From positions 2,232,001-2,296,000 of the forward strand of contig KV748191.1 in the NCBI GenBank assembly GCA_001692895.1: a stretch of DNA of 64,000 nt, read 5' to 3'. The notes under the pieces are model-generated. The model saw nothing but the letters and a program-made list of their open reading frames with translations, was not told where the DNA came from and searched no databases. Of this stretch, positions 1 through 64,000 are shown piece by piece. The DNA comes from Cenococcum geophilum 1.58. Its lineage: Eukaryota > Ascomycota > Dothideomycetes > Gloniales > Gloniaceae. Both the position numbers and the translations under genes were made by a program. The first letter of the stretch is position 1; each line of letters starts with the position of its first letter.

Positions 1-584
1 GATAAAGAGGAGGGGAATAGTGTTATAAACCTTATATTAGCAGTAGTATAACTACTAAGAAAGGACATAAATAGGTTAGTTAAAATAGTATAGGGGGTAC
101 TAGAACTAATTAAGCTATAGAATAAGGGGTAGCTAAGTTATATAGCTAGTTACGTTATAAGTTCGGAATATAGGAATGTGGGAATATAGATATGCGACGT
201 ACTAATATACTAACGTACTAATATACTAAACCCTTTACTATAGGGAGGAGTTATATATTTAAAGACACGGTCTCTATAGGTAGTTTCTCTTCTTTATAGT
301 AAATCTTAGAATATAATTAGAGTTAATCTATTAGGTAACTACTCTACCAGTTATATTAACGTTGTTAACTATTCTATACTTATATACCTAGCCTATTAAC
401 AAGTCTACTATAATATTTCTTACAAGGCTTTGATATACTTAGTTATTTTAAAAGTATACTATAGGGTGCAATACTCTATCCTTATTATATTAAGACAGAA
501 TGCCTCTAGTAATATAGTTAGATAAATTAGCTTCTATAACACTTATTTGGTTTAAGTTAAAGTATTAAAGTATAGGCGCGGTAG
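1..584 (-). pseudogene. Ty3/gypsy element D, distal pol fragment (RNase H onward)
   Basis: This is the downstream part of the gypsy polyprotein whose RT lies at 18707-19800. Read on the minus strand from 584, the translation resumes with a block like APILxYFN, the usual start of the gypsy RNase H domain. It then continues with weak similarity through many RIP-type stops. The RT fragment on the far side of element A1 ends in a block like AFIYLKVIFT, so the two parts join when A1 and one copy of its 5-bp TSD are removed. Below about position 350 I cannot recognise domains. The integrase and left LTR of D would lie beyond the left edge. Assignment as gypsy is secure from the RT; the details of this fragment are less certain. 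Confidence 0.7.
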
Positions 585-770
585 TGTGACGGCGCTAAGG
601 CACCGCCCCTATGACGTCTACATGTAGCCTAGTTAGGGGCTTGCTTAGAGACTTGGCTTATATATATAGACCTATTCTTTCCTTAACCTTCTTCTGCTCC
701 TTAGCTTAGTATCTTTATAATATAGTATTTTATAAGCTTTGGTTTAGAAGTATTTGTATAAGCTATAATA
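585..770 (+). repeat. 5' LTR of A1
   Basis: 186 bp, starting TGTGACGG and ending in a mutated CCGTAACA (here CTATAATA). It matches the LTRs at 18521-18706 and, reversed, 24539-24724 and 27163-27348. A TATATATATAGACC block about 75 bp in is a candidate promoter element. Confidence 0.92.
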
Positions 771-1555
771 TTATACTAAGCTTACCTACCTGGGGGGGAC
801 TTCATTCGTTTTAAAGCTCCCTCTTTACCTTGCCTGGGAAGGCCTAGATAATCTCCTACCCCTATCCTATATATTCTCGCAAAGAATACACGTTAAACAC
901 CCCCAGCTACGCATTGTTAACGCGTTAAGTCGCTATTATTAAACTAGGAGCTAGTATTTAAGCAGCTAAAAGGTCTTCTATGGTTACAATTAAATGCTAA
1001 CTTTAATAGCTAAGGATATAATGGCTTACAGTCTACTACTACCCTACTAGATTAAGCGCAGCTCTTTAAAACCCCTAACCTTTTTAACTAATACAAAGTT
1101 ATATAAGCTGTAGAGACAACCCCGGTTAAGACTTAGCCTAGGGCTATAAGAAATAAAAAGTAATCCTATTACTAAGCCTAAAACTAATTCTACGGTATTG
1201 GCTAAGATAAGCTAAGATATAACCTACGCTGTGCTATTAGGCGGTAGGTATATATTATCCGCGAAGTCCTCTAGTATATATTAGGTTTGGGCCAATAACT
1301 AAAATAAGCTAACTTATAACCCAGGCCGCTATATAGGCGGTAGGTGCGTAGGTATCGCAAGTCCTCTAGAATAAATCCTACCCATTATCCTCTGGCTACT
1401 ACGCTGCGATAACTACCCTAATTAATACTAAGCTGTATAAAGAGAGACGAAATTAATTAGGAAGAACCTAATGCTTATACTATACTGCTACCCTAAACCC
1501 TAATCCTAATAAGTTACCGCGCTAATACGCCCACAAACCACCACTAAACATGCGG
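771..1555 (+). other. A1 5' internal region with a duplicated block of about 100 bp
   Basis: Non-coding internal sequence conserved with A2 (reverse complement of about 26500-27162). It holds two copies of a block of about 100 bp around ATTAGGCGGTAGGT, near 1236 and 1336. The same pair is present in A2 near 26630 and 26740, so the duplication predates both copies. Short open stretches exist in A2, but no retroelement protein motif is visible. No convincing tRNA primer-binding site was found next to the LTR. Confidence 0.7.
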
Positions 1556-4440
1556 ATCGTTGGTACCCCCCAACGAAAATTTTAACCCGAGTTTATAATT
1601 AACAAGCCGATTAATTAACCCAAAACTTTAATTTAGAGCCGTATTGTATAGAGCTTAATTAACATATACTAGTAGGTATGGATTTATTTCGTAAATCCTA
1701 TACCTCCGTCGTGCTTTATAGTAGGGGATAAGCTTTAGGCAGAGCCTTGTGTAGAGCTTTAATAGAGCCTTATGTAGAGCTTTGGTAGAGCCTTATGCGG
1801 ATCTTTATGCGGGTCTTTATGCAGAGCCTTACGCAGAGCTATATGCAGCTATTTATTCTGGCGATTAATTGCAGAGATATTTGTAGGGACGACTGTATAG
1901 GCAATTATATAGATATTTAATTAATTATTTGTACGGGCGTTCATATAGGCAATTAATTAATTAATTAATTATATAGACGTTTATAGAGCTGTGCGTAAAG
2001 CCGTGTATAGAGCCATTTATAGAGCCGTTTATAGAGACGTTCATACGGGCGTTTAGTTGATTAATTGATTAATCGTATAGGCGTTTATATAGGCAATTGA
2101 TCGATTAATCGACTAATTATATAGGCGTTCGTACGGGCGATTGTGCAGACGTTTGTAGAGCCGTTTATAGAGCCGTTTATATAGACAATTATAGAGCCTT
2201 CCTAGTATATCAGTGCTGCATATTAGTAGAGCTTTAGAGCTCCGTATTAAGCTTTAAGTAGAGTTTTAAGTAGTGCTTTAAGCTCAAGGGGGAGACCCCC
2301 TTGGACCCCCCCCCTACGCACTACGTGCTCCATTTACTGCGTAGGCAGAGCTCTTGCAGAGGCTTTAGTAGAGCGTTTAGTAGAGCTTTTGCAGAGCTTT
2401 ATATGGAGGTTCGTGTAGAGCTTTTGTAGAGCTTTTGCAGAGCTCTATATAGAGCTTCGGTAGAGCTTCGTGCAGAGCTTCGGTAGAGCTTCGTGTAGAG
2501 CTTTGGTAGAGCTTCGTGTAGACCTTCGGTAGACCTTTATATAGACCTTCGGTAGACCTTTGTGCAGAGTCTTGTGCAGAGCCACATGCAGGCGTTCGCA
2601 CGGGCGATTAACTGCAGAGACGTTTGTAGAGACGATTGTATAGGCAATTGCATGGACGTTTGATTGATCGGTTATATGGGCGTTTGATTGATCGATTGTA
2701 TGGGCGTTTAATTGATTGGTTGATTGTATGGGCGTTCGTATAGGCGATTGTGCAGACGTTCGTGTAGACGATTATAGAGCCTTCCTAGTATATCAGTGCT
2801 GCGTGTTAGTAGAGCTTTAGAGCTCCGTATTAAGCTTTAAGTCAAGCTTCGAGTAGAGCTTTGAGTAGAGTTTTAAGCTTAAGGGGGAGACCCCCTTGGA
2901 CCCCCCCCTGCGCACTATGTGCTCCATTTACTACGTGGGCAGAGCTCTTATAGAGGCTTTAGTAGAGCGTTTGGTAGAGCTTTTGCAGAGCTTTGTGTAG
3001 AGCTTCGTGTAGAGCTTCTATCGAGCTATATATAGGCGTGCAGACGTTCATACGGGCGATTAATCGTAGAGACGTTTATAGAGACGATTATATAGGCAAT
3101 TGTATAGACGTTTAATTGATCGTTCGTATAGGCGTTCGTACGGGCGTTCGTACGGGCGATTATGTAGACGTTTATAGAGCCGTTCGTAGAGCCGTTCGTA
3201 GAGTCAATCGTACGGCGATTAATCGTATGGACGTTCGTACGGCCAATTTTAGAACCTTCCTAGTATATTAGTACTGCGTGTTAGCAGAGCTTTAGAGCTC
3301 CGTATTAAGCTTTAAGTAGAGCTCCGAGTAGAACTTTAAGCTTAAGGGGGAGACCCCCTTGGACCCCCCTGCGCACTGCGTGCTCCATTTACTGCGTGGG
3401 CAGAGCTCTTGCAGAGGCTTTGGTAGAGGCTTTAGTAGAGCTTTTAGTAGAGCTTTTGCAGAGCTTCGTACGGAGGTTTGTGTAGAGCTTTTGTAGAGCT
3501 TCGTACGGAGGTTCATGCAGAGCTTTTGTAGAGCTTTAGTAGAGCTCCATGCAGAGCTTTAATAGAGCCTTATGTAGAGCTTTGATAGAGCTTGTATTTA
3601 GGCTTGTTTTTGAAGGCCTTATAAACGACTTTGTATATAGCTTTGAGCAGAGCTTTGCATAGGCGTTCGTGCAGGCGTTCGTGTAGACGTTCGTGTAGGC
3701 GTTCGTACAGACGTTCGTACGAACGATTGTATAGGCGATTGTAGACGTTCGTAGAGACGTTTATAGATACTCGTAGAGACGTTTATAGACACTCGTAGAG
3801 ACGTTTATACGGGCGTCTGATCGATTGATCNTATNGACGTTTGATTGATCGNTCGTATGGGTGTTCGTACGGGCGATCGTGTAGANGTTTGTAGAGCCGT
3901 TTGTAGAGCCGTTTGTACGGACGATTGTACAGNCAATTGTAGAGCCGTCGTAGAGGTGTTTGTAGAGACGTTCGTCGAGACGATTGTGAGACTTCCTAGT
4001 ATATTAGTGCTGCGTGTTAGTAGAGCTTTGGAGCTCCGTATAGGGCTTCGAGTAAAGCTTCGAGCAGAGCTTCGAGCAGAGCTTCAAGGGGGAGATCCCC
4101 TTAGACCCCCCTGCGCACTGCGATGCTCCATTTACTACGTGGCCAGTACACTGAGTGGGCAGAGGTGCTGCAAAGCCTTTGGTAGAGCTTTTGGTAGAGC
4201 TTTTGCAGAGCTTCGTACGGAGCTTCGTGCAGAGCTTTTGCAGGGCTTTGGTAGAGCTCGATGCAGAGCTTTTGCAGAGCTTTAGTTAAACTCAATGTTT
4301 TGAAGTTCGTCACGTGTATTTTGCAGATAGATACCGCCCGCACTTTTTTTCTAACCAATTAGAAGCCGGCTCTCTAACCAATCAGAAGCTGGCTTGGCGG
4401 GACTTTGAATTCCAGGACCCCCCAACCCGAATATATAGAC
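1556..4440. repeat. Tandem array region unique to A1 (12-bp units in longer repeats)
   Basis: About 2.9 kb absent from A2. Most of 1740-4300 is made of degenerate 12-bp units of the type GTAGAGCTTCGT or GCAGAGCTTTGG, mixed with runs of units like GTATAGGCGTTC. A longer block, marked by CCTAGTATATCAGTGCTGC followed by a GGGGGAGACCCCCTTGGAC segment, recurs near 2190, 2783, 3259 and 3992. These are higher-order repeats of variable spacing. Open frames here on both strands (for example 2377-2601 and 3845-4285) are repeat translations, not genes. Both borders carry CCCCCCAAC (about 1567 and 4418), which hints at an insertion, but I could not define a TSD. Ambiguous bases lie at 3832-3933. Confidence 0.85.
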
Positions 4441-5503
4441 CACTCGTACCTCGGGTCAATAAGACACTGTGCTAATACGCCTATAGTCCCACTAACCAAA
4501 CAATCGCGCTAATACGCCTGCGATTAATTAACTAACGATAGCGCTAATATACCTACTATCTACTACCTAACGCTTATATTATACTACTACCCCAAATAAA
4601 TAAGGACTATGCTGCTACGCCTACAGTATAACCGAATGATAGCGCTGATATGCCTGCTATTACCTAACGCTTATACCGTACTGCTACCCTAAACAGACAA
4701 CGATTGTGCTAATATGCCTATAATCGTGATTACTGTTGCGCTAATATGCCTACGACCTATCGACCGACTAATAGACGAGCTCTATGTTTAACTACTATCG
4801 TTACCTAACGCTTATACCGTACTGCTACCTAAATTAATAAGCTCCGCGCTAATACGCCTATGGAACTATAACCTATTAATAAGACCTTACGCTAATATGC
4901 CTACGAGCCTAAACCTATTACTAGCACTATACTGCTATTATAATAGACCTTTGCTGCTTTACCTATAGCACTATTACCAAATTCTACTACCCTACTTATA
5001 GTAATAACTATATATAAGGAGAGCTTTGCTCCTTAGAATATAACCCTATCACTAGTACTATATTACTACTAAATAGATAAGAACTTATGCCAATATATAT
5101 GCGAGTAACTCCCTAACCCTTCTACCCTTATTAAACCTTTACGTTAACTTTTTTTAAGAGGGGGATTAGGGGGGCTTTTTTTATAGCTTAGGGCGCGCTA
5201 TAATAAAAGGGGGGATAGTAGAGCTAGGAGGTACTAAAGTTTTAAAGGAGGAATAACGACCAACGGAGGGCTCCTAGCGATATACCTCTTGCAGTAACAG
5301 GAGCTGTAGGACGGCTACCTGCCCTACGTCAACTGGGTATAGCGATATACCCCTTATAGGAGCTATAGGACGGCTGCCTACCCTATATTAACTAGGTATA
5401 GTAATATACCCCTATAATAGTAGGAGCTATAGGACTGCTATAAGTCCTACATTAACTAGCATCGCGATTAAGCGCTAGATGCTAGATTTTTTTTTTCTCT
5501 TTC
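4441..5503 (+). repeat. A1 3' internal region: short interspersed motifs and conserved tail
   Basis: From about 4460 to 5090, motifs such as CGCTAATACGCCT and ATACCGTACTGCTACC alternate. These are the reverse complements of the arrays in A2 (25200-26560), in more mutated form. From 5100 to 5503 the tail has three imperfect direct repeats of a block around AGGAGCTATAGGACGGCT, also present in A2 (about 24830-25010). The tail is cut at 5503 by element B and resumes at 18460. Confidence 0.8.
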
Positions 5504-5667
5504 TATTAGGAATATAGGCAAGTTGCCGTTACGTATCGCCGCGGCACTAGCGTAGCGAGGAGCCTTAAGCTCCTCGCCCTTCCTTAAATAGGAAGAATAT
5601 ATATAATAAATAATTATTATACTATCTACAAACTGTAGCTATGTGATATTACCTTATGTAACTAATA
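5504..5667 (+). repeat. 5' LTR of B
   Basis: 164 bp, equal in length to the 3' LTR. It starts TATTAGGAATATAGG (from TGTTGGGAATATAGG) and ends AACTAATA (from AACCAACA); the differences are transitions. Just downstream, TATACTATAGAGCAG (about 5692) is a possible degenerate primer-binding site of the copia type, but this is weak. Confidence 0.9.
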
Positions 5668-6024
5668 TTAATTAATAGTTAACTTTACTGTTATACTATA
5701 GAGCAGCTAGGTATTCCACTAAGAAGAGATAAGCTACTATACTAGTGCTACTCGTGCTAAAGGAAGCTGTCTTTTAAGGTTAGAACTGGTCCTAAACCTT
5801 AAATAGAACTCTTTTACGAATCTAAGGGATCTAAAGGCTAGAACTAGTCCTAAGCCTTTTTAAGATTACGGGTTCTTACGTCTATTATATAGAACAGCGC
5901 GCTTTATGGGTCTTTGCGGTTTAAGGCTGGAACTGGTCCTGAGCCCTATAATCGTAGATATACGTCATAAACGCGTACTAAACGACAATCCCTATACTAA
6001 TAATACTTCCCTTCCTCTAAAAGT

Positions 6025-7320
6025 ATGGCTATGCTAAACGACTAGAAAGACTCCTTATTATTAGGGGTAGCTAAGTACACGAAACTTATTGATAAAGATT
6101 GGGACGAATTTGCCTTTAATATAATAACTTATACCGTAAAACAAGTTAATAGCTTTCTTCTACACTATATTATATTCTACTAAAATAAACACTACGCCGA
6201 TTTATAACTGTGGGAGTATTTTAGGGAGGATTTTATAGGATAGACTGCTAATACCTAGGCACTTAGCAACGTTAATATTGTTTAGGATTTTTAAGACTTC
6301 CTCTATAGAAATAGGGTATATATTACTAAGAACGGTAACTTAATTGCTAGTAATATTTAGGCCGTTATTATTAGTATAGAAGAACCAGTATAGATGGAAG
6401 TTAAGATTATACGTTAACTATAGAAACCTAAAACTAACCTATATTCTTTAGAAGGCAACTTTAATTTATATTAAAACCCCTAGAACGCTAATCCCCTACC
6501 TAGAGGTGCTCTCCTACTAGGAGGTGCCCTCCTATTAAGAGGTACTCTTCCTTTACCTCCGCTGCCTTTAGCTCCTCTACCCTAGCTAACTAGTAAGCCT
6601 CTACTATAAGAAGTTATAAATTTAATAAAGGTATATTTAGACAAGGAGAAGAAGTTTAGAGGAGAACTGTATAATATGCTCGGAATAAAACTATAGGTCT
6701 TTTATAACTGCTGTAGTAAGGTTAGAATCTAATGCTATTAGTTTTATTATACTTTCTTAGTTATATTAAAGGGACAGGTGGTAATATTTTATTATAACTA
6801 TATTACGGGTAGAAACTATAGCTTTAATATAATACTTTAGCTTATTAGAGCCTACTTTAAGACTAATAAGAATTACTAGCTTTATATATCCGAATAGCAG
6901 GAGACTATATTTTAAAGAGTTATCGCTTCTAATTTAATAAAGACTTATTTAGAGTGCCTTTAACTACTCTTTAATAAACTTTAGAAAATCTAACGTGGCC
7001 TTACTAAAACTTACTAAAATAAGAACAGCCTAAGGGACTAGGTTATCTTAGCCTACTATAATATTCTTAGGTGCAATTTAGTGCTATATAAACCTATAAA
7101 TATATTTAAAGAAGTATATACCGAGTTACGCTCTACTATAGATACTATAATACGAATATAAGAATTTTAATAGTTCTATACCAAAAACCCTACCTAACTA
7201 AGTATTCCTAACTAATATAATTATAACTAGACTAACTAAATATATAGTAGCTATAGTAGGGAATACGGTAAAGGGTATAATTAACGTTAACTATAAGGCA
7301 ATCGTGGAGGTCCTTATAGA
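6025..7320 (+). pseudogene. copia gag, 5' part (element B)
   Basis: Gag region of B, starting at an ATG (MAMLND, then a RIP-type stop). A recognisable block reads WDEFAFNIITYTVKQVN. A proline- and leucine-rich stretch encoded near 6480-6590 is typical of the linker in fungal copia gag. Reading continues to 7320, where element C interrupts it. The frame resumes at 14092 just before the zinc knuckle (KCYVYKKPNY near 14127). Gag would form the particle shell that packages the element RNA. It is non-functional because of many stops. Identification rests on position and on the downstream pol; the gag sequence itself is poorly conserved in this family. Confidence 0.75.
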
Positions 7321-7545
7321 TGTAAGGTAAGGATATAGATAGGGAGTCTAATGATAGAATAATAGGTATATTGTATAGACAAAGACGAATCCTTAAGGGA
7401 AAAGGAGGAGTCTGTGTGTGAGGTAGGAAGGGTTTTCCCTAGGTATGTGCAGAGCACGTGCCTTACGGGCGAGTCACCCCTAGGTTGCCCTAGGGTCGCC
7501 CGTACCTTGCGGCTATATAACTATCTACTTAGGTTTTACCTAATA
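7321..7545 (-). repeat. 3' LTR of C
   Basis: 225 bp. On the plus strand it runs from TGTAAGGTAAGG to TTTTACCTAATA. It matches 13867-14091 except for scattered transitions and abuts the polypurine tract of C. Confidence 0.92.
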
Positions 7546-8469
7546 ATGCCCCCCCCTTTAAAAAGGGTTGTCCCCGATCCTTTATATACTTAAGCCTTAA
7601 TAAAACCCTATAAAAAACCTTAGTAAGGAAAAAATTTAGAGGGGAAAGAGCGTCTTAATTTTGCGTATAGAGAGACNGGTAGTANACATGCGCGGCGCGA
7701 AGATNTTAAGGAACTTNNACCNNCGGTTGAAGTTNTNTAATTNGTTAGATTTGCCTTGCTAAGACTCCCCCGCATTTAACCGAGCTAGTAGCAATTTTGT
7801 ATACCCAGTATGGAAAATCCTAATTAGTCTATTTAATAGGTAGAGCTAGTGGAGCTTAATACCGTCGCCTAAATTTGGTAGACTAGAAATATTCCAAAAG
7901 CTCGCTTGCGTAGGTAGGTCGCTAGTACCTCGCGGGTTGGTTATAGGTTATTTGTATATAGCCAGATTTATAAACGGTAAGGCTATATACCTATTAAACC
8001 CACCACTAACCCTGCTTTAGCCTTACGCTATACCGGTGTAGCGCCATATATACTTCGCGGGTAGGTTTATAGGTTACTTATATATAGCCAGGTTTAGGAC
8101 GGCAAGGCTATATGCCTATTAAATCCGCCGCTAACCTATGCTTTGGCCTTATGCGTTATCTATATAGTATATACGTGGAATAGTGTAAGTTGTTAGTATA
8201 GGTTACTACTAGCGGGTTATTAGTAGGTCGTAGACCCTAGTTAAATGGACCCCGGTTATAAATGGGCGTAGGATATTAATAAATTAAAACTTCACCCTGT
8301 ATGTACGCCGCAGTTCTTATAGCAGTCGTTGCTTGTTTTTTAATCCCTTAGGACGTCCTCTGCTCCGCTTTAATACAGGTTATATTTTAATAGCGGCGCT
8401 TGCTTTTCGCCTACGCTTTAGCTATAAGGCTAGGGTGTCCCGCTTACGGTACTTATCTAGCAGTTATTA
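7546..8469 (-). other. C 3' non-coding region with repeated block and ambiguous bases
   Basis: Holds the polypurine tract (7548-7560), a degraded copy of the 23-bp palindrome shared with B, G and H (7712-7734, with N bases) and two copies of a block around CTATATACCTATTAAACCC (about 7985 and 8106). Ambiguous bases at 7677-7743. No coding signal is seen. Confidence 0.6.
7712..7734. repeat. 23-bp palindrome, copy in C 3' region (with N bases)
   Basis: AACTTNNACCNNCGGTTGAAGTT, followed by NTNTAATTNGTTAGAT as in B. Ambiguous bases prevent a full check. Confidence 0.6.
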
Positions 8470-11400
8470 ACAATTCTTAAGTTCTATCTCGTATTTCCAT
8501 TCGTTATACTTATTTAGCCATCCTAGCCATTTAATAAGGTACTGCGGTTGTTTAGCACGATTCTAGTAGGCGATAATTACTTTTACTTCCCAGCTGCCTT
8601 CCTTAAGCTCTTCCACTACTAGGGGTTAAAACCTAGGGCGTAACCTATAAGGCTCTAGTAGGGAGATATAGGAGACTAGGTAGAGCTATACTATAGTAGG
8701 TGGGAGCTTTAGCTTATATACTTACTGCCCTACGCGCTCTAGGATCTGAAACGGTTCTATAAACTTATAGTTAAGCTTTTTATAAGGACGTTTTATGTGG
8801 ATGTTCTTAGAGGAGAGTAGGACTCGTTTACTAATGGCGAAATGCTTAGCTAGATGGTAACGATTGTAGTATTTTACTTAAAGCTTTTAGGCGTACATTA
8901 TCGACGCCGCCGCTGCCTTATGTATAAGGCGTAGGCGTTATAGGTGCGTCTCTGCGAGTTAGACATTTATTAACTTAGACCCCTCCCCACCTTACCGGGC
9001 GTCTTAGACGCTATTTAAGACTTTGTCTGGGACGTTTAGTAGCTAGCTATAGGCGAGCTTAATAGGGGAACGCTTTATTGTGGTATAGACCTTAGAGTTA
9101 TAGGCAAAGGCTACTTCTTTAAGTAGGGAGGCCCAATTAAACTGTTCCTAGTTCGTAAATATATGCAGGTATGCCTTAAGCTCCTAGTTCTGACGCTTTG
9201 TTTACCTATCTATCTGCGGGTGGAATATAGTGCTAAGTTTACGTTAAACGCGGAGATGGTAGCATATGGTGCTCTAGTACTCGCTTATAAATACACTACC
9301 CCTATTAGAGATAATATTATCTGGAGGCCCTATTTATATAAAGACTCTAAATAAGAGTTCTGCGAGTTATGTAGTATTAATTGTCTTATATACTAGATAG
9401 TAGCGTACTAGCTTTATAAAACGGTCTATAAGGATAAGAACGGAGTTATACTTTACGCTATTAGGAGTCTTAGACTCTAGGAGATCCGTAATAAAGTTAA
9501 GTAAATAATACCGCTAGGCTCGGGTGGGGGCCTAGAGAGGCTGCAGCTCACCATAGGGTTTATAGCGGCGCGATTTAGAGTATTGGTAGGTATTATAATT
9601 ATCTAGGTATTTACGGAGGTCCTAGGTAAGGCCGTTCTAAGCGTACTTCCACGCGATTACCTTAAAGGTACGGTTAAAACCATAGTGGCCGCCTATAGGA
9701 TCGTTATGATTTTGCTTAAGGATCTCCTATTATAGTAGTATACAATTCGGCACCTAGACCTTATTATTTTACCTTAGAAGTCCTTAATTATTAAGGGTAT
9801 AGTCCTTATTACCGGTAGGAACTCGTTTCTGGGTTAATTGATCACATATAAAGCGTATAAAGGCGTTCCTTTTTTATACTCTATAAATAAAATTAACTAG
9901 TAACTTAGGGGGTTGTTCCGTAAACGCCGTTTTAGCTAAAGCAGCTACTACTACTTTTTGCTATAGCACGAGACTCTGCGCAAAGTTGGTGTTAGCGAAG
10001 TAACGTATAATATATAGGTGACTCGCTAGGTTATCGTGGGGGACCATAGCCTGGGCTAAGGGGTCTTCCTTAGGGTCAAGCGCTATTAGGCCGGTTAAAG
10101 TGGTCTTAAAGAGAATAGTAGGACGCTCTAGTCCGCTGGCGCCAAGTTCGCGAGGGTCGCTTATATACTACACGCATACTACTCGCTGGTGTGGTATAGT
10201 AGCACTAGGGCCGCCCACAAGGCTTATAACCCGCAACTTTTGCTGCAATATAGGCAGCATAGCATTAAGGAGTGTCCTTTTACTACTATCTTTAAAGCCT
10301 TTAGCATAATCCGGGTGCCGGGATAGTATATTAGTAGGATTTATCTTGCCTGGCTTATATTTAATCTTAAAATTAAACTTAGTTAGTTCCTTAACATACT
10401 AGGCCTAGCGAGCAAATAAGCTCTTAGTGGTTATAAAGTACTAGAGATTATTATAATTATAGAGTACGCGTATTATATACGCGGCGTGTTTAAGGTAATA
10501 GCGCCACGTCTTAAAGCATTACACTATAGCAAGTAGTTCTTTATTATGCGTATTATACCGTACTTCTGGGCTAGTAAGCTTCTAACTACAATAAGCGATT
10601 AGGTGCTAGTGGAGTTAATCTCTCTACCCTAAAGGCTGTAGAAGTATACCGCTATAGGCATAGTTAGAAGCGTTAGTAATTACCATTAGGGGTAGATTAG
10701 GGTCGAAGTGGCAAAGTAGAGGAGCCTATATAAACGCAGCGCGTAGCTTACGGAACGCCTATTATACGTTATCGGGCTAGGACTAGGGTTAATACCATTT
10801 AGTGGGCCCTTTTAACTTACGCTTCCTCTTCTTCTCCCTATCTAACGTTGGGTTGCGATATGCCTATATAAGATATACGTGTAGGGGGTATACGGTATCC
10901 AAGTAGTTCTAGATAAATCGCCTATAGAAGTTGGTAAAGCTAAGGAAGACCTAGATATCCCTATAGGACTTAGGCTTAGGCTATTCCTTAATAGCTTTTA
11001 CGCGGTCAGGGTCTATTATAATACCCCTAGGGGTAATAATAAAGCCTAGAAACTTAACGTTCTTAGTATAAAAGATATATTTTAATAGTTTGGCGTATAG
11101 GCCCCAAGCGCGGAGCTATCGTAGTACTTGCTTAACGTGCTTAATGTGCTTATCCTTATTATTTAAGTAGATAAGAATATTATCTAGGTAGACTACGTAA
11201 ATAGTATCTACTAGGGTTTCTAGAGCTTTATAAATATAGCTCTAAAAAGTTATAGGGGTGTTAGCAAGACTAAAGGGCATTACTAGGTACTTAAAGTGAC
11301 TATAGCGTGTCTTAAATGCGGTCTTCTATTCGTCTCCCTTTTTAATATAAATTCTATAGTACGTATTACAAAGATCCAGCTTTATAAATATCTTCGTATG

Positions 11401-13814
11401 GTTAAGCCTATTAAAGAGTTCGCCGACTAGCAGTAGGGGGTACCGATTTTTAATCGTGATCTTGTTTAGGCGTCTATAGTTAATATATAGCCGCATTATA
11501 CCGTCTACTTTTGGTACGAAGAGGATGGGCGCTTTAGTAGGCAACTTACTAGGCCTAATCTAGCCCTTTTTAAGAGCACTGTCTAGGTACTCTTATAAGA
11601 TCTGTAACTCTTTCTATAAGAGGTTATAGAGGGGTATTTACAATGGCGTTTTACCTTCTTCTAAGTTAATCGCATGGTTGTACTTAGAGTTCTACGGTAG
11701 TATACTTACTAGCTTATTAGAGAAGACATTAATTTCCTCCTTATATATATCTAGCAGGCCAGGGGCTACGGAGGTTGAAGCGACTATTACGTAGTAGTGT
11801 GCTTTTAGGAGCCAGTGAAGAGAAGGGTGCGGCCGATATGCGTTTTATAGGTATACTCGTATAGAGAGTATATATAGCTCTACTATACTATACTTAATAG
11901 TTTCGGGGTTTTAATTACCTCCCCCTTACGTATAGGTAATCTGCGCCGGCACCGGAGGGTCTTTATAGGTACTCGCTACTAGTGACGGCAGGTCCTCTAC
12001 TATATTTACAACCAGTGTCTTTATATCTAGAGGGTCTACACGGGTACTCGCTGCCAGTAACAATAGGTCCTCTATTATATTTATAACCGGCGTAGAAAAG
12101 AAGTCTTCTGGCTATAGCGAATAGACTATTTCGCTAGCCTTAATGTCTGCTAGGAGAGTGTTAAGGGTAACTATTTAGAGGCGTCTAGGGTCCAAAGTAC
12201 CTTAGATAAACTGTCTAGAATAGAAGCTAATTAATAAATCTGCTTCCGCGAGCTAATCCTATCTAAGAACTATATTGTAACTATTAAATAAGCCGCCCTA
12301 AAAGGTCTGCGGGCCGATGGTGCGAGGGGTACCCTAGGAGTCGCTAGTGGTAACTATTAGATTATAAGCATCCTAGATTATTATCTGGTTGCTATTAAGG
12401 AAACGTATAATAGGTTTATATAAACGTAGCGCGTAGCATATAGGCAGGTTAAACCTATAGACGACGTCTTAATTAATAAGGTTAATTTAGCACCTATTGT
12501 TATATAAGGTATATAGGCGGACTTCGCCCTAGGGCGTATTTATCGCAATATATACTATAATGCGTTTCTTCTCTCCCTCTATATTAGGCCCTAGTTATAG
12601 TTAAGAGAGATGCGCTACTAGGGCTTTAGGTTTTCCAAAGCCTAAGCTAACTTCTCTTTAGCCTGCTTCTAGTGTTCCTTATAGTAGCCGCCTACGGTCC
12701 TTTAACTCGCCTGCGTAGCACTAGCGTCTGGGGGGTCCCCTAAGCTATCTAGCTTTTAGGTAGTCTCCCCGGGAGTTTACTTAAAAAAGCGTCGCCCTTT
12801 TTAGGTTTTATTCCCTAAGCCTAAGTCTATAGAGCCTATACTACGACCGCGCTTTATACACAATAATTTGCCGCTGCTACTTACGCGATCTTCCGTAAGC
12901 TTTATAGTATTAAGCAATTACTTTATATAGCGGATTTTATTAAAGAGGTCTTTAGTGGTTCTTACCTATTAGGCAAAGTTCTAGCGGAAGAGCTCTACTT
13001 ATAGGTGGGCTGAAAGACGTAAGAACTAGAAGTCTACCTATTATTTAGGATTAATAAAAGGGGTATATAAAAAGAGGTCCTCTAAGCTACATATACGGGC
13101 TAGGAAGACGTTAAACCTCTAGTTCTCCTTTATAATAGCCGTATAGTACGTTATAGCGTTATTAAAGCGTCTTACTATAGGGTTCCTAATCTGGTCTTAG
13201 ACTATAGTCTTAAATTTGTCCTATAGTAAGGGACCCTTATCCTTAGTGCCTAACCGGCAATAAACTAGTTAGGCGATTGTCTTCTCTTTTATAAGACCTT
13301 TAATGGCCTAGCGTATGCGTCGCTTATAGTTATAGTCAGCGTTATTAACCTTAAATCGGTTCTTAACTACGGCAATCCACCGGTTAAAATGCTGTTAAGT
13401 AGTACCGCTAATATTAGGTAGTAACTTCTTAACTAGGGCGTTGAGATTTAATCGGCGTATACGTTCGCTACGTGACTCATGCTCTTTACTAGAGAGGCAA
13501 TAGGAGGGCTTTATTAAATCAATAATACTCTATAAGTTGGCTATTTTCTTAGCCAGCTTATCTAGCTCCTTTATATTAGCGGTATTAGGTAGGACACTAG
13601 TAACCTTGCTAAGCTCCTATTAAACCTAGGTATATAAGTCAAACTAGTCTCTAGCGTTTATAGATATCTGATTATTTTAGGATTCGGAGAATGGTTTAGA
13701 TGCTGCTAGTATGCTTCTAGCGGTTTCGTTTACACTAGATCCTAAGGCATTCTACAGTCGCATTGCCAGCGTATTACCGTTAGGTATAGGCGTCGGTTTT
13801 CTTTTCAGAGGCAT
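8470..13814 (-). pseudogene. Chromovirus gag-pol polyprotein (element C)
   Basis: Broken gag-pol on the minus strand. Gag begins with a clear ATG (MPLKRKPTPIPNG). The RT palm is well preserved: an open stretch at 11544-11326 contains MRLYINYRRLNKITIKNRYP and KLDLCNTYYRIYIKKGDE. Further on, VVYLDNILIY is the YxDD box with the second Asp read as Asn. RNase H shows the VITNASNYAYSGILLQPLG block near 10700. The integrase zinc domain reads NHDDPIGGHYGFNRTFKVIA near 9700, followed by a core-like FITDLLE and SVLILIDRF. The C-terminus (about 8590-8470) has QYLIKWLGWLNKYNEWKYEI, a chromodomain that in this clade directs integration to heterochromatin. RIP stops throughout make it non-functional. Confidence 0.9.
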
Positions 13815-13866
13815 TATAGAAAAATTAAACCGGCTATCCTCCTAAGGGGATTAGTAAGGATTTAAA

Positions 13867-14091
13867 TATAAGGTAAGAATGTGGATAGGGAGTCCAATGA
13901 TAGAATAATGGGTATATTGTATAGACAGAGACGAATCCTTAAGGGAAAAGGAGGAGTCTGTGTGCGAGGTAGGAAGGGTTTTCCCTAGGCACGTGTAAAG
14001 CACATACCTTACGGGTAAGTCACCTCTGGGTTGCTCTAGGGTCGCCCGTACCTTGCGGCTATATAACTATCTACTTAGGTTTTACCTAACA
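13867..14091 (-). repeat. 5' LTR of C
   Basis: 225 bp, pairs with 7321-7545. On the minus strand the element reads into gag from here. No primer-binding site could be assigned in the short leader (13815-13866). Confidence 0.92.
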
Positions 14092-17000
14092 ATAGAGGTT
14101 TATTCTGAAGTAATTACTAAAAAAAGTGCTACGTTTATAAGAAACCAAATTACTAGTTAACTAGGTATTCTTTTAATAAACGAAAGGAGGTATATAATAA
14201 GTTTTACTAGAGTATAAGAAATGTTAAAAATTATAAGGTTACTACGGCCTACTTTTAAAGCTTTCTAGTTTAATATAAGGCGTAGAAGATCTTAAGGGTA
14301 AGGTTAATAAGGCCGAATAGCTCCTTATAAATATGGAAATTAAGGACTACTTACCCGACTAATACTTTACTAAGTATAGTAAGGTAGATAGTATATAAAC
14401 CGTTACTGTTCTTAATAACCAATCTACGCTCCATTCTATTATAAAGTTAGATATTTTTAATAAGCTAAAGGAGAGCTCCGTATTCTCCTTTAATGATAGA
14501 TACTTAGCGAATATCTTTTATAGTATTATACCAAATACTAGAGCCGTAGGAGTATTTATAGTAGGAGAACCTTAAGCTCGAGCTCTCTAGTAGCTTAATA
14601 GCTCTGTTTAGATTAGCTAATTAATAGCAGGCTAATATACGATTTATTTTAGTAAAGGTACTATAATCTCTTTTAGTATAATTAGGGTCTAAACCCCCTT
14701 AGGGTATATTACTTTCTATATTATTCCTATAAATATCCCGTTTCTATTTTACATTAAAGATATAAATTAATTAGGTATTAAGCTTAATAACCTTAAGAAT
14801 ATACTTATTTAAGGAGATAATTAGGTACCCGTTATACGCAAATAGGGTTACCCCTAGTTACTTCTTTACTAGCTAGAAAAAAGTGTTACTTAGAGCTACT
14901 TAACTAAGTTAGAGTTACGCTAACTATACCATTATTTTAGCTACCTATCCGTTTATTAATTACTTAGGGTTCTTTAGCAAGTAGGCTATAAAGTTAAGGT
15001 TAAGGTAATTAAGCATTTTATAAAATACTATTATTACTGCTAAATAAACCAGAAGTCCTCTAGCCGATTTAAGTTTACCCTTAAAAATAACTATAACTTT
15101 AACTTTTATATTATTGTTAACGTTATATATCTTAGCAATAAGCTAGTACTTTAAGTTATTAACTTCTTAACCTTCTTTTAAGCCGTACGTTTTTTAAAGG
15201 ATATATTAGCTAGGAACATATAAAATACCCTTTAATTATACTAGATTAATATCTACCTAGAACCCTCTAATTAAATTATTTATAACGTAAAAAAGAACTT
15301 CTTATTTATAGAGTTCTAATAACAGATAAAGGTAATAGTAATTAAGGTTAAGGAAGTCCCTATTAAGGTATATAATAGTATTAAAAAAGTAGAGCAATGT
15401 TATACGCCATTACGCCACGTATATAAGATTATCTCTTTAAAACTAGAGGACGCTAGTAAAAAACTTACCTTATAAATGGCTATTAAAGCTATTAATAATT
15501 CCGCTAGCCTAGATAGACTTATACCTATATTACTAGTCTTTAGCGCCTACCCTTAAATAACTAATAATTCTTTACTATTTCCTTCTATTATATAATAGGC
15601 TAAGGCTATTTATAAGGTAATAAAGGAGGTATAATATCTTTACGCTATACGCTAGGTTAATAACGCGCTAGGAATAAGAAATAGCTTAAATACCTTAACT
15701 ATGCTTAATCTACCACTCTAGTCTAAGGTACACGTATAGCGTAAAAAGGGAGGGTGGTTAGGCCTATATTAACTTATTATAATTAATAGTTAAACTTATA
15801 CTATTTAAATACCTTATAGACCCACTTAATTCCGTTTAACTATTATTAAGCTTTATTATAAAGATAATAGTTTTAAGCCTTTATAGGATGGCCTAAAAGA
15901 TACCTTAAAGAAGAACTATAATTAACGTACTCTAAAAAACAACTATAATCCTAATATAATTATAGTAGATATACCGTAACTATAACGTGGTAAAGGTCGC
16001 CTAAAGGGATTATAAAATCGCTAACATTTTATTAATTTTAAAGAGTAATTTATTACCGCTATTAAGAATAGAATTAAGTTATTAATAGCCTTTATAATAA
16101 CTAAGGAGAAAGCTAACTTTAAGCTCGTAAAATAGCTCTAAAAGGAAGGTTATAGTATAACTCCTAGAGCTCCTTTCTAAGCATTTAATAAGTAGGAAAT
16201 TAACGGTCTTATTATAAGAGAAGTCTTTAAATTTAAGAAGTATAACCCTACTAAGTTTAATAAAGTTCGTATCTTTAAGTTAAGAATAGTTAATAAGATT
16301 AAAGGCAAAGCTACTAACGCCCTATTTAAGAAATTAAGGATTATTATCTAAGATTATAATAATAATAGTAAAGAGGTAATTTTTATATAATCTCCTATAA
16401 TTTAACGAGCTAGTTAGCGAGTTATTATTACGCTAGCTTCCTCCTTAATAAAGAATAGAATAGTGGTTTATTTATAAGATATTACTTAAGCCTATACCTA
16501 ATTAGAGACGCACCTTTAGCGCTTAATATTAGCATACCTTCTAGAGCAAATTCATCACCAATATCCTAAAGATATAATTATAGTTATACTTAAGCCATTA
16601 TATAAAATCGCAAACTATTAGTAGGCTACCTATAGTAAGCACTATAAAGAGAAGCTTTTAATAACTACTTCTATATTTAACCTATGCTTCCTAATTATAA
16701 CCATAGGAACTCTATTTAGAATTATTGGTATATAAACCAATAACTTAATTATCTTAGGAGATAACCAATTTTTAGCTCTTAAAGAAGATAAGTTAATAAA
16801 GGTAAATCTTATAGTAAAGCTAAAGGAAAAGCTTAGTTTAATAATACTATTACTCTTTAATAGATATACCCTTTCCCTAAATAAGGATTCTATTGCTTTA
16901 CGCTAGAAGGGTTAAGGTAAGAAGATTAATGTTATTAACGCTAATTCTCTAAAGTAAAGATATATGGAGTAACGCGCTTATAGAGCTTATATTACTTTTA

Positions 17001-17720
17001 TTTATTAACCTAAGGCTTTCTTTAATCTCTTTATTGCCGCTTAACACTAGAAACTAACTAAAGATAATATTCTTACCCTAAATAAATGTCTTTTTTAGTA
17101 AATGAACCATTTTAATCGGGGATTACTCTATATACTTATTAATCTTCCTACTACTAAGCTCTTTATATTTATTAATAGATTATTTATAAATAATAAAAAA
17201 TTTAGCTTCTAGTTGGGATATAAGATTATTATTATAAATAAATTTACTAGAGAGAATAACTTTATAATCTATAGTAATCTTATCTATTAGAGCTTAACTA
17301 AAAGTAAGCGCGTTACTTAAAGTATTTTAGTATTAGAGATATATAGAATGGTTAGCGGAGTTAATATAGTAATTGCAATTAGAACTACCCTAAAGATAAT
17401 TATAGATTAACTCGAACTTTCTGTTATCCCTATAATCGTATACACTAACTTATATTCCCTTTATAAGTATTTAGTTAAGCTTAGTACTATAAAGGAGAAG
17501 CGCCTTATAATTAATATTATAGTACTTTAATAATCCTATAAGCGTTAAAAACTCTTTAAGATTTAATAAATTAATGGCTAAGATAACCTAGTAAATATAA
17601 TAATAAAGGCGAACCTAAATAAGGCACTAGAGACGTTTATTAATATAAATACTCTATATATATAAGTTAAAGGTTAGGTTAAAAGGAAGTCCCTAAAAAT
17701 TTCTTAGTTATATAAGGTCT
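14092..17720 (+). pseudogene. copia gag end and pol polyprotein (element B)
   Basis: Continuation of B after C. In order: gag zinc knuckle with KCYVYKKPNY (near 14127); a protease region with GEP...ARAL and TPLGYITFYII (14560-14750); the integrase zinc domain, ending in a block like YYYYC...NQKSSSRFKFTLK near 15030-15090; the integrase core with FYIIVNVIYLSNKLVLQVIN (15100-15160). RT follows with IREVFKFKKYNPTKFNKVRI (16210-16270) and later RVIITLASSLIKNRIVVYL. RNase H has VYTNLYSLYKYLVKLSTIKE (about 17440-17500) and a LVNIIIKANLNKALETFINI tail. The order protease-integrase-RT is diagnostic of Ty1/copia. It is close in sequence to element M. Dozens of stops are present, mostly TAG or TAA. Confidence 0.88.
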
Positions 17721-18295
17721 TAAAATATCTAGGAACTTTAACCGGCGGCTAAAGTTATCTAATTAGTTAGATTCTCTTGCTAATACTTTTTTAGAGAGGG
17801 GAGCATAATATTCTATAGACCCTAACTTAACCTAGCTAATTAGGATTTTCTATCCCCGGGATGGAAAATCGCTATTAGCTCGCTTACTATTAGCGCCTTA
17901 GTAGCCCTCCGAACAAAATATCTACCTATAACTTCTAAGTAAGAAAGCACTACGTGTATTACGGCACTAACGCGCGTAACCTGGATAAGGCCTAGTCAGG
18001 GGGGTTCGCTTACGTCTTGGCTCCATGTATATAGACGTGTCCTTTCCACGACCTTCTTCTGCTCCTCATCTTGATATCCGGGTCAATAGACTACCAATTG
18101 TACAGGCTTGCATACGTTCTTTACGGCGCTCGTGCCTCGATTGACTGAGTCGCTATGACAACGTGCTAAAAGGCAAATTTTAGAATAGCGAGACTTATAT
18201 TATAATAGCAATAGTAAGTAAAAAGGATTAATATTTGTTACGTTAGTCGAGCGGTATATATATGTAGATGGTAACCGTAAAAGAAGAGTTGCCAG
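17721..18295 (+). other. B 3' non-coding region with an A-LTR-like segment
   Basis: Contains the 23-bp palindrome (17734-17756) and, at about 17970-18080, a stretch resembling the central part of the A-family LTR. The shared order is GGGG(T)TCGCTT, CTTGGCTC, TATATAGAC, TCCTTTCC and CGACCTTCTTCTGCTCCT. This part retains many CA and CG dinucleotides and looks less mutated than its surroundings. A short purine run AAAAGAAGAG (about 18280) just before the 3' LTR may be the polypurine tract. Confidence 0.65.
17734..17756. repeat. 23-bp palindrome, copy in B 3' region
   Basis: AACTTTAACCG, one spacer G, CGGCTAAAGTT: arms of 11 bp with one mismatch. Lies just after the B pol end. Flanking bases (ATCTAGG before, ATCTAATTAG after) are shared with the G and H copies. 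Confidence 0.85.
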
Positions 18296-18459
18296 TGTTG
18301 GGAATATAGGCAAGTTGCCGTTACGTGTTGCCGCGGCACTAGCGTGGCGAGGAGCCTTAAGCTCCTCGCCCTTCCTTAAGTAGGAAGAATATATATAATA
18401 AACAATTATCATACTATCTACGAACCGTAGCTACGTAATATCACCTTATATAACCAACA
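18296..18459 (+). repeat. 3' LTR of B
   Basis: 164 bp from TGTTGGGAATATAGG to TATAACCAACA; pairs with 5504-5667. An open frame on its minus strand (18412-18200) is not supported as a gene. Confidence 0.93.
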
Positions 18460-18520
18460 CTTTCTTTTCTATAAGGGGATAAAGCCTAAAGGCAGGCTTT
18501 TTTTAAAAGGGGGGGAGTAA
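18460..18520 (+). other. A1 internal tail and polypurine tract
   Basis: Resumes A1 after B and one TSD copy. It ends in the purine tract AAAAGGGGGGGAGTAA (18505-18520) directly before the 3' LTR. The same tail is seen reversed at 24725-24790 in A2. Confidence 0.85.
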
Positions 18521-18706
18521 TGTAACGGCGCTGGGGCACCGCCCCTACGATGTTTACATGTAGCCTAGTTAGGGGCTCGCTTGGAGACTTGGCTCGTATA
18601 TATAGACCTATCCTTTCCTCGACCTTCTTCTGCTCCTTAGCTTAGTATCTTTATAATATAGCATTTTACAAGCTTTAGTTTAGAAGCATTTATACAAGCC
18701 GTAATA
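18521..18706 (+). repeat. 3' LTR of A1
   Basis: 186 bp from TGTAACGGCG to GCCGTAATA. It is followed by the TSD copy AGTAG and then by gypsy D sequence. Confidence 0.93.
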
Positions 18707-21700
18707 AGTAGTAAATATAACCTTTAGGTAAATAAAGGCCTTTTTATATTCCTTATTAAAGATAAAGGCTTTATCTTTTTAGGTTAGAGCTATAAGGGAT
18801 AAAACTAGGGCGGAGAAGTTATTAATAAACTATTAGTAAAAGTTGGCAAATCCTATAAAGGCTCTTATATCCTTAATATTCTTAGGTTTTTACTAGTTTA
18901 TAATTACTTTAACTTTCTTTAGGTCCATTTATATGCTATTTATAAAAATAAGAAGTTTAAAGTATAGGACTTCTATTTTATAAAACTCGTATTTATCTAT
19001 ATCTAATTATAAACTAGCTCCATATAGAGCTTATAGGATAAGATTAATATATTTCCAATATTCGGTTAGGTTATTACCATATATTAGGATGTCGTTAATA
19101 TAAGCAGTATATAAAATATCTAGGTAGGGATGTAGGGTATTATTTATATAATGTTAAAACGAGCTTAGGGTATTTATAAGGCCGAATAGCGTTACTAAGT
19201 ATTTAAATAATCTATACCGAGTATAAAATGCAGTAAGCTATTTATCTCCTTTTATAATATAGAGGCGGTTAAATATAGAGATAATATTAAGCTTTGTATA
19301 GCAGCGAGCCTTATTTAGTTAGTTTAGTGTCTCTTATATTAATGGGATCGGATATTAGTTCTTAATAGTAATAGTGTTAAAAGCTTAGCAGTCTATATAG
19401 AAGCGTAAACTGCCGCTAGGTTTCTTAATAAAGATTACTAGTATAGCTATAAGCGATAAGCTTACTCTAATAAATCTTTTACTTAGGTTCTCGTCTAAAT
19501 ACTTTTATAGTACTTAGAGTTTATTTTAGAATATTCTATATAAGGGTCTAAATCTAGGCTGCTTTCCTTCTTTAAGTATAATCTTATAGTCGTATAGTTG
19601 GTATTTTGGTAGTTTATTAGCTTCCTTTTATAAGAATATATCTAGGCGGTAATAATGCTCTACTGGTACCTTTGTGGTAGGGTTAGTATACTTTTTTAGT
19701 ACTAAGGCCTTTTTAATGTCGGCTATTGTAATAGCGAAGATCGTATATTTGGGTTTTTTTAGTAAGTTGCGCTAGTAGGGTAGCTCCAATTATGCGGATA
19801 TTTAGGGTATTAAGCTTACTTAGGTCGTCTATAGTTTCTTATATAGATTTTTGTTTAGCTTTAGGTTTAGTATTAAATACAGAATTAGTATTAGATTTAG
19901 GTTTAGGTTCTTTAAGTATACTCTTTATAGAATAGTACTAGCCCTTCTAGTATTTTCGTATGGTAAGCTTAAGCTTTTACTTAGCGTGGGGTGGTGTAGT
20001 ACTTAGGGTCTATTTATAGAGTTTAGTGAAAAATTTAAATCCTTAATAGATATTAGTAGAAGTCTTATGTTAGTAGAATTTGGTAGAATTCTTAGGCTAG
20101 TAGAATTAGGTAGACTTCTTAGATATAGGGTAGATATTAGTAGAAATTTTAGACTAGTGGATCTTAGTAGATTTTTTAGGTTTTAGTTTTAGATCTAAGC
20201 AGTAAGTTATAAGGCACTTTTGCTTATAACAGGAGGCGGTAAATAAAAGCTTAAGGCTGTCCTAATTAATGGTTACCTTATATAGCTTTATCTAGGGTTG
20301 TTTAAGGATTATTAAATAACCTAGGGTGGTAATAAAAAGCCTAATTAGTTCTTTGTAGTTTAGGTATTAAAGTTTTAGGTATACTATATAGGTAATTTAG
20401 CCTAAGATCGTGCGTTTACTATTAAATCTAAATACGTTAATATGCTGGTTAAAGGGGGTTAGGGTAAAACTATTATCTTATATAAAGATCTTGTTAATAA
20501 ATTCTATGCCACTAGCTCCTATATTAATTAGAACTTAAGTATTAGCCTATTAATTATTTTACTAAAGACAATAGTTAATGGTTATACTATAATCTTAAGA
20601 GTTAAAGTTTATAATATCTAAAGTATTTAATAAGATCCTAAGGTAGAGCCGTTTTAGAGAGCGACTTAGCTCTAAGACCTTCCTTTTAGAGGTAATTAGG
20701 GCGGAGTTCTTATAGTATATTAGTCGTAGCTTTGTCCTTATAAGTAGTGCTTATTAAATAACATATTAGAGCTAGATAATAATTAGGGTTAGTAGATAGG
20801 GCTTAGTTAAGGCAATTGGTTACTTATACTAGTCGTCTGTTTATATAATTAGGATAATAGGATACCGTCTATACTAGTTATTTATATATATATATTTAGG
20901 GTAGCGGGATAGAGTAGTAGCTTATGATATAAGCGTTACTTCTATACTTAAAATAGAGGCTATATTTAATGCGTTGTTTATATTTAGTAGACCCTTTTAG
21001 GGCGTAAAAGAGGGTTCTAGCGTTAATATTTATAGCGTTTAGGTCCTTACGGATTCTAGGCAGCTAAGGGGTAAAGTATTAAGGTATATATTTTAGAGTA
21101 AGGCATAGTATATTGTTATATAAGCTATTAATAACATTAGTATAGGCGGTAAAGGTATCTAGTAGCTTAACTCCTATAAGGGAAGCCTTTATTTTAGAGT
21201 TTAGTAACTTTACTAAGTGATTAATTAAGGCGGGTTTGTTCTATCTAGTCTCTTTAGTATAATGAAAAGCTCTTAAAGCCTTATATTATCTTATTTAATT
21301 TCCTTTATACTATAGTAATTTGGTTAAGGTTGCTATAAGATACTTCTAGTATAGTAACTAGTTCTTTTATAGTGTTTAACTAAAACAGGTATATAGTTTC
21401 TACGGCGTTTCTTATTAGGCGGCTTATAGTATAACGTAACTAGCTATTAGGAGTGGGGTAGCAATTAATATTACTATTTAGCTTATTCTTAAGTTGGTTA
21501 AGGAAGGAGTATGATTTATTCTTTTTACCTAAATAGGCGGGAGGATTAGGGAGGCGTTTAGTTAACTTTTTTTAGGGATACTAGTTAGTAAATTTAGGGT
21601 TAAGAAGCTAGTTTTAGACACGTTCTTTCTACCTAGTATTTATAGGTTAATACTAGTAGGGGTAAGTAGGGGCGATAGTATAGCAGACGGTAGGTTTCAG

Positions 21701-21907
21701 CGGATCTCTTTAATTTCTTTTTTAAGAGATTTAATTAACTTTTAATGTCAGGCTTTTTAACGGGTAAGGATGTCCGTAAAATCCTATTATAGAGTCTCTA
21801 TTTATTTAGTAAATATAGTATATAGGTTTTTTTTATAAATATAGGGGCTTTTAGGTTATTTTATATACTGGTTAGGCGGTATAGGGTATAGGTTTAACAT
21901 AATATAG
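18707..21907 (-). pseudogene. Ty3/gypsy gag-pol polyprotein (element D), proximal part
   Basis: Minus-strand gypsy polyprotein, 5' part. Gag occupies roughly 21900-20000 and is poorly preserved; I see no certain zinc knuckle. RT begins near 19600 with YKIILKEGKQPRFRPLYRI, then KYLDENLSKRFIRVS, FIKKPSGSLRFYIDC and FNTITIKNxYPIPLI. The canonical family forms are easy to see through the RIP stops. The sequence ends at the palm/connection region at 18712, where A1 is inserted, and resumes at 584. It differs clearly from the gypsy families C and G/H. Its size and integrase cannot be judged because the rest lies outside the window. Confidence 0.88.
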
Positions 21908-22259
21908 TGTTACGGAGTAAATATAAGCGACGATAATATATAGTAAAGTAGATATTATTAAGCTATATATATAAACTGTGCAATAAGATTAAGTTATTAT
22001 ATAAGAAAAGAAGGTAGGAAAAAATAGAAAGAAAGGGTATATATTATAGACTTTGTTACTTAGTTAATACGTATATAGAGTAGAATAGGAGTTAGGTAGT
22101 AGTTTTTGCAAAACTTAGTAAAATATAGTAGAATACAATAGGTTGCCGTTAGATTGCCGCAGATTGCTATTAAATTGCCGTCTTGTGGTTAGTCTTTAGT
22201 TGCTAAGTTAGTGGAAATAGGTAGATGTATATAAGGTGTTACGGGGGTGTCCTATAACA
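21908..22259 (-). repeat. 5' LTR of gypsy element D
   Basis: 352 bp inferred from terminal signals only, since the partner LTR is off-window. On the minus strand it starts TGTTATAGGACACCCCCGTAA and ends CCGTAACA, with inverted ends TGTTA(C/T)(G/A)G. It lies directly upstream of D gag. At 22137-22185 it holds repeats of the type TTGCCGTTAGATTGCCG. The right flank CGCCT would be the TSD. Confidence 0.75.
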
Positions 22260-22386
22260 CGCCTATAATATAGGTTCTAACTATAAGCTATATAATAGCG
22301 TAATCCTTAATAACAGAACTATAATATATATTATTAACAATTAATTAAGATTTATTAACAAGCCCTAGCTAAGTAATAACTTTATA
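22260..22386 (+). pseudogene. Ty1/copia relic L, piece 1 (protease region)
   Basis: Short fragment of the oldest element. The frame at 22324-22386 reads IIYIINNQLRFINKPQLSN if TAG is taken as Gln. It continues without a break at 28464 after LINE E and one 12-bp TSD are removed. Position and motifs fit the copia protease region. The upstream part would lie left of D, outside the window. Confidence 0.7.
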
Positions 22387-24538
22387 CCACTGCTAAACGA
22401 CAGGTAGAGTGCCTACTAAAAGCTATAAACACCTGGGGCCTTAAGCTAGCCACCCCCCCTAGAGTAATTATATGGTAATAAGGATCTGCTAGAAGTATAA
22501 TTGACCTTATATTTATGGACAAAGGCCTATACTAGAGACTTAAAAGGTGTAACCCCAAAGAAGAATAGGCACTTACTTTAGACTATATCCCCATCCAGAT
22601 ATAGCTAGATTTAGACATTAAGGCGTAACTAAATAGCAAAAGATACGTAATAAGGATGCTTAAGGTAAATAGCTTCCTTAATATGGTTAAATAATAACTC
22701 TAAGACCTAGAAGAAATCCACCCGATACTAAACGAGTAAGGCTTATTAGCTACCCCTAAGGAAATTAACCAAAGACTAGAAAGGATCTAGGCAGCAATTA
22801 AAAATGGGTTAGAAGAGTACTGCCCAGTCTTAAAACCGGGCCCCTATACGCAATACATATAGTCTATATAATGCGCGGTTCTTATAGCTAGCTAACAACA
22901 AGTAAGAAGGAAATACTTAAGCAGCTATAACTCTAAAGATAAGAGATAATATAAAGACATAAGAAACCAGTTAAAGAATACCCTAAAAAAAGAAGCAAGG
23001 AATAACTGGAGACAATTTATAAATAAGCATACTTTTAACCCGAGCCTCCCCTATAATAAGGGCCTATAGGCTATAGCAAAATAGGTAAAGAAAAAGGTAG
23101 GGTAATTAGCAGAAAATCTATACCTACTACCCCTATAAAGAGCAGGGGAATTATAGGCCACTAATAATAACAATAAGAAGGCAAAGATCCTTATAGAAAG
23201 GTTCTTCCCCTAACTAGCTCTAGTAGACCTTAGTAATATTACGGGTAAAATACTAGTAACTCGCCTGTAGGTCGACAGCGATATAATAATAGAGGAAATA
23301 GCTAGAACTATTAGCCGCCTTTTAAACAATATAGCACTAGGACTAAATGGGATTTTAAATAAGGCCCTAAAGACCTGTAGACCACTTATAGCACCCTAGC
23401 TTGCAGATATAGCTAAAGCATGCTTTACTATAGGCTACTACTTATAACTTGGAAGATCTATAACGACGGTTATTTTATAAAAAGAAGGTAAAGTAGATTA
23501 CTTAATCCTAGGAAGCTACCGCCCTATTGTCTTAGAAAATACCCTTAGTAAGATCTTAGAAAAGGTAATAGCGGACTATATAGTAGATACGGTTAAGGAA
23601 TACGCCTTACTACTACAGAGCTAAATAGGGGCAAGAAAGAACCGCTTAATACTATTAGCACTTACGCTACTTACTACTACCATTAAATCTATATAGGCTA
23701 TGCGAAGGGACTTTATAGTATTAATACTTAGCCTAAATATTAGTGGCGCCTATACCAATATACCCTATAAGCGTCTCCTATATATCCTTAGGGCAAAAGG
23801 CTTCCTAAAATGGATTATATAATTTATTTAAGGGTTTATAAGTTAGAAAGAAATATTACTAGTCTTTAGCGGATACTAGAGCCCCCCTATTATAGTTATA
23901 ACAGGAATACCATAAGGATTACCCCTCTCGCCTATACTCTTCCTTTTCTTTATAAGTAACCTACTTAACTTTTTTAAGAAAGGGGCGACCTAGGGGATAG
24001 GCTTTATTAATAATACAAACCTAATTATATACGGGCTAACAGCCGTAAAGAATTATAGAATACTAGAGAAAGCTTATAACACCTATATAGAATAGGCAAG
24101 ACAATATAGAGTCTAATTCTTACTAGAGAAATACTGGTTAATCTATTTTATAAGAAAACGCAACTAATCTATAGATCTTTAGCATATAATTTACATTTAA
24201 GGCTTTAGGGGTTAACCAGTTTAGGGCCTAAGGGTATTAGGAGTATAGGTAGATAGCAAGCTCTAGTAGAGCGTATATGTAGCGTAAGCGGCCTATAAGG
24301 GCTAAGTATAGTATATTATATTATCTAGGATCATTAATTCTATATAGGGTCTATACTTTTAGAGGTTACGCCTATTATATATAGCAGTTATCCGGCTAAC
24401 CATAACGTATAGGTTTAGTATTTGGGCTATTAGAGAATCTAAAAAAGGCCCCCCTAAGTCGCTCCTTAAACTACTCTAAAAGGTTTAAATAGCCTGCCTC
24501 TGGAGTATAATAGGCGCATATAAGTAAACGGCTACAGT
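22387..24538 (+). pseudogene. LINE ORF2, endonuclease end and RT (element E)
   Basis: Second-frame protein of a Tad/I-type LINE, from the end of the endonuclease to past the RT. Visible blocks include IVDLTLYL-like residues near the endonuclease SxxDLxF motif (about 22500), NTLSKILEKVIADYIVD (about 23540), IGARKNRLILLALTLL, LILSLNISGAYTNIPYKRLL (RT palm, with the catalytic LDISGAYD read as LNISGAYT) and LPLSPILFLFFISNLLNFF (about 23920-23970). Sequence runs almost base for base with F (39930-42091) but has more RIP mutations. A2 interrupts it at 24538 and it resumes at 27354. Confidence 0.88.
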
Positions 24539-24724
24539 TGTTACGGCTTATATAAATGCCTCTAAACCAAAGCTTGTAGAATGCTGTATTATAAAGATAC
24601 TAAGCTGAGGAGCAGAAGGAGGTTAAGGAAAGGACAGGTTTATATACATAAGCCAAGTCTCCAAGCGAGCCCCTAACTAGGCTGCATGTAGACGTCGCAG
24701 GGGCGGTGCCCTAGCGCCGTCACA
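24539..24724 (-). repeat. 3' LTR of A2
   Basis: 186 bp. On the plus strand it runs from TGTTACGGCT to GCCGTCACA. The neighbouring polypurine tract appears on the plus strand as the CCCCCCCCCC run at 24728-24737. Confidence 0.93.
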
Positions 24725-25200
24725 TCACCCCCCCCCCTTCTAAAAAAAGCCTGCCCTTAGGCTTTATCCCCTTATAGAAAAGAAAGAGAAAGAAAAAAAA
24801 ATCTAGCATCTGGCGCTTAATCGCGATACCGGTTAACGTAGGACTTATAGCAGTCCTATAGCTCCTACTACTATAGGGGTATATTACTATACCTAGTTAA
24901 CGTAGGGTAGGCAGCCGTCCTATAGCTCCTATAAGGGGTATATTGCTATACCCAGTTAACGTAGGGCAGGTAGCCGTCCTGCAGCTCCTGCTGCTGCGAG
25001 AGGTATATCGCTAGGAGCCCTCCGTTAGTCGTCGTTCCTCCTCTAAAACTCCAGTACCTCCTAGCCCTACTATCCCCCCTTTTGTTATGGCGCGCCCCAA
25101 GCTATAAAAAAAAGCCCCCCTAGTCCCCCTCTTAAAAAAGTTAACGTAAAGGTTTAATAAGGGTGGGAGGGTTAGGGAGTTACTCGCATGCATATCGGCA
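24725..25200 (-). other. A2 3' internal tail
   Basis: Matches A1 5100-5503 plus 18460-18520. Three direct repeats around AGCCGTCCTATAGCTCCT or its variants lie at 24850-24995. The minus-strand open frame at 25193-25011 falls in this conserved non-coding tail and shows no family motif. Confidence 0.75.
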
Positions 25201-26560
25201 CGAGTTCTTGTCTATTTAGTAGCAGTATAGTGCTAGCAATGGGGTCGTATTCTAGAGAGCAAAGCTCTACCTAGTCGTGTTTGGGCCGCAGGCGTATTAG
25301 CGCGGTAACTTGTCGGGATTATAGCAGTATGGTGCTAGTAATAGGCCGTATTTTAGGGAGTAAAGCTCTTCCTTATATACAGTTATTACTGTAGGCAGAG
25401 CAGTAGAAATCGGTTATAGTGCTGCAGGTAGAGTAGTAATGGTTAAATTAGGATCCGCTACAGGCAGAGCAGCAAGGGTTTGTTTATTTAGCTGCAGGCG
25501 GGGCAGCATATATTAGTTGTAGTACTGCAGGCAGAGCAGCAAGGGTCTATTGTAATAGCAGGCGTATCGGCGCTATTGTTATCTAGTTCATCCTAATCAA
25601 CTTCAATCATCGCCGCACTAGTATCTTAGTCTCAGCCGAGGTCGTTCCTCGCAGTGTGCGTAGCTTAGTCTTAGTCGAAAAGGGTTATCCTTCCGTAGGC
25701 GTATCGGCACGGTGTCTTGTCTTATGGGTCGTAGGCGTATTAGCACGACAGTAATCGGGACCGCAGGCGTATCGGCATGAGGTCTTGTCGGTTCGGGTAG
25801 CAGTACGGTGCAAGCGTTGGGTGACGATAGTGGTCGAACGCAGAGCTCGTCTATCGGTCGGTCGATGGGTCGCAGGCATATCGGCGCGATCGTTCGGTCG
25901 GTGGATCGTAGGCATAACGGCACGATCGGTTGGTCGGTTTGCATTCGAAGCACGTTCGGGCCGCATTCGAATCGCAGGCGTATCGCAGGCGTATCGGCGC
26001 GATGGTAATTAAGATCGTAGGCATATCAGCACGATCGTTGTCTGTTTGGGGTAGCAGTACGGTGCAAGCGGCAGGGTCGTATAAGGGGCAAAGGTCCTCC
26101 TTATATACAGTTGTTACTGCAAGCAGGGCAGTAGAAGTCGGTTATAGTGCTACAGGCAAAGCAGCAAGGGTCGGTCGGCTACAGTGAAGTAGCAAAGGTA
26201 TTGGTTTGCTGCAGGTAGAGCAGCAAGGGTCTATTGCGATAGCAGGTGTATCGGCGCTATCGTTATCTAGTTCTAGCAGTACGGTGCCAGCGACGGGTTC
26301 GGGCGCAGGTGTATTAATACGGCGCTTGTCGGTCAGGTAGTAGTACGGTGCTAGCGATAGGTAGTGATAGTAGGTCGAACGTATAGCTCGTCTATCGGTT
26401 GGTCAATAGATCGCAGGCGTATAGGCGCGACGGTTGTCTGGTTTGATCGCAGGCATATCGGCGCAATTGTACGGTCGGTTTGGGTTGGGGTAGCAGTACG
26501 GTGCAAGCGTCAGGTCCTTCCTAATCGATTTCGTCTCTCCTTGTACAGCTCAGTATTAAT
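25200..26560. repeat. A2 array of alternating short GC-rich motifs
   Basis: About 1.4 kb built from three motif types in irregular order: GCAGGCGTATCGGCGCGAT, GTAGCAGTACGGTGCAAGCG and CTGCAGGCAGAGCAGCAAGG. Several overlapping open frames on both strands (25618-26582) are by-products of these repeats, with Arg-, Thr- and Asp-rich low-complexity translations; none looks like a gene. The A1 equivalent (4460-5090) holds the same motifs with CA to TA changes. Confidence 0.88.
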
Positions 26561-27162
26561 TAGGGTGGTTATCGCAGCGTAGTAGCTAGAGGATAACGGG
26601 TAGGATTTGTTTTAGAGGACTTCGCGGACAATATGCACCTACCGCCTAATGGCACAGCGCGGGTTATAAGTTAGCTTGTCTTGGCCGTCGGCCCGAACCT
26701 GATGCATACTAAAGGACTTCGTGGACAATATATACCTACCGCCTAATAGCACGGCGCGGGTTATATCTCGGCTTGTCTTGGCTAACACTGCGGGATTAGT
26801 GCTAGGCTTAGTAACAGGATTACTATGTTATTCTCCGCAGTACTAGGGTAAGTCTCAACCGAGGTCGTCTCTAAAGCTTATACAACTCCGTATCAGTCAA
26901 AAAGGTTAGGGGGGTGAGATATTATTGCCTTCTTAGGCAGTTGTCCTTATCTACAGGAGACTTTTTAGCTGCTTGAATACCGGCTCCCAGTATTAATGAT
27001 AGCGACTCGACGCGTCGATAACGCGCAGCTAGGAGTGTTTAACGCGTGTCCTCTTAGAACACGCGGAATGGGGGTAGGAGATTATCCAGGCCTTCCCAGG
27101 CGAGGTAAAGAGGGAGCTTTAAAACGAATAAAGTCCCCCCTGGGTGGGTAAGCTTAGTATAA
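26561..27162 (-). other. A2 5' internal region
   Basis: Conserved with A1 771-1555, including the duplicated block around ATTAGGCGGTAGGT (near 26630 and 26740 as reverse complements). No coding motif identified. Confidence 0.75.
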
Positions 27163-27348
27163 TATTACGGCTTGTATAAATGCCTCTAAACCAAAGCTTG
27201 TAGAATGCTGTATTACGAAGATACTAAGCTAAGGAGCAGAAGGAGGTCGAGGAAAGAATAGGTCTATATACACAAGCTAAGTCTCCAAGTGAGCCCCTAA
27301 CTAGGCTGCATGTAGACGTCGCAGGGGCGGTGCCCTAGCGCCGTCATA
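27163..27348 (-). repeat. 5' LTR of A2
   Basis: 186 bp, pairs with 24539-24724. Ends CCGTCATA directly before the TSD. Confidence 0.93.
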
Positions 27349-27353
27349 ACAGT

Positions 27354-28463
27354 ACTGCTTAAAAAGGAAGCCAATATTCCCCCCCTATAACTATATATTA
27401 AAGCCGCTATAATATAAAGGGCGTAAAATAAATGTAACTCTAATATTATAAAGTATATTAAGACACGCCTAAATAAACTATAGAGGGATCTTAGGGCGCC
27501 CTATAAAAGAATAAACCAATAACCCTAAAGTAGGGAAGATATATTAGAGAAATAAGTAAAGAAAGTAGAAGAAGAATAGTGCTGCTTTAGGGCCCAGGCC
27601 TATATAGAGGAGGAAGGGAGACGTATAAGAGGCCAGTAAAGACAATAGTAAGAAAGAGAAAGAAGCTAAAGTAGAATATAAAAGAACGCTAGGAAACCAT
27701 CTACCGTAATATAATACTAGTTAGACTAACGCTAGAGAGGTATATAGGAGTTAAAGGTACAGAGGCTAACTAAGGTAAAAGGAACCTAAGCTGTAGCATA
27801 GTTAACGCTATAGGGGGTAAATACTTTAGGGCTCTAAGAAGGCCTAATAAAGGTAGAAAATATAATAGTAACACTTTTAAGAATAGGAATAATAGGACTA
27901 AAAGACTAGCTCTACTAGGTAGGTGTCCTAGTAAGTAGCCTAAGATATAAATATAGCTGGCTAAGATAGACACCAAAATATATAATATTATTATACCCCT
28001 TACGCACTAACTAAGAAGTAATACTCTTAGTAGCTAGTATAGAGAACTATAATATACTACTCTTAATATAAAAAGGCCTTAGGGCGGTTACCTAGTAGCT
28101 TATTAGCTAAAATATACTAAACTAGTTTTAGGTTATAAGGGAAATAGTAATAGAGGGTAAGGGGGGTAAGTAACGGGCGCCCCCTAATAACTCTATAGTA
28201 GTAGAGTAAAGTATATAATACTAGCGCGTCCGTAGGCTTATTACGGCAGCAGTAGTTCCTAAAGAGGTTAAAAAGTAAGGTAGTAGGAGCACTATAGGTA
28301 ACTTATAGGCGCCCCGCAGGCGCCTTATAGGCGAGTCCTAAAAGGCAAAGAGATAAATTACGGGGTTTTCTTAAATAGAGTTTTCTTCTTATATATATAT
28401 AAGGAGTAGTCCGCGTAGGCCTAATAGGGATCTAAATCGGACGTTAAGTAATGAATTATTATT
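27354..28463 (+). pseudogene. LINE ORF2 C-terminal part and 3' tail (element E)
   Basis: Resumes after A2 with LKKEANIPPL(Q)LYIKAA. It continues to a C-terminal cysteine/histidine-type domain typical of Tad-like LINEs; in the F copy the equivalent reads RIGIIGLKDQLYQVGIL and then CSQLKQTPKHIILLCPLR. A long minus-strand open frame (27976-27770) is the antisense shadow of this region. The end is GAATTATTATT, followed by the TSD. Confidence 0.82.
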
Positions 28464-28670
28464 AATAACTTTATATATACTAAAATGGGCCTAGATTTAG
28501 TTAAGGGTATAAAAACGGTAGTAGTTATAATCTAGACGCTAATAGGCCCTAAAAGGATTCTACTAGCTAATATAGTATATATACCGGCGTTCTATACAAA
28601 TTTGGCCTATTTAGATAGGTTTAATAATAAGAATATATAGTAGGATAATAATAAAAATCTACTATATTAC
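28464..28670 (+). pseudogene. Ty1/copia relic L, piece 2 (protease region)
   Basis: Reads KMGLDLVKGIKTVVVII, then GPKRILLANIVYIPAFYTNL and LDRFNNKNI, ending DNNKNLLYY. This is the copia block between protease and integrase (the family pattern is close to LxxVxYVPxFxTNLVSLxR). It joins piece 1 across LINE E and piece 3 (58840) across element H. Few stops, in line with the family consensus. Confidence 0.85.
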
Positions 28671-28863
28671 TGTTACGGGACGGAGGTAGTAGCTATAAAG
28701 TGTATATATTTAAGGAGTCTATAAGACATTACACGATTAATTATAAGGGTTAAGGGCGTAAGGAGGTAATATACCTACGTGTAGCTAATATAAGCTATAT
28801 ATAAGGTGTATATAAGAGCATAGGGCTCTCCTATAAAGGCCCCTACGGTAGGGTTTTATAATA
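28671..28863 (-). repeat. 3' LTR of H
   Basis: 193 bp, from TGTTACGGGACGG to TTTTATAATA on the plus strand. It is equal in length to the other three copies (52234, 58375, 58642). It abuts the polypurine tract (minus strand AGAGGGGGGGTAG, 28864-28876). Confidence 0.92.
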
Positions 28864-29149
28864 CTACCCCCCCTCTTATAGAGGCAGAGCTCTAGCGACG
28901 CTGTGGTTACTATATATATATAGAGGGAACACTTAAGGTATAGAAAAGAAGAAAAAGGGGGGTATTACTAAAGGCTTAAAATAATATTATATAATAGGGC
29001 TTAGCATCTAAGAATTCGACTAATTAGATAACTTTAACTGCCAGTTAAAGTTCCTAAATATCTTAATAATATTCTAGTTACGTAATTATACTTTACCGTA
29101 ATTTAACGGTAATCTAATAGTAACTTGCCCTTACGTAGTAATGTATAAC
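28864..29149 (-). other. H 3' non-coding region
   Basis: Equivalent to 58091-58374 in G. Contains the polypurine tract, the palindrome at 29030-29052 and, at its end, the LINE F target site GTAATGTATAAC (29138-29149). No coding signal. Confidence 0.85.
29030..29052. repeat. 23-bp palindrome, copy in H 3' region
   Basis: AACTTTAACTG-C-CAGTTAAAGTT, still a perfect palindrome although one base in each arm differs from G (C to T in one arm, G to A in the other). Confidence 0.85.
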
Positions 29150-29299
29150 GAACTATTAACGAAGTTAATATCTATATAGTATAGGCACTTTGGAGCTCTT
29201 GCTGCACCTAGCCCAAAAAGACTAAAACTAACTAAAAGAACCCTGTAAAACGCCTAGAGAATCCCCCTAAGATGTATGCATCGCAGGGGAGGCATACGT

Positions 29300-30371
29300 T
29301 AAATAACGGTGGTTCGCACTCGCGCGCAACCGCCAGAACCACGCCTAGCAATAGCCCTCTATAATAAAGACGGGCGAATACTATACTATAAAGCGGAAAT
29401 ACCTTTATTAAGAAGGCATCTAATAAAATATAAAGCCTACTAGACGCGTCTAGTACCTAGAATTACGGGGGAGTAACTATTAGCCATAATAATCTAATAT
29501 AGCTAGTAGAATAGCTCCGCTAGTCTAGCGAACTTTAGGTACCCCTTTAGTAAACCCTTAATTAAATCCTCTAACGGCTAAGCAAAATTAAAAATAAATA
29601 AAATCCCCCCTTACCAGCAAACCGCACCTAGGCCGCCGTAGCTGCGCTTCTACAGTATAGGGAACTTACCCCCCTTAAGATAACAACTAGGTATATAATT
29701 ATAATATAACCAAATACAGAAAAAGCAGAGGGGCTTAGGGGATAATTAGAAATAGAAGTCCTTATAGAAATCCGCAAAGAGGTTTATAATACTATTATAG
29801 TCCAATACCTTAGAAGCGGAGATATTAGAGTTACCCTAAAGGACTAATAGGCAAAGGAACAAGCCGTAAGGGTAGGGGATAGGCTAGGAGAATGTATTAG
29901 CATAAAAGTACTCCGTAAGGATTACCTAGTTAAAGTCCTAGTGGTCCCTATAAGCCTTAGGGTAGAAAAGGGACGCTAGGTAGATAACATAGCAATTATA
30001 TAAGAGATAGTAAGACAAACGGAATGCCTTATACTAGGACTTGAGATCACCCAAATCTAATAGCTTTAATAGGAAAATACAAACTAAGCAAATAATAAGA
30101 ACAATAAGAGGATATAAGGGTCGCTAGAGACTTACTAGGGAGACGCCGGACGAATATATAGCTCCCTTATTATTAGCATATATACACTAGGAATGCAAAA
30201 ACTCCTTATCTAAAAAGGAATAATTATAAACGGCCTTATATACAATATAAGGCTCTATAACCACAGACTATGCCTAGAATAATACTATTACTATATATAA
30301 TAGGGACATACCTAATCCATATACGCAGCATAGGTATGCTACGGCCACTACGCAGGCCCCCACAATATCAT
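29300..30371 (+). pseudogene. LINE ORF1 (gag-like), 5' part (element F)
   Basis: RNA-binding ORF1 of a Tad-like LINE. The translation shows a conserved block around LEITQI and GRIYSSLIISIYTLGMQKL. It then shows zinc-knuckle spacing near 30260-30357: CLExYYYYI, GHT, SIYAA, CYGHYAGPHN, i.e. CCHC fingers in which several Cys codons (TGC/TGT) have become TAC/TAT (Tyr), a G-to-A change. Element K interrupts the frame in the second finger. The start codon is uncertain; 29150-29300 looks like 5' leader. Such proteins coat the LINE RNA and act as chaperones during insertion. Confidence 0.8.
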
Positions 30372-30389
30372 CAGGAAATTTTTTTTTAG
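30372..30389 (+). repeat. Left terminal inverted repeat of K
   Basis: 18 bp, CAGGAAATTTTTTTTTAG. It matches the right end with one C/T difference in CA context. Confidence 0.85.
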
Positions 30390-30439
30390 GCACGTTGTTG
30401 CAAGCGAAAATCGGGTCTGCAAAACCTGCGTAAGTCGCG

Positions 30440-30640
30440 ATTTGCGGCAATTCGCAGCAATTTGCTACAAACACGCAGCTACTTATAAGTAGCCTATGCA
30501 AATTGCTACAAATACGCAGCTACTTATAAGTAGCCTATGCGAATTGCTACAAATTACCACAAATTGCTACAAATACGCAGCTACTTATAAGTAGCCTGTG
30601 CGAATTGCTGCAAATTACCACAAATTGCTAAAATCGCGAC
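30440..30640. repeat. K subterminal repeats (GCAATTTGC type)
   Basis: Three or more copies of a unit containing AATTGCTACAAATACGCAG and CTACTTATAAGTAGCC. The latter contains CTACTTATAAGTAG, a 14-bp perfect palindrome. Related motifs lie at the right end (38690-38795). Such subterminal arrays are common transposase-binding regions; that role is inferred. Confidence 0.8.
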
Positions 30641-30644
30641 TTAA

Positions 30645-31080
30645 GCCAGCTCTACACGAAGCTCCGCACGAAGCTCCGCACGAAGCTCTACACGAAGCTC
30701 TACACGAGGTTCTGCACGAAGTTCTGCACGAAGCTCTATACGAAGCTCTGCGTACAGAGGCTCTGCACGAAGCTCTGCACGAGGCTCTGCACGAAGCTCT
30801 GCGTACAGAGGCTCTGCACGAAGCTCTACACGAAGCTCTACACGAAGTCCTACACGAAGCTCTACACGAAGCTCTGCACGAAGCTCTACACAAAGCTCTA
30901 CTAAGACTCTGCACGAAGCTCTGCACGAAGCTCTACACGAAGCTCTACATGAAGCTCTACACGAAACTCTGCGCAAAGCTCTATACAAAGCTCTATACAA
31001 AGCTCTACGTACAGAGGCTCTGCACGAGGCTCTACGCGAAGCTCTGCGTACGGAGGCTCTACACGAAGCTCCGCATGACA
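30645..31080. repeat. K tandem array of 12-bp units
   Basis: About 35 copies of GAAGCTCTGCAC and close variants (GAAGCTCTACAC). Because 12 is a multiple of three, all frames are open over long stretches and give Ala/Leu/His/Glu or Arg/Ala/Ser/Cys repeats (30598-31128 plus strand, 30615-31083 minus strand). These are not credible genes. The same unit occurs, reversed, in the A1 array (1740-4300). Confidence 0.9.
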
Positions 31081-31194
31081 CACATTACTTCGGGTCCCCG
31101 CTATATTCCCGATAGCCTCTACACATAGGTAGCCACCTTATTTTTTACCCTTCCTTCCTTACATCCTCCCTACCTAGAGAGGCACCAGAACTGC

Positions 31195-31690
31195 AGCTAG
31201 CAGACGACCGTCGCCAGAACCAGATAACCGTCACCAGAACCAGACGACTGTCCCCAGAGCCAGACGACCGTCGCCAGAGCCAGACGACTGTCATCAGAGC
31301 CAGACGACCGTCGCCAGAGCCAGACGACCGTCGTCAGAGCTAGACGACCGTCGCCAGAGCTAGACGACCGTCGTCGGAGCTAGACAACCGTCGTCAGAGC
31401 TAGACGACCGTCGTCATCCAGACAACCGTCACCAGAGCTAGACGATCGTCGCAAGAGCCAGACGACCGTCGCCAGAGCTAGACGATCGTCGCCAGAGCCA
31501 GACGACTGTCGTCAGAGCTAGACGACCGTCGCCAGAGCTAGACGACCGTCGCCAGAGCTAGACGACCGTCGCCAGAGCCAGACGACCGTTGTCAGAGCTA
31601 GACGATCGTCGCCAGAGCCAGACGACCGTCGCTAGAGCTAGACGATCGTCGCCAGAGCCAGACGACCGTCGCTAGAGCTAGACGACCGCC
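31195..31690. repeat. K tandem array of 20-bp units with an inner inverted repeat
   Basis: About 25 regular copies of a 20-bp unit, AGACGACCGTCGCCAGAGCC. Each holds GACG-AC-CGTC, a 4-bp inverted repeat around two bases. The phase is strict over nearly 500 bp, with one shortened unit near 31415. Confidence 0.92.
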
Positions 31691-32137
31691 AACCGTTCGA
31701 ACGACCCAGCCAGCAAACACTAAACGATTCGATCGGTCGAATCAAACCAGAGCATTATTATTAGTCTATTACCGAATTAAATCAAATTAAGCCCTCCTAT
31801 GGAGGCACCCCAAACAACTACCGTTTAGAGGTAGTATAGATAGATAGGTACAGACGGTAGGCATAGACAAGTAGGCATAGACAGTAGGCATAGATAGGTA
31901 AGTACAGACAGTAGGTATAGACAGGTAGGTACAGACAGTAGGCATAGATAGGTAGGTATAGGTAGGTGGGTATAAACAGACAGACAAATAGATAGATAGG
32001 CAGGTAGGCAGGCAGGTAGGTAGGCAAGTAGGCAGGCAGGTAGGCACTAGGCCAATTAACAATTTAGAGGCTTTAAGTATTTTATATAGTTATAATATAA
32101 ATATATTTAAAAGTATATTATAGCAATCTATAGGAAA
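31691..32137. repeat. K array of TAGGCATAGACAG units and GTAG/GCAG microsatellite
   Basis: From 31835 to 31975, degenerate units of about 35 bp made of GGTACAGACAGTAGGCATAG; from 31975 to 32045, a tetranucleotide run of GTAG/GCAG. The open minus-strand frames here (32062-31787) give Tyr/Leu/Pro/Thr/Cys repeats and are not genes. 31691-31834 and 32046-32137 are AT-rich sequence without recognised features. Confidence 0.85.
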
Positions 32138-32285
32138 CGTGCAAAATATATAAAACGTACAAAACGTGCAAAACGTATAAAACGTGTAAAACGTATAAAA
32201 CGTATAAAACGTACGAAACGTATAAAACGTACAAAACGTGCAAAACGTATAAAACGTATAAAATATACGAAATATGCGAAATATA
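32138..32285. repeat. K tandem array of 10-bp units
   Basis: About 14 units alternating AAACGTATAA and AAACGTGCAA. The antisense frames (32320-32090 and 32384-32118) give Tyr/Thr/Phe or Tyr/Val/Leu repeats and are repeat artefacts. Confidence 0.9.
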
Positions 32286-33200
32286 AGGGCTACGTATAGG
32301 CTTCGCGCGGATTGCCGCAAAAAATATAGAGTCTGAAGGTTGGAGAGTGTAGCCGAAAGCTCCGGGAGTGTTTAAATACGCCACGTCGCAAAATCTTACA
32401 CTTAATAAACTTTAGCCCCGTGCGCGTATACTTAATGAGCTTTTAATATAAAATTCTTTAAAATTATCGCGATTAATATATTAAAGCTATATATTATTAT
32501 ATAATATTGCAACCATACCCTATCTTTGGTGTATTTAAGATTGTGTAAATCTTAGTATTAAAAATGGCTAATAATATGTAAGCATCCCGAAGTGCGCAAA
32601 GATATATCTAGGATAGATTAATAATGTATCTAGGATATAATCTAGATACCCTTACGCACCTGCCTATCTCGGGTAGTTCTTCTATACTACTGCTAATAGA
32701 AAAAATTTAGCCTTTAATTAAAGACTTGGAACAATTACGGGAGGACTTCTTTTATAAAGGGTAATGGGTGTAAGAGGAATGTATATGTGTAAATATTAAA
32801 GATGGTAATTAGGATATATCTGGCTTATATTGGGAGTACCACTAAGATATTTAATCCCAAATGCCTATGCTATAATGATCTGCCAATGCCTCTTCTTTAA
32901 TAATAGTAGTAAGTAGAATTATATAACGTGAGCTATATATAATATATAAACTAATTATCTCTATAATATAGCTAGGCTTAATATTAATTATATAAACTGG
33001 ATCGCTTATAGTAGAAAGACTTATATTTAGTTAAGAGATATTAGAATATCCTGTGTCCTCTAAGCACGGGATTGGATATATTATAGATTTGTCTAGCCTA
33101 TAGCTAAATAATAAGAATATTATAAAGATGTACGAAAATATAAGACACTATATTCTAGATAGATCCTATATATAACTTAGTTCTAATATAGATAGATGTA
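32286..33200. other. K region between left arrays and transposase
   Basis: Contains one copy of the block TATAGGCTTCGCGCGGATT (32287-32305), shared with the right end of K (two copies, 38640-38700). AT-rich sequence follows, with no assignable coding block. The true start of the transposase gene may lie in here. Confidence 0.55.
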
Positions 33201-36200
33201 ATACTTATGCATATTAAAGAATAAAATGAGTATAATATGCCCTCTTCTTGGCCTCTAAAAGTGTTTTAGAAGACAGATACCCTATTTAGGCGTGTTTTGT
33301 TACGAATATTTAGACCCTTAACTATAAAACTTTTATCACGAGCAAATTACAGTAGAGGACTGGGAAAGAATACGTAAATTATAAGAAAAAGTATAATATA
33401 TCTATGATATTATGCTACTATATCTAAGTTATAATATAGACGTCGCGAACTCTTATATATTTCCTTAGCGATTTAATAGAATTAAATTAAGATAATATTA
33501 AACGAAGAGACATAAACACGTAAGATATTTATTTATATTATCTATTTTTATTAACATATATATAGGCTTTATAATAGTATTTGTTATATATTTTAGNANT
33601 ANATTGCCTATATAGAGNAGAGTGCTAGTTNTAAGCNATATCTTTATATTNTAAAGTACACNGTTAGTNTCTAATAGATNCTAAATATATTACTACTATA
33701 ACTAAGCTATAACTAGTTACTTATAGATAGACCTGTGGTAAGTATATATTATACTAAGGGAAGTTAAATATAAAACTATAAAAAATACTACTAAAAGTCT
33801 CTTTCTTTAGTTTTAAGATACTTATTAAAATATTTAAGAGATTTACTTAACTAAGGCTATTAGGGTACCCTAAAAACCTATGCAGCGGTAGAGTATAGAA
33901 AGAAAAGATTAGATAATTACGGTAAGTTATTATAATATGTATATAACTATAATATAACTATAATATAACACTAATATATTTAGGTTATAACCACGCCTAA
34001 GGGCCTAGAAAATGGGTACTAGCCCTATATAACATAGAGTTCAATTATATATGGCCAGATAATATTAAGGATTGCCCTTATATTATTTTAACTTCTTACA
34101 GCAAATATACGCATCCTCTAGCGCCTCCGTTAAAGGTTCCAATACAGCTTATTAAAGAACTTTAACAATAAATCTAGCGATAGTTGGGGCTAGGGCTTAC
34201 TCTAAGTATGTTATATCTAAGCTATATTAATGCTCTATTCTTACTTTATTAGGCTCTTTTATATATAGCCCTTTAATAAAAGAGTTTTGCAAAAAATATA
34301 ATATCACTAGCCTTCTAAGCCTTTATTAAAGCCTAGCAAATCTTAATAAGATTTAATATATAATTAAAAAGTAATAGCTTTTATTATTTCTACAANGTTA
34401 AGATATATAAGGGGTAATATTTAAAAAGCATCTGTATTATAAAACTGGTCCTGGATATATATAAGATATATTCCACGAAAATGGTAAGCTAATAATTATA
34501 TGCTTTTAAAAAGGCTAGGTAGAAATACTATCAACGTTAAAAACGTTTAAAATTAATATGTCGTTTAAATGAGTTGGTATAGCTGGGCTAAATAAGGTTA
34601 TAATTGCTATAAATGTCCCTAGAATTAATAAAGGTATTATATAACCCAGTTATATTACGGTTATATCTTTATTCTAATAAGGCTATAGTTATTATACTAA
34701 TAAGAGTTTTTGTAAACCAAGCCATAGGCCAATTAGCAGAGATATATTAACAACTTTTCTATACTATATTCCGCTTATATAAGAATTGCGGCTATCTAAC
34801 TTATTAGAGTTATATCCATAAACGTGGATTTTATGCAGCTCTTATGGATATAGATAGGGCGTAGGCAAAAGGTATTTTATAATGCGTATGTGTTAAAGAT
34901 ATTACTAAAATATATTAGGGCTTGGCCTTTACCTAGTAGATATTAACCCCTTGTAGACCTGGCAGGGCTATATAAAGTCTGCAATTATATATTACTAAAT
35001 CCACATTCTTCACGGTATTTATTAGGTTATTAGAGCCGGAAATATAGGCTAAGATAGTATTAGGCAACATATGGCTTTGATTATGGAGGCTATAAGCCAC
35101 AAGCAATACTATGAAATTTTAGACGCGATTAAAGGTATAGAGATATTATATCCCTAATTAATCTATACTATATCTACATTCTAACATTCATGGTTATAGA
35201 AAAGTATAGTAATAACTATAAAATTATAAACTAGTGTCGATATAAGCGATATATGTGTATTATATCTGGAATAAATCCATATTATAGTAAAATGGATAGT
35301 AATATATTCTCTACAATTATAAAGAATATAAACGCCGTTAAATGCTTCCATTTTTGAGCGAATAATCTTGGGCGTTGATTAAGCCTTTTAGCTGCTATTT
35401 TAATGTTAGTATATCTTATATATCCGTAATATAGTATTATAATAACGATTGTAGTGGACAAAGAATTAATATTTTTAATTTTAAAGTATGGAAGGCGTAT
35501 TATTAGTATGGGATTTCATATATATCGCGAACTATATCTATTGCCGAAAGAATGGCTCTAGTAGAGAAGCGTAAATATATAGATTTATTATAGCTCTAAT
35601 GTGGATATATTGCTAATATAATCTGCTATAGTTCTACAAGTTTTAAAAGAGCTAGAAAAATTAAGAAAACAGGCCCGTACTGGCAAAGGAAAAGCTAATG
35701 CTATATCTATAAGTATTAAAGAGGATAAAGATTTTAATTTTAATAATGTTATATTAGATATATTATCTTCTGGAACTAGTATACGCCCACGGTCGCAATT
35801 ATAAAGTTCGCGAGGCGTACAATTAAAATCTCGCTTATAATCTCTTACCTCTATTTACTCCGGTATATTATATTCTAAATCTTACTAAATTCTATAAAGC
35901 TAATATTTTTTAGTATCCTCTATTACAACATTAAATAATAGGTAGGTTTCGCTCTCTCCTAGGCCTATTTTACCGTTAGGTAGAATTATTTAGATATATC
36001 CTTAATATATCTAGCTTATAAGCTAATTATATCTAGGACATAAGAGTAGCTTATAGTCCTTACTTTATACAACTATTACTTAATAAGCTTAATTCTTACA
36101 ATAGTTAACGCTACAGTAATCCCAATTAAATATTCATAAGTAAAAAGCCCGGGTTTTATATATAGAAGCTGAAGCAAAAGCAATTAAACTATAAAATTGG

Positions 36201-36275
36201 AAGATGGAATTGGAGCTTAGAAAATTAAAATAAGAACTTAGTTAATATAAATTTTTATATTTATAAGTATAAAGG
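33200..36275 (+). pseudogene. Mutator-like (MULE-type) transposase gene of K
   Basis: A plus-strand, intron-containing gene broken by RIP. In order: an N-terminal region with ITVEDWERIRKL and IYDIMLLYLSYNIDVANSYI (about 33350-33460); CPYIILTSYSKYTHPLAPP (34069-34125), a Cys plus HxH-type zinc-binding ending of the WRKY-GCM1/FLYWCH kind found ahead of fungal MULE catalytic domains; HENGKLIIICF (34473 on); FKINMSFK (34546-34569), where the family has Asp before MSFK and G-to-A change gives Asn; INVPRINKGII; VFVNQAIGQLAEIYQQLFYT; and GFYAALMDIDRA(Q)AKG (34829-34876), containing the second acidic site. Later blocks are SIAERMALVEKRKYIDLL (about 35540), a Lys/Glu-rich segment (LKELEKLRKQARTGKGKANA) and a C-terminal coiled-coil-like AEAKAIKL(Q)NWKMELELRK (36172-36230). 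A clear intron runs from GTAAGT at 33931 to a TTTAG near 33992. N bases at 33597-33680 and 34396. The third acidic residue was not located. Confidence 0.75.
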
Positions 36276-36289
36276 GCAGAGGTTATATT

Positions 36290-38450
36290 AAGGTAATTAC
36301 CTAGATAAAGTAATATTATAATGTCTGAGAGAAAGCCTAACCCAAATTCTCTACGCTATGCCTATGCTCCGCGTAATGTTCCATAGCCTATATATAATGC
36401 TTTATAGTGTCTATAATATAACTAGGATATAACCAGCATATATCTAAGATGTATAAACGCCTTAACCTATTTAACCCACACGGTGTAGTCCTCCTTAGCA
36501 TTAAACGACTCCCCATTATTAAAGTCATCTATAACCTCCGGTAGTATTATATTAGGTAAAACGAAGTTCTATTTATAATTAGATCATAGATATATTAGTA
36601 ATATAATTAAAAACTATAAGTATACCTTGTTAAACTAGATATACGTACCCTAATCAGATAAGCATGCTATTTACGTTAGATCTAAGATATAATAGAAATA
36701 TAACTAGCAAACTTACTTTTGCCACTAGTTTTATATAAAGAACATTTCTGATTTTTAGGCTTACTAATAACCTTAAATATCGCGACGCGATTAGGCTATA
36801 TTAAAGTTAGATTATAGTTATATAGTAATTATAACTGCCTAAACTTACCTTGCCCTTAAAGGTTAATGGAATTCTAGAACGGAATATAATGCGCATCTAC
36901 TTAACTGGCTCCTCTATATAATCCGGTTAGATCTATAATATAATAAGATTATAAATAATAATATACCTAGATCTGCTGAAGTTGCTTTACGTTTTCTATG
37001 ACCTTTAGCCGTTAAGGGTGCATTTTTAGCTAGGGGGGCTAAAATATATTAGCAATATATCCTAGATAGAAGAATATTAGTTTAAACTATTATAATATAT
37101 TCCAGCCTTTCTCACTGCTTTACCAATAGGGCATATAACCTGCAGTTCCTTCTTCGTATAAATAGCTCTATAAAGTGTCTTTTAAGCCGCTAAGATAAGT
37201 TAGATCTAGGATATAATATAGATATATAGATAAACATACTATCTAAATTATCTAATTCCAGTTCTTTTCGACCTCTAGGCTTTATACTCCTAATTATATA
37301 GCCTCCACCTTTCTTTATTTTAAGGTTAGAAGGAGGTTATAATGTGGATATATCTAGGATCTTACTGGAAAATGCGACTTAATATGCTTAATTAATCCTC
37401 CACGACTATTTGCGAATTTTTTTTCCTAAGCGCAAATAGTGTGCTCGGCATTTGGATCCTATTATAGTTAGATCTAGGATATAATAAAGATATATAGCAC
37501 TTATAACTTACAGTCTTCCTAATAGCATAATCCCATCTATAGAAAATCTCCTTTAGCAGAATATAGACGAGGAAATATTTGCCGCGGGGCTATATTTAGG
37601 TTATATCTTGGATATAAGCTAGATATATACTAGATATTACCTTAATATAAAAGAACGGAATCTACCCTAGGCGCTTGTTAAGTCTAAGGTACTATGCCTT
37701 GGTGTATTAAGCGGGGGCACCAGAAATACGCCTCTTTATAGTATTTGGCTAAAGAGCAGTATCACGAGTGCTAGAACCCTCGCCCTTACTACTATCCGAG
37801 TCTGGATTAGAATATGGCCTGGAAGCTGCTGCCCTATTCGCCGGAGTGCTATATATAGCTATTATAGTGGCGTCCGGATCTTGCATAGAGTCGCTAGGGC
37901 TACTAAGGACTTCGTTGATAATCTATTAAGGTTAGATTATAGATATAATATAGTTTTATCTAAAATATAACTTATATCTTTTGCGACCTCTATTCTAGTA
38001 AAAGTATTTACCTTCCTATTTTGTAGAAAATTCTCGGTCTATATCCTAATTAGATCCTTTTTATAACCACCAGAAGTCACTTTACCTTATTGCGAAATTG
38101 CGTATTTAGACTATTAAGTGGTGTCTATTCCATATTAGATTATAGATATAACCTAAATATATACCTGCGCTGCTTACATAGGAGTTATTGCAGTTGTTCT
38201 CTGGAGGCTGAAAGGGATTCGGCGGCAACTAATATGGTTAGGTTAGATTATAATAATAATGGGGATAGAATATTAATAAATACCTCTCCTACTCTAGATT
38301 GCTGGTTCTTTAGGCTCTATGGCCACATTAGATCCTTAATAAAACCTTAATATAACCTTAACATAACCTCCTAAAACTTACCTCATCCATATTATTACCG
38401 AGCTCTTTCGAAATCGTATTAGATGGTAGGAAGTATTTAATTAAAGCTTG
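36290..38450 (-). pseudogene. Second gene of K: intron-dense, zinc-finger-like, function unknown
   Basis: Reading the minus strand from about 38450, coding blocks of 27-150 nt alternate with at least 14 introns of about 40-90 nt. Each intron has a GTAAG/GTAT-type donor, a CTAAC or CTAAT branch site and an AG acceptor. The best block is 37918-37630 (Ser/Asp-rich, with NRAAASRPYSNPDSDSSKGE). Then come PRGKYFLVYILLKEIFYRWD and TICA, one RIP stop, EKKFANSRGGLIKHIKSHFP (a finger-like C...H...H pattern). Later blocks include FVLPNIILPEVIDDFNNGES with FNAKEDYTVWVK (about 36580-36460) and AMEHYAEHRHSVENLG (about 36395-36330). Stops in frame are TAG or TAA, which fits Gln/Trp codons. It converges on the transposase. 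I do not recognise the family; an accessory transposition protein is the simplest guess. Confidence 0.6.
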
Positions 38451-38800
38451 TAAACGGCTATAATGACGTTATAATTAAAATATAATTGCGTTATCGACTC
38501 TAAACATAATGCAATAAGAATTTAATTGTGTACTAAGTGAAGCTGTGTCGGAGTTAAAATATCAACACTAGCTGAGGTTTTAGTGCCTTGGCGGGCACTA
38601 ACGGAGCTTTCGGCAATACTGGCCGAGCTATATACTCAAAAATATAGGCTTCGCGTAGGTTGCTGTAAACTACTATAAAAAATATAGGCTTCGCGCGGGT
38701 TACTATAAACCGCCGTAAACCGCATAGGACTATATACGACCACCGTAACCGTATAGTTTGCAGCAAATTGCCGCAAATTACTGTAAACCGCAACAACAAG
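38451..38800. other. K right subterminal region
   Basis: Holds two direct copies of a block of about 46 bp around AAAATATAGGCTTCGCG (38639-38700), plus GCAGCAAATTGCCGCAAATT and related motifs (38700-38795), mirroring the left end. The minus-strand open frame at 38799-38554 is made of these repeats and is not supported as a gene. Confidence 0.75.
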
Positions 38801-38818
38801 CTAAAAAAAAATTTCCTA
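38801..38818 (-). repeat. Right terminal inverted repeat of K
   Basis: 18 bp, complement of the left repeat with the outer CA changed to TA. Confidence 0.85.
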
Positions 38819-39440
38819 ATAATAAGACACTACTTAAATTAAGACTAAATAAAATATATAAACTGCCACTAAAGTATATATAAGGCGTAGGAGAGAGAAA
38901 ACTGCATTAAATATAGGAGACGGAAGGTAAGGGCTTAACAGCTACGGGAATAATTGCATATAAGGTTATATAAATGGAAATAATAAGCAATAAGCTAAGG
39001 GGGCGCAGGTGCCCTTCTAGCGTTTCCTACCTTTAATACTAGGGGGCTAGGCCAGCTAACCTAAGCCTTAATGGGCCAGAAGCGACGCCGCGCGATATTA
39101 CTAGACCGTATAGGGATATAAGGGTCATAAGGGACATAAGGGAGAGGACACCCTATAGGAAGACCCTTATAAACAGCTATAGCAAGCTTAAGACTAGGAC
39201 AATTAAGAATTAGACTTAACGCGGCAAATATAACATTTACAGCTAACTCTTAAAGGGCGTATAGCTAACTAGTAAGAATAAGGGAAGAACTAAAAACAAT
39301 AACAGATTTAGATATAGAAGCGCTAGTAGGAATATAAGATACGGGAATAGAAAGCTCTATATAAAATAAGTAGTAACTAGGGTGTAGATATAAGAGATAG
39401 AAGTTCTAAATATCCTAGAGAAAGTGGAAATAGAAGAAGC
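38819..39440 (+). pseudogene. LINE ORF1 C-terminal part (element F)
   Basis: Resumes ORF1 after K. A finger-like block INCH...SIYKA.ERENCIKY (38866-38926) follows, as in Tad-type ORF1 proteins, where a further CX2C/H finger lies after the CCHC pair. The rest is basic, polar sequence without clear domains. The boundary with ORF2 cannot be fixed. Confidence 0.7.
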
Positions 39441-42400
39441 AAGGAATAATAAAGAGGCGAAAAACCCTCGCTAGGGGTCCGCCACCTATCTATTATATAG
39501 TATAACTATAGTAACACAAACCACCGTCTTATAAGGCCCTTACTAGATAGCCTAGACCTAGAGAAACACTATATCCTTACTATATAAGAGCCGTACTATA
39601 ATACCTACACACAATTAATATACTGCCCCTGAGGATTCTAGCTCCTATATAAACTAAAAGCAGCCACACATATATGCTTTATAATTAGTAAGACTATTAA
39701 CTTATCCTTATAGTTATAGCAGGTAGTTAATCTAGATATTATAGTTATAATAATCCAAATATATAGAGGACCGGTATAAATTATTAATATATATAACCCT
39801 AGGGTTAAAGGGGTCCCACAAATAAAGAATATTATATTAGTAATAAGCTTACTTAAAACCAAAGGCATAGAGTCTATTCTATTAGAAGACATAAACCTCC
39901 ACTACCCGCGGTAGGGGGGTATCTACGTCACTACTAAATAATAGGCAGAGTGTCTACTAAAAGCTATAAACACCTAAGGCCTTAATCTAGCCACCCCCCC
40001 TAAAGCAATTATATAGCAATAAGGATCCGCTAAAAGTATAATTAACCTTATATTTATAGACGAAGGCCTATACTAGAGACTTAAAAGGTATAACCCTAAA
40101 GAAGAATAGGCACTTACTTTAGACTATATCCCTATCTAGATATAGCTAGATTTAGATATTAAGGCGTAACTAAATAGTAAAAGATACGCAATAAGGATGC
40201 TTAAGGCAGACAGCTTCCTTAATATAGTTAAACAATAACTTTAAGACCTAGAAGAAATCTACCTAATACCAAACAAGCGAGGCTTATTAGCCACCCCTAA
40301 GGAAATCAACCAAAGACTAAAAAGGATCTAGGCAGCAATTAAAAACGGGTTAGAAGAGCACTGCCCAGTCTCAAAACCGGGCCCCTATACGCGATATATA
40401 TAGTCCATATAATACGCGGTTCTTATAACTAGCTAATAATAAGCAAGAAGGAAATACTTAAGTAGCTATAACCCTAAAGATAAGAGATAATATAAAGATA
40501 TAAGAAACTAGTTAAAGAATACCCTAAAAAAAAGAAGTAAGAAACAACTAGAGACAATTTATAAATAAGTATACTTTTAACCCGAGCCTCCCCTATAACA
40601 AGGGCCTATAGGCTATAGCAAAATAGGTAAAAAAAAAAGGCAGGGCGACTAGTAGAAGACTTATACTTACTACCCCTACAAAGAGCAGGGGAATTACAGG
40701 CCACTAATAATAATAATAAGAAGGCAAAGATCTTTATAGAAAGGTTCTTCCCCTAACCAGCTCCAGTAGACCTTAGTAATATCACAGGTAAAACACTAGT
40801 AACTCGCCTATAGGTTAACAGCGACATAACAATAGAGGAAATGGCTAGAACTATTGGCCGCCTTTTAAATAATATAGCACTAGGACCAGATAGGATTCTA
40901 AATAAGGCCCTAAAGACCTATGGACCACTTATAGCACCCTAGCTTACAGATATAGCTAGAGCATACTTTACTATAGGCTACTACCCACAACTTAAAAGAT
41001 CTATAACGACGGTTATCCTACAAAAAGAAGGTAAAGCAGATTACTTAATCCCAGGAAGCTACCGCCCTATTGCCTTAAAAAACACCCTTAATAAGATCTT
41101 AGAAAAGGTAATAGCAGACCATATAGCAGACATGGCTAAGGAACACGCCCTACTACTATAGAGCCAAATAGGGGCAAGAAAGAACCACTTAACACTATCA
41201 GCACTTACGCTACTCGCTGCCACTATTAAATCTACATAGGCGATGCAAAGGGACTTTATAGTATTAATACTTAGCCTAAATATTAGTAGCGCCTATAATA
41301 ACATACCCTACAAGCGTCTCCTATATATCCTTAAGGTAAAAGGCTTCCCAGAATAGATTATATAATTTATTTAAGGGTTTATAAGTTAGAAAGAAATATT
41401 ACTAGTCTTTAGCAGATACTAGAGCCCCCCTATTATAGTTATAACAGGAATACTATAAGGATTACCCCTCTCGCCTATACTCTTCCTTTTCTTTATAAGC
41501 AACCTGCTTAACTCCTTTAAAAAAGGGGCAACCTAGGGGATAGGCTTTATTAATAATATAAACCTAATTATATACGGGCTAACAGCTATAGAGAATTGCA
41601 GAATACTAGAGAAAGCTTATAACACCTATATAGAATAGGCAAGACAATATAGAGTCTAATTCTCACTAGAGAAATACCAGCTAATCCATTTTATAAGAAA
41701 ACGTAACTAATCTATAGATCTCTAGCATATAATTTATATCTAAGGCTTTAGGGGTTAACCAGTTTAGGGCCTAAAGGTATTAGGAGTATAGGTAGACAGT
41801 AAGCTCCGGTAGAGCGTATATACGGCATAAGCGGCCCATAAGGGCTAAGTATAATATATCGCATTATCTAGGATCGTTAATTCTATATAGGGTCCATGCT
41901 TCTAGAGGTCACGCCTACTATATATAGTAGTTATCCGGCCAACCATAATATATAGGTCCAGTATTTAGGCCATTAGAGAATCTAAGAAAGGCCCCCCTAA
42001 GTCACTCCTTAAACCACTCTAAAAGGTCTAAATAATCTACCTCTAGAGCATAATAGGCGTATATAAGCGAACGGCCACAGCACTACTTAAAAAGGAAGCC
42101 AATATTCCCCCCCTATAACTATATATTAAAGCCGCCGTAATATAAAGGGTATAAAATAAATATAACTCTAATGTTATAAAGTATATTAAGACACGCCTAA
42201 ATAAACTATAAAGGGACCCTAAGGCGCCCCGTAGGAGAATAAACTAATAACCCTAAAGTAGGGAAGACAAATTAGAGAAATAAGTAAAGAAAGCAGAAGA
42301 AGAATGGTGCTACTTTAGGGCCTAGGCCCATATAGAGGAGGAAGGGAAACGCGTAAGAGGCTAGTAAAGATAATAGTAAAAGAGAGAAAGGAGCTAAAGT

Positions 42401-43170
42401 AGAGCATAAAAGAACGCTAGGAAACTATCTACTATAATATAATACTGGTTAGACTAACGCTAGAGAGGTATATAGGAGTTAAAGATATAAAGACTAACTA
42501 AGGCAAGAGGAACCTAAGCCGTAACATAGTTAACGCTATAGGGGGTAAATACTCTAGGGCTCTAAGAAGGCCTAATAAAGGTAGAAAATATAATAGCAAC
42601 ACTCTTAAGAATAGGAATAATAGGACTAAAAGACTAGCTCTACTAGGTGGGTATCCTAGTAGGTAGCCCAAGATATAAATGTAGCTAGCTAAAACAGACA
42701 CCAAAACATATAATACTGTTATGCCCCTTACGCACCAACTAAGAAGTAATACTCTTAGTAGCTGGCATAGAAAACTATAATATACTGCTCTTAACATAAA
42801 AAGGCCTTAAGGCGGTTACCTAGTAGCTTATTAGCTAAAATATACTAAACTAGTTCCGGGTTATAAGGGAAATAATAATAAAGGGCGGGAGGGGCGAGCA
42901 ACGGGCGCCCCCTAATAACTCTACAGTAGTAGAGTAAAGTATGCAATACTAGCACGTCCGTAGGCTTATTACGGCAGCAGTAGTTCCTAAAGAGGTTAAA
43001 AAGTAAGGTAGTAGGAGCACCACAGGTAACTCGTAGGCGCCCTATAGGCGCCTTATAGGCGAGTCCTAAAAGGCAGGGAGATAGATTATAGGGTTTTCTT
43101 AAATAGAGTTTTTTCCCCATATATATATAAGGAGTAGTCCACGTGGGCCTAATAGGGATCCGAATCGGAC
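39441..43170 (+). pseudogene. LINE ORF2: endonuclease and reverse transcriptase (element F)
   Basis: The endonuclease begins near 39490. TIQEPYYNTYTQLIYCP (about 39574-39624) holds the catalytic Glu; later come INIYNPRVKGVPQIKNI, EDINLHYPR (the GDFNLHHP motif) near 39885, and AKSIINLIFIDEGL (SxxDLxF motif) near 40035. The RT is well kept: GSYRPIALKNTLNKILEKVI (about 41055), LLQSQIGARKNHLTLSALTL, VLILSLNISSAYNNIPYKRL (about 41260-41320) and GLPLSPILFLFFISNLLNSF (41460-41520). The C-terminal domain reads RIGIIGLKDQLYQVGIL and CSQLKQTPKHIILLCPLR (about 42610-42740). Stops are fewer than in E. An RNase H domain was not identified. Minus-strand open frames (39892-39638, 42797-42498, 43120-42845) are shadows. 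Confidence 0.9.
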
Positions 43171-43204
43171 GTTAAGCAATAAATTATTATTAGTAATGTA
43201 TAAC

Positions 43205-46200
43205 AGTTTAACTCTATAAGGGCTCCTATAGAGGATTAGGTATAAAGTCTCTACTTAGGCCCAGTTTCTGTAGGTTTATATAGTAAAAGTTATTAATTAG
43301 GTCCTTTATATTTTTAAAGTCTTCCTATAGTTACTATTCTAGCTAATCTATATTAAATCCTGTGTATATAGCTCTATAGTAGAGCTATTATCCTTTACCT
43401 TTACTAAAGTATTTAAAATTAATAATTTGTTTAACGGTCTACTCCTTATAGTTCTTATCTTTATTCTTATCTCAGATTAGTACTAATAGGGGTTTAGGCT
43501 ATATTTGCCCTAATAAGAGGTTAAGCTAATAGAGGTGTAGTAGCTATAGGTAAAATATAGGCTATATCCTATAGGTAGCTAGGGTAGGTAAGAGTTCTAG
43601 CTTATATACAGCTCCCCTATTAATAACTTATTTAATTAGATAGGGGCTAAGGTTCTTATAATTAAGTGACTTTATAGGCCTCTACGTAGAGATATTATAT
43701 ATATTTAGCTATACCTAGTCGCCAACACGTATCTCCAGTGGTGGCGTTTTATAATAGTTAGCGAAGTAGGCCTGCTTTACTTAAGCCTAGGCCATTTTCC
43801 CCTTATAGTAATTGAGTAGAATTTTTATATGGTCTATATACTGGTCGGTAAGTAGTATCTTAAGGCGTTTTCTATATAGTAGTTTTTTATTAATAGGTTC
43901 TAGTGGTTCTATACCAGATTAGGGGTAATAACCCTTACTTATAAAGAACGGGGTAAGTCCTATAGTAGTTAAGACGTAGTTATTTGCTGTAAATTTACCT
44001 AGTAGGAGTTAATCTACCTAGTTATTTTAACTATAGGCGACTACCTATTATAGGTACGCTTTTATGCTGGCATTAGTGTTTTTTAGTTGCCTAGTAGTTT
44101 TATAGTAAAAGGGTATAGATATCTTAACGGAGATACTAAGGCGTTAGTAGATTTGTCTTTATATATTAGAGTTAAATTATATACCTCAGTTAGACGTAAT
44201 TAAGTTAGGTAGCCTATATAGTTAGTAAACTTTATAGAGAAAGGCGTTAGTAATGTCACTAACGGCTATGCCTTTAGTTAGGACGTAGTGGCGCTTTTTT
44301 ATAAGTTGGTATATTATTATAAGGATGTTCTTATAGGTACGGCTATATCGTTTATAGGGTAGTAGGTTAATAACAAAATCTATAGCTATATCTGCCCATC
44401 GTTATATAGGTACTAGTAGAGGGTATAGTAGTCCTTAGTACTTTATATTAAAGGCTTTAGCGCGCTTATAACCGTAATAGGTACCTATAAAGTATTTAAC
44501 TAAGTCTATTATTTCTATCTAGAAGTAATATTAGCTAAAAAGCTTATAGCTTCCTCTTTTACTTAGGTAGCCGCTTAATCGGAGGTTATAGGCTATTTAG
44601 ATTAGTTGCCGTTATAGATTTTTTAAGTTAGGGATAAATAGGCGGCCTCTATAATAAAACCTATTCTCTTTTACTTTTAAGGCTACTATATTAATTTAGC
44701 CTAAGCTTTAAAGGTTAGTAGGTAGCGTATAGGCGCTAGCTGTCTTTACGGTAATAAGTTAATATAGTAATAGGTTAATAGAGGCGTTATATACCATAGT
44801 AATAGGCTTATTAATTTTGGGAGGTAACTCTAGTTCTATAGTATAAAGCTAGGGTATAGTTAGCTTTATTATAGGTAGTATACCTAAGGCCAAATTTTGT
44901 ACTTTTAAGATTGTTTATTGTTAGAACTAATTATAGGGGTTATCTTTAAACTAAGGAAGGTTTTACGAGCGATATATTAGGCTATTAGGTTTAGTACCTT
45001 ATACTCCTAATCTATACGCAATTTTAAAGTTAAAACTAAAGAGGAACTTGTTCTAATATGCTTAGCGTTAATTTAGCTACTTTATAGTTATAAAGTACTT
45101 AAGGTTACGATAGTCTGCAAAGACTTTAATTAGCTAGTTAGGCTCTACTAAGGAGAGTTTTAGTTAAAATTCTTTAAACGCTTATATAATTATAAAGAGT
45201 TCTTTATTATAGATCTTATAGTTATACTCTTATAGTGTAAGCTTAGATAAGTAAAATATAACTAGGTAAAGGAGACTGTTATCGCTTATCTAGAAAAGGA
45301 TGCCTATATTAACGTAGTCTAAGGAGTTAGTTTTAAGGTAGAGTTGTTATCCTAGTATAAAGTAAGCTAGGATAGGTGCTTTAGTAAAGGCATTTTTAAG
45401 GTTTTAGAATGCCTTCTTATATTTAGGCGTCTAGGTAAAGCGTAGGTACGTTTTTCTTTCTTTTATAGAAAGGCCCTTTGTTTATATTATTGCTGTAAAT
45501 AGTACTACTATGCCTAAGAAGTTGTATATAAATTTCTAATAGAAGTTAGTAAAACTAAGGAAGGTTTATACGTCCTTAATACAGTTAGGGGCTTGCTATT
45601 TAGTAATTATATATACCTTCTTAGGGTCTATATAGACACCCTTAGTAGTAATAATTAGTTTAAGGTATTTTACTTTTATAACTAAGAATTTACATTTCTT
45701 TAAATTAATATAAAGTCCTACGTCCCTAAGGCGCTATAGGACTTTTTAAACGTGTTCGGTATACTTAGAGGGGTTATTACTATAAATAAGTATGTCGTCT
45801 AGGTACGTAAAGCAGAAGTCATTAAGGTAGTTTTATAAGGCGTTATTAATATAGCTTTAAAAGGTGCCTGGGCCGTTATATATGCTAAAGGGTATAATAG
45901 TATATTTAAATTAGCTAAAGCATAATGCGAATACGGTTTTTTATTTATTACCTTTCTATATTTAGAGATAGTTAAAGGCGGTAATAATATTAAGCTTAGT
46001 ATAGATTTTAGCTTAACTAAGCCGCTTAAGGGTCTTATATATAAGTAGTACTAGGTATTAGTTTTTAATTATAGTAGCGTTAAGTCCTCTATAGTTAATA
46101 TAGAATTAAATACCTTCTTTTAGCTTCTTAGCGAGAAGGATAGGGGCGGCTATTAGTAATATGCTAGGATAAATAAATCCTTTATTAAGGTGCTCGTTAA

Positions 46201-48281
46201 TATACTTTTTTATAACTAAAAGTTTATCTTTTAATATTAGGTAAGGTCTCTTATAAGGTAGTATTTTTTCTTATTTAATATTAATAGTATAGTTATTAGG
46301 TTAATATAGGGGGAGTATATCTGCGCTCTTTTATAAGTATATGTTAGTAAAGTTATAGTACCTCTTAGGGAGGAGCTTACGGAGTTCTTTATTAGTAAGT
46401 CTTTTTTTAAGCTTTATAAACTTTTTAAAGTCTAAAGGTAAAAGTCCGTAGAGTTCTATAGGGGCGTTATCTTTTAAAAGGTTAACTATATCTATCCTAT
46501 TACTATAGAGGACGTAGTCCTATTCTTTATTAAGCTTATATAATTATAATTAGGAAGCTATAGTAACGGTTTAGCCTTTTTTATATGCTATATAGTAGAA
46601 GGCTAGGGCACTTATATAGTAGTAATTAGTTATAGGTAGAGTAATAAGGGGTCCCTTAGGTTAATATCCTAGGGAGTAAATAGAGGTGGCTAGGCTATAC
46701 CCTAGGTAAGTCTCTCTGCAGTATTTAAAGTTAAAGGTTACTTCTCTCTTCTTTTAGTTAATGGTAGGGTTATATTATTTAAGCTAGTTTATTTTAAGGA
46801 TAATAGGGTAGTTAGTAAGTAGTATAATATAGGCCTAGAGTTCTTTTTAGTGCCCATTTATATCTAGGTAGAGTTATACTATATAGGTAATCTTCTATAC
46901 GGTATAATTACTATTAGTGAGTTATAGGGCGCGGGCTTTAGTAAGGGGTAAGGTAGGTAGGTTATAAGTACGTACAAATTAGGTATCTATAAATTTATTA
47001 ATAGCTCCGCAATTAATTACAGAACGGCTTTTATATTATTTTTTAGTAGTAGTTCCTATTATAAGTTAACCTATTTATTTCCGTCTATTTATCTTTATAG
47101 AGTTATTTATTAAATAAGCTAATATATAGATCCCTCTATCGTTAGGGCGTCCTAGCCTACGACTTAGGGTTAGGGCTTAGCATTTTCTATTTCCGTATCC
47201 AACTTTACTGCTATTACTGCACTTTTATTTTATATAGTAGTAGTATATAGCAATATATTTAGTATTTAGGGTATTAGATTAGGTATTAGGTAGTAGCTAC
47301 TAAATCTAGCTATTAGGCAGTTTAGGTTATTATAATAATAGCCTTTTTAACGGCATCTATAGTAGCGTCCTAGTTTCTAAAGTAGCTCGCGCTTTCTATC
47401 TAGGAGTTTTTATAGGAAGGTTGGTATAAAGAAATTAATATTAGTTCCGGTAGTACTTAAGGTAGTAGGTATTAGTGGCTTAGTATATATAGGTTTAGTA
47501 GGCCCGGGGGGCTTCTATAGAAAGGTCTTTAGGTAAGAGTTAGTAATAGTAATTTAATTTAGTTATTATTTAATCTTCTATAAAGCTACTACTATATTAT
47601 AAATATTGTTATAGTTATAGCTAGCGGCTACGTAACTAAGGTAATAAGTAACTTTTTTAAAGAGGTCCTTTTAGTTATTAGTATTGTCTTAGGTAAGGGC
47701 TCTGGTATATTCCTAGAATTTAATATAAAATTTATTAAATAATTCGGTAGGGCTTATCTTTAGGGTATGTAGTTTAGCTTAGTTAGTGGCTAGTAGGTTA
47801 TAGTAGCGGTATATTAGGTTAAAATTATTAAGGACTTTTTAGTGGGATTGCTACTTTTAGGGGCTACTAGTTTCTTATTAGGCGAAGAGTCTATTAAATA
47901 GTATACCCTTTATTCGCCCGATAATATAGCTAATCTTAATATCTTCTATAGGAAAAAGGTAGGCGCTCTAAGTTAGTTTCTTACGGATTTATATTTTCTA
48001 GTAGCTATATTCCTTGCGGTTTCCCTAAAAGACTAGGGGATTAAGGTAGCGTATATTAGACCCTACGGTAGTAGTTTAGGTCTAATTATTATGGCTTTTA
48101 TTATTACTGCTTTAGTAGGGGTTCCTATTAGGTAAAGCTGCTTAGCGCTAGCCCTCTATTAAACATTAAGTAAGTAAAGTTGCTAGGGGCGTAGAGACTT
48201 AGGTAGCGTTATATATAGTAAAGAGATATCTAGCATTATTATAAATATGCTTATTAAGCTAAGATTATAGGTATTTAATTA
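43205..48281 (-). pseudogene. Chromovirus gag-pol, main part (element H)
   Basis: Minus-strand polyprotein nearly collinear with G (53020-58090). The 3' end (43210-43430) carries the chromodomain-like C-terminus. Integrase lies near 44700-44150. RNase H lies near 45400-45000. The RT palm near 46250-45600 has the same blocks as G, such as KKYINEHLNKGFIYPS and AAPILLAKKL. Gag with its zinc-knuckle region lies near 48280-47000. It is more heavily RIP-mutated than G. The 14 bases 48268-48281 are the left TSD of J, and gag continues on the other side of J at 51688. Confidence 0.88.
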
Positions 48282-51200
48282 GTAGTAGATTTAATTTACC
48301 GTCCGACCCGGTCCCCCTAATGGGTCTACGCAGACTAATTCCTATAGTAAAACCCCAATATACACTGAGAAAAACCCATTTTTAGGTGAATAAAAAACCC
48401 CCAAGGGAAACGTGAGAGGTAATACTCTAGATAGCCTCCGTACTACATTAACGGGAGGAAAAACACCGTTAGGTTACTGCTTTAAGACTCCTTACAGGAG
48501 TGTCTAAATACCTATCTTGCCCTTATCTGCCATTTAAACCATCTTTACCACGTCTATATGTTGCCTATCTAAAGTTGTATGCCTATCCCTAGCTCCTTTT
48601 CCAAGTCTCCTATAAATATCTCTTAATAAATAACACTTGCGTTCCGCCCGGGCCTGTATGCTAAGGTCTCTTATCTACTCCTCTATTAAAGGGTTTCTAC
48701 AACGGGGTGTATATAACTTGGTATCGCTTTTGCCCTAGGGCCTAACCCTAGGCCCTTATACCTATTTGTAAGGTATAAAAGGACAATCTAGTATTTAATA
48801 GGGGGCCCAATCCCTATAACTAGATACCTAGGTTGCCGGATAATGTTGAAATAAGGGGCCTTTGCTACGCTTAGGGCGCGGATTGCGTGTGTATGTGTAT
48901 ATGGATGCTATGCGGTATATATAGTATTTATAGGAGGGAGGGGGTACGCCGAAGGAATGGTACTTGTCGATTTGATATCCAAATATATACGTTAGAGACG
49001 TAATAGTGGTGTTCAAACTTTTTAGCTAAGGCTCACCCCTTAGTGGAAAGTCTTTGCACCACCACTACGTCGCTACGCAGGCGCTGCGCAGCTGTATATA
49101 CGTCTTTACGTTCGCTCTGGTAGTCTATTAACACGACTAGAATATATATGCATTGTAAAACTACTATATATAGCAAGTTTGCCTAAACTGCTTACCTAGT
49201 TCCTTGCTACGGTTAACGTAGTAGCTAGTAGACAAAGCTAGCTCCTACCCGTGTGCACCTAATTTGCTCTATAAGCCTATCCTTACAGCCTACCCCTGCC
49301 TAGATAAACCAACACACGTATCCGTCCTTTTGGGCTATATAGACAGTGTCGTTAATAAGGTATTAATCCTTCCTCTAAGACAGGTCCACCAGGGGTCAGA
49401 GCCTAGTAAAGGGGTAAGGTCCCTAGAGTCGTCCGTCGCTACTATTATATACCACGCCCCACAGCCGTTATCTAGCTGCTTCGCATTACCTATAACGCTC
49501 TTATAACAACAGGCTGACTGTGTCTTATAGGCGCGGGCCTAGATAACTCAACGCCGCGCAGCTATCGTCCCTTAGCCGCCTACTAACCAAACTTATTATC
49601 CTCCTATCTTAACTAACACCTACATCTAAGTCCGTTCTAGCCTACCTATGTAGGTTCGTCCTAGCTCTTTCTTAGTCCGTTTTAGATTAACGTCGCCACC
49701 TAGAGAAGGGTGCCCCTAGCTCTTTCTTAGTCCGTTCTAGATTAACGTCGCCGCCTAAAGAAAGGTTAACGCCGCTGCGTAGAAAGGGAGGATTAACGTC
49801 GCTAAATGTGGTTAATGGTGTTGAGATTCTTCCTGTGCCCTCGCTATAGGTATAGTCTTAGAGCGGAATAAGTATAGAGGTGCCCTATTGTCTCCTTAGA
49901 TTCCTATTACTTCTACTAATAAATATAAGCGCTGGCTTATAGCCCTAGGTAAGTGCCTAGGTAGAGAGACGTTAGTAGGTAGTTATATATTAGCTAGTAA
50001 TATAGTAGAGTTCTATATACCTACTTATCTAAGCCTCTACCTCGGTTTTCTAGTGCTTTGTCCTAGCCTATAAGTAGTTAGCTGCCACCACTAATAATAT
50101 AGGGAGTTTTACCAGTTCTTTCGGATATCTTATATCTAGTTAGTCTACCCCCCAGCAGTCTGTATAAGAGTTTCCTCCTAGAGTTGGTACGCTTTTATAC
50201 GGCTTAGGAGCCTTCTATAGCCTCTAGTTTTACGCCTTTCTTTATTATTTCTGCCAGTATAGGTATAAGCTACCATTTGTAGGGGTTGTAACTCCCATCT
50301 TATATACCTACTGGCGTAATTCTACAAGGGCGTTGTGGCTGTATCCTATATATAGTTAGGTATACCTTTTACGGTTAAGGCCCAGCCAAAACCTCTCCCG
50401 CCTAAGTAACTCCTATTTACTTTATAAGCATATCTTACTAATATACCGTCCTAGCGAAGCGAACGGTTCCGTCTATTAATATACCAACACGCGTATCCAT
50501 TCTCTTAAGCTACGTAGTAATCTCTTCGGCTAGGACGTAATCCTACCTACCTACTAGGTGCACTAGGGGTTAGAGCCTAGTAAAGGGGTAAGGTCCCTAA
50601 AGCCAGTAGTAGCTACTACGCACTACGCCCTATAGGAAGCCAGTAGTAGTATAGGGGCGCTATACCCTATACTACTACCAGTTCCCGTTTCGCGTTACCT
50701 ATAGGAGTCTCCTTATAATAGGCCGACCGTGTCTTATAGGAGGGGGCTATAGACTAGGTCCCGTGCCAGGCGACCTACTTCCCCTCTCCTACTAACTAAG
50801 CTTATATCCCCCCCTTTTATAAGCTAGCCTATATCTCTAACTATTAAGACCTCGTCTAACTGGCCTGTGTTTCCCCTATAGCCTCCCCCATATATATACG
50901 TTAGGTTATATACACTACGCCTATTAAGACCCTCCTATAAGTCACCTGTAGGTCGAACGCCATGGGGCCGCCGAAGCTAGCCTGTGTTTCCGCTGCCCAG
51001 AGCTTTACCCGTGTTTTTACCTCGTTAAGCCGTCTGGTCGCCGTCGCGTCGCTATCACGTCGCTATCGCGTCTGTCGTCTAGGTCGCGCGCACCACGCCT
51101 ATTAAGACCCTCTTCTAAGTCACCTAGGTGTATTAGATACTAGATAGGCCCTCATAGAGGGGCCTTAATAAGTTCTCTAGGCAGGGCCTTAACAAGTTCT

Positions 51201-51673
51201 TCGCGGTGGCTTTAGGGCCTTAATAAGTTTCGTACGAGGTATCTGCGACGCGTTAACCTTAACAAGTTCTTATAAAAAAGGGTTTCCCTACGCCCTTGTC
51301 TTGCGATCTTAGAGCTAGTACAAGCCTAAGGGTGTCCTATTGTACGACTAGAACGCGTCCACGTCGACTAGCTAATAATAAGGCCAGTTTCGGGCCTGGC
51401 TACGAGCCAGGTAGTCGTATATCGGGTGGTTTTCGTATCCCAGTATTCCTTGATAGGCCTCCCTAGGTAGTAGAGCAGGAGCCTTAAGCGGAGGCAGTAA
51501 GGCTCCTAGTATTGTTGAGAGCGATGCTTTATACGATGGTACGCGTCGCGAGCTCAACACCATAGGACCGCGACGACAGCGCTGCATGCGCTGCGGCGGC
51601 TCCCTACTATCGCCTCTGCACTTAGCCATCAAAAGGAACGATTTCCTGATAATGTTTCCACCCGCGGCGACGT
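48282..51673 (-). mobile_element. Element J: unclassified 3.4-kb insertion in H gag
   Basis: Flanked by a perfect 14-bp TSD TAGGTATTTAATTA (48268-48281 and 51674-51687), in the range made by target-primed reverse transcription; G (53002 on) supplies the empty site. On the minus strand the insert ends in ATCTACTAC, a short repeat-like tail, which also suggests a non-LTR element read on the minus strand. No RT, endonuclease or integrase motif was found, so it is either a non-autonomous element or a degraded one. It is less AT-rich than the rest of the window. Internal direct repeats: CAGAGCCTAGTAAAGGGGTA or its variants (49397 and 50574), and CTCTTTCTTAGTCCGTT units (49667 and 49720). Confidence 0.75.
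51372..51632 (-). CDS. Small open frame at the 5' end of J, unknown protein
   Basis: An 86-codon frame starting MMAKCRGDSREPPQRMQRCR, basic and rich in Arg, Pro and Ser, ending LARSQARNWPYY. It starts about 40 bp inside the presumed 5' end of J (minus strand), a natural position for a first ORF. It lies in the least RIP-affected part of J. No domain is recognised and there is no homologue within the window. A chance open frame in GC-rich sequence is possible. Confidence 0.35.
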   Translation of the reverse strand: MMAKCRGDSREPPQRMQRCRRGPMVLSSRRVPSYKASLSTILGALLPPLKAPALLPREAYQGILGYENHPIYDYLARSQARNWPYY

Positions 51674-51687
51674 TAGGTATTTAATTA

Positions 51688-52228
51688 TGCCTTCTCTTTT
51701 AGTAACCGTAGTAATTAGTATAATCTTAGCCTTTTTTAACTGTTAGATGTTGCGTTTAGACACGCGGAGGTTATCTTTAGTTTCTTAATATATATTATTA
51801 GTAAGCGCCTTATAAGCTTATAGGTCTTAGATAATATTATAATCTTAAGTAGTACGCATTTTAGCTTATATAAGCTTTAGGTAGTAGTTTTATAGAAGGC
51901 GATAGTATTTATTAGGGTCTCGTGCTACTATTTTTACAAATATCTTAGCGTTTTGTATTTTAATTTTAATAAATAGTAACCCTTTTATTTACTTATCTGT
52001 AGTTATATAGTTAATAAAAAATAAAATATTATTAGTGTCTATCTCTTTAGGGGTTAAGCCTAAAGCTAATAAATTAAATTCTTCTAGGATTAATTGGTGT
52101 TATAGGTTAAGTATAAATATTAGATTATTCTTTAAGTTTAATATAATAGCTAGTAAGGGATATTGTCTTACTATTATAGGTTCCTTAGAAGTATAAAGTA
52201 AGGTAATTTATAGATACGCTACTTTTAG
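51688..52228 (-). pseudogene. Chromovirus gag N-terminal part (element H)
   Basis: 5' end of H gag, an inverted near-copy of G 52488-53027. It stretches from the TAGTA junction at G (52229-52233) to the J insertion. It contains many CA to TA differences from G. The inverted arrangement with G gag is a by-product of G inserting in opposite orientation. Confidence 0.88.
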
Positions 52229-52233
52229 TAGTA

Positions 52234-52426
52234 TATCACGGAACCCCACCGTAGGGGCCTCTATAGGAGAGCCCCGTGCTCTCGCGTACACCTTACGTAT
52301 AGCTTATATCAGCTACGCGTAGGTATATCACCTCCTTACGCCCTCGACCCTTACGATCGATCGCGTAACGTCTTATAGACTCCTCAAATATATACGCTTT
52401 ATAGCCACTGCCCCCGTCCTATAACA
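52234..52426 (+). repeat. 5' LTR of G
   Basis: 193 bp from TATCACGGAACC to CCTATAACA (from TG...CA). Followed by a leader (52427-52487) that is repeated in reverse at 58573-58641 in H. Confidence 0.94.
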
Positions 52427-52487
52427 TTACGTTACGCCTTTTTTACTACTAACGCTTAGCCTATAACTAATTCTACGTCTCTATAAT

Positions 52488-55400
52488 ACTGCAGGCGCTG
52501 CTAGAAGTAGCGTATCTATAAATTACCTTACTTTATACTTCTAAGGAACCTATAATAGTAAGACAATATCCCTTACTAGCTACTATATTAAACCTACGAC
52601 GCCAATTAATCCTAGGAGAATTTAATTTATTAGCCCTAGCCTTAACCCCTAAAGAGACGAACACCGATAATATCTTATCTTTTATTAACTATATAACTAT
52701 AGATAAGTAAATAAAAGGGCTACTACCTATTAAAATTAAAATATAAGACGCTAAGATGTTTATAAAAATGGTAGTATAAGACCCTAATAAATACTACTAC
52801 CTTCTATAGAACTATTACCTAAAGCTTATATAAGCCGAGATGCGTATTACCTAAGATCGCGATATTATCTAAGACCTATAAGCTTATAAGGCACTCGCCA
52901 ATAATATACATTAAAAAACTAAAAATAACCTCCGTATATCTAAACGTAATGTCTAATAGTTAAAAAAGGCTAAGATTATACTAATCGCTACAGTTACTAA
53001 AAGAGAAGGCATAATTAAATACCTATAATCTTAGCTTAATAAGTATATTTATAACAACGCTAGATACCTCTTTACTATATATAACGCCACCTAAGTCTCT
53101 ACGCCCCCGGTAACTTTACCTACTTAATGCTTAATAGAGGGCTAGTACTAAGTAGCTTTACCTAATAGGAACCCCTACTAAAGCAGCGATAATAAAAGCT
53201 ATAATAATTAAACCTAAACTACTATTGTAGGGTTTAATATACGCTACCCTAATCCCCTAGTTTTTTAGGGAGACTGTAAGAAATATAGCTACTAAAAGAT
53301 ATAAATCCGTAAGAAACTAACTTAAAGCGCCTACCTTTTTCCTACGGAAAATACTAAGATCGGCTATATTATTGGGCGAATAAAGGGTATACTGTTTAAT
53401 AGACTCTTCGCCTAATAAAAGACTAGTAGCTCCTAAAAGTAATAGTTCTACTAAGAAGTCCTTAATGATCTTAACCTAATATACCGTAATTATAACCTAC
53501 TAGCCACCAACCGAGCTAAACTACGTGCCCTAAAGATAAGCCCTACCGAATTATTTAACGAATTCTATATTAAATTCTAGGAATATACTAAAGCCCTCGC
53601 CTAAGATAATACTAAAGACTAGAAGGACCTCCTTAAAAAAGTTACTTATCGCCTTAGTTATATAGCCGCTAGCTATAACTATAACAATGTTTATAATATA
53701 GTAGCAGCTCTACGGAAGATTAAATAACAACTAAATTAGATTGCTATTGCTAACTCTTACCTAAAGACCTTTCTATAGAAGCCCTCCGGGCCTACTAAAC
53801 CTATATATACTAAGCCACTAACGCTTACTACCTTAAGTACTACCGGAACTAATATCGATTTCTTTATACTAACCTTTCTATAAAAACTCCTAAATAGAGA
53901 GCGCGAGCTACTCTGGAAATTAGGACGCTGCTATAAATACTATTAAGAAGGCTATTATTGTAATAACCTAAACTACCTAATAGCTAGGTTTAGTAGCTGC
54001 CGCCTAATACCTAACCTAATACCCCAAACACTAAATATATCGCTATATACCACTACTATATAAGATAAAGACGTAGTAATAGCGGTAAAGTTAGATATAG
54101 AAGCGGAAAATGCTAAGTCCTAGCCCTAAGTTGTGGGTTAGGACGCCCTAATAATAAAGGGATCTATATATTAGCTTGCTTAATAGATAACTCTATAAAA
54201 ATAAATAAACGGAAATAGATAGTTTTACCTATAATAGGAACTACTGCTAAAAAATAATATAAAAGCCGTTTTATAATTAATTGCGGAGCTATTAATAAAT
54301 TTATAGATACCTAATTCGTGCGTACTTATAACCTACCTACCTTACCCCTTACTAAAGCCCGCGCCCTATAACTTGCTAACAGTAATTATACTATATAAAA
54401 GATTACCTATATAGCATAACTTTACCTAAATATAAATAGGCACTAGGAAGAACTCTAGGCCTATATTATACTACTTACTAACTACTCTATTATCCTTAGA
54501 ATAAACTAGCTTAAATAATATAACCCCGCCATTAACTAGAAGAAGAGAGAAGTAACCTTTAACTTTAAATACTATAAAGAGACTTGCCTAGGGTATAGCC
54601 TAGCCACCTCTATTTACTCCCTAGGATATTAACCTAAAGAACCCCTTATTACCCCACCTATAACTAACTGCTACTATATAAGTGCCCTAGCCTTCTACCG
54701 CATAGTATATAAGAAAGGCTAGACCGTTACTATAGCTTCTTAATTATAACTATATAAGCTTAATAAAGAATAAGACTATATCCTCTATAGTAATAGGATA
54801 AATATAGTCAACCTTCTAGAAGATAACGCCCCTATAAAACTCTACGAACTTTTACCTTTAAACTTTAAAAAGTTTATAAAGCTTAAAAAAGGACTTACTA
54901 ATAAAAAACTCCGCAAGCTCCTCTTTAAGAGGTACTATAACTTTACTAATATGTGCTTATAAAAGAGCGTAGATATACTCCCCCTATATTAACCTAATAA
55001 CTATACTATTAATATTAAATAAGGAAAAATGCTACCTTATAAAAGACCCTACCTAATATTAAAAGATAAACTACTAGTTATAAAAAAGTATATTAACAAG
55101 CACCTTAATAAAGGATTTATTTATCCTAGTATATTACTAGCAGCTGCCCCTATCCTTCTCGCTAAGAAGCTAGAAGAAGGTATTTAATTCTATATTAACT
55201 ATAAAGGACTTAACGCTATTACAATTAAAAACTAATACCCAGTACCGCTTATATGTAAGACCCTTAAGCGGCTTAGTTAAGCTAAAATCTATACTAAGCT
55301 TAATATTATTACTGCCTTTAACTATCTTTAAATATAGGAAGGTAATAAATGGAAAACCGCATTTGTATTGCGCTTCGGCCAATTTAAATATATTATTATA

Positions 55401-58090
55401 CCCTTTAGTATATATAACGGCCTAGGCACCTTCCAAAGCTATATTAATAACGCCTTATAGGACTACCTTAATAACTTTTACTCTGCGTACCTAGACGACA
55501 TACTTATTTATAATAATAACCCCTTTAAGTATACTAAATACGTTTAAAAGGTCCTATAGCGCCTTAGGGACGTAGGACTTTATATTAATTTAAAGAAATA
55601 TAAATTCTTAGTTATAAAAGTAAAATACCTTAAACTAATTGTTACTACTAAGGGTATCCGTATAGACCCTAAGAAGATATATATAATTACTAAATAGTAA
55701 GCCCCTAACTGCATTAAGGACGTATAAGCCTTTCTTAGTTTTACTAACTTCTATTAAAAATTTATATATAACTTTTTAGGCGTAGTAGTACTACTTATAG
55801 CAATAATATAAACGAAGGGCCTTTTTATAAAAGAAAGAAAAACGTACCTACGCTTTACCTAAACGCCTAAATATAAAAAGGCGTTCTAAAACCTTAAAAA
55901 TGCCTTTACTAAAGCACCTATCCTAGCTTACTTTATACTAGGATAACAACTCTACCTTAAAACTAACTCCTTAGACTATGTTAACGTAGGCGTCCTTTTC
56001 TAGATAGGTAATAACGATCTCCTTTACCTAGTCGTATTCTATTCGTCTAAGCTTATACTATAAGAGTATAACTATAAGATCTATAATAAAGAACTCCTTA
56101 TAATTATATAAGTGTTTAAAGAATTCTAACTAGAACTCTCCTTAGTAGAGCCTAACTAGCTAACTAAAGTCCTTATAAACTATTATAACCTTAAGTACTT
56201 TATAACTATAAAGTAGCTAAACTAACGCTAAGTATATTAGAACGAGTTCCTCTCTAGTTTTAACTTTAAAATTATATATAGACTAGGAGTATAAGGTACT
56301 AAGCCTAATAGCCTAATACGCCGCTCGCAAGACCTTCCTTAGTTTAAAAATAACCCCTATAATTAGTTCTAATAATAGATAATCCTAAAAGTACACAATT
56401 TGGCCCTAGGCATACTACCTATAATAGAGCTAACTATACCCTAGCTTTATACTATAGAACTAGAGTTACCTCCTAAAATTAATAAGCTTATTACTACGGC
56501 ATATAACGCCTCTGTTAACCTATTACTATATTAACTTATTGCCGTAAAGACCGCTAGCGCCTATATACTACCTACTAACCTCTAAAGCTTAGGCTAGATT
56601 AATATAGCAGCCTTAGAAGTAAAAGAGAATAGGCTCTATTATAGAGGCCGCCTATTTATCCCTAACTTAAAAAATCTATAATGGCAACTAATCTAAATGG
56701 CCTACAACCTCTAATTAAGTGGCCACCTAGGCAAAGGAGGAACCTATAAGCTTCTTAGCTAATACTACTTCTGGCTAAAAATAATAGACTTAGTTAAATA
56801 CTTTATAGGCGCCTGCTATAGTTATAAGCGCGCTAAGGCCTTTAATATAAAGTACTAAGGACTACTATACCCTCTACTAGTACCTATATAATAATAGGCA
56901 GATATCGCTATAGATTTCGTTATTAACCTACTACCCTATAAATAATACGGCTGTACCTATAAGAATATCCTTATAATAATATGCCAACTTATAAAAGAGC
57001 GCCACTACGTCCTAACTAAAGGCGTAGCCGTTAGCGACGTTACTAATACCTTCCTTTATAAAGTCTACCGACTATATAGGTTACCTAACTTAATTATATC
57101 CAACTAAGGTATATAATTTAACTCTAATATATAGAGACAAATCTACTAATGCCTTAGTATCTCCGTTAAGATATCTATATCCTTCTACTATAAAACTGCT
57201 AGGTAACTAGAAAACGCTAATACCAGCATAAAAGCGTACCTATAATAGGTAGTCGCCTATAGTTAAGATAACTAGGTAGATTATCTCCTACTAGGTGAAT
57301 TTGTAGCGAATAACTATATCTTAACTATTATAGGACTTACCCCGTTCTTTACGAATAAGGGTTATTACCCCTAATCTAGTATAAAGCTACTAGAACCTAT
57401 TAATAAAAAACTACTATATAGAAAACGCCTTAAGATACTACTTACTGACCAGTATATAGACTATATAAAAAATCTACTTAACTACTATAAGGGAGAAATG
57501 GCCTAGGCTTAAGTAAAGTAGGCTTACTTCGCCAATTATTATAGAACGCCACTACCGGAGATGCGTGTTAGCGACTAGGTATAGCTAGATATACATAATA
57601 TCTTTATATAGAGGCCTATAAAGTTACTTAATTATAAGAACTTTAGCCCCTATCTAATTAAATAAGTTATTAATAGGGGAGCTATATATAAGCTAGAACT
57701 CCTACCTACCCTAACTACCCGTGGGATATGGCCTGTATTTTACCTATAGTTACTATACCTCTATTAGCCTAACCCCTTACCAGGGCAGATATAGCCTAAA
57801 CCCCTACTAATACTAATCTAAGATAAGAACGAAGACAAGAACTATAAGGAGTAGACTATTAAACGAATTATTAACTCTAAATACTTTAGTAAAGGTAGAG
57901 GATAATAGCTCTACTACAGAGCTATATATATAGGATTTGATATAGATTAGCTAGAATGGCAACTATAGAAAGACTTTAAAAATGCAAAGGATTTAATTAG
58001 TAACTTTTACTACGCGAACCTATAGAAACTAGGCCTAAGTAGAGACTTTATACCTAATCCTCTATAGGAGCCCTTATAGAGTTAAACCGT
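52488..58090 (+). pseudogene. Chromovirus gag-pol polyprotein (element G)
   Basis: Gag 52488-54000, ending in a knuckle-like CYKYYxEGYYCNNLNYLIAR (about 53927-53990; Cys and His codons changed). A protease-like block follows, IINCGAINKFIDT (about 54275-54320). RT: KMLPYKRLYPILKDKLLVIK, NKHLNKGFIYPSILLAAAPI, GIQFYINYKGLNAITIKN (55160-55235), AKIYTKLNIITAFNYLQIQE, then SAYLDDILIYNNN (about 55485-55525) with the intact YLDD active-site box. RNase H: LYLKTNSLDYVNVGVLFQIG (about 55950). Integrase: MAYNL(Q)LSGHLGKGGTYKLL (56698-56760), DIAIDFVINLLPYK, VSDVTNTFLYKVYRLYRLPN. The C-terminus has KRIINSKYFSKGRGQQLYYR and WQLQKDFKNAKDLISNFY (57860-58010), a chromodomain. Longer intact stretches than any other gypsy copy here. 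Confidence 0.93.
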
Positions 58091-58374
58091 TATATATTAC
58101 CATGTAAGGATAAATTACCGTTAGATTGCCATTAGATTACGGTAAAATGCAATTATATAACTAGAATATCGTTAAGATATCCAGAAACTTTAACCGGCGG
58201 TTAAAGTTATCTAATTAGTCGGATTTTTAGATTCCAAGCCCTATTACATAACGTTGTTTTAAGCCTTTAGCGATACCCCCCCTTTTCTTCTTTTCTATAC
58301 CTTAAGTGTCCCTTTTATATATATATAGTAACTACAGCGTTGCCGGAGCTCCGCCTCTATAAGAGGGGGAGTAG
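58091..58374 (+). other. G 3' non-coding region and polypurine tract
   Basis: Contains ACCGTTAGATTGCC-type repeats (58120-58155), the 23-bp palindrome (58186-58208) and the purine tract AAGAGGGGGAGTAG next to the 3' LTR. Its H counterpart is 28864-29149, reversed. Confidence 0.85.
58186..58208. repeat. 23-bp palindrome, copy in G 3' region
   Basis: AACTTTAACCG-G-CGGTTAAAGTT, perfect 11-bp arms. Confidence 0.88.
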
Positions 58375-58567
58375 TATTACGGAACCCTACCATAGGGGCC
58401 TCTATAGGAGAGCCCCGTGCTCTTATATATACCTCGCGTATAGCTTATATCAGCTACGCGTAGGTATATTACCTCCTTACGCCCTCAACCCTTACGATTG
58501 ATTGTATAACGTCTTATAGACTCCTTAAATACATATGCTTTATAGCCACTGCCCCCGTCCCGTAATA
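58375..58567 (+). repeat. 3' LTR of G
   Basis: 193 bp from TATTACGGAACC to CCCGTAATA, pairs with 52234-52426. The following TAGTG is the TSD. Confidence 0.94.
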
Positions 58568-58572
58568 TAGTG

Positions 58573-58641
58573 CCTATAGTATTATAAAGACGTAAAATTA
58601 GTTATAGGCTAAGCATTAATAGTAAAAAAGGCGTAACGTAA
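58573..58641 (-). other. Leader of H
   Basis: Inverted copy of the G leader (52427-52487), separating H gag (across G) from the H 5' LTR. A primer-binding site should start next to the LTR (minus strand TTACGTTACGCC), but I cannot match it to a tRNA by eye. Confidence 0.8.
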
Positions 58642-58834
58642 TGTTATAGGACGGGGGTAGTGACTACAAAGCGTATGTATTTAAGGAGTCTATAAGACGT
58701 TACGCGATTAATTATAAGGGTCGAGGGCGTAAGGAGGTAATATACCTACGCGTAGCTGATATAAGCTGTACGTAAGGTGTATATAAGAGCACGGGGCTCT
58801 CCTATAGAGGCCCCTACGGTAGGGTTCTGTAATA
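58642..58834 (-). repeat. 5' LTR of H
   Basis: 193 bp, on the plus strand from TGTTATAGGACGG to TTCTGTAATA, pairs with 28671-28863. Confidence 0.93.
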
Positions 58835-60110
58835 ATTATAAAGACGATTATAAAACGCTTGCCTATTATAAGCAACTATAACTAAAATACGCTTAAATAT
58901 AATAAGCTAAAGGCCTTATTTATAATCTAATTACGAGACCCTCTTCCTAATTAGGAAGTAGTAGGAAAGCTTTAGTATAAGAGACTAGGTTATATAGTAC
59001 CTAAAGCGATTAAGTATCTACCCTAGAAGGTAGGTAGTACGAATCTTTAAGGACTAATAATAATTAACTATAAGACCTATACTGTGAGTAAGGCTTATAA
59101 AATTATATTAAGAAGAGTACCTACTAATAAGGTAACTAGGCCCTTGTACTATATATATATATTACTTATTTCTAAAGATTATAGCATATAATAGTTATAA
59201 TTAGATAATATATTTCTTTAATAAATTCTTACAGATAAATAAGGTAGAGACTTTTACCTAAAAGTTATTAACAATATAAGTAATTATACGATATTTAAAT
59301 AGGGTAAAGTGTTAATATAAATAGAAGATTGCAGTTATCCGAATTAATGGCGAAACCTCCCTTAGTAGCAACTTCTATAGTTAGATAAACTAAAAAGGAA
59401 TTATAGTAAAGTACTTGGCCCTATATATAAAGTCTTAAAATAGTTCTACTAAATATTCTAGAGGGGTAATTATTATTAAGTCTTGTTATATATAAATTAA
59501 AGCTTAATTACTAGAAGAACTCTAGCTAGAGATTATTAGAGCTATAATATATTTAATTAATTAGATACTAAACGCCTAGCTTAACTAGATAACACCTTTT
59601 AAGAAGCTTTAATTAGTACTAGGGCTTTTACCATTAAAGCTAAATATAGCCTATTTACGTGTATACGGCTATAGAGCTTACCTATTTAAATATAACCTCC
59701 TACGCACTTAAAAGCTTAAGCTAAAAGCTTATATTAAATATTTAGTTAGGTACTAGTTAATAAATATCTTTAGGGTTTATATACCTAGTAAAAAGAAGGT
59801 AATATAAGAGATATAATATTTAATAAGTAGTTAGTCTATAATAATAGCTAGCTAGATCTTATAAATCTGCTCTATAAACGCGCTAATTAAATCTTAGAGG
59901 TAATTAATATGTTATATATTAATAAGACGCTTTAGAAAGAGCTTAATAAGATATTAAATAAGGACGATAAGACGTTAGATAAGATTTAAGTAGATAATAG
60001 TAGAAATTAATAGGTAGATTTTAGTGGAAATTAAAACTAAGTAACTAACTAAAATAATAACGTAGTAAGCCTATAAACATTAAAGGATAATTTCTTACCT
60101 GCCCTTTCTA
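58835..60110 (+). pseudogene. Ty1/copia relic L, piece 3 (integrase region)
   Basis: Continues piece 2 across element H with YKDDYKTLAYYKQL and AKGLIYNLITRPSS. The best block is at 59640-59860: LPLKLNIAYLRVYGYRAYLF, then LRTQKLKLKAYIKYLVRYQL, NIFRVYIPSKKKVI. This is the copia integrase C-terminal signature (the family pattern is near VYGCRAYxLx...KLxPKAYIGYLVGY). After it a Gln/Asn/Asp-rich stretch (59920-60080) resembles the usual integrase-RT linker. RT and RNase H are missing: the element is cut or deleted near 60110. Confidence 0.85.
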
Positions 60111-60960
60111 CCTGTATAATTATAGCACCTATCGTACTAACCGCATACTTACGCGTTCGGTACGCTAAGTACGCGTTTACGCGTTTAGTGCACTAACTAC
60201 CCACTTACGCGTCTAGTGCACCCCTAAAGCACTAACTAATTAGGGGGGAGGTGCGTTAGTATATAGACTACGTAGTCTACTTTAATACAATTAACAGTTA
60301 CTACCATCCCAAAGAGCATACGATACTATACGTATTTCGTGCCCCGGGATATAACTTACTTATGCTATTAAATTGGTACAAATACTAATCAGTAAGCGCG
60401 CACAGATTAGCAATTACTTAATACCTCCCCCGAGCGATATATAACAGCGACTACCCGTTTAGACTCCTAGTATAACTTACTAGAAGGTCGGAAGTCGGGG
60501 ATTACGGACTATCACTAACTCTATATACTTATTTAAGTCTTAGTACGGTTTACTGGAAGTATAATAGACGCAAATACAGACCCGTACGGAACCCCCTACC
60601 CTTAAACCTCGAACCCCTATTTCTATTACACCCTCTTTTAATACCTCCGACATCTTTTTAGACCCCTTGTAGAGACCTCTTACCCTTTTGCAAACCGTTA
60701 TAGACTTGTTAATTACCTTTACGGACCGTTACGGAGACCTCCTACCCCTTTACAAACTACTATAGACCTATTAAGACCCCTTACGGACACCCTTACCCTT
60801 CTATAAACCGCTATAAACCCGTTAACTAATTTTACAGACCACTATAAAACCTCTTCTACCTATTACGTACTACACTATATATATAGTATAGCAGATATTA
60901 GCAAGCAAGTCAATAAAGTTTAAGAAAAGTGGAGGTAGGGAGTCGACCTTACGTCTATAA
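60111..60960. other. Non-coding region between L and M, probably containing the M 5' LTR
   Basis: No coding signal. A purine tract AATTAGGGGGGAGG (60238-60251) is followed at once by TGCGTTAG, the layout of a polypurine tract and LTR start. Next comes TAGACTACGTAGTCTA (60263-60278), a 16-bp perfect palindrome. From 60640 to 60860 three imperfect repeats of about 65-80 bp carry TTTACGGACC, CCTCTTACCCTTTT and AAACCGTTATAGAC. M gag must be preceded by an LTR and leader, but the partner LTR is off-window, so the borders cannot be set. Confidence 0.5.
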
Positions 60961-63900
60961 CCAATGTTAACAACTATATTAAATTTAAAGTTCTTGAATA
61001 TAAATATTTTAAGCTCATAAATAACAACCTATGGGAGCAATATTAGGAAGACTTTGCGGACTTTACGGAAGCCATTTTTAAGGCCTATAACCCTACTACT
61101 ATCTGCAACCTACGAACCCTTTTACGTCACTAGGGCGTATAGGTTAAAAGGGATAAACGAGTTACTATTATATAGTCTTTGTATAATATAATATATAAAA
61201 AGGACCAAATAGAATAGACTAAAGAGGAAATCCTAGACTAGGTCAAAGCTACTAAAGAACTTTTTACTTCTTCTAAACTTAATAGGATTGCTAGCCTTAT
61301 ACCTAACCTACTTAACTAAATTTATCCTATAAACCTAAGCAGCTTTGGAATTAATCTTACGGGCTAAAGTATACCTAGTACCTAAGTTATAGACCGTAAT
61401 ACCCCCGTAAACCAAAATACGGACCAAAACACTTCCGTTACTTAAGTTATAAATCCGTAAACTACCTAAGTAAAGACCTATGGTAAGGAGCTAGCTAACC
61501 TAGCTAAGCTCTATACCGACGAATCTAAGTACAGCAGTAAAAACGATAACTTTAACTTTAAACTAACCATCTTTACGGACCTCTATTAGAAGGCCGATAT
61601 TCCTAAATAGGAGTTTAGCCAAGCCTACTCTATTATGCTGCGCGGCCTAGTACTTAACTACTACTATACTAACCTTAAGAGCAACCCCCTTAGTGTTCCC
61701 TTTAATAAACTATGCGAAGCTATACGTAATTACTTTAAAGGACCGGAATATAAGCGTAATATCCTTACCTAATGGAATGCGACCAAGTTATGGACCGTAA
61801 TGGATAAGAACACTAAAAAATTAATTATAGAGTGCCTGTAAATCCTTATTAAAGACCTTCGCTACCTATAGCACGGCCTTAATATTAAGCTTTAAACGGA
61901 TGACTTCCTATATAATAAACTTATTACGGCTTACTAGGAAATAGAACCTTGTAAATACGCCTATTATAAGCCCGCAGACACTATAGCTGGCCTTATTAAC
62001 GATTTATGGTCCTCTATTGCAATATATAAAGCCTTAAACCCGCTAGGTAGTACTTAAGCCTTTATTACGGACCTATAAAATCCGCAAACTAACTTAGATA
62101 CCTACTTTACGGACCACCGCTACCGCTAGTAGTACCCGCATCGACCAGGTCCTACCCGTAACCCCTATAGTAACTCCTATACGAAAATATACCCCCATAG
62201 ATAAACTAGCCAGAAGTGCTTCGTGTGCGGTAAGGAAGGATATTGGTTTATAAAGTATACCTAAAAAGAACATAATAAGTCTAGGAAGAGACTTAATAGC
62301 CGTATTAACTAGTTTATTTTAGAGTATAAAGGAAAGAAAGTAGAGGAGTCTCTTAGCGAATCAATAGAAGCCCTTATAATTAACTTTAACTTAGATACTT
62401 AGGAATAGAAGACCTTAGAGATATTCCTAACCACTTTTAGACCTTTTACGGATAGCTAAGCCTTTAATACTATAACCGTATTAGCCGACCGCTCCTTTAT
62501 ATACTTAATTATACCTAAAAACTGGCTCGTAAATATACCCGCTAGACCTATTACGGACGTTATAGACCGCGAATAGGACCTATTTGCATATATTACTACG
62601 GAACGCTATACCCCTAAAGAATTCTACGGCGTTATAATCGATATAGGTACCTCTAAGAAGTCTACTATAGGTTACGGATAATACCTTATATATAAGACCA
62701 CCGTAAATAATAATATGGATATTAACACTACGTAAACTAGGGCCGTAAACGTCTAATTCGGCATCGGCTTAACTATATTAATTAGATTAGTTGCAGTTAA
62801 GACCCTAATTAGCCTAGTTAACTTCCACATAATAAAAGCGGACACCCCTTTTCTACTCTGTCTTGTGGACATAGATAGGCTATAGGTCTACTATAACAAT
62901 GTTACGGACACCGTAATTAGCCCCGCAACTGCCCTAAGAAGTAAGAATATTACCCTACTAATTATACGACAATTTAGACACCCATTCTTTATATAGGGAG
63001 AGACTTTACGGACCTATATTTAGGAATCTTTTAACTATAACCCGTGCTACCTTACCAGTACTAAGATCTACCGCCTATACCGCCGCTTCGGCTACCTATT
63101 AGCCGAAAAGCTATATAGAGTCCTTAAATGCTCTGGATATAACAACGTTAATAGGAAGGCAATTAACTACCTAACTAAATACTGCTCTTTTTGCCAGAAA
63201 TACGGACGTTCCCTAGGCCAATTTAAGTTTACCCTTCGCGAGAACCTTAACTTCAACCACTTAGTATACGTGGACATTATGTATATTAACGGCAGTCCAG
63301 TATTATATATAATTAATAAGGCAACCCGCTATTAAGCCGCCTGTTAGTTGTAAAATATATCCACAAAATATACTTAGGATATTTTATAGACCTACTAGAT
63401 TAATATATACGTTGGACCCCCTAAGTATATTACCTATAACGCTAGTAGGAACTTTATTAGTAAGGAATTCTAGCAGTATGCTATAGCTATAGCTATATTA
63501 ATAAAAGCTGTCCCAGTTAAGGCGTATTAGTTTATTAGGCTTATTAAGTAAGCTTACTTAGCCTTATAGAGAGCTTACTAGATTATTACGGACGAATATA
63601 AGGATATCTAAAAGGAACTGGCTTTATAGATGGCTATAAAAGCTATTAATAACACCGCTGGCCCTAATAGGCTAGTACCTACCCTTTTAATTTATGGAGC
63701 TTACCTAAGGATAAGTAACCTAGGCCCTCCTGCCCCGTTTATTACGGAACGAGCAGCTATAATACAGAAGGTAATGGCTGAAATAGTCAAATTACGGGCC
63801 AAACAAACTATTAATAACGCTTTGCACCACTATAACGGACCTAATATAACCTTAGTATACAACCTCCCGCTTAATTCTAAAGTCCTTATATAGTATAAAA

Positions 63901-64000
63901 GCGGCAATTAGACTAGACCTTATTGTCTACTAGCTATAGAAGACGAAACGTGTTATATATAACTCCCTAGCAAACTAACTAACTTTAGAAGCACGTCCGT
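60961..64000 (+). pseudogene. Ty1/copia gag-pol polyprotein (element M), cut by the window edge
   Basis: The best preserved copia copy. Gag reads FKVLEYKYFKLINNNLWEQY (60982 on), DFADFTEAIFKAYNPTTICN and LTIFTDLYQKADIPKQEF (TAG read as Gln), with a zinc knuckle FVCGKEGYWFIKYTQKEHN (62220-62275). Protease: FYGVIIDIGTSKKSTIGYG (62624-62680), near the DTGAS motif. Integrase zinc domain: YRRFGYLLAEKLYRVLKCSG and YLTKYCSFCQKYGRSLGQFK (63070-63230). Integrase core: YVDIMYINGSPVLYIINKAT (63260-63320), GPPKYITYNASRNFISKEF, and an open stretch 63630-63893 with MAIKAINNTAGPNRLVPTLL. RT lies beyond 64000. Same family as B (compare the FKFTL and MAIKAINN blocks). Most interruptions are TAG. Confidence 0.92.

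Follow-up and report, generated by a model that had tools for sequence, protein, structure and literature searches.

Based on copies of its parts elsewhere in the genome of Cenococcum geophilum, we propose, with very little doubt, that the 8.4-kb segment K (30372-38818) is a degraded two-gene Mutator-like element (MULE) lodged within a quite different, array-rich transposon with terminal inverted repeats (TIRs), that the two made duplications of 9 and 2 bp, respectively, and that RIP came later. The window, i.e., the whole 64,000-nucleotide stretch analysed, corresponds to C16:2232001-2296000 of the genome searched, which comprises 177.19 Mb in 162 contigs; this ectomycorrhizal ascomycete is credited, in the excerpted source, with a 178-Mb genome of which 81% is repeats (PMC5023957). 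An earlier note, made from the letters of the window, had taken the arrays, an 18-bp TIR and two genes to be one 8.4-kb element. Copies elsewhere prove the genes and the arrays to be separate nested insertions, an outcome which the note had itself named as fatal to its reading.

The features of the nested pair, with strand in parentheses where assigned, are:

30369..38821 (+): array-rich outer element with TIRs, split by the inner one; TIRs and flanks compared in 21 copies
30369..32328 (+): outer left arm, ending in one copy of the inner target duplication; runs on into 38647 in 14/20 fetched copies
30457..30634: array 1, period 41/61, from a tandem-repeat scan
30648..31075: array 2, period 12, 34.8 units; 21/21 outer copies
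31201..31688: array 3, period 20, 24.5 units; 19/21 outer copies
31829..32046: array 4, periods 14/27, then 4/12
32135..32263: array 5, periods 9/18/27
32320..32328: 9-bp target duplication AAAAATATA on the left side of the inner element
32329..38637: the Mutator-like element itself (inner), 6309 bp; termini compared across 11 loci
32329..32370 (+): inner left imperfect TIR (GAGTCTGAAGG..., core GCCGAAAGCTCCG)
34348..35402 (+): most readily recognised stretch of the transposase gene, which spans about 33980-35900; window matches and relatives
34550-34570 and 34844-34870 (+): first and second acidic motifs of the transposase
35800..36000: switch point between shared and diverged halves of the two inner types, from group consensuses
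36470..38319 (-): second gene, in exon-like pieces; found at the loci that hold the transposase
38596..38637 (-): inner right imperfect TIR
38638..38646: right 9-bp target duplication AAAAATATA
38647..38821 (+): outer right arm and right TIR

Separation of the two elements

The genome search gave at least about 40 good copies of the K left end (30372-30500); the right end of K splits in two: 38638-38818 sits 2-3.5 kb from outer left ends, and 38553-38637 is found at other loci, many of which also hold the gene regions 36300-37300 and 34700-35800. These gene regions occur at loci without the outer element. Across the outer copies fetched, namely the best 20 left-end matches with the window excluded, the left arm up to 32329 in most cases joins 38638 directly, and the flanks, joined into a single query, align gap-free across the insertion point in 14 of the 20, each with a single AAAAATATA; for the remaining six (L042, L047, L048, L050-L052) the query gave no match at the junction stretch. 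Because outer copies run uninterrupted across the insertion point with a single AAAAATATA, K is one element within another.

The fact that one outer TIR pair encloses everything in K, and that both ends are common to the short copies, might suggest a single autonomous 8.4-kb MULE whose internal deletions gave rise to the short array elements. We find this scarcely credible: in all of 14 copies such deletions must have excised exactly the inner element, from TIR to TIR, along with one of the two 9-bp repeats; at other loci the inner element is bounded by ends of its own and flanked by duplications of 9 bp; and the outer duplication of K is 2 bp as against 8-11. The junction query and the inner ends elsewhere thus refute a single-element K as well as a descent of the short copies from K. 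From the nesting and the 2-bp outer duplication it further follows that the array-rich left end, which had been put forward as the architecture of a distinct MULE family, is not a MULE trait and does not define a family of MULEs, arrays and 18-bp TIR alike being parts of the outer element. The assignment to MULEs survives for the gene-bearing inner element, with its 9-bp duplication and transposase kinship, and lapses for the array part. One practical consequence is that a chimeric "array-rich MULE family" can be kept out of repeat libraries.

The inner Mutator-like element

We compared the inner ends at 11 loci, comprising the window and 10 others chosen where both ends matched. As the base preceding AGTCTRAAGG is G at 11/11, the element is read as 32329-38637 (6309 bp); its imperfect TIR of about 42 bp, whose perfect core in the window measures 13 bp, is recognisable at all of them. 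An exact 9-bp duplication flanks it at six loci (AAAAATATA in the window, and C4, C105, C2, C55 and C120), a 9-bp duplication with one or two transitions at C5 and C6, and one of 8 bp at C14, with no target duplication being found at the other two of the 11 (C47 and C76). The excerpted literature gives 8-11 bp as the target duplication of Mutator-like elements (PMC6446971), and the 9 bp of the inner element lends the Mutator assignment the support anticipated earlier from such a length. Apparently deleted relatives, a family that retains from the second-gene region two short blocks, 36519-36605 adjoining 37043-37300, were seen at C5, C2, C12, C68, C14, C67, C70, C40, C7 and C24, some of these contigs also matching the left subterminal region. 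Scattered single N bases lie in the inner element at window 33597-33681 and 34397.

The degraded plus-strand transposase described earlier is present with both of its quoted motifs, KINMSFK at 34550-34570 and MDIDRA from 34844; its block carries 5-10 stops at each of 15 scored loci. A group of relatives, among them genes of Pseudogymnoascus, Aspergillus and Zopfia, aligns with the transposase (hhalign E 3e-78); 5/20 of these relatives are labelled MULE transposase by a source other than Pfam, and the full-length ones measure 745-941 aa. The proposed check against the curated Pfam MULE model gave nothing above the cut-off, either for the read-through, a consensus of degraded copies joined across predicted introns in which single residues are uncertain, or for the relatives scanned, which yielded weak unrelated matches only (best E 0.024). 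In the predicted structure of a relative of the transposase a GCM-like domain precedes an ISCth4-like part, and the model of relative P0005 finds its best match in the transposase of ISCth4 (VIA-align, rmsd 5.0), a member of the IS256 family. Foldseek alone returned none at E <= 0.001 (best Hermes, 7.6e-3), and a PDB sequence search with P0001 none at E <= 1. In light of this modelled fold and the homology of the relatives, the inner transposase, of which the window copy is degraded, appears to be of the MURA/IS256-related DDE kind. Such a protein would combine a GCM-like zinc DNA-binding part with an ISCth4-related DDE-type RNase H-like core and, as we suggest less firmly than the nesting, would cut and paste the inner element via its own TIRs. 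This GCM-like plus ISCth4-like reading offers a domain interpretation of a transposase group missed by the Pfam copy used.

The second gene lies on the minus strand, as previously described, with exon-like pieces from 38319 to 36470. These pieces recur at transposase loci, with both parts in the same order at at least 16 loci besides the window, some of them with later insertions; a few loci hold one part only. On the basis of this co-occurrence between the same ends the second gene belongs to the inner element, and its earlier placement in K is upheld in that form, not as part of one K unit. A comparison covering 5034 candidates other than MudrB itself, for which the query sequence was degraded, found no relative at E <= 0.01, a Pfam scan assigned no family, and a codon-position test counted 6 transversions in 387 sites. 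The failure to find a relative, a history differing from that of the transposase half, and the loci with one of the two halves only would all accord with a separate insertion or captured sequence outside the inner element; we nevertheless judge this quite improbable, as the gene occupies the same place between inner TIRs at 16 or more other loci, and the alignment shows neither a TIR nor a duplication as a boundary near 35.8-36.0 kb. As a component of the inner element, the convergent second protein could, at a guess by analogy, be an accessory factor like MudrB.

Introns are predicted in both genes from splice-like motifs, again with less confidence than the nesting, and a scripted splice-site search produced no open reading frames for either gene. 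The predicted introns of the second gene (36470-38400, minus) share a branch-site stretch, TTATATC..AGATCTAAC-like (TTATATCCTAGATCTAAC and variants), which may reflect chance, RIP or kinship among the introns. Introner-like elements were considered, but over their full lengths these introns do not resemble one another.

Two types can be told apart among the inner copies: their transposase halves agree, and their second-gene halves have diverged. Five copies were read of the second type (L024, L027, L029, L031 and L032; past 37325 in L024 alone), and nine plus the window of the first. The consensuses of the two types differ by 0 transversions over 2589 sites (33200-35800) and by 51 over 2831 sites (35800-38637), a split with a chance of about 4e-15 at an even rate; single copies of both types do carry left-half transversions (5 in L031, 3 in L024 and 7 in L028). 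These counts would be explained most simply by recombination, or by the exchange of a module, at the meeting point of the two convergent genes, and with this mosaic of halves the exchange of the second gene between two-gene MULEs becomes testable.

Comparison with known systems places these observations in context. MuDR of maize is, by its general description, like the inner element in having a transposase and a second, convergent gene, but has long TIRs and a plant host. Hop has a single gene, and Mutyl is reportedly subject to alternative splicing, going by the title of one study. As far as the excerpted sources go, Hop, a MULE of Fusarium oxysporum with an 836-aa transposase, is similar to the inner element in being fungal and in its 9-bp duplication and transposase of about 800 aa, whereas its TIRs are perfect and 99 bp long against imperfect ones of about 42 bp (PMC5014426). 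Mutyl, a MULE of Yarrowia lipolytica, comprises a transposase and an antisense second gene and makes a 9-10 bp duplication (PMC6446971, PMC5014426, both in excerpt); it shares with the inner element the two genes, the antisense orientation of the second, a short imperfect TIR and the 9-bp duplication, and differs in its length of 7413 bp and 22-bp TIRs, as against 6309 bp and about 42 bp in the inner element, all scored copies of which are degraded. Mutyl provides a precedent for an antisense second gene. A two-gene MULE with a 9-bp duplication is a kind already known from Mutyl; what is new is the existence of two inner types with differing second-gene halves, and with the inner element the fungal MULEs gain a two-gene member whose duplication length has been measured. 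Phantom and Rehavkus are MULE or outgroup elements with minisatellites in the excerpted Table 1 of PMC6446971, a likeness to K that is only apparent, the arrays of K belonging to a different element with a 2-bp duplication.

The outer array-rich element

The outer element consists of 30369-32328 plus 38647-38821 with the TIR CATCAGGAAATTTTTTTTT, its boundaries coming from the comparison of copies; without the insert it measures about 2.1 kb and is apparently non-autonomous. The 18-bp TIR reported for K matches at 17/18 bp as quoted, but belongs to the outer element, which ends at 30369 and 38821. The subterminal motif copies described at both ends are likewise present (left arm six, right arm one, at <=3 substitutions), as are the five tandem arrays, for which the quoted 35- and 10-bp periods are off. 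Our sample of 21 outer copies consists of the window and 20 picked by likeness to the K left end; all 21 are bounded by the TIR, and these 20 are 1.3 to 2.9 kb long. The 12-bp array is found in 21/21 copies, with 11.9 to 93.2 units, and the 20-bp array in 19/21. A 33-bp TIR pattern allowing <=3 mismatches marks 480 ends in the genome (238 + 242), against 0 for a reversed control.

K is flanked by an outer 2-bp duplication, AT at 30367-30368 and 38822-38823, and a 2-bp flank repeat is seen in 19/21 copies, where shuffling gives 6.4 on average and 13 at most. These 19 duplications are 10 TA, 3 AT, 3 TT and one each of AG, GT and GA; two copies have no 2-bp flank match, and a 3-bp match was found in 0/21, one 4-bp match (TATA in L034) being included in the 2-bp tally. 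The outer duplication is accordingly 2 bp rather than 8-11 bp, and because of this length the outer element is not a MULE.

Strict Tc1/mariner affinity, i.e., a non-autonomous element inserting at TA, is unlikely: TA is the commonest duplicated dinucleotide (10/19), but 9/19 duplications are AT, TT, AG, GT or GA, and RIP transitions of TA cannot yield TT/TT, GT/GT or AT/AT. A non-autonomous CACTA-type (CMC) element, marked by a short mixed duplication, subterminal repeats and internal minisatellites, is possible, and we entertain it tentatively, at somewhat below even chances. Elements of the CACTA type make duplications of 2-4 bp and bear subterminal repeats, and the outer element resembles them in its 2-bp duplications of several dinucleotides, which fall within that range, and in its repeated subterminal motif; it departs from them in its CATCAGG termini, and no CMC transposase was found with outer TIRs in two long end pairs read in part. 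These, the two longest pairs listed, at C40 (6.8 kb, 4001 bases read) and C81 (10.7 kb, 5501 bases read), gave no Pfam match at E <= 0.1. No autonomous outer copy was identified among the matches listed, about 100 places per pattern search, a scope in which longer outer elements may be missed. Long frames of the outer element lie only across arrays, or in one copy without a transposase-like domain, and a six-frame scan of L034 gave three sub-cut-off matches in the repeat array and nothing transposase-like. Among the papers listed on array-bearing or CACTA-like fungal elements, none was recognised as describing the outer family.

A transposase acting in trans presumably moves the outer family, which raises the question of which transposase makes mixed-sequence 2-bp duplications in Cenococcum geophilum. 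A broader proposal, which we hold to be doubtful, is that the outer family (480 TIR ends, <=3 mismatches) represents an undescribed fungal lineage making 2-bp mixed duplications, keeping the order of its arrays while varying their unit numbers in most copies examined, and perhaps using them as transposase-binding platforms, and that the inner MULE swaps its second gene as a module, its transposase half staying the same but for RIP-type changes.

RIP, proposed history and other repeats of the window

The inner copies bear the pattern of RIP, C/T-variable columns standing before A in 319/576 cases and G/A columns after T in 298/529. For the outer element we compared the window with the majority of 14 outer copies, leaving out six divergent ones: C>T/G>A differences in the left arm, from the far left to the insert, number 0/180, 0/125, 1/140, 2/88 and 3/56 columns, and those in the right arm 9/82, then 6/92 columns. 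These counts might suggest that RIP targeted the inserted MULE and reached beyond its borders; the insert-free outer copies L049 and L045 have as many right-arm C>T/G>A changes as the window. We envisage a history in which the array-rich TIR transposon of about 2.1 kb would first have inserted, duplicating 2 bp, the 6.3-kb Mutator-like element would then have inserted near its right end, duplicating 9 bp, and RIP would lastly have heavily mutated the inner family, this order for RIP being proposed with less assurance than the nesting.

A second array-rich stretch lies at window 1731-4283, with 12-bp units of the AGAGCTTTTGTAG type; it resembles the outer 12-bp array in opposite orientation (76% over about 270 bp), and no outer-type TIR was matched there. 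Mirrored inverted segments occur in matching order at 587-979/26955-27346, 1072-1499/26482-26912 and 5020-5507/24778-25268, as though 587-5507 and 24778-27346 were the long, composite inverted ends of a structure measuring about 27 kb. Further along is a 5.1-kb inverted repeat (43193-48281/53012-58100), 91% complementary, with 4.7 kb between its arms. Two direct repeats of about 90% identity, 22388-24537/39929-42080 and 27349-28468/42077-43196, adjoin each other at 39.9-43.2 kb and stand apart at 24.5-27.3 kb, and are probably one repeat split by an insertion.
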